Below are positions 1 to 32,923 of a stretch of DNA of 32,923 bases, in pieces. Both the position numbers and the translations under genes were made by a program. Below the pieces are notes generated by a model. The model made no database searches. It was given only the letters and a program-made list of their open reading frames with translations, and was not told the DNA's origin. The DNA is taken from NCBI GenBank assembly GCA_902812445.1, contig CADDZF010000016.1:1-32923 (forward strand), in the 5' to 3' direction. The stretch's first letter is position 1, and every line of letters starts with the position of its first letter. This DNA comes from Methylococcaceae bacterium (GTDB taxonomy: Bacteria > Pseudomonadota > Gammaproteobacteria > Methylococcales > Methylococcaceae).

Positions 1-700
1 GCAGTTGATAGCGCTCCAGGATGAAGCCCCAGATCAACAGCAGGGCGGGCAAAAAAAACAGCCCGGTGATGTGAATCCTGGCGCCGACGGGCCAGTCCTT
101 TTTCTGACCAGACACCAGGTGATGCTCGATCCAGTAAAGCGCGGCGATGGCCATCATCAGGATGATGGACGTGATCAACAGCTCGAACTGGATAAGCTGG
201 AAGATGGGGTAGGAAAACAGATAAAAGCTGACGTCGTTGCCATACACGGGGTCCTGGACGCCGGCATTGGGACCGAAAAAGAATAACAGAGCGGCTTCCC
301 ACTGCTGATAAAACGGTGCCGCGATGATGATCGCCAGGATCAGCGACAAAGGCGTGTAAACCTGGAGCGAGCCGGTCTGGAACAGACGCAGCAGGTTACG
401 GTAACGCGTCCCGGCCTGGATATTGCCGAGCTCGGAGAAGGCTTCCTGATCGACCCCCAAAAAACGCGAGGCCGCCCAAAAGTTGAAAAAAAACACCAGG
501 AAGAAGAACAGCGTGATGCCGCCCGAAAGGAAATAGCGGTACAGCACCCGCAGCCAGAAATAACCTTCGTAATCGAGATAACTGAAAAACCACAGATCGA
601 CCAGAAAATGCGTCAGCAGAATGCCGCCCACCAAGAATAGGGCAGCCAGACCCAGCAGCGCCGCCACGACGATGATGAGCAATCGCTTCCAGTTTCCCAT
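1..700 (-). CDS. UPF0182 family integral membrane protein, 5' part only
   Basis: Reading the minus strand from the ATG at 700 gives an uninterrupted frame of 233 codons that leaves the window at base 1, so the C-terminal part is missing. Hydrophobic segments lie near residues 6-30, 58-77, 115-130, 170-190 and 210-226. Residues 150-165 (DPVYGNDVSFYLFSYP) match the conserved motif that follows the early helices of UPF0182 (COG1615) proteins, which are usually very large, about 900 residues. A good ribosome-binding site (GAGAGGAAA) ends 3 nt before the ATG. The family has no established biochemical function. It is separated by 181 nt from the efflux gene upstream on the same strand, so co-transcription is uncertain. 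The family call rests on the motif and hydropathy pattern only. Confidence 0.85.
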   Translation of the reverse strand, partial: MGNWKRLLIIVVAALLGLAALFLVGGILLTHFLVDLWFFSYLDYEGYFWLRVLYRYFLSGGITLFFFLVFFFNFWAASRFLGVDQEAFSELGNIQAGTRYRNLLRLFQTGSLQVYTPLSLILAIIIAAPFYQQWEAALLFFFGPNAGVQDPVYGNDVSFYLFSYPIFQLIQFELLITSIILMMAIAALYWIEHHLVSGQKKDWPVGARIHITGLFFLPALLLIWGFILERYQL

Positions 701-881
701 AGTTTCCTCTCGAGAATTTTTCGATGATCGGCGGCCTCATGCCTTTCCGGCGCGGCGGGCGGCTCTCGAGGAATGGTCACTCCGGCGCCGCCCGAACAGA
801 TAATGATGCAAGATAATACGTCCCTTTCAGTGAAACAAGGCATCAGCGACCGAGTCGGCATGGCGACAGCGTCCCTGGCTG

Positions 882-3800
882 CTACGTTTCACGCTGCCTG
901 ATCTCGAACCACCGGTACAGGCTGGGTAACACCACCAGGGTCAGCAGTGTGGAAGAGATCAGTCCGCCGATCACGACGACGGCGAGCGGCCGTTGCACCT
1001 CCGATCCCGGACCAGTGGCAAACAGCATCGGGATGAGACCCAGCATCGCCACCGTGGCGGTCATCAACACCGGGCGGAAGCGCTGCCGGCAACCTTCGGC
1101 GATCGCCTCATATTGGGGGAGACCCTTCTGCCGCAGGGCGCGAATATAGGTGATCAGCACCACACCGTTGAGCACGGCGATGCCCCACAGGGCGATGAAT
1201 CCCACCGAGGCCGGGACCGACAGGTATTCGCCGGAGACGAACAGCGAAATCACCCCGCCGATGGAGGCGAACGGCAGCACCAGGATGATGAGCGCGGCAT
1301 AGCGCAACGAGTTGAACAGGATGAAGAGTAAGAAAAAGATCGCCGCGATGGTGACGGGGACGATGACCATCAGCGTATTCATCGCCCGCTCCATATTCTC
1401 GAATTGCCCGCCCCAGGTCAGGTAATAGCCTTCCGGCAAATCGACCTTGGCGGCGATGGCCTTTTTGGCTTCGTCCACATAACCGCCGATGTCGCGGCCC
1501 TGAAGATTCGCCCCGATGACGATACGGCGTCTGCCGAGTTCCCGGCTGATCTGGGCGGGACCGTCGAGCAGCCGAATCACCGCCAGGTCGTCCAGCGGCA
1601 CCACGGCGCCATTGGGCGATGTGAGCCAGGTCTTGCCGATGCGCTCGATGCTGTTGCGATAACTTTCCGGATAACGCACGATGGCGTCGAAGCGGCGCTC
1701 GCCCTCGTAGATCTCCGTGGCCTTTTTGCCGCCCACGGCGGTCTCGATGATGTCGTGCACGTCGGAGCCGTTGATGCCGTGGCGGGCAATGGCCTGCCGG
1801 TCCACTTCGATCGTCAGATACTGTTGTCCGCTGATGCGCTCCACCCGGAGGTCGCGGGTACCGCGCAGGCCCTTCAGTACCCGGGCGATTTCATCCGCCT
1901 TGGCCTTCAACATCGGCAGGTCATCGCCAAACAGCTTGATCGCCACTTCGGATTTCACGCCCGAGATCATTTCATCTACGCGCTCGGAAATCGGCTGGCT
2001 CATGACGATCTGCACCCCAGGCAAAACCGCCAGCTTTTCCCGAATGCCGGCCTCGATTTTCTCCAGTGTCAAGCCTTCCGGCCATTCGGACCGCGGCAGC
2101 AGTGTGACAATCGGATCGGATTCATTAGGACCGACGTAATCAGCGGGACTTTCTCCGCGCCCTAGCTTGGATACCGCCATTTTGATCCCCGGCACCTTCA
2201 TCAGCGATTTCATCGCCTGCATCTCCATTCGAATGGACTCATCGAGGGAGATGCTCGCCACTCGGTTGATCTGGGGGACAAAAGCGCCTTCGCTCAGCGT
2301 AGGAATAAACGACTTGCCGAGGAAGGGCAGGAGCGCCAGCGCCGCAGCCAGCAGTATCACGGCGCCGCCCAGAACGATCCGGTCATGCACCATGGCCCAG
2401 CGCAATAGCCGCAAATATGGCGCCTTGAGCGCTGCGACCGCCTTGGTATCGTGTTCTGCGCCGCCTCTGAGGAAGTAGGAACACAGCACCGGCGACAAGG
2501 TCAGCGACAGTACTAGCGAAATGGCCAGCGCGATGGCGATGGTGTAGGCGAGCGGCGCGAACATCTTGCCCTCCATGCCTTCCAGCGTGAGCAGCGGCAG
2601 AAACACCAGAATAATGATGCCGACGCCGAAGATCACCGGCGTCGCCACTTCTACTGCCGCATCCAGAATGATCAGCACGTCGACTTCGCCGGCTTTCTGG
2701 CGCTCGCCGAGGTGGCGAAAGGTGTTTTCCACGACGACCACCGAGCCGTCCACGATCATGCCGATAGCGATGGCGAGCCCGCCCAGGGTCATCAGATTAG
2801 CCGAGATGTGGTAGTGATTCATCACCATGAAAGTAATCAGCGGCGTGAGGGCCAGCGTGCCAACCACGATCAGACTGGAACGCAGATCGCCGAGAAACAC
2901 GAACAGCACGACGATGACCAGCACGATGCCTTCCATCAAGGTCTTGCTCACCGTGTTGAGCGCGGCGTTGACCAGCTCGGTGCGATCGTAATAGGGCGTG
3001 ATCTTCAGACCATCGGGCAGCATGTCCTTGTCATTGATTTCCGCCACCCGCTGCTTGACCCGCTCAACGATCGCCTTGGCATTGCCCCCGCGCAGCATCA
3101 GGACGATACCGGAAACGGCTTCGGTCTCGCCGTTCTTGATGATCGCCCCTTGCCGCACCTCGTGGCCTAGGACCACTTCCGCCACGTCGCGCACATAGAC
3201 CGGCACGCCGCCCACTTCCCTCAACACGATGTTGCGGATGTCGTCCAGCGTGCGCAGCAGGGCGATGCCGCGTATCAGGTACTGCTCGGCATAATGCGGC
3301 AGGATGCCGCCCCCGCTGTTGGCGTTGTTGCGCGCCAGGGACAGATAGACGTCCTCCAGCGTGAGCTCGTAATGGCGCATGCGGTCGGGGTTGACCAGCA
3401 CCTGGTACTGCTTGACGAAACCGCCTTGCGAGTTGATTTCGGCGACGCCCGGAATGCCGCGCAGCAAAGGGCGCACGACCCAATCCTGCACCGTGCGCCG
3501 GTCGGTCAGCTCGGCGACCGAGAGCGCCCTGGCCTCATCGTCGGGCCGCTCCAGCGTGTACTGGTAAACCTCGCCCAAGCCGGTGGAGACCGGCCCCAGC
3601 ACCGGCAGGACGCCTTCTGGGAGCCGAGTTTCAACCTCTATCAGACGCTCCATCACCAACTGGCGGGCGAAATAGACGTCGGTGTCGTCAGTGAATACCA
3701 GAGTGATATGCGACAGGCCGTTCTTGTTCAGCGAGCGCATTTCGGTGAGACCCGGTAAGCCGGTCATGGCGATTTCCAGCGGCACGGTGACGAAGCGCTC

Positions 3801-3980
3801 CACTTCTTCCGGCGAACGTCCGCTCGCTTCGGTGGCGATTTGCACCTGGACGTTGGTGACATCGGGAAAAGCGTCCATGGACAGCTTATCCAGAGCCGCG
3901 ATGCCGAACGCAGCGAGAACGGTGGCCACGGCAACGACGACGACGCGCTGCCTGAGCGCGAAGTGAATGATCGCTTCCAT
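882..3980 (-). CDS. HME-type RND heavy-metal efflux pump, CzcA/CusA family (system 1)
   Basis: This 1032-aa inner-membrane proton/metal antiporter has the normal length for CzcA/CusA proteins. It would export metal cations from the periplasm or cytoplasm through a tripartite complex. Visible family signatures are the N-terminal helix followed by DAFPDVTNVQVQI (residues 36-48), the TM4 block AIAIGMIVDGSVVVVEN (D411, E418), and the periplasmic block ISGVKSEVAIKLFGDD, which resembles CzcA. CzcA of Cupriavidus has an additional aspartate at the start of the TM4 motif (DFG...); here that position is Ala, as in CusA, so the metal cannot be assigned. The ATG lies 3 nt after the stop of the adaptor gene, so the two are translationally linked. 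No outer-membrane factor is encoded with it. The product is clear at family level, but the substrate is not. Confidence 0.95.
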   Translation of the reverse strand: MEAIIHFALRQRVVVVAVATVLAAFGIAALDKLSMDAFPDVTNVQVQIATEASGRSPEEVERFVTVPLEIAMTGLPGLTEMRSLNKNGLSHITLVFTDDTDVYFARQLVMERLIEVETRLPEGVLPVLGPVSTGLGEVYQYTLERPDDEARALSVAELTDRRTVQDWVVRPLLRGIPGVAEINSQGGFVKQYQVLVNPDRMRHYELTLEDVYLSLARNNANSGGGILPHYAEQYLIRGIALLRTLDDIRNIVLREVGGVPVYVRDVAEVVLGHEVRQGAIIKNGETEAVSGIVLMLRGGNAKAIVERVKQRVAEINDKDMLPDGLKITPYYDRTELVNAALNTVSKTLMEGIVLVIVVLFVFLGDLRSSLIVVGTLALTPLITFMVMNHYHISANLMTLGGLAIAIGMIVDGSVVVVENTFRHLGERQKAGEVDVLIILDAAVEVATPVIFGVGIIILVFLPLLTLEGMEGKMFAPLAYTIAIALAISLVLSLTLSPVLCSYFLRGGAEHDTKAVAALKAPYLRLLRWAMVHDRIVLGGAVILLAAALALLPFLGKSFIPTLSEGAFVPQINRVASISLDESIRMEMQAMKSLMKVPGIKMAVSKLGRGESPADYVGPNESDPIVTLLPRSEWPEGLTLEKIEAGIREKLAVLPGVQIVMSQPISERVDEMISGVKSEVAIKLFGDDLPMLKAKADEIARVLKGLRGTRDLRVERISGQQYLTIEVDRQAIARHGINGSDVHDIIETAVGGKKATEIYEGERRFDAIVRYPESYRNSIERIGKTWLTSPNGAVVPLDDLAVIRLLDGPAQISRELGRRRIVIGANLQGRDIGGYVDEAKKAIAAKVDLPEGYYLTWGGQFENMERAMNTLMVIVPVTIAAIFFLLFILFNSLRYAALIILVLPFASIGGVISLFVSGEYLSVPASVGFIALWGIAVLNGVVLITYIRALRQKGLPQYEAIAEGCRQRFRPVLMTATVAMLGLIPMLFATGPGSEVQRPLAVVVIGGLISSTLLTLVVLPSLYRWFEIRQRET

Positions 3981-3983
3981 GCC

Positions 3984-5129
3984 TTACTCCAGTTCTTTGC
4001 GCAGCCGCTCGTTGTTGAGGTGAAAGGCGCCGTCGGCGACGATGCGATCACCGGTCTTGATGCCATCGACGACCGGGAAAAAGCCTCCAACTTCTTTGCT
4101 CAGCGTGACCGGTTGAAGCTGAAACTGGTGGTCGTCGAGCTGGACGAAGACATAGTCCTCATCGCCGTCCCTCACCACCGCGCGCGCCGGCACCACCGCG
4201 ACGCGCCTACTCCTGTCCTTGATCAGCATGATGGCGAGCATTTCCGGCTTGATCGAGCGATCGGCGTTGGCCACTTCCATGTGTACCCGCAGAGTACGGG
4301 TTTTTGGATCGACCGCGTGGCTAACATAGATCAGCTTGCCATCGATGCGCCGGTCTGACAGGGCCGGAATCTCCGCCTCCACCCATTTGCCTTCGTGCAC
4401 CGACCCGGCCTGCTGTTCGGGCACTTCCGCTACCAGCCAGACGTGGGACAGGTCGGCCACGGTGAACAGCGCGTCCGCCGGTTGCACGACTTGTCCCAAG
4501 GCAATATTGCGCTCGATGACGGTACCGTCGGACGTCGCCAAGACGGGCGATAAGGAATGGATGGTGCGGGTTTTCGCCAGCTTGGCGACCGCATCCTCGG
4601 TCATGCCCAGGATCATCAGCTGGTTGGCCGCCGCGTGCAGTTCGGTCTCCGCTAGGACGTATTCACTCTCGCGCTTTTGCAGCTCCATCTCGCTGATGAC
4701 GCCGGATGTATATAAACGCTTCGCCCGCTCGGCGATACGCTGCTGCAAGCGTTTGCGCGAAGATGCCTTGAGATAGGCGAGCTGCGCTTCGGAGAGTTCG
4801 GGGCTATTCAGGCTGGCGAGCTCTTGACCGCGTATCACCTGTTGGCCAAGGACCGCCGAGATGCCCACCACACGCCCGGTCACAGTGGCCCCGATGCGAG
4901 CCACCCGGTGCCGGTCGATCTCGACCCGAGCCGGCATGCGTAACGCTTCGCCGACCTCGCTCTCGGTCACGGGCACGATTTTCAGGCGCTCGAGCATGCC
5001 GGGTTTTACCGTCACCAGCGCGGGATTGTCGTCTTTTTCGATCGTTAGCTCCGTATCGGCGCCGCCGTTATCCTGACAGCCATTCAAAACCGGTAGCAGA
5101 ACGATCAGCGCTATTTTTACAATCTGCAT
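3984..5129 (-). CDS. Periplasmic adaptor (membrane fusion) lipoprotein of RND system 1, CzcB/CusB family
   Basis: This 381-aa HlyD/CusB-type adaptor would bridge the RND pump at 882-3980 to an outer-membrane channel. The ATG at 5129 is preferred because it opens a lipoprotein signal peptide: a short hydrophobic stretch followed by the lipobox LNGC, Cys18. The frame stays open upstream to a TTG at 5168, but those 13 residues have no signal character. The body shows the expected order. A lipoyl/barrel half (GRVVGISAVLGQQVIRGQ) comes first, then an alpha-hairpin rich in Glu, Lys and Arg, then the second lipoyl half (GTVIERNIALGQVV). A beta-barrel with DPKTRTLRVHMEV and a C-terminal membrane-proximal domain follow. 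It is the first gene of a two-gene unit that diverges from system 2 across a 144-nt intergenic region. The metal is unknown. Confidence 0.93.
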   Translation of the reverse strand: MQIVKIALIVLLPVLNGCQDNGGADTELTIEKDDNPALVTVKPGMLERLKIVPVTESEVGEALRMPARVEIDRHRVARIGATVTGRVVGISAVLGQQVIRGQELASLNSPELSEAQLAYLKASSRKRLQQRIAERAKRLYTSGVISEMELQKRESEYVLAETELHAAANQLMILGMTEDAVAKLAKTRTIHSLSPVLATSDGTVIERNIALGQVVQPADALFTVADLSHVWLVAEVPEQQAGSVHEGKWVEAEIPALSDRRIDGKLIYVSHAVDPKTRTLRVHMEVANADRSIKPEMLAIMLIKDRSRRVAVVPARAVVRDGDEDYVFVQLDDHQFQLQPVTLSKEVGGFFPVVDGIKTGDRIVADGAFHLNNERLRKELE

Positions 5130-5216
5130 GTGTTTCCAAGCAAGTCTGTAGGGCCCGCCATGGGCCAATGACGATCACTTTAGCAAATCCTCGCGCCGGC
5201 AGGACACCTCGACGCG

Positions 5217-5240
5217 GCGTTCCGAGGGAAACGCTGCGTT
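5217..5240. promoter_or_regulatory. Overlapping inverted repeats between divergent efflux loci, possible operator
   Basis: The 144-nt region between the divergent efflux units contains GCGTTCC-GAG-GGAAACGC (one bulged A) at 5217-5234. It overlaps the perfect palindrome AACGCTGCGTT at 5230-5240, so three GCGTT/AACGC half-sites lie within 24 nt. Its last two bases are the start of a candidate -35 box. Position and symmetry suit an operator for a shared metal regulator, but no regulator gene is visible in the window and the match to any known operator was not established. Confidence 0.3.
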
Positions 5241-5267
5241 GCCCTGAACAAGCGTATCCACTAGAAT
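5239..5267 (+). promoter_or_regulatory. Candidate sigma-70 promoter of efflux system 2
   Basis: TTGCCC at 5239-5244 and TAGAAT at 5262-5267 are separated by 17 nt, which fits a sigma-70 promoter. The expected transcription start, about 7 nt after the -10 box, falls on or next to the ATG at 5274. This would make the first message of the operon leaderless or nearly so, and would explain why no Shine-Dalgarno sequence precedes that ATG. This is prediction from sequence alone. Confidence 0.45.
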
Positions 5268-5273
5268 TCCTCC

Positions 5274-5678
5274 ATGTTTCGCTTCTCCCGCATGACCTTC
5301 GTCTGCCTTTTCTCCCTGATGCAGGTCATCGCGCCGCTGGTACATGCGCATACCGGAACGATTCGCCTGCAGGGCGCTCTGCACCTTCCGGGGCTTGAAT
5401 TTCTGGCAGATGCAAAGGATCAAAGTTTCCTCGCCGCGGCATCGCAGGCCGAAGGCGACTATGGTGTCATCGTCGCCGTCGCGAAGGGTATCCATGGGCC
5501 ATGCCGCGTGATACTGCCTCAGGACTCAGGGTTTTCTCTGATCGCTCGCCTGCAACCGATTTTTCCTCTCCTTAGAGCGAGTGAGGCGTCCAGTTATCCG
5601 CCAGGAATTCTTGGCGATTCCTCGGCGTACTCTCACCCCGTTCCCCGAGCTCCCCCCGCACAGCCACTCGACGGCTGA
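5274..5678 (+). CDS. Small secreted protein of unknown function at the head of an efflux operon
   Basis: This 134-aa protein is not assigned to a family. Residues 1-25 form a typical Sec signal peptide: basic start, hydrophobic core FVCLFSLMQVIAPLV, and a likely cleavage site after HA. The mature part begins HTGTIRLQGALHLPGLEF and ends in a Pro-rich tail. The frame cannot start earlier because a stop codon lies 9 nt before this ATG. A second in-frame ATG at 5292 is possible but would shorten the signal peptide. Neither ATG has a visible Shine-Dalgarno sequence. It sits 71 nt before the outer-membrane factor on the same strand. The position resembles that of the small periplasmic proteins (CzcI, CusF and similar) that often lead metal-efflux operons, so a periplasmic metal-related role is inferred from context only. 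Confidence 0.65.
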   Translation: MFRFSRMTFVCLFSLMQVIAPLVHAHTGTIRLQGALHLPGLEFLADAKDQSFLAAASQAEGDYGVIVAVAKGIHGPCRVILPQDSGFSLIARLQPIFPLLRASEASSYPPGILGDSSAYSHPVPRAPPAQPLDG

Positions 5679-5749
5679 TCCGTTTGCAGGGCTTGTGCAG
5701 CAAGCCTTATCGTCCGCGGCAGCGCTGCCGCAGCACCTGGAGAAAACTT

Positions 5750-7003
5750 ATGCTTGGCCTCTACAGAAGCCTCTGGGCCCTGTGCCTGTTGGCTTCTCTG
5801 CCCGCCTGGGCGGAGGAAGGATTGCTCGTTGAACATTACGACCCCGTGATTTTCGATGAGAACCTGAGTCTCGGCCAGGTCATCGATGCGACGCTGGCGC
5901 AGTATCCGCAGTCCGCCATGGTCGAGGCGCTGCGACAGGAGGCTTCCGCCTTGAAGCGTCGCAGCGGCAGCTGGATCGCGGGTTATCCTTCGATCTACCT
6001 ACAGTGGATTGACGATCGCGCCTTCAACGATCGGGGCGAAGTCCAGATTCAGACCGGCTACCAGCTTCCGTTCTGGATGTGGGGCCAGCGGGAAGCCGGC
6101 AAGAATGTCGCGCAGCAAGCCTCGGCCAGCACCGAGCGCGTCGCGCGGGCGCTCAAGCAGGAAGTGGCGGGATTGGTGCGCGACAGTCTGTGGAATCTGA
6201 CGCTGGTGCAGAACCGGTATGAATTGGCCAAACAGGTTCTGGACGTCTCCGCGCAGCTGGTCGCCGCCGTGCAGCGGCGGGTTGAACTGGGCGATCTGGC
6301 CCGCTCGGACCTCCTGTTGGCGCAGAGCGATCTACTGGAAAAGAAAACCGCCCTGGCCCTGGCCGAAGCCGAAGTCATGCACGCCCGCAAGGCCTATTCC
6401 AATTTGACCCGGCTGGAGCGCGCGCCCAAATTATTCGCAGAGGAGCTCAGCCGTCAGAACGCCATCACCGAAGAGCACCCGGTGATCGCCGCGGCCAATG
6501 CGGTGATCGAACGCGCACAGGCTGAAGTCGAATGGACGCGCAAATCAAAACAAGGCAATCAGCCGAGCATTTTGATCGGCACCCAGCACGATCGCGGCAG
6601 CCGGGCGAATTCGTTCAACAATGAAAGCAACCTGGTGCTGCAGGTTCCGATCGGCGGCGAAAGCTATAACGCGCCGTTCGTCGCTCAGGCCAACTTGACC
6701 TTGACGCAACGCATGGCCGAACGAAACACGCTCATGCGCCAGCTCGAAAAGGCTTTCCATGAAGCCCGGCACAATATCGAAGTGGACCGCGTGGCGCTCG
6801 AAATAGCTGATCAACGCAGAAAAATAGCGGAAACGCACCTGAGAATGAGCCGGCTCGCATTCGAAACCGGGGAAATCCAGCTCATCGATTTTCTGAAGAT
6901 CCAGTCGGGTGCCCAGGCCGCCTTTCGCGAAGCACGCGAGCGCTCCATCCTGCTGCAGCGGGATATCGCGTTCTACAATCAGGTGGTCGGAGTCATGCCA
7001 TGA
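5750..7003 (+). CDS. Outer-membrane efflux factor, TolC/CzcC family
   Basis: This 417-aa outer-membrane channel component connects an RND pump and adaptor to the exterior. The start at 5750 is chosen because it is preceded by GGAGAA and opens a signal peptide (MLGLYRSLWALCLLASLPAWA). The frame continues 22 codons upstream without signal character. The body has the internally repeated coiled-coil architecture of TolC proteins. Two similar long helical segments rich in Ala, Gln, Arg and Glu are visible, for example RRVELGDLARSDLLLAQSDL in the first repeat and RLAFETGEIQLIDFLKIQSG in the second. Its stop codon overlaps the ATG of the adaptor gene by 4 nt. It is the only outer-membrane factor in the window and might also serve system 1. 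The metal substrate is unknown. Confidence 0.92.
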   Translation: MLGLYRSLWALCLLASLPAWAEEGLLVEHYDPVIFDENLSLGQVIDATLAQYPQSAMVEALRQEASALKRRSGSWIAGYPSIYLQWIDDRAFNDRGEVQIQTGYQLPFWMWGQREAGKNVAQQASASTERVARALKQEVAGLVRDSLWNLTLVQNRYELAKQVLDVSAQLVAAVQRRVELGDLARSDLLLAQSDLLEKKTALALAEAEVMHARKAYSNLTRLERAPKLFAEELSRQNAITEEHPVIAAANAVIERAQAEVEWTRKSKQGNQPSILIGTQHDRGSRANSFNNESNLVLQVPIGGESYNAPFVAQANLTLTQRMAERNTLMRQLEKAFHEARHNIEVDRVALEIADQRRKIAETHLRMSRLAFETGEIQLIDFLKIQSGAQAAFREARERSILLQRDIAFYNQVVGVMP

Positions 7004-8106
7004 AAGACTCGCGAAAGTGGACGCTGATCGCGCTCGTTGCATCGCTTTGTGGTGTGGGCCTGGCGGCGGGCAATCTGATCAAAATCGACGACCAACAGAT
7101 CGAACACTTGGGTATACGCACCCTGGCCCCGGAGTCCACGAGCAGCGTTCCCTTGGCGCGCGCGCCAGCGCGCGTCACCGTGCCGCCACGCAACGAATTT
7201 ATCGTCAGCGCACCGCAGGCGGGCATCATCAGCAAGGTCAACGTCGCTATCGGCGTAGGGGTCAAAACCGGGGAAATCATGGCGCAGATCAACAGTCCCG
7301 ATCTGCTCGGGCTGCAGCGCGCCCTGCTCAATGCCAAAACCGAGTTCGATCTGGCACAGGCCAAGCTTAGCCGCGACCGGACACTTCTGGACGAGGGCAT
7401 CATCTCGCGCATGCGCTGGCAGGAAACCCGAAGCGATTTTGACAAGTTCGCCACCTCGCTGAAAGAAGCCGAACAGGTGCTGGCGACCGCCGGCATGAGC
7501 AAGGCGGAGACCAAGGAGCTGCTGCACACGCACCACTTGAGCAGCCTCCTGAATGTACGCTCGCCGATTGACGGCGTCGTGCTCGAGCGCATGGCGACGG
7601 CGGGCCAGCGCGTGGATATACTGGCGCCGCTGTTCCGCGTCGCCAATCTCCAGGAACTATGGCTGGATATCGACATGCCGCAGGAACGCATGCGAGAAAT
7701 CAGGCCAGGTGATCATATCGACATCGAAAATACCGATCTCAAGGCGCGCATTACCCACATCGGCCAGAACGTCACGCCGAACAGCCAGAGCGTGCTGGTG
7801 CGCGCCGTCATCGAAGGCAAGACCGAACAAATCCGACCAGGTCAGAACATCAACGTACAGCTCCTGCACAATAGCGCTGATCGACTGTTCAAGGTTCCAC
7901 TCAGCGCCCTGGTGCGAGTAGCCGGAAAGCAGTACGTATTTGTCAGGGTTCGGCAAGGTTTCGAAGCACGGCAAGTGCAAGTCGCTGGCGAAGAGGAACG
8001 CAAGGCCATCATTCACGAAGGACTCGGCAGCGGCGAGAACATCGCGGTCCAGGGCGTCGCCGCGCTGAAAGCCGCCTGGCTCGGCCTCGGCGGAGACGGT
8101 CCATGA
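7000..8106 (+). CDS. Periplasmic adaptor protein of RND system 2, CzcB/HlyD family
   Basis: This 368-aa adaptor overlaps the outer-membrane factor upstream and the pump downstream by ATGA in each case, so all three are translationally coupled. Residues 1-24 form an N-terminal signal or anchor helix; no clear lipobox is seen, unlike the adaptor of system 1. The core shows the first lipoyl half (SAPQAGIISKVNVAIGVGVK), a helical hairpin, and the second lipoyl half beginning VRSPIDGVVLERMATAGQRV. The barrel LWLDIDMPQERMREIRPGD and a C-terminal domain ending GVAALKAAWLG follow. It would link the pump at 8103-11168 to the channel at 5750-7003. The two adaptors in the window are only loosely similar, so they are not a recent duplication. 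Confidence 0.92.
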   Translation: MKDSRKWTLIALVASLCGVGLAAGNLIKIDDQQIEHLGIRTLAPESTSSVPLARAPARVTVPPRNEFIVSAPQAGIISKVNVAIGVGVKTGEIMAQINSPDLLGLQRALLNAKTEFDLAQAKLSRDRTLLDEGIISRMRWQETRSDFDKFATSLKEAEQVLATAGMSKAETKELLHTHHLSSLLNVRSPIDGVVLERMATAGQRVDILAPLFRVANLQELWLDIDMPQERMREIRPGDHIDIENTDLKARITHIGQNVTPNSQSVLVRAVIEGKTEQIRPGQNINVQLLHNSADRLFKVPLSALVRVAGKQYVFVRVRQGFEARQVQVAGEEERKAIIHEGLGSGENIAVQGVAALKAAWLGLGGDGP

Positions 8107-11100
8107 TGGCCCTCCTGATCCGCTTCGCGCTGACCCAGCGCATGATGGTGGTGGTGCTGGCTCTGCTCTTGGCAGGCGGCGGCTACTATGCCGCCCGCGC
8201 GCTTCCCATCGATGCGTTTCCGGATGTCTCGCCGACCCAGGTCAAAATCATCGTCAAGGCGCCGGGCATGACGCCGGAGGAAGTCGAAATGCGCATCACC
8301 GCGCCGGTCGAGCTCGAGCTCCTGGGCATTCCGAAGCAGACGATGTTGCGCTCGATCGCCAAATACGCCCTGACCGACATCACCATCGATTTCGAGGAAG
8401 GCACCGATATCTATTGGGCGCGCCAGCAGATCGCCGAACGGCTGAACGGGGTCTGGGGGAATCTGCCGGAAGGCGTCGAGGGCGGTATCGCGCCGATGAC
8501 CACACCGCTCGGTGAAATGTTCATGTTCACCATCGAAGGCGGCGATCTCACGCTGATGCAGAAGCGCAACCTGCTCGACTGGGTCATCCGACCGGCCTTG
8601 CGGACGGTCCAAGGCGTCGCCGACGTCAATGCGCTGGGTGGCCTGGTACGCAGTTTCGAAGTGATCCCCGACAATATCCGCATGACCTCGCGCGGCATCA
8701 GTCCACAGGACCTCGTGCACGCGCTCAGGACCAATAACCGTAACGACGGCGCGGGCCGCCTGAGCGAAGGCGAAGAAGCCTTGCTGGTGCGCGCCGAGGG
8801 ACGTATCAAGACTCTGGATGACGTGCGGTCGATCGTCGTCGCCAACGCGCACGGCGTGCCGATTACGGTGGGCGATGTCGCCGAAGTGCGCATTGGGGCG
8901 TTGACCCGCTATGGCGCGGTCTCACAGAATGGCAGCGGCGAAGCGGTGGAAGGTCTGATATTAAGCCTGCGCGGCGCCAACGCGCGCCAGGTCGTGGACG
9001 GTTTGCGCAGCAAGTTGGCCGAGATCGGGCCCGCGCTGCCGCAAGGCGTCAATATCAGCACGTTCTACGACCGCGGCACGCTGGTCGATCGGGCCGTGCA
9101 TACCGTCATCAAGGCCTTGCTGGAAGCTACCGTACTGGTACTGGTGCTGCTGGTGCTGTTTCTCGGCGATTGGCGCGCGGCGCTGACGGTAGCCTGTTCT
9201 TTGCCGCTGGCGGCACTGTTTACGTTTATCCTGATGAAGCTGTTTGGCCTGACGGCCAATTTGATGAGTCTCGGCGGGCTGGCGATCGCCATCGGCATGC
9301 TGGTCGACGCGGCGGTCGTCGTCGTGGAAAACATCACCACCCGGCTTGCCGATGACGAGAATGCCCGGCGGCTGCCGCGCTTGCACCTAATCTACCGCGC
9401 CGTCAGCGAAGTGGCCGCGCCGGTGACTTCCGGCATCCTCATCATCATCATCGTATTCATCCCGCTGCTCACGCTGCAGGGGCTCGAAGGCAAGTTGTTT
9501 TCCCCGGTCGCGCTGACCATCGTCTTCGCGCTGAGCGGCTCTTTGATCATGTCGCTGACCATCATTCCCGTGCTGGCGTCCTTTTTCTTGCGCAAGGCGC
9601 CTCACCCGGAACCTTGGCTGCCGCGAAAACTGCACGCTTTGTACGCGCCTGCGCTCACATGGTGCCTCGGACATGGCAAACCGGTATTTGCCGCCGCTGC
9701 TGTGCTACTGCTTTTGACGGGGCTGGTATACGGCCGGATCGGAAAAACCTTCATGCCCACCATGGATGAAGGCGATATCGTCGTCCAAGTGGAGAAACTG
9801 CCGTCGATCACGCTCGATCAATCGGTACGGCTCGATATGCGGATCCAAAAAGCGCTGCTCGACCATGTACCCGAGATCAAGCGCGTGATCTCTCGCGTCG
9901 GGGCGGATGAGATCGGCCTGGATCCGATGGGCTTGAATGAAACGGACACCTTTCTGGCCCTCAAGCCAGCGAGTGAATGGCACGTGGGCAGCAAGGACGC
10001 CCTGATCGACGTGATCCGCAAGGTCATGGATACGATTCCCGGAATCGCCTATGGCTTTACGCAGCCGATCCAGATGCGGGTGACCGAGATGTTGACCGGC
10101 GTGCGCGGCGACGTGGCGGTCAAGCTGTACGGACCCGAGTTGAACGTCTTGAACGCGAAAGCCGAAGAAATCGCCGGATGGCTGCGCAAAATACCGGGGG
10201 CATCCGACGTCTTCACGCTACGCAACGAAGGCGTGCAGTACCTCGAGGTCAAGATCGACCGGCTCGCCGCTGGCCGCATGGGCCTCGACGGCGACCGCCT
10301 GGAAGAGGCCTTGCGGGCACAGATCGAGGGACTCAAGCTGGGCATCGTACAGGAAGGTGTGCAGCGTACGCCTCTGCTCCTGCGCGGCGCGGGTGAGCCG
10401 ACGCGCTTCGATAACCTGCAGATTACATTACCGAACGGCCAGCGCGCGCCGCTGTCGGCACTGGCCCGATTGGAACGCGTCGAAGGCGGCGTCTCCATCG
10501 CGCGGGAGCGCGGCCAGCGATTTTCGGTCGTGCGCAGCAACGTGAAAGGGCGCGATCTGGTGGGTTTCGTCGACGAAGCGCGTACGGCCGTCGCGCAACA
10601 AGTGTCCCTTCCTGCCGGCTATTACATCCAGTGGGGAGGCCAGTTCGAGAACCAGCAGCGCGCTGCGGCCAGGCTGTCGCTGGTCGTTCCGGTCGCGATC
10701 GGGTTGATCTTTCTGCTGCTGTTTTCGACGTTTGGGTCAATCAGCCAGGCGCTCCTGGTATTGTCCAACATTCCGCTGGCGATGATCGGTGGCGTGTTTG
10801 CGCTGTGGATTGCGGGGGAATATCTATCCGTGCCGGCGTCGGTGGGCTTTATCGCGCTGTTGGGTATCGCCGTGCTCAACGGTGTGGTGATGGTCAGCCA
10901 CTTCAACCAGCTTCGCGCCGCCGGCCTTAACATGGCGCACGTCGTGGTATCGGGTTCGCTGCGCAGACTGAGGCCGGTACTGATGACCGCCAGCATCGCG
11001 GCTTTCGGCCTGATACCTCTGCTATTCGCTAGCGGGCCGGGCTCGGAAATTCAACGGCCGCTGGCGATCGTCGTCGTCGGCGGGCTGGTTACTTCGACCT

Positions 11101-11168
11101 TGCTGACGCTCATCGTGCTGCCCATTCTGTATCGCCGCTTCGGAGAAACGCGGGAGACCCCGCCATGA
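8103..11168 (+). CDS. HME-type RND heavy-metal efflux pump, CzcA/CusA family (system 2)
   Basis: This 1021-aa inner-membrane pump is the normal size for the heavy-metal RND subfamily. It begins at ATGATG, where the first ATG overlaps the adaptor stop. Signatures include DAFPDVSPTQVKI (residues 37-49), a helix pair around 340-385, and the TM4 block AIAIGMLVDAAVVVVEN (D402, E409). The CzcA-like periplasmic sequence TQPIQMRVTEMLTGVRGDVA and C-terminal GEYLSVPASVGFIALLGIAV are also present. As in system 1, the first acidic residue of the CzcA TM4 motif is replaced by Ala, leaving one Asp and one Glu in the proton relay. It is followed with a 4-nt overlap by a DUF3240 gene, a frequent companion of czc-type operons. 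The exported metal cannot be read from the sequence. Confidence 0.95.
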   Translation: MMALLIRFALTQRMMVVVLALLLAGGGYYAARALPIDAFPDVSPTQVKIIVKAPGMTPEEVEMRITAPVELELLGIPKQTMLRSIAKYALTDITIDFEEGTDIYWARQQIAERLNGVWGNLPEGVEGGIAPMTTPLGEMFMFTIEGGDLTLMQKRNLLDWVIRPALRTVQGVADVNALGGLVRSFEVIPDNIRMTSRGISPQDLVHALRTNNRNDGAGRLSEGEEALLVRAEGRIKTLDDVRSIVVANAHGVPITVGDVAEVRIGALTRYGAVSQNGSGEAVEGLILSLRGANARQVVDGLRSKLAEIGPALPQGVNISTFYDRGTLVDRAVHTVIKALLEATVLVLVLLVLFLGDWRAALTVACSLPLAALFTFILMKLFGLTANLMSLGGLAIAIGMLVDAAVVVVENITTRLADDENARRLPRLHLIYRAVSEVAAPVTSGILIIIIVFIPLLTLQGLEGKLFSPVALTIVFALSGSLIMSLTIIPVLASFFLRKAPHPEPWLPRKLHALYAPALTWCLGHGKPVFAAAAVLLLLTGLVYGRIGKTFMPTMDEGDIVVQVEKLPSITLDQSVRLDMRIQKALLDHVPEIKRVISRVGADEIGLDPMGLNETDTFLALKPASEWHVGSKDALIDVIRKVMDTIPGIAYGFTQPIQMRVTEMLTGVRGDVAVKLYGPELNVLNAKAEEIAGWLRKIPGASDVFTLRNEGVQYLEVKIDRLAAGRMGLDGDRLEEALRAQIEGLKLGIVQEGVQRTPLLLRGAGEPTRFDNLQITLPNGQRAPLSALARLERVEGGVSIARERGQRFSVVRSNVKGRDLVGFVDEARTAVAQQVSLPAGYYIQWGGQFENQQRAAARLSLVVPVAIGLIFLLLFSTFGSISQALLVLSNIPLAMIGGVFALWIAGEYLSVPASVGFIALLGIAVLNGVVMVSHFNQLRAAGLNMAHVVVSGSLRRLRPVLMTASIAAFGLIPLLFASGPGSEIQRPLAIVVVGGLVTSTLLTLIVLPILYRRFGETRETPP

Positions 11169-11461
11169 GATATTTGATCAGGCTGACCGCCTCTCCCACT
11201 CTGGAAGAAGCCTTGATCGATTGGCTGGCGCGCTTTGAGAGCCCCTATGGCTTCAGCAGTTTTCCTCTGAGCGGTCACTCGAGCCGTATGGATGGAATGA
11301 GTTTGGCTGAACAGGTCAGCGGCCGGAAAAAACGGGTTGCCTTCGAGATTGATGTCGCGGAAGCCGAGTTGGCATCGTTCCTCGACCGGCTGAGGCAGGA
11401 TTTCAACGGCTCTGGGATCCACTTCCAGGTTTTACCGGTAAGCGAGAGCGGCGATATCTAG
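11165..11461 (+). CDS. DUF3240-like small protein of the metal-efflux operon
   Basis: This 98-aa protein starts inside the pump stop codon (ATGA) and is therefore the fifth gene of the operon. No signal peptide or membrane helix is visible, so it is probably cytoplasmic. The block SGHSSRMDGMSLAEQVSGRK (near residues 36-55), followed by KRVAFEIDV and a C-terminal alpha/beta segment, matches my memory of DUF3240. These are small PII-like ferredoxin-fold proteins found after CzcA-type pumps, some with a signalling or metal-sensing role proposed. The assignment rests on that motif, the length (about 100 residues) and the genomic position. A regulatory or metal-sensing function is inference. Confidence 0.7.
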   Translation: MRYLIRLTASPTLEEALIDWLARFESPYGFSSFPLSGHSSRMDGMSLAEQVSGRKKRVAFEIDVAEAELASFLDRLRQDFNGSGIHFQVLPVSESGDI

Positions 11462-11483
11462 CGGGCTTTGTGCCGATCATCCG

Positions 11484-12359
11484 CTATAGATGAGCAATCG
11501 CCGTGAGTTCCCGCTGGGTGGCCCTTACCGCGCCGGGCAAATCGGGCGGAACCGGATGAATGGTTTTCTTGTACGCCGTGAGTATTCGGCGAACATAGCT
11601 TTGCGTTTCCGCGTAAGGCGGTACGTCCTTATACTGCTCAACCGCTCCCTCGCCGGCATTGTACGCCGCCAGCACCAGTTTGACGTTCCCCGCAAAGTGG
11701 CGCATCAACCAGTGCAGATAGGCCGTGCCGCCGATGATGTTTTCGATGGGATCCCACACGTCTTTGATACCGAAGCGCTCCGCCGTGGCGGGGATGAGTT
11801 GCATCAGTCCCTGGGCGTTTTTGTGCGACAGCGCGATGGCATTGAAGCCGGATTCGGCCTGAATCACGGCGAGGACCAGTTCGGGATCGATCGAGAATCT
11901 GGGCGCGATCTGGCGGGCCCAGCTCTCGATCGTCCGGTTTTCGGGCCTTGCAGAATCGCTCGGCGCCGTGGCCGGCGATCGACAATAGGGATCGCGCTCG
12001 CCGGCAACGCCCATATAGCGGCCCAACATCCGCGTCGCAAAACGGTCACCCGCAGCCGCGGCTCGCTTGAACCAGCCCAAGGCCAAGCCAATGTTCTGCT
12101 GGAATCCGCGGCCGTTGAAATACATCCATCCAAGGTTATAGGCAGCCGGGACATCGCCCAGCAGCGCGGCCTTGCAGTACAGTCGATAGGCTTCCTTATA
12201 ATCGACTTTAATCCCTCGTCCATGCTCATACCGGGTTGCCAACTGGCGCAGGCTCGCTGCTTCTGGGTTCACTCCATCCGTCCCGCTCGCGACCGACGAC
12301 AGAGCGAGCAGTATGCCGAACAGGGCCGTTTTGCAGTGCACGCCTGTCAATTCTTTCAC
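11484..12359 (-). CDS. Soluble lytic murein transglycosylase (SLT domain) with Sel1 repeats
   Basis: This 291-aa periplasmic enzyme would cleave the MurNAc-GlcNAc bond of peptidoglycan to give 1,6-anhydro products. The GTG at 12359 is preferred: AGGGGA lies about 5 nt upstream and it opens a signal peptide ending near residue 26 (LLALSSVASG). The frame remains open to an ATG at 12470, but those 37 residues lack export features. Two Sel1/TPR-like repeats follow (residues about 36-105, with GRGIKVDYKEAYRLYCKAAL and GRGFQQNIGLALGWFKRAAA). The family-1 SLT domain follows, with AVIQAESGFNA (catalytic E169), GLMQLIP (184-190) and AAYNAGEGAV (231-240). The Sel1 repeats probably mediate protein contacts. 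It converges with the efflux operon and belongs to no obvious operon. Confidence 0.9.
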   Translation of the reverse strand: MKELTGVHCKTALFGILLALSSVASGTDGVNPEAASLRQLATRYEHGRGIKVDYKEAYRLYCKAALLGDVPAAYNLGWMYFNGRGFQQNIGLALGWFKRAAAAGDRFATRMLGRYMGVAGERDPYCRSPATAPSDSARPENRTIESWARQIAPRFSIDPELVLAVIQAESGFNAIALSHKNAQGLMQLIPATAERFGIKDVWDPIENIIGGTAYLHWLMRHFAGNVKLVLAAYNAGEGAVEQYKDVPPYAETQSYVRRILTAYKKTIHPVPPDLPGAVRATQRELTAIAHL

Positions 12360-12513
12360 AAAAATCCCCTGTTCATGGTGCCGGTTTAATGGCAGGCAAC
12401 AGAAACCGCTGGAACCGATTAATTCATCCGTGTCGTGTACGCAATCGTTCTCGTACCGGACTAGAGACATAGACCTTCGTGCCCGCGAACGGGCCGCGCG
12501 GAGGAACCGCCTG

Positions 12514-13122
12514 CTAGGTGATCAGCCCCTCTTCCCTCATAGCTTGTCTCACCGCCGGAAGGGTGGCGATACGGGCCAGATAATCGGTGAGTTTTGGCCA
12601 CGGCCTGAGGTCGATCTTTAGATAAGGACTCCAGTTCAAGACGGTGAAGAGATAGGCATCGGCCACCGTGAAGCGGTCACCCATGAGGTAAGGGGCGCTG
12701 CCCAGCCGCCCGGCCAAATAGTCGAACCGCTGACCGAGTAGTGTCAACTGATTTTCCCTCCACTCCGCAACGATGCCGGGCTTGAACAGAGGGCCCATCT
12801 GCTTGTGTAGTTCGGACGCGATGAAATTCAGCCACTCCATCAGGCGATAGCGCGCCGGAGTTCCCGCTTGAGGCGCCAAGCCGGTCTCCGGTTTGCGATC
12901 GGCTAAATACTGAAGGATCACCGCCGCTTCGGTGAGAATCTCCCCATCGTCCAGTTCCAGGGCGGGCACATAACCTTTGGGGTTGATCTCGGCGAAATCC
13001 CTGCCGCTGCTGGTCCGCTTGGTGGCGAGATCTACCTTTTCCAGATCGCAGTCAAGCTCGGCCTGGCGCAGGACGATATGCGGCGCCATCGAGCACGCAC
13101 TGGGAGAATAATAGAGTTTCAT
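12514..13122 (-). CDS. gstA: Beta-class glutathione S-transferase
   Basis: This 202-aa cytoplasmic protein has the standard bacterial beta-class GST length. The N-terminal thioredoxin-like domain starts MKLYYSPSACSMAPHIVLRQ, with the class-defining Cys10. It contains NPKGYVPALELDDG, where the cis-Pro loop binds glutathione, and LTEAAVILQYLAD. The helical C-terminal domain contains ELHKQMGPLF with His106, a residue shared with E. coli GstA, and the N-capping motif FTVADAYLF. It conjugates glutathione to electrophiles or handles peroxides; the physiological substrate is unknown. GGAGG lies 5 nt before the ATG. It is divergent from the HdeD-like gene across a 466-nt non-coding stretch. Confidence 0.93.
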   Translation of the reverse strand: MKLYYSPSACSMAPHIVLRQAELDCDLEKVDLATKRTSSGRDFAEINPKGYVPALELDDGEILTEAAVILQYLADRKPETGLAPQAGTPARYRLMEWLNFIASELHKQMGPLFKPGIVAEWRENQLTLLGQRFDYLAGRLGSAPYLMGDRFTVADAYLFTVLNWSPYLKIDLRPWPKLTDYLARIATLPAVRQAMREEGLIT

Positions 13123-13588
13123 GGCAACCTCCGACTAGGCATCAATGGATAGACAGTGCGCCCGGGTTTTCGGACCCATTTCGGAGGAAGCATGCTGCAC
13201 TCTCGGCACGGCGCTGTCAACCATGGCCAGCAATGCGGCCAGAATCCGGCGCGTGCCGGGTCCTGGCATGGCCGGCGGTCCAGTGCCATGCACGCCTTTT
13301 GGGATGATATCGGCGTTGCAACCGCTCGATGAGGCCGGGCAAACCGTCTGGAGCCCTTATCATTCCGGCCCGAAAATACCCTCCTGGTATTTCGGGCCAT
13401 CGCCAAGGCCGCGATACGAGAATTGGCGAATATTTGTTTGACTTCAAAACGGGTTTGGCATTTATTAGGGACCCCACAGGGCGGCTCGAGCAGCACGTGC
13501 GGTGAATAAGGCGGCGTCACACGAGCCACCCGTCTTGCCGCTTTTGCTAGCGGTCGATGAGGCAAGCGTCACTGATGAGGAGGGCGCC
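13123..13588. other. 466-nt intergenic region between divergent genes, no supported CDS
   Basis: Open frames exist on both strands, for example 13145-13441 plus and 13119-13565 minus. Their compositions are dominated by Arg, Pro and Cys and they match nothing I recognise, so I treat them as non-coding. The region should hold the promoters of the GST gene and the HdeD-like gene, but I could not single out convincing -35/-10 pairs. The one clear structure is the hairpin at 13367-13398. Confidence 0.5.
13367..13398. repeat. Strong imperfect hairpin of REP-like character
   Basis: GGCCCGAAAATACC (13367-13380), loop CTCCT and GGTATTTCGGGCC (13386-13398) pair over 13 bp with one bulged A. Neither strand has a following T-run, and no gene converges on it, so it does not look like a classical terminator. 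It could be a single copy of a dispersed palindromic repeat or a regulatory structure; only one copy was noticed in this window. Confidence 0.5.
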
Positions 13589-14164
13589 ATGATAAACATT
13601 TATTCAGAGGATTGGTGGAACGTTGCATTGCGGGGATCAATCGCTCTGCTCTACGGCGTGTTGATCTTCGTGTGGCCGGCCATATCGCTCCTCGCGTTGA
13701 TGTATCTGTTTGGCGCCTATGCGCTGGTTGACGGTATCTTTGCCATGGTCGCGGCCGTCCGCGCTGCTCGCCGCGAGCGCAAGTGGTGGCCGCTGGCATT
13801 GGCCGGCATAGCCGGCGTGGCCGCAGGGTTGCTCACATTCGCCTGGCCTGGCATTACAGCTTTGACCTTGCTCTACTTCATTGCTTTCTGGGCCGTCCTG
13901 ACAGGGGTTTCCTGCATCGCCTGGGCGATTCAGTTGCGTAAGGAGATTGAAGGCGAATGGCTGCTCGCGCTTGGCGGCGTCATGGCGATATTTTTTGGTC
14001 TCGTGTTCATCATCTTTCCGGGAGCTGGCGCTCTCACCGTCATCTGGTTGATCGGCGCGTTCTCGACAGCGTTCGGCATCGTGATGCTGACTTTGGCGTT
14101 CCGTCTTTATCGATGGCAGTCGGGGCGGCGCGATGAGTTCCCGAAAGGAACGACGCCGTTATGA
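13589..14164 (+). CDS. HdeD-like (DUF308) integral membrane protein
   Basis: This 191-aa protein is built almost entirely of membrane helices. Six segments are apparent near residues 13-33, 35-55, 70-87, 90-112, 124-143 and 147-171. Repeated motifs such as [20 protein letters not shown] and [21 protein letters not shown] are typical of the two-fold repeated DUF308 (HdeD) fold. The ATG at 13589 has an excellent GAGGAGG upstream; the frame extends 29 codons further without membrane character. HdeD is an acid-resistance membrane protein in E. coli, but most relatives are uncharacterised, so the precise role here is unknown. Its stop overlaps the convergent stop of pqqE by a few bases. Confidence 0.88.
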
Positions 14165-15292
14165 GGGGCGGAACGCCCGGGAGTTCTTAGGATTGCGGAA
14201 CACCAAGGGCTTGGATGTCGCCCTGCCGGACAGGGCGCTCGCGGCATCGATTACCTGAGTGATCTTATCGTGGTGGGGTGACAGGCTGCATACCGGATCG
14301 GCCTGGCTCATGTCACCGGTATAAAGATAAGCCTGGCAGCGGCAACCGCCGAAGTCCTTGACTTTCTCCGGGCAGGATCGGCACGGTTCCTTCATCCAGT
14401 TAAAGCCGCGGAATTTGTTGAAGGCTTTTGAGTGTAGCCAGATGTCCTCAATGCTCGTGTCCCGCACGTTCGGGAAGTCGAGCCCGGGTAATTCACGCGC
14501 GGCGTGGCAGGGCAGTGCGACGCCGTCAGGAGCGATGGTGAGAAACGTGGTACCCCAGCCGTTCATGCAGGCTTTGGGCCGGTCTTCGTAAAGATCCGGC
14601 ACGACGTAATAGATCTTCATCGTTCCCTTGAGTCGTTCCTTGTAGCTCTGCGCCATGGCCTCGGCCTCCTTTAACTGGCGACGGCTGGGCAGTAATTGAT
14701 CGCGGTTGAGATGCGCCCAGCCGTAATATTGCGTATTGGCGAGTTCCAGATAGTCGGCATTGAGCTCCATGGCCATTTCCAATATGGCTTGCATCTGGTG
14801 AATGTTCTGGCGGTGAATGACTACGCAGAGCACCATGGGATAGCCGTATTTTTTCACCAGCCGGGCGACTTTTTGCTTGTGCTCGAAGCTTTCGGTGCCG
14901 GCCAGTTGATCGTTGAGCAGTTTTTCAGGCGACTGGATGCTGATCTGAATGTGGTCCAGACCGGCCTCTTTCAGTTCGGCGACTTTCGCTTCCGTCATGC
15001 CATAGCCGGAGGTGATGAGGTTGCTGTAATAGCCCAGCTGGCGGGCGTGCCGCACCAGCACCGCTAAGTCCCGGCGGACCAATGGCTCGCCGCCGGAAAA
15101 TCCCAGCTGCACCGCGCCCAACGCGCGGGCGTCGGTGAGAACCCCAAGCCAATCGTCGGTATCGAGCTCGTCCGTGTGCCTGGTGTAATCGACAGGGTTC
15201 GAACAATAAGGGCATTGCAACGGACAGCGGTACGTGAGCTCGGCCAATAGCCAGCGCGGCTTAGCGGGGGAAAGAATGTCTGATCCAGCCAT
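14159..15292 (-). CDS. pqqE: PqqA peptide radical SAM enzyme PqqE
   Basis: This 377-aa radical SAM enzyme catalyses the first step of PQQ synthesis, the C-C bond between the Glu and Tyr side chains of PqqA, with PqqD as peptide chaperone. The radical SAM motif CPLQCPYC places C23, C27 and C30 on the 4Fe-4S cluster, and GFSGGEP follows. The C-terminal SPASM part carries [28 protein letters not shown] and a final Cys in DPVCSLSP, the ligands of the auxiliary Fe-S clusters. I chose the ATG at 15292; the frame also opens at a TTG at 15319. Either start overlaps the end of pqqD (32 or 59 nt), so translation is coupled. This is the last gene of the operon and converges with the HdeD-like gene. Confidence 0.97.
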
Positions 15293-15542
15293 TTGCGAGG
15301 GCAGCCTCCAACAGTTCAAAGATATCTTTCCTTAGACCTGTAGTCTCAAACTTTTCTTCCAGCTCGGCGACAATATCCTCGAGCGTGTGCGTGCCATCGC
15401 ATAGCTTGAGAATCTCCGCCGCCGTGGGATTCAGCTCGACCATGCCTTCGGGATAGAGAATCACGTATCGCTGTTGCGCTTCTTCCCACTGCAGCCGGTG
15501 CAGCGGTGAAAAACTCAGCGGGCTCTTTGGATCGAGCGCCAT
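15261..15542 (-). CDS. pqqD: PQQ biosynthesis peptide chaperone PqqD
   Basis: This 93-aa cytoplasmic protein binds the PqqA precursor and delivers it to PqqE. The length equals that of stand-alone PqqD proteins (about 90-95 aa), and it is not fused to PqqC or PqqE as in some organisms. Recognisable family features are [20 protein letters not shown] (residues 25-44) and [10 protein letters not shown], followed by a winged-helix-like C-terminal half. The ATG at 15542 begins 1 nt after the TGA of pqqC, indicating re-initiation coupling. The frame extends 21 codons upstream into pqqC, but those residues are not PqqD-like. Confidence 0.95.
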
Positions 15543-15543
15543 G

Positions 15544-16275
15544 TCAGAGTTGGCGAATGTTGAAATAGGGCGGTTTATTTTCGATATAGGCCAGGTACAT
15601 GGCATCTAGCATGCTCCAGAGGATATCCAGCTTGAACTGGAGGATGTCCAATGCCCGTTCCTGTTGCTCACGCGTCTTGAAGTAAGCCAGGGTGATGGCG
15701 AGCCCGTGCTGCACATCCCGGCCGGCCTGAGCAACGCGGTTGCGGAAGTAGGCGAGTCCTTCGGCAGCAATCCAGGGGTAGTGATCGGGCCAGCCGGCGA
15801 GGCGCTGCTGGTGAATGGTGGGCGCGAACAATTCGGTCAGCGAGGAGCACGCCGCCTCCTGCCAGATCGCCGTGCGGGCGAAATTGACGTAGGCATCCAC
15901 CGCAAAGCGCACGCCCGGTAGCACGCCCCTCAACGAAGTGAGCCCATCCCGCGTCAGCCCACAGGCGATGCCGAGCTGAATCCAGGCTTCGATGCCGCCC
16001 GGTTCATCGCCGCTACCGTCATGGTCCAGAATGCGCTGTAGCCACTTGCGGCGCGTTTCCCGATCCGCGCAGTTAGCGAGGACGGCGGCATCTTTGCGCG
16101 GAATATTGACCTGATAATAAAAACGATTGGCGACCCACCCCTGAATCTGTTGCCTATTGAGCTTTCCTTCGCTCATGAGGAGGTGATAGGGGTGCTGGAT
16201 ATGGTAGTACTTTTCCTTGGCGCGCAGGCGGGCTTCGAATTCTTCGCGGGTCCAGGGTTTGGTTTCAACATTCAT
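15544..16275 (-). CDS. pqqC: Pyrroloquinoline-quinone synthase PqqC
   Basis: This 243-aa cofactorless oxidase catalyses the last step of PQQ synthesis, an eight-electron ring closure and oxidation of AHQQ by oxygen. The all-helical heme-oxygenase-like protein shows [20 protein letters not shown] (residues 47-66) and [18 protein letters not shown]. It also shows [16 protein letters not shown] with His155, and GLAYFRNRV with Tyr176 and Arg180. These correspond to residues lining the active site of the Klebsiella enzyme. The ATG at 16275 is 7 nt after the pqqB stop. An upstream in-frame extension overlapping pqqB is not PqqC-like and was rejected as start. Confidence 0.97.
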
Positions 16276-16282
16276 AGGCTGG

Positions 16283-17197
16283 TTACAAGCAGATTTCCAT
16301 GCCGTCATGGGAGACTTCGATGTGCGCACTGTCGAGAATTGCCCGCTCGTCGCTGTTCTCGTCCAGGATGGGATTGGTATTGTTGATATGGATCAGAATC
16401 TTGCGCGGCCTGTCCAGGGTATTCAGCACTTCGATCATACCGCCTGCGCCGGACTGAGGCAGATGACCCATCGCGCGCGCTGGCTTGTCGCAGATTCCCG
16501 CCCGCTCCATCTCGTCCTCGCGCCAGAAAGTGCCGTCGACCAGCAGGCAGTCGGCCTCACGCATGGAGGCATAGACGTGCGACTCAATCTCGCCGAGACC
16601 CGGCGCATAATACAGTTTGCTGCCGCTCGAGAGCTGCTCGATGGTGACGCCGATATTATCGCCATCATGAGGATCGTGGCGGTGCGGTGAGTAAGGCGGC
16701 GCTTTGCTTTTCAGGGAGTGTGGATAAAAACGCAGATCGTCGACGTTGGGAATGGCAAAGCCGCCACCGTTCAGCGGGATGCCATGATGCCGGATGCCGC
16801 AGTAGTGCTTGAGTATTTCCAATAAAGGAAAGCCGGTCGAGAGATCCTGGCGCACCGCATCGCTACAATAAAGATCGAGCGGTACGGTGGATTCACGCAG
16901 CATCAGTAGCCCCGTCGCATGATCGATTTGGCTGTCGATCAGGATAATCGCCTCAATGCCGGTATCGCGGACGCCTTGGCGCGGCTGGATGGCGGGAAAT
17001 GCCTGAAGCTGCGTGCGGACATCCGGGGACGCATTGAATAACACCCAGTGGTCGCCGTCGCTACTGACGGCAATTGAAGATTGAGTGCGCGCTTGGGCCC
17101 GCATCTCGCCCAGGCGGAGCCGACGGCAGTTGTGGCAGTTGCAGTTCCACTGCGGAAAGCCGCCGCCCGCGGCTGAGCCTAACACCCTGATTTTCAT
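16283..17197 (-). CDS. pqqB: PQQ biosynthesis protein PqqB
   Basis: This 304-aa protein of the metallo-beta-lactamase fold has the usual PqqB length. PqqB has been assigned an iron-dependent hydroxylase role on the Glu-Tyr intermediate. Visible hallmarks are the N-terminal [19 protein letters not shown] (residues 6-24) with the structural zinc cysteines C19, C21 and C24. The metal-site segment [16 protein letters not shown] and a C-terminal HINNTNPIL are also present. The ATG is preceded by a run of seven A and no clear Shine-Dalgarno sequence. The gene lies 103 nt after pqqA, with a strong palindrome between them. This suggests lower expression than pqqA. Confidence 0.97.
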
Positions 17198-17251
17198 TTT
17201 TTTGGCCGGGACTAGAGGGACACCGGGGCTTGATAGGCGTCGAACAAACGA

Positions 17252-17283
17252 AAACGGGGTTTCATGCGCATGAAACCCCGTTT
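17252..17283 (-). terminator. Perfect 32-nt palindrome between pqqA and pqqB, attenuator/terminator-like
   Basis: AAACGGGGTTTCATG is followed by CG and its exact reverse complement, so the RNA can form a stem of up to 15 bp. In the pqq transcription direction it is followed by the U-rich TTTTCGTTTGTT. It lies 17 nt after the pqqA stop and 54 nt before the pqqB start. The likely role is partial termination or RNA stabilisation, so that the PqqA substrate peptide is made in excess over the enzymes. The structure is seen; the function is inferred. Confidence 0.75.
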
Positions 17284-17300
17284 GGGAATCCAGCCGCCGA

Positions 17301-17375
17301 TCAGCGGTTGTAGATATACATTGTGACTTCGAAACCGAAGCGAAGGTCAGTGTAACTTGGTTTTTCCCATCTCAT
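17301..17375 (-). CDS. pqqA: PQQ precursor peptide PqqA
   Basis: A 24-codon gene on the minus strand, 103 nt before pqqB, encodes a peptide beginning [14 protein letters not shown] and ending [10 protein letters not shown]. Glu16 and Tyr20 sit in the invariant E-x3-Y arrangement whose side chains PqqE joins to build the PQQ skeleton. The length and the FGFEVTMY core match the family. A GAGG sequence lies about 9 nt before the ATG. It is too short for ordinary gene finders. It is the first gene of the pqqABCDE operon and is followed by a strong palindrome that may uncouple its level from pqqB-E. Confidence 0.96.
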
Positions 17376-17537
17376 GTCTGATTACCTCAAAGTAAAGATT
17401 AATTCCGCTTGCATAACTACCTAACAAGCAAGGCACAATAGTCTACGTCGCCAAGCCGTGGAAGGCAACAGCGGTAAATCGGGCGGCGAGTTCAGTTTAA
17501 AAAGCAAAGCGCTTGCCCGGCTGAACCCAACCGAATC

Positions 17538-18284
17538 TCAATGGCCCGAACACGTCGGACACTTTGGATTCTTGCGCAGAATCACGCTGTGCCATTCCAT
17601 GGTAAGCGCATCCAGCAACAATAATCGTTGCCGCAGTGGTTTGCCGATATCGAGAATGACCTTGATCGCCTCCAGCGCCTGCATACTGCCGATAATGCCG
17701 GGCAGCGGAGCAATGACACCGGTCTGAGCGCAGTTTTCCATCACTTCGCCGCGATCCAGATAAAGGCAGTTGTAACACGGGCTGTCCTCGATGGCGGGCG
17801 TAAACACGGCCATTTGCCCCTCAAAGCGAATGACCGCGCCCGTGATGAGCGGCGTTCCGCGTTTGACCGAAGCGGCGTTGATGGCAAAGCGGGTCGTGAA
17901 ATTATCCGAGCAATCGAGCACGACATCCGCTTCCCCGACCGCCTGCTCGAGCTCCGTTTGCTCAAGCCGCGCGCAGGCGGCGGTTACCTGAATGTCCGGA
18001 TTGAGCCTTTCCAGCGCATGTTTCGCCGAGACCGCTTTGGCCCGGCCCAGATCTTCGGTACGGTGAATGATCTGACGCTGCAGGTTGGATAGGTCGACCG
18101 CATCGTCGTCATTCAACACGAGATGTCCCACACCCGCCGCCGCTAGATACATCGCGGCAGGCGATCCCAGGCCGCCCAGGCCGATAATGAGGGCACGTGC
18201 CGCCAGCAGCCGTTGCTGGCCCTGAACGTCGATCTGGGGCAGGAATAGCTGTCGGCTGTAACGCAAGAGTTGATCGTCTTCCAT
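17538..18284 (-). CDS. moeB: HesA/MoeB/ThiF-type adenylyltransferase, probably MoeB
   Basis: This 248-aa E1-like enzyme adenylates the C-terminal Gly of a ubiquitin-like sulfur carrier. Throughout its length it closely resembles E. coli MoeB (molybdopterin-synthase adenylyltransferase). It has RYSRQLFLPQID, the ATP loop GLGGLG (35-40), DLSNLQRQ with Arg70, and LDCSDN with Asp127. The zinc cysteines are C170/C173 and C242/C245, and Cys185 lies in the NCAQTGVIAPL segment. ThiF is a close relative and some bacteria use one enzyme for both pathways, so the partner (MoaD or ThiS) is not certain. It is on the same strand as the pqq operon, 162 nt upstream of pqqA, and divergent from groES. Confidence 0.88.
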   Translation of the reverse strand: MEDDQLLRYSRQLFLPQIDVQGQQRLLAARALIIGLGGLGSPAAMYLAAAGVGHLVLNDDDAVDLSNLQRQIIHRTEDLGRAKAVSAKHALERLNPDIQVTAACARLEQTELEQAVGEADVVLDCSDNFTTRFAINAASVKRGTPLITGAVIRFEGQMAVFTPAIEDSPCYNCLYLDRGEVMENCAQTGVIAPLPGIIGSMQALEAIKVILDIGKPLRQRLLLLDALTMEWHSVILRKNPKCPTCSGH

Positions 18285-18361
18285 GATCAGGAACTGACGG
18301 AACCGATGGTCATCGAGTGAAAAGCCGGTGCACCTGCAATATTAAACTTTTGTAAAAAACG

Positions 18362-18390
18362 TTGACAACAAAAAAAAGGCGGCTGTATTA
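18362..18390 (+). promoter_or_regulatory. Sigma-70-type promoter of groESL
   Basis: A perfect TTGACA (18362-18367) is followed after 17 nt by TATTAT (18385-18390). The final T of the -10 box is the first base of the CIRCE element, so a bound HrcA repressor would cover the initiation site. The leader to the groES ATG would be about 85 nt. No separate sigma-32 promoter was recognised. Confidence 0.9.
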
Positions 18391-18416
18391 TTGGCACTCA
18401 ATGTCTGTGAGTGCTA
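18390..18416. promoter_or_regulatory. CIRCE operator (HrcA-binding inverted repeat)
   Basis: TTGGCACTC, a 9-nt spacer and GAGTGCTAA match the CIRCE consensus (TTAGCACTC-N9-GAGTGCTAA) except for one base in the left arm. CIRCE is the binding site of HrcA, which represses groESL and is kept active by GroEL. The operator starts on the last base of the -10 box. hrcA itself is not in the window. Confidence 0.96.
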
Positions 18417-18480
18417 ATAATAGCCGATTCGCTGCAGCGCAGGCATCATGTAACTTAAACAGGCTTTAGAGGAGATTTTG

Positions 18481-18771
18481 ATGAAGATTCGTCCTTTACA
18501 CGACAGAGTAATCGTAAAACGGCTAGAAGAGGAACGCACCACAGCCGCTGGTATCGTCATTCCCGATACCGCCGCTGAAAAGCCGATGCGCGGCGAAGTG
18601 TTGGCCGTAGGCAAGGGCAAAGTGCTGGAGAACGGTCAAACGCGCGCGCTAGATGTCAGAGTCGGCGACAAAGTGCTGTTCGGCAAATACTCGGGAACCG
18701 AAGTCAAGATGGATGGCCAGGAAATCGTCGTCATGCGCGAAGAAGATATCATGGCCGTGCTCGAAGGCTAG
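18481..18771 (+). CDS. groES: Co-chaperonin GroES (Hsp10)
   Basis: This 96-aa protein is a heptameric lid for the GroEL cage. The start [20 protein letters not shown] is canonical, and the mobile loop [20 protein letters not shown] (residues 20-39) contains the GroEL-contacting IVI. The C-terminal part has the typical [10 protein letters not shown] and ends DIMAVLEG. The ATG at 18481 is preferred to the adjacent upstream TTG because GAGGAGA lies 5 nt before that TTG and the family begins with MKIRPL. It is the first gene of a two-gene operon under the TTGACA/TATTAT promoter and CIRCE. Confidence 0.98.
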
Positions 18772-18819
18772 TCGTTCATCGTCAAAGCCCAAAAAATCCA
18801 TAAAACATCAAGTAGGTAA

Positions 18820-20469
<1,650 letters not shown>

Positions 20470-20538
20470 GGCCTTCGTTCCAACCGAAAGGTCGCTGTCG
20501 GCAAGACTCGCTCCACGCCTGACAGCGAATGCTCTAGC

Positions 20539-20567
20539 AAAAAGGGCCGCCTCGCGGCCCTTTTTTT
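20539..20567 (+). terminator. Rho-independent terminator of groESL
   Basis: GGGCCGC, loop CTC and GCGGCCC form a 7-bp GC stem flanked by AAAAA upstream and TTTTTTT downstream, so the A and U runs can extend the stem. It begins 70 nt after the groEL stop. The flanking A-run means it could also act on the opposite strand. Confidence 0.93.
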
Positions 20568-20657
20568 ATGCTCGCCGTTGTTTGCCCAGCATATTGAATC
20601 TCTCTTGTTTTGACTGCGCTGTATAATCCTCGGCTCGGTGTTGATTCCTCCACGATC

Positions 20658-21545
20658 ATGATCTCATTACGTCCCGGACAGGATTATCGCTCGAAATCCC
20701 CTCAACGCCTGCAGGACGACATCGTCAGGTATTACGATGAATGCTATTGGGATTACCGGACATCCTGGCTGAACGGCGAAAATCTCGCCATCCACTATGG
20801 CTACTGGGACGAACGTACCCGGAACCACAGCGACTCCTTGTTGAATTTGAATAGAGTGTTGGCGGAGACGGCGCGTATACGCTCCGGTGAAAGGGTGCTG
20901 GACGCCGGCTGCGGCATCGGCGGCAGTTCGATCTGGCTGGCGCGACATCATCAGGCCCGGGTCACCGGCATTACGCTCAGCCAACCGCAGGTGATTCAGG
21001 CCCGCAACAACGCAGAAAGACACGGGGTCGACGCGCGGGTCGACTTCCAACAAGCCGATTTTTGCGCCGCGCCGTTTGCAGATGCATCCTTCGACGTGAT
21101 CTGGGGCATCGAAAGCATCTGTCACGCGCTGGACAAACGAGCGTTCGTCCGCGAGGCGTACCGCCTGCTGCGGGGAGGCGGGCGCCTGGTGTGCTCGGAC
21201 GGCTACGCCAAACGCCGCCTATTTACCGAAGCCGAGTGGCGCCTCGTCCGTACCTGCCTGGATGGCTGGGAAATCCCCAACCTCGCGACGCCGGAAGAGT
21301 TCAGCGCCGATCTGGCGACGAGCGGGTTTCAGGACATCCGCTTTGCCGAGGTGACGGCGAACATCCTGCCGTCGGCGAGACGCCTGCGCCGAATCGCATT
21401 ATTCACCTATCCGATGCAGCAAATCATGGTCTGGCTAAGGCTCAGAACGCCCGCCCAGAGCGGCAATTTCTACACCGCCTTGAATCAATATCGCATCTTC
21501 AGCGAGGGCTTGGCTTGCTACGGCGTGTTCTGCGCCGTCAAATAG
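20658..21545 (+). CDS. Class I SAM-dependent methyltransferase, sterol/tocopherol methyltransferase-like
   Basis: This 295-aa protein has a complete class I methyltransferase core. Motif I is VLDAGCGIGGSSIWLA. The acidic loop lies after VTGITLSQPQ, motif post-I is DFQQADFCAAPF, and the FDVIWGIESICHA and LLRGGGRLVCSDGYAKR segments follow. The sequence before motif I (AIHYGYWDE) and the GIESICH segment resemble gamma-tocopherol and sterol C-methyltransferase relatives acting on lipophilic small molecules; the actual substrate is unknown. The start is uncertain. The ATG at 20658 has no Shine-Dalgarno sequence, and the frame is open to a TTG at 20610. A TATAAT at 20622-20627 suggests a promoter there, but without a well-spaced -35 box. 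It stands alone after the groESL terminator and converges with the metalloprotease gene. Confidence 0.82.
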   Translation: MISLRPGQDYRSKSPQRLQDDIVRYYDECYWDYRTSWLNGENLAIHYGYWDERTRNHSDSLLNLNRVLAETARIRSGERVLDAGCGIGGSSIWLARHHQARVTGITLSQPQVIQARNNAERHGVDARVDFQQADFCAAPFADASFDVIWGIESICHALDKRAFVREAYRLLRGGGRLVCSDGYAKRRLFTEAEWRLVRTCLDGWEIPNLATPEEFSADLATSGFQDIRFAEVTANILPSARRLRRIALFTYPMQQIMVWLRLRTPAQSGNFYTALNQYRIFSEGLACYGVFCAVK

Positions 21546-21599
21546 CGCCGGTTAGCGGTGCCAGCGCCTCCTTCGGGGAGGAAAAAGCCGCCGGCTCGA

Positions 21600-23540
21600 T
21601 TATGCCGGCCGGCGATGGTGGACCAGCCGGAATAGCTGAAGCCTTGGCCGATAGGTCGCGTCCTCCAGCTGCCAGTAGCGCCGGCCTTCGGCACTGGCCA
21701 TATAGGCACCCTGGCGCTGCAGTCGATGCTTATCGTTGATTCGCTTGCGAATGACGTAACGCACCTCTCCATCCGGGCCGAGGATCACCGTGGCGCCGCC
21801 ATAAAAGCCAAACGCTAGCTTGCCGCCCGCACTGCGCACGATCCTGCGTTGAATCACTTCCGCCACCAGGTCGAACACGATCTGCCCATTGGGACCGACT
21901 CGGCGTGAGGCGCGGATCGATTCCACCTGCGGCCGCTCGATCGTATCCGTGCCGGCAGCAGTATGCGGATGCGCCAGACCGAATTCGGCCAGAAACTCCG
22001 GGCGCGTAACCAGGCGACCGAGTGCGCGCGCCTGACGACACAGTTCCTCCGCCCCTGCCGCGCGCCCCGGATCGCCCTCGAACTTCAGGCTGGCGAAGCT
22101 CAGCTCCGTGACAGGGTGAACCGGGGTTTGCGGCGGCTGCCAGAGCAATTCGTCGACTGAAAGACTTTCAACACCCCGCGGGTAGATGCGCCGGCGCCGG
22201 AACGCATCGATCCAGGCTCCACGATAGTCCCAGGGATCGTCCGGAACCAGGTCGAAGTCGGCGGTGATGACAGCGCGCAAGAATTCTCCCAGTTCCAGGT
22301 CGACGGGCGGGCAGTAGTCGATCGCCCGAATGCAGATATTGAGGAACTGGCTTGCGATCTTGCTGGCCTCGCTGGCCAAAATCTCCTGCAGATCGGCGGG
22401 GAGCGCTCCCGCCGCCAGGACCCCTGAGCCGCTGGTTGCAAGCCTCAGGTAGCGCTCCGTTCGGCGCTGGTACACCGTCGTGAAGGCCTCGAAGACGCCC
22501 CGCACCAGAACCATCCCCAGGTCGTGCGGCTCGAGTGAGGCATCGTAAAACGTCGGTGTATCGGCCGCTTCCTTGACGTCGATCGCCGTGCGCAATGCTC
22601 CTTCGGAGCCGGTCGTCTGACCGAATTGCCGCGCGATGTCGGTCAGCAAGCCGGCATCGAGGAGATTGCCGCGGGACTTCCGCATGGCGCTCAGCACCAC
22701 ATTGGGATAACTGAAGCGCTGCAAGATGGCGATCAGGTCGGCGAAACCTTCGTGGAAAGCCAATACATCGGGCCCGCTGGGATAGGCGAAGCGGGCGCGC
22801 AGCCCATCCAGCAGGGCGTGGGTCATTTCATGGACGATGATATCGTGGGAGAGGCAGGTATAGATGGTCCCGCCGGGAATATTTGGACCGGCGACCACGT
22901 TCCCGGCCTTGAAGTAGCCGAAGCAGATCTCGCCGCGCTGCTTGTCGTAATAAGCGTTGCGGTCTTCCAGGGCGCGCGGGCGCAGTATCAGCCGCGTGGT
23001 TTCCGCGCCGGCTGTGGGCTCGCGATCGAATCCCCAGGCGATATGGCGCCCGAGCGCTTTTTGAAAACTGAAACATATGTTGCTGGCAACGGCGTAGACC
23101 ATCTGTTGCTGGAACTCGGGGTCCGACGGTGAAGGAGCGCGCCCGCTGAGCAGCAGAATGGTTTTGTCTTCCAGGTCCACCAGCCGTCTGGTCTCTTTCG
23201 GGCCACTATCGCAGCCCTTGATCTCCAGCAGAGAGCCGAGCGGTCCTGGCTCCAGAGGTTCATATGGAACGTTTACCACGTTGACCGCGCCCTCGAGACG
23301 CGGTGCGGTAGGATCCAGGGTGTAGATGCGCAGCGGACGGTAGATCGGGTCCTTGGGTCTGCGCTCGTAAGGATGGGTACGCGTGGCCCGCAGCACACCC
23401 GGCCCGATCGCGAAATCGCGTTCCTCGGCCGCGCAGCGAGCCGGCTGGCCGGGAAAGGCCGCCGGCGTCCCGCCTCGCCGGGTCTGCGCTTCGGCCGTGG
23501 TGGCTTCGGCAGTCGAGGGAGGCGGCTGTTCGGGCTGCAT
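21600..23540 (-). CDS. Gluzincin (thermolysin-like) metalloprotease without signal peptide
   Basis: This 646-aa protein has a zinc-protease core. HEMTH supplies ligands H237 and H241 and the catalytic Glu238, and HEGFAD gives the third ligand E264, 23 residues after the second His. EPHDLGMVLVRGVFEAF provides His339, placed like the transition-state His of thermolysin-type enzymes. Around these lie ICFGYFKAG and a helical C-terminal half; the last 80 residues look like a separate beta-rich module. The N-terminal 40 residues are Pro/Ala/Thr-rich with no signal peptide or membrane helix, and no cleavable propeptide is evident. This suggests an intracellular or non-classically secreted protease. 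It begins 57 nt after the metacaspase-fusion gene on the same strand, so the two are probably co-expressed. Exact family and substrate are unknown; M4/M36-related clans are the closest fit. Confidence 0.85.
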   Translation of the reverse strand: MQPEQPPPSTAEATTAEAQTRRGGTPAAFPGQPARCAAEERDFAIGPGVLRATRTHPYERRPKDPIYRPLRIYTLDPTAPRLEGAVNVVNVPYEPLEPGPLGSLLEIKGCDSGPKETRRLVDLEDKTILLLSGRAPSPSDPEFQQQMVYAVASNICFSFQKALGRHIAWGFDREPTAGAETTRLILRPRALEDRNAYYDKQRGEICFGYFKAGNVVAGPNIPGGTIYTCLSHDIIVHEMTHALLDGLRARFAYPSGPDVLAFHEGFADLIAILQRFSYPNVVLSAMRKSRGNLLDAGLLTDIARQFGQTTGSEGALRTAIDVKEAADTPTFYDASLEPHDLGMVLVRGVFEAFTTVYQRRTERYLRLATSGSGVLAAGALPADLQEILASEASKIASQFLNICIRAIDYCPPVDLELGEFLRAVITADFDLVPDDPWDYRGAWIDAFRRRRIYPRGVESLSVDELLWQPPQTPVHPVTELSFASLKFEGDPGRAAGAEELCRQARALGRLVTRPEFLAEFGLAHPHTAAGTDTIERPQVESIRASRRVGPNGQIVFDLVAEVIQRRIVRSAGGKLAFGFYGGATVILGPDGEVRYVIRKRINDKHRLQRQGAYMASAEGRRYWQLEDATYRPRLQLFRLVHHRRPA

Positions 23541-23597
23541 GACTATCCGGGTCTCATCGCCTCAGGAGGCCATCGTCGCGCTGGCGGGGCCGCCGCA

Positions 23598-26519
23598 TCA
23601 CGCAGGGCGCCGATCGAGGGCGGAAGCCATAGCGCGCAGCAGCTCCGCTGTAGATTCCCGCACCGCGCCACTCGAAGCGCCCCGGCCAGCGGTCGCGGCA
23701 AGCCCTGCTTCGGCCCCGATCGGCACCAGAAAAGGCCGTTGTCGAGCCGCATCGGCGCAATAGAGTCCGGGATGCTGGCGCGGCAGCTTGCCGAACGCTT
23801 CGCGGACCCGCTCCAGAAATTCGGCATTGCTCACGCCGGTCAGTCCCTCGCGCAGCAGCCGCGTGGCCCGCACGGTGAAATCACCCTGGCCGCCGCTTTC
23901 CCAGGCCACTTCGCTGGACAGCGCCGCGGCGAACAGCACCTCCTTCATCAGGTTCGGCCCGCCCATGCCGAGAGCCCGGCCCAGGCCGCGCGTCGTACGG
24001 AAACGGCGGTGCGCATCGATCAGCTCGGGCGTGGCCATGATGAATCGCGGCCGCTCATCGGGACCTGCCTGATCCGCGCCGGGTGCAAGCCCGGCGACGA
24101 AGCGGGTGATCGTGCCGGAGTGACAGCAGTCGATAAAGCAGGTGACGTTCACCCCTTCTGGAATGCGGTCGAAGACTTCGCCGATGTCATCATCAATGAG
24201 AAAATGGCCTTCGGCGAAATCGTACGGACAAATGGCCTCATCCCGGCCGGGGGTATCGCCACCTGCCTCATCGCCATTGACGTCGGGCAGTGTCGTGCCG
24301 TGCCCCGAGTACTGGAACACGATAATATCACCCGCGCGGGTCGACCCTACCAACTGGGAAAGCTGGTCCAGGATGGCATTGTAATTGGCCTGCTCATCGA
24401 GGAGCAGGGTGGGTTGCTCGAAACCCAATCCCACCAGGCTCGCCGCCCAGCTTCGGGCATCGACCACGCACCCGTAGAGCGGCGCGGTCGGGTAGCGGTT
24501 GATGCCCACACATAGCGCGCGCTTGCGTCCCGCGACGGGAGCCTCCGCCGGGAGCGTGGGAGCGGCCGCTGCGGCACTCGGTTGCGGGGCTTGAGGTTGT
24601 GGCGGCGCCCGGAAGAATCCGACCAGCTCATCGGGAATGTCGACCTGGTTCGACCAGGAATACAGATCGCGGCCTCCGCGCTCGGATTCCGTGTAGGGCA
24701 CAATGGGGTCATTGTCGTCGGCGCCCAGGATTCGGCGGAGGGCGCTGTGCAGGGTGGGCGCGTCATCGTCGAATCCGCCGTGGCTGGTGGAGGCGCTGGC
24801 GCTGCGACCGGAGGTCGTCGGGGTCACCGCCCAGACCACTTCGCCCGCCCGTGCCGCGCCGCCCGACCCAGCGGTCAGCCCGAACAACTGCTTCAGCTCT
24901 GGATCGGAGCGAAGGCTGATCTCCAGCCCGAGCAGCGCGGTCCGAGGCTCCGGCTCGAGCGCGTAATAGATCAGATAAAGCAGGGATTTGTGATAAATAT
25001 TGGCGCACTGACCGTCGAGCTCCAGGTCTTTTTTCAGGGTGAACAGGGTCAGCTGCTCGATCCCCTTGCCGATGTGCGGGGCAAGCAGGGAATGGAAGGT
25101 ATCCGCCCGCAAGGCAGGGGCGAGAAAGTGCCCCGTGCGGAAGGGCGGCACGCCGAGTGCCAGCGCCGCGTTCACAAAGTGGGCATGAAAAACGGCGCCG
25201 GCGCTGTGGCCGATGGCGTGCAATTCCACGCTATCGCGATGCGTCTCGCAGAACGCCTGCAGTTTTTCAGCGACATAGCGGGCTCCGCCGTCGGCAGCGC
25301 TCGCCAGCTCGGCGCTGTACTTCATTCCCGACCAGATCCTTGGCCCTTGCAGCGAGCGCGCCACGGTTTCGATCACAGGGTCGGTAGTCCAATCCCACAA
25401 GTCTCGCGGGGCCACCCGGCGCACCGCCTCGCGGCTGCTTTCGAGCAGTTGCCGGATGGTCTCGAAGAAACCCGTTTCCCAGATGAAATAAATCGGATAG
25501 ATCCCATTCCTCCGCCACCACTGGATGTGCTTGCGGGCAATGGCGAGCCCATTCTCTTCGGAAACCAGACCGCCATGCGCGTAGAAAAGGATTCGTAGCG
25601 GTTCCCCCCGTGCCTTGGCGCTCGCGAGCTCCCGTTCCAGATGCTGCTCGAACATCGCGTCCACGTCCTCCCGTGTAGTTGCAAAGCGGCCTTCCGAAGA
25701 GAAGCGGCCTTGGTTCAGGTTGACGATGTGCGGCCGCAGTTCCGCCAACGCCTCCGGCGGCAGTTCGGCGCGCGGGCTATCAACTCCTCCGCGCCCGCCG
25801 GCAGCGCCGGCAAACAGCATGTCCAGCTCGCGCGCCGTCATGGCGTCCTCGCGCGGCTCGGCGTCCGCCGGATCAGTACGGCCCACATCCCGGCTGGCCG
25901 CTTCAACGAGGCGCCGCAGCCGGTCCTGGAAACCGGGCTCCGGGCTTTCCTTGCCCATTGCTTCGGCCTCGGCGCCGATGGCGAGGTCCTCTATATCGAG
26001 CGTGCCGTGCAACGCTTGCACCTCGTCCACTACCTGCTGGAAATCGATGGCACCGCCCGGGCAGGAGCTGGACGACATTTGACGGTGGAAGCACAGACTT
26101 CCCGGCGGCAGGCCGAACCGTTTCTGCAGCAGGACGATGACCCGCAGTGCGGCATCCCGCTGAGCGCCTTCGAAGCGATCACGCCCCTGATCGAAGTCGC
26201 CGATCAGCGTGAGCATGAACGGGCCTGCCGTGCGGTTTCCATTGTGTCCGGCGGCGCTGCAGGGCGGCAGATTCCAGTTCCGCCCGCTCCATAGCGTTCC
26301 ATCCGGGGCGATGGTGAGGTGCTGTGCGAGATCGCTCCAGCCGTTCGTCTGGGTGTCAAACCGCCACATGGCGATGAGACTGTCCTGTCCCCGGAACTGA
26401 CTGTGATCCGGACGCCAGCTATGGTGCAGGTGTACGGCGTTGATTTTGCGGGTGAAAGGGAATTCCTGCAGCAGGGCAGCGAATTCGTCCAGGGTGAATT
26501 GATGGAATGGCGCCGGCAT
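23598..26519 (-). CDS. Three-domain fusion: PGRP/amidase-like, alpha/beta-hydrolase and metacaspase (peptidase C14)
   Basis: This 973-aa protein has no signal peptide or membrane helix. Residues about 20-160 form an N-acetylmuramoyl-L-alanine amidase/PGRP-like domain. Likely zinc ligands are His33 (LHHSW), His145 and Cys153, the last two 8 apart as in T7 lysozyme. The usual catalytic Tyr of the GYH motif is Gln66 (LAQHLTIAPDG). Residues about 300-520 resemble an alpha/beta hydrolase: HGG at 315-317 as oxyanion loop and GHSAG at 437-441 with nucleophile Ser439. A Pro/Ala linker (639-662) leads to a caspase-like domain (664-925) with ALCVGINRYP, the dyad His740 in YSGHG and Cys799 in DCCHSG, and acidic GDEAGGD and DEAICPYDF segments. 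The ATG has GAGGAG upstream. It precedes the metalloprotease gene. Each domain is recognisable, but the role of the combination is unknown; sensor-plus-effector proteolysis is inferred. Confidence 0.88.
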   Translation of the reverse strand: MPAPFHQFTLDEFAALLQEFPFTRKINAVHLHHSWRPDHSQFRGQDSLIAMWRFDTQTNGWSDLAQHLTIAPDGTLWSGRNWNLPPCSAAGHNGNRTAGPFMLTLIGDFDQGRDRFEGAQRDAALRVIVLLQKRFGLPPGSLCFHRQMSSSSCPGGAIDFQQVVDEVQALHGTLDIEDLAIGAEAEAMGKESPEPGFQDRLRRLVEAASRDVGRTDPADAEPREDAMTARELDMLFAGAAGGRGGVDSPRAELPPEALAELRPHIVNLNQGRFSSEGRFATTREDVDAMFEQHLERELASAKARGEPLRILFYAHGGLVSEENGLAIARKHIQWWRRNGIYPIYFIWETGFFETIRQLLESSREAVRRVAPRDLWDWTTDPVIETVARSLQGPRIWSGMKYSAELASAADGGARYVAEKLQAFCETHRDSVELHAIGHSAGAVFHAHFVNAALALGVPPFRTGHFLAPALRADTFHSLLAPHIGKGIEQLTLFTLKKDLELDGQCANIYHKSLLYLIYYALEPEPRTALLGLEISLRSDPELKQLFGLTAGSGGAARAGEVVWAVTPTTSGRSASASTSHGGFDDDAPTLHSALRRILGADDNDPIVPYTESERGGRDLYSWSNQVDIPDELVGFFRAPPQPQAPQPSAAAAAPTLPAEAPVAGRKRALCVGINRYPTAPLYGCVVDARSWAASLVGLGFEQPTLLLDEQANYNAILDQLSQLVGSTRAGDIIVFQYSGHGTTLPDVNGDEAGGDTPGRDEAICPYDFAEGHFLIDDDIGEVFDRIPEGVNVTCFIDCCHSGTITRFVAGLAPGADQAGPDERPRFIMATPELIDAHRRFRTTRGLGRALGMGGPNLMKEVLFAAALSSEVAWESGGQGDFTVRATRLLREGLTGVSNAEFLERVREAFGKLPRQHPGLYCADAARQRPFLVPIGAEAGLAATAGRGASSGAVRESTAELLRAMASALDRRPA

Positions 26520-26567
26520 GGAAGGCTCCTCATGATAGTTTATGGACGCGGCGGAATTGGCGGCCGC

Positions 26568-26591
26568 ATCGCGTGATTGGGGTGACGCGAT
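26568..26591. repeat. Inverted repeat upstream of the metacaspase-fusion gene
   Basis: ATCGCGT (26568-26574), a 10-nt spacer and ACGCGAT (26585-26591) form a perfect 7-bp inverted repeat. It lies in the 138-nt gap between the second cytochrome gene and the fusion gene, about 50 nt before the fusion ATG. It has no T-run, so it is not a standard terminator; an operator is possible. It is short enough to be chance. Confidence 0.3.
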
Positions 26592-26657
26592 CCGGCGGCT
26601 TTGCCATCGCTCCGCAAGGTAGCGCGTTTCGGGTTCGCGGCCCGCATGGCTAAGAGT

Positions 26658-28112
26658 TCAAAGGGTCTTCAAATACTCGATCAGGACGGCTTTTTCCGCT
26701 GGCGGCAGCGACGTTCCGAAGTCATGGCCGGCGTTGCCGCCGGCGCGCTCGCTGACGTCATAGCGCGTGCCGTATTTCTCCGCTTCAGGTCCCGAGTAGA
26801 TGAAACCGACTTTGACAGGATCGTAAACATCGTAGCCTCGGTAAAATACCGCGGGGCGTTTTGCGGGCGGTTCCAGAAGGTCCTGTAGGCTCGGCACCGA
26901 GCCGTTGTGGAGATAAGGCGCGCGTAGCCAGATGCCGTCGAGATATTGGGCGACGTAGCCGACCAGGGGTGCCTCCACCAATCCCTTGCGCTCGATGCCC
27001 ATGCGCTTGACCACTTGATTCGCCGCGACGGCGTAGTCTTTTCCCCAGGTATCGATACGATCTCGATTGGTGCCGATTTCCGCCAGCGGCAAGGGCCGGC
27101 CGGTACGGTCGCTGGCATGGCAACGGGCGCAGTCGCGATCGAACACGGCTTTGCCCTGAGCGGCTTTCGCCGGGTCGATCGGGAAGGGAAAGCCCGGGGC
27201 CGGCTTGTTGCGAAGATAGTCCGTGAGCCAGTCCATCTGCGCCAGAAACTCCGCTTTGTGTTTTGGTCCCCGCTGGGTCCCCAACAGACCCAGCGCCGAA
27301 TCGACGATCACCGAATAGGCATCGTGCGAATCTCCCGCCCAGTTGAGCTGGCTCGGTTCCGGATCGTACTTCTTCAGATTCCAGATCGATGGCATGTCGG
27401 TGGGTCCAAACGTGTCATCCATGGGCGTTTCGATCATGAAGTACTTGGTCAGATTCATGGCATCATCGCGACCACGGCCCCATTCCGGAAAGTCAGATCG
27501 ATAAATCCAGGCGAACTGCCGCTCGCGCTCGATCAATCGTTTCTTGGTGACGGGAATGAGCAGATACTTGTAGGCAAGCTTGTCGAACCACGAGAGTTCT
27601 GTCGCGTTGAGGATTTCCCACAACACGTTCTCGCCGTTGAAGCGGGGGTCCTTGGCGCAGTCGATGTAGAAACGGAAAAAGCCTTCCACGTTAGTCGTAT
27701 GCGCGGGCGCGGCCGTGACGAAGGTCGGATTCTCGTTAACACCCTTGCGGTAGCTCGCGGTGTGGCATACCGCGCAATTGTTGGCGACGCGCGGAAAGCC
27801 GATGACTTTCTTGGTGAATCCTACCGGAAGTTCCTGGCCTTGTTCCCACGGCACCCCGAGGGAGGCATAACCGCCGGGACCGGGAAGTTTTTCCGGGAAC
27901 ATGCGCGGCAAAACCATAAAAATCCAGTACGGAATGCCGGCGTCCCATTCAGCGCCAAGCGATCCGTACTTGAAGCGGGTGTCCGGGTCCTGATTGACCC
28001 ACTCCGGCTGCGGCTCTTCGCGGAAGAACTTGTACCAGCCGATGAAGAGGCCGGCGCCGACCAATAGCGTAATGAGCATCAGCGCGATAGTGATCTTCTC
28101 CTGCTTGGTCAT
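26658..28112 (-). CDS. Membrane-anchored diheme c-type cytochrome, RoxA-like
   Basis: This 484-aa protein has one N-terminal membrane helix (residues 7-27) and a periplasmic body. It has two covalent heme c sites, CAVCH (C113, C116, H117) and CARCH (C328, C331, H332). Between and after them are DMPSIWNLKKYDP, PFPIDPAKAAQGKAVF and DGIWLRAPYLHNGSVPSL, a block seen in large diheme cytochromes related to the rubber oxygenase RoxA and, more distantly, to diheme peroxidases. It is about 70 residues shorter than its neighbour at 28127-29782 and clearly paralogous to it. AGGAGG lies 8 nt before the ATG, 14 nt after the neighbour's stop. It probably transfers electrons from the GMC oxidoreductase encoded upstream, or is itself an oxygenase or peroxidase; the sequence does not decide. 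Confidence 0.88.
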   Translation of the reverse strand: MTKQEKITIALMLITLLVGAGLFIGWYKFFREEPQPEWVNQDPDTRFKYGSLGAEWDAGIPYWIFMVLPRMFPEKLPGPGGYASLGVPWEQGQELPVGFTKKVIGFPRVANNCAVCHTASYRKGVNENPTFVTAAPAHTTNVEGFFRFYIDCAKDPRFNGENVLWEILNATELSWFDKLAYKYLLIPVTKKRLIERERQFAWIYRSDFPEWGRGRDDAMNLTKYFMIETPMDDTFGPTDMPSIWNLKKYDPEPSQLNWAGDSHDAYSVIVDSALGLLGTQRGPKHKAEFLAQMDWLTDYLRNKPAPGFPFPIDPAKAAQGKAVFDRDCARCHASDRTGRPLPLAEIGTNRDRIDTWGKDYAVAANQVVKRMGIERKGLVEAPLVGYVAQYLDGIWLRAPYLHNGSVPSLQDLLEPPAKRPAVFYRGYDVYDPVKVGFIYSGPEAEKYGTRYDVSERAGGNAGHDFGTSLPPAEKAVLIEYLKTL

Positions 28113-28126
28113 CTGGGCACCCTCCT

Positions 28127-29782
28127 TTAGAAAGTTTTCAGGTATTCGAGCAGTGCGGTTTTATCCCCATCCGACAAGTCGGTTCCGTAGGCCGGCCCCT
28201 CGTGTCCCCGATTGCCGTTTCCGGGAATCGAAGTATCAAAGTAAAAGAACTTGCGTCCGTTTTCTTCCGGGATATCGGCCTTAAAGCCTACCTGAGCCGG
28301 GTCATACACGTCGTTGCCGCGATAGAACGCCAGCGGTCGCTCACCAGCGCGTTGCAAAAGCGCGCGCAGGTTCGGCACGGATCCGTTGTGCAGATAGGGC
28401 GCCCTGAGCCAGATTCCGTCGAGGGGCATGTTGGCGTAGCCGTAGGTCTTGCGAAAGTGAGAGAAGCGGTACGGAGTGCCGGCGTAAAGCGTGCCCTGGT
28501 TGACCGCCAGATCGTAGACATAATTGTCAAGGCGGTGACGGTCGGTGCCGATCGCCTCGATGGGAGTCACGAAGCCGACCCGGGCGCCGGTGAAATCGCG
28601 GCCGCTATTTCCGTGACAATCCGCGCAGTACCGCTGGTAGAGCGGTTCGCCCTGGGCGGCGAGCGGGGCGTTGATGGGATAGGGATAAGGCGGCGGCGCA
28701 AAGGTGAGCAGCCAATCCTCGATGCGGCCGACCGCCGCATGATCGATGATCGGCGGCAAGGCGCCGGTTCCGAAGGCCGCGCTCAGATTGCGTTCTTCCA
28801 CCTTGTCGTTGTTGCCATCCCAGTGCAGCTGCATCTGCGCTCCGTCCGCCCGTTTCTTCCGGGCGGCCTGCAGCCAGATGGAAGGAAAATCCGCAGTACC
28901 CACCGATTCAGGATCGACCTTTCGCTCCGTCGACCAGCCGGGCAGGTTCTTCCACGGCCAGGCGAAAATGCCCTTGGCGTTGCTGAAGGTATCCACCCGG
29001 CCTGGGCCCCAGGCCGGCTGCTTATAGAAAAACCCGAGCCGGCTGGCGAGAAACTGCACCCGATCACGCATCAGCCAGATGGCGTTGGGATAGACCAAGG
29101 TCCGGTCGAGCAGGTCGAGATCGCCTCCCAGATAGCCAACCTCGGGGAGCAGAGCATGCTTGTTGAACTGTTCATCATCGGTGCAGCGGAAGAAGAAGTC
29201 CTCGAACCGGTTCAGATCGAACAGATTGGCCGGCATGCCGAGCACCAGCCGCGGCTCACTGTCCGGGGTATCTCGTACCGTACTGGTATGGCAAGCCGCG
29301 CAATTGAGGAAGACCCGGTCGAGTCCAAAATTCCTCCGTTTCGACACGCCCACGGGCAAATCCTTGTCCCGTCCATCCAGGCCTTTCTCGTAGATCAATC
29401 CGAGGGATTTGTAACCCTCTCTGGACAGGGCGAGACGCTCGGCCGCACCGTCCCGCGCGGCATGGGCAGCGACCCGCGCCCGATAGTCCGGCGCCAGGCG
29501 ATCAGCCGGGAGGTAGTCCGGGCATAGCAAGGGCGCGGCCTGCCAGATCCAATACGGAAACCCGAGATTTACCTCGCCCCCCGTCGAACCATACTTGAAG
29601 TGCTCCTGGATGGCATCGTAGCGCACCGCTCGATTGGGAAGAAAACGGATCGCCGCGTAGAGCAGCATCCCCAACACGAGGAGAGTGACGACGGTCGATG
29701 TGACTATCCAGGCAGTGAGCGCTTTTTGCGTCCAGTAGATCCGCCTGGCGCCGTCTTCCGGTTGTTGTTCTGGGTATTTCAT
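28127..29782 (-). CDS. Membrane-anchored diheme c-type cytochrome, RoxA-like (longer paralogue)
   Basis: This 551-aa protein has an N-terminal membrane helix (about residues 24-46) after a short cytoplasmic tail, then a periplasmic domain. Its heme c motifs are CAACH (C161, C164, H165) and CADCH (C386, C389, H390). Shared with its neighbour are FKYGSTGGE, the GFPYWIW segment, TADFPSIWLQ, YPYPINAPLAAQGEPLY, LDGIWLRAPYLHNGSVPNLR and the C-terminal LLEYLKTF. GPGRVDTF and LHWDGNNDKVEERN are further marks of the RoxA-like diheme group. RoxA cleaves polyisoprene, but most relatives have unknown roles, so catalysis should not be assumed. AGAGG precedes the ATG. It is 14 nt from the next cytochrome gene, giving a firm two-gene unit. 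Confidence 0.88.
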   Translation of the reverse strand: MKYPEQQPEDGARRIYWTQKALTAWIVTSTVVTLLVLGMLLYAAIRFLPNRAVRYDAIQEHFKYGSTGGEVNLGFPYWIWQAAPLLCPDYLPADRLAPDYRARVAAHAARDGAAERLALSREGYKSLGLIYEKGLDGRDKDLPVGVSKRRNFGLDRVFLNCAACHTSTVRDTPDSEPRLVLGMPANLFDLNRFEDFFFRCTDDEQFNKHALLPEVGYLGGDLDLLDRTLVYPNAIWLMRDRVQFLASRLGFFYKQPAWGPGRVDTFSNAKGIFAWPWKNLPGWSTERKVDPESVGTADFPSIWLQAARKKRADGAQMQLHWDGNNDKVEERNLSAAFGTGALPPIIDHAAVGRIEDWLLTFAPPPYPYPINAPLAAQGEPLYQRYCADCHGNSGRDFTGARVGFVTPIEAIGTDRHRLDNYVYDLAVNQGTLYAGTPYRFSHFRKTYGYANMPLDGIWLRAPYLHNGSVPNLRALLQRAGERPLAFYRGNDVYDPAQVGFKADIPEENGRKFFYFDTSIPGNGNRGHEGPAYGTDLSDGDKTALLEYLKTF

Positions 29783-29891
29783 CTTCAGCCTCTTTCAAGC
29801 CTCCAGATACGCCGCGGTGTTGGCGCCCCGACCGGCTCCCACAGGACCGTGCGGCCGCCTTCTTCGTAGTCCGGGACCAACCGGCTGCGGA

Positions 29892-30146
29892 TCAGTCCGA
29901 GCCGTCGTGATCGGGCGCACCATAAATCACCGAGCCATCCACCAGGACGTGCCGCATGATGAGTCCCTCCAGCGCCAATTCATCAAGACAGCTCCGCAGT
30001 TCCGCCGGCGAAACCGCTGCCCGCCAGGAAGGAAGCCACCACTGCGCGATTCCTTCGGCTCGATCCGCCGCGCGGGGATGTCGTTCCATATAGCCGAGGA
30101 TCTCATTCGTGAGGGCAGTCGATTCCCCGGCAGCGTTCTCGCTCAT
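29892..30146 (-). CDS. Small hypothetical protein, winged-helix-like
   Basis: This 84-aa acidic protein has no signal peptide or membrane helix. The central part resembles a compact winged-helix fold: ILGYMERHPRAADRAEGIAQ, then SPAELRSCLDELALEGLIMR and a terminal hairpin HVLVDGSVIYGAP. I do not recognise a named family. GGAG stands 5 nt before the ATG, which supports it as a real gene. It lies 109 nt before the diheme cytochrome pair and 94 nt after the 195-aa gene, all on one strand. A small DNA-binding regulator or accessory protein of the cluster is possible, but this is inference. Confidence 0.7.
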   Translation of the reverse strand: MSENAAGESTALTNEILGYMERHPRAADRAEGIAQWWLPSWRAAVSPAELRSCLDELALEGLIMRHVLVDGSVIYGAPDHDGSD

Positions 30147-30240
30147 TACCGCTCCACCCTGTTCGAGGGACCTCCCGGCTTACTCTCGGCCCGTCGCTGC
30201 CTGCTCCAAGACCTGAAGTCAAGATCGAATGGCGGACTTC

Positions 30241-30828
30241 TCACGCCAGCCTGCGCAGCGAGAAATACCCGATCATTTGCCAGCTTCCCCACCACCAGTG
30301 AAAATGAATCTTGCCGAGATAGACGCCATCGGCCACCTGCACGGCTTCATCCACGATGCGGCGGATGGTCAAACCGGGGTTGCCCGGCAGATCATAATCG
30401 ATTGTCAACACCTGGCGATCCACATCGACTTTGCCGCTGTCCGTCCGCGTCTTGAACGTGAACGCACGCAGCCGGTCTTTCCCGTAATCGGCGATGCCCC
30501 GGTAAAAAGGAAACAGCAGCCGTATGAGCCATTTCCATTTTCGCTCGAACATATTGTCGCCCTCGGCACGTGCTGCCATGAAATATTTGCCTTTCCAGGG
30601 CATCCAGAAAGACGTCAGCCATTCGACGACGGGGGTGACCACAAGGGCGATATCCACGGCCAGTAGCTCGCCCTCATAGGGACCCTCTAGAAGCGGATCG
30701 GGTAGCGTGCCCGAACGGAATAGGTCGTTGAATGCCGCCAGGCCCTGTTGACGGTTCTGCTTCATCTGCACTTTTGCAGCATGGATGACATCGGCGGCTG
30801 CATCGATATGGAGTGGCGATTCGTTCAT
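30241..30828 (-). CDS. Hypothetical protein, lipocalin/DUF4334-like character
   Basis: This 195-aa protein has no signal peptide or membrane helix. It is rich in aromatic residues, with segments such as DLFRSGTLPDPLLEGPYEGE, WMPWKGKYF and a C-terminal VADGVYLGKIHFHWWWGSW. The order 'PDP..G.Y.G.L' then 'W.GK.F' then 'DE..QV.DGVYLGK' suggests a small ligand-binding beta-barrel. It is loosely reminiscent of GXWXG/DUF4334 proteins, but I cannot assign it. A strong AGGAGG lies 9 nt before the ATG, so the gene is well supported. It follows the GMC oxidoreductase gene by 119 nt on the same strand and may bind its substrate or product. That role is speculation from context. Confidence 0.75.
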   Translation of the reverse strand: MNESPLHIDAAADVIHAAKVQMKQNRQQGLAAFNDLFRSGTLPDPLLEGPYEGELLAVDIALVVTPVVEWLTSFWMPWKGKYFMAARAEGDNMFERKWKWLIRLLFPFYRGIADYGKDRLRAFTFKTRTDSGKVDVDRQVLTIDYDLPGNPGLTIRRIVDEAVQVADGVYLGKIHFHWWWGSWQMIGYFSLRRLA

Positions 30829-30947
30829 GGTGATTTCCTCCTATAGGGTCCAATGAAAGGTCATTCTGTCGCGCTTCCTTGCCAGCGCATCTTCGGAGAT
30901 TGCCCGGCGGGTAGCCGGGCTTTCCGCTCTCTTGAGCCTGTCGTTTC

Positions 30948-32923
30948 TCATCGGCTCATCGATGCTCGAGTCGCCGGGTGCCATACGTTTTCTTGAGCCT
31001 CTTCGATAATCACGTCGCTGGCCTTCTCGCTGATCATGTACACGGCCGAGACAATGAAAAAGCCGGGTATTTTGGGAAACACGGACGCATCGACCACCCG
31101 TAGACCCCGGGCCCCGTGGACCCGGAATCGGCTGTCGACCACGGCCGCCGGATCCCCTGCAGGGCCCATCTTGCAGGTGCACGAGGCATGGTGCCCCCAA
31201 GCGTTATCCTTGACGAACTGACGGATTTTCTCGCGCGTATCGAAATGGCCTCCCGGCACGGCTTCCTCTTCGATAAACCCTTTGCATCATTCGTTGATGC
31301 GGCGGACGGTTTCCACCCCGGAGACCACCGATTCCAGATCGTCGCCCGAGTGATCCGAGCCTTCCTCGAAATAATGAAAATTGATATCTGGCCTGTCGCG
31401 AGGATCGGCGGAGCGCAGCGTCACCCGGCCCGCCGTATTGTTGATATGGCCCTTGAGGATGGCCCAGGTGAAAAAGTTCTTGTCTCTCACCACGGCTTTC
31501 GAATAGCCCGGAAAATAGCCCTTGAAATAGCCCAGCATGCCGAAAATGAATAGATCAGGATCCAGTCGCTCCGGAAAGGAACGCTTCATCAAGGCGATCA
31601 CGCCGCCGTTGGTGGTATAGGGCCCCTTGCCCTGGAGCCATGCGAGAAATTGGCGATCGGGTTTTTGACCGCCTTCCGGCGCATGAAACACCATGTCCTT
31701 GAGGAGAGCGAATTCACTTTTAAAGCGCGAAACCACGCCCACCTCGTAGCGATCCTGCAGATTCTCGCCGACGCCAGCCAGATCGAGCTTGACCGGGATG
31801 CCGAAGCGTTCCAGCTCCGCTCTTGGGCCGATGCCCGACAACTTGAGCAGTTGCGGCGTATTGAATGCGCCTCCTGCCAGAATGACCTCCCGGCGGGCTG
31901 CAACGGTATGCTTGGAATAGAGCGCGTCCTCTCGGTAGCGCGGGTCGGCCTGATACAAATGCAGGCCGGCAAAATATTCGACGCCGGTGGCGCGGTTGTC
32001 CTCGTCCAGTATCACCCGCGTCACCAGCGCGTGGGTCTTGACCACCAGATTGTTCGAGCAAGCGCGTTGTACGCGCCGGATATAGTCCCGGCTGCCGGCC
32101 CGTTCCCCGCGGTACGTGGTGATGGGAATCACGCAAATACCTTCGGAACTCTGCTCGACCAGGCGCCAGTCGTTCGGATCGAAGCGGCTTCTGAGCCGCC
32201 CGATCACCCGCGTAATGGGCCGTCCCAGCGCGAAATAGGATTCCCTCAGCGCGGCTCTGACCAGGCGGCCCAAGGCCTTGTCATGCACGATCATGGATGG
32301 GTCGGCGACGGTCGTCGTCAGCCAGCCGCGAAAACCATGGCGACTCTCGGTTTCCGACGGATCGACATACTCGCAGCGTTCCAGCCGTTCGAAGTAACGG
32401 CGCATGTTTGCGCTGCGCCACGATACATCGCCGGTGAGATCGGCGATGTAATCCCAGTCGCTGTTTTGGGGATAGACGAAAATCATCGCGTTGTGCGCAG
32501 TGCAGCCACCTAGGGTGCCGGCCCGCGGATAGAGCACGCCGCCCCGCCCGGGCCGGAACTTTTCATCGCGCCGCTGGCGCTGTTCATCGGCATAGTGGCG
32601 CACAAAAAAGTCCCAGCGCAGCCGCTCGTCTTCCGATGCCTGGGCATGAAAAGCGGGGACACGATAGTTGTACGGCTCGTCGGCGCCGCCCGCTTCGAGC
32701 AGCAAGACCCGGAATCCGGCCAACGCCAGATTGGCGGCCAGGGGACCGCCCCCTGCCCCCGAGCCGACCACGATGTAGTCGAATGCTTCGCCTTCGCGAG
32801 GCGCACAACGGAGCGGTGCAAAAGGCCTCGGGGTAGTTGGCGGCTTGAGAAACGAAGCGCAGCCGGAAAACAGGGCGGCGAGACTCGGCAGGCAAGCCGC
32901 GCCGAACTGGACAAAACGGCGCC
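30948..32923 (-). pseudogene. GMC family FAD-dependent oxidoreductase, Tat-type lipoprotein, interrupted by an in-frame TGA; 5' end outside the window
   Basis: The reading frame enters from the right edge. The first visible codons give RRFVQFGAACLPSLAALF then SGC, which reads as a twin-arginine signal ending in a lipobox (Cys21 of the visible part). FDYIVVGSGAGGGPLAANLA (FAD site), AGTLGGCTAHNAMIFVYP and FNTPQLLKLSGIGPRAEL follow, all GMC hallmarks. At visible codon 545 (31287-31289) a TGA interrupts the frame just after ETVRRINE. The same frame continues for 112 codons with AWGHHASCTCKMGPAGDP, RGLRVVDASVFPKIPGFFIV and MISEKASDVI, the C-terminal catalytic part. No other lesion is seen. Without readthrough, the product lacks the catalytic His segment. 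This may be a recent nonsense mutation, a sequence error (for instance CGA read as TGA) or readthrough. An intact protein would oxidise an alcohol-type substrate at the membrane. Confidence 0.88.

Follow-up and report, generated by a model that had tools for sequence, protein, structure and literature searches.

The window analyzed here (the entire contig C16, 32,923 nucleotides, of a 3.21 Mb, 260-contig draft assembly of a Methylococcaceae bacterium) carries a minus-strand GMC oxidoreductase frame which, in the reading of its ORFs, is broken by an in-frame TGA. The features of the locus (positions in the window) are:

30948..32921, minus strand: GMC oxidoreductase reading frame with one internal TGA, delineated from ORFs and Pfam matches; its 5' end is off the contig
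31290..32921, minus strand: 544 open codons 5' of the TGA, with a Tat/lipoprotein-like N-terminus (RRF ... SGC) seen in the translation
31287..31289, minus strand: the in-frame TGA, at position 545 of the translation
30951..31286, minus strand: 112 open codons 3' of the TGA, a conserved GMC C-terminus with WGHHASC (translation and alignments)
30948..31259, minus strand: possible restart ORF (GTG, 103 aa) downstream of the TGA, a purely mechanical ORF call
31284..31300, no strand assigned: perfect inverted repeat with 6-bp arms and a 5-base loop, the TGA being in the 3' arm in the minus-strand reading
26658-28112 and 28127-29782, minus strand: two RoxA-like cytochrome c genes (Pfam PF21419 in both), downstream of the GMC gene

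The frame continues past the TGA to its own stop codon (30948-30950), so that both the TGA at 31287-31289 and the 112 open codons beyond it, as reported in a preliminary description of this DNA, are corroborated. Read with an X at the TGA, it matches Pfam GMC_oxred_N (PF00732; residues 129-392, 81.3 bits vs. a cut-off of 23) and GMC_oxred_C (PF05199; residues 496-630, 106.9 bits vs. a cut-off of 24.6), the latter as a single domain spanning the TGA at residue 545; a whole-genome Pfam search also marks one TGA within the GMC_oxred_C match. The GC3 value is 0.72 before the TGA and 0.71 after it. As frame, GC3, and homology all carry on past the TGA, the interruption is more than a product of chance. 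The gene had been described as otherwise intact, which holds for this continuity but not for completeness, since the gene is cut at the contig end and its start codon is outside the contig (the frame is open from 32921). In the whole-genome Pfam search, the interrupted gene was the sole GMC_oxred_C match, and no second intact copy was found in the genome.

Judged by its sequence, the encoded protein is a member of the GMC oxidoreductase superfamily, with both domains well over their Pfam cut-offs, and it differs from other members in the one TGA inside PF05199. Its WGHHASC and FPxIPGxFIVS motifs at the C-terminus are traits of a subfamily, and the HHASC segment previously pointed out after the TGA is indeed there: each residue of WGHHASC (W, G, H, H, A, S, and C) is shared by all 31 aligned relatives. 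This subfamily, as characterized from window positions 30951-32921 and 31 relatives among loci L011-L029, L040-L056, and L058, extends across distant bacteria and combines an invariant WGHHASC with a conserved FPxIPGxFIVSxxYM C-terminus and Tat/lipoprotein-like N-termini. The RRF ... SGC N-terminus, similar patterns of which occur in the relatives, is what we take to be a Tat/lipoprotein-like signal, and the gene probably encoded an exported, lipid-anchored GMC-type flavoprotein dehydrogenase or oxidase. The best NCBIfam matches are to choline dehydrogenase BetA (216.5 bits for TIGR01810 and 260.5 bits for NF002550); assignment as a BetA equivalog was rejected at the respective cut-offs of 732.1 and 605, and in the same NCBIfam search the protein scored under the cut-off of the MftG model. 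The best solved relative by sequence is fatty acid photodecarboxylase (PDB 5ncc, 7av4; phmmer E = 5.2e-48); in a phmmer alignment of low identity, gapped in this region, its active-site Cys and Arg do not appear in the window protein.

Relatives for a comparison of homologous loci were drawn from 200 genomes besides the organism's own, a 398-genome phylum draw (own genome included), and 20 named loci. Altogether 78 loci (49 plus 29 more) were aligned to the window protein, the phylum draw having listed further matches beyond these; the multiple alignment comprises 31 of the 49, with fragments, distant members, and some near-duplicates left out. The same TGA in relatives, envisaged earlier as a sign of recoding, did not appear in this codon comparison: none of the 78 loci carries a stop in the residue 545 column, and the other stops in these alignments fall near alignment ends (query residues 642-647 and 14-35). 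Identity to the best relatives is about 60–62%. Within this sequence set of 78 loci, none of them same-genus, the TGA is private to one assembly. Since the homologous loci lack the stop, the gene does exist in uninterrupted form, and a single substitution suffices to account for the TGA. The site itself is variable and length-polymorphic, with two extra residues in several relatives. Origin by a frameshift or indel was nevertheless rejected, because the closest relatives (L011, L058, L040, L041, and L095; 59–62% identical) align gap-free with sense codons at the TGA, and no indel is needed; the earlier proposal that one base change explains the TGA is consistent with this alignment. In L042, a second GMC C-terminal match (11531-11866; 61.6% identical over residues 531-642), which has no matching N-terminal part, was observed on the same contig as the full copy.

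The part after the TGA does not appear to be decaying, in agreement with the preliminary description. The identity after minus before the TGA averages +0.102 between the window and its relatives (n = 31 pairs) vs. +0.081 (sd 0.049, n = 461 pairs) among the relatives, a set from which pairs at least 90% identical before the stop were dropped. This difference is not reduced, and therefore the post-TGA part is not diverging faster. The comparison relatives being distant, such a lack of decay would exclude an old lesion but leave room for a moderately recent one. Pointing the other way, the first 80 codons after the TGA have a low codon-usage score of 0.07, under the genome (training) median of 0.160 and over the 5th percentile of 0.033.

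We favor, with a probability of about 0.6, a nonsense substitution that is recent, private, and either fixed in the population or polymorphic; most likely, the TGA is an ordinary finding and not a special decoding trick. A recent single-base substitution in the lineage or strain would have introduced the TGA some 100 residues short of the C-terminus, ribosomes would stop there with RF2, and the product would be released without the invariant WGHHASC and without the C-terminal portion of the GMC fold, a loss that would very likely render it inactive. The premature stop removes a conserved part of the protein (WGHHASC, invariant in 31/31), as in a pseudogene, and the GMC gene may thus be viewed as a very young nonsense pseudogene, or a population polymorphism, provided that the base is real and the change recent. 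What was observed directly is the TGA, its restriction to this assembly, the lack of decay in the rest of the gene, and the absence of detectable recoding machinery. Recency would follow from the lack of decay in comparison with relatives that share no more than about 62% identity; a gene still in use, or an error of assembly, would be expected to leave the rest of the frame just as undecayed. Among the explanations initially offered (a recent lesion, an artefact, or readthrough), the first two both remain. For annotation purposes, the gene is to be called interrupted pending reads, not a shorter enzyme. As to the source of the substitution, template switching in imperfect palindromes can yield such changes, and the inverted repeat at 31284..31300 is suggestive in this respect, but only a hint, because such arms make up 2.5% of the bases in the window.

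The main rival to a nonsense substitution is a consensus or assembly error, i.e., a sense codon in the organism and a contig that is wrong at one base, which we regard as possible at clearly less than even odds. A sequencing error or strain chimaera may occur in a 260-contig draft, and the position of the gene at the contig end, where it is cut, the intact rest of the frame, and the private stop would all fit this explanation, against which speaks the lack of any excess of interrupted genes in the assembly. Indeed, all 61 ABC_tran and ACR_tran matches are uninterrupted (a stop in 0/53 and 0/8, respectively), and at none of the 17 in-frame stop junctions sampled outside the window does a Pfam domain cross the stop. 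These junctions have coding-like sequence on both sides and are mostly neighboring genes, one without any domain and some with one-sided domains; an eighteenth pair, located in the window (3984-3986), is not in the count, its two ORFs having been scanned apart. Pfam was used on the 17 non-window pairs because a codon-score scan for interrupted genes turned out to be a weak discriminator: the GMC pair itself failed the filter, and under laxer thresholds 92 of 381 pairs passed, mostly shadow frames or neighboring genes by our reading. Interruptions of genes are thus uncommon in the assembly, the GMC gene standing out as a true exception, and this scarcity weighs slightly against an assembly of generally poor quality.

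A functional split gene, in which the N-terminal piece would join with a product restarted at the GTG (31259) to form an active enzyme, appears improbable. The GTG is 27 bases past the stop and has a purine-rich stretch upstream, but this stretch codes for part of a region that is likewise acidic in several of the relatives, and it may be a coincidence. Moreover, a stop at this position is found in 0/78 of the relatives' loci, and WGHHASC is present only on the downstream piece, which would be without an export signal.

Even less credit can be given to programmed or tolerated UGA readthrough (near-cognate or selenocysteine) producing a full-length protein. The conserved frame downstream of the TGA would be in its favor, and conserved bacterial genes with in-frame stops are on record: one survey describes such stops under purifying selection across bacteria and terms UGA a leaky stop (Belinky et al., 2021; PMC7918605). 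The window gene resembles those cases in that a gene conserved in other respects has one in-frame stop; in the survey, however, the stops recur at the same orthologue position, whereas the stop in the window is private to one assembly. With the stop missing from 78 of 78 homologous loci, none same-genus, a conserved readthrough gene was rejected, and the variable site with its length differences is not a conserved Cys/Sec-type position. Selenocysteine was likewise rejected: the genome has no match to SelA and none to SelB over the cut-off (best 99 bits vs. 242), and its one tRNA-Sec match, with 47.1 bits just at the gathering score of 47, is identified by ARAGORN as a tRNA-Ser with the anticodon tga. 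When all genome tRNA matches were given anticodons by ARAGORN, 0/43 had the TCA anticodon of a UGA suppressor; no tRNA-Ile was found among these 43, so that the assembly misses some tRNAs. Genome-wide UGA reassignment was rejected as well, RF2 being present (497.8 bits) and TGA terminating 97 of the 201 long training ORFs with a stop inside the sampled sequence (400 kb plus the window; 209 long ORFs, 8 running off the sequence) and dividing distinct domains at gene boundaries (e.g., MoaD-like/MoaE, YidC/TrmE, NuoE/NuoF). RNA folding around the TGA is unremarkable (z = 0.51, -1.11, and -1.05), with no indication of a stimulatory structure, and the base after the TGA is T, a poor readthrough context in E. 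coli. Tolerance by readthrough, as suggested at the outset, is thus unsupported in terms of both the 78 loci and the selenocysteine or UGA-reading tRNA machinery. That UGA is decoded in this gene at a useful frequency without selenocysteine machinery, giving a truncated exported and a full-length GMC form, would be quite a surprise; if true, it would be an example of UGA being decoded in an environmental bacterium by means other than the selenocysteine system, and nothing here points there. A literature search listed no work specifically about an in-frame stop in this enzyme.

Among the neighbors of the GMC gene, the RoxA-like cytochromes are possible electron acceptors of the GMC enzyme; RoxA-like genes are also near the homologue in 2 of the 13 loci compared (L070 and L073). 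Elsewhere in the window, one ORF (23598-26519) encodes both a caspase domain (PF00656) and an Amidase_2 domain (PF01510). A small contig of the same genome (C190 of G000) carries the tRNAs Pro-tgg, Gly-tcc, Arg-tct, and His-gtg, whose anticodons repeat those on contigs C25 and C2, and is perhaps a mobile element or a foreign contig. Finally, the segment 14159-17197 of the window contains radical SAM/SPASM, TENA/PQQC family, and beta-lactamase-fold genes, which, in our reading, look like genes of PQQ biosynthesis.
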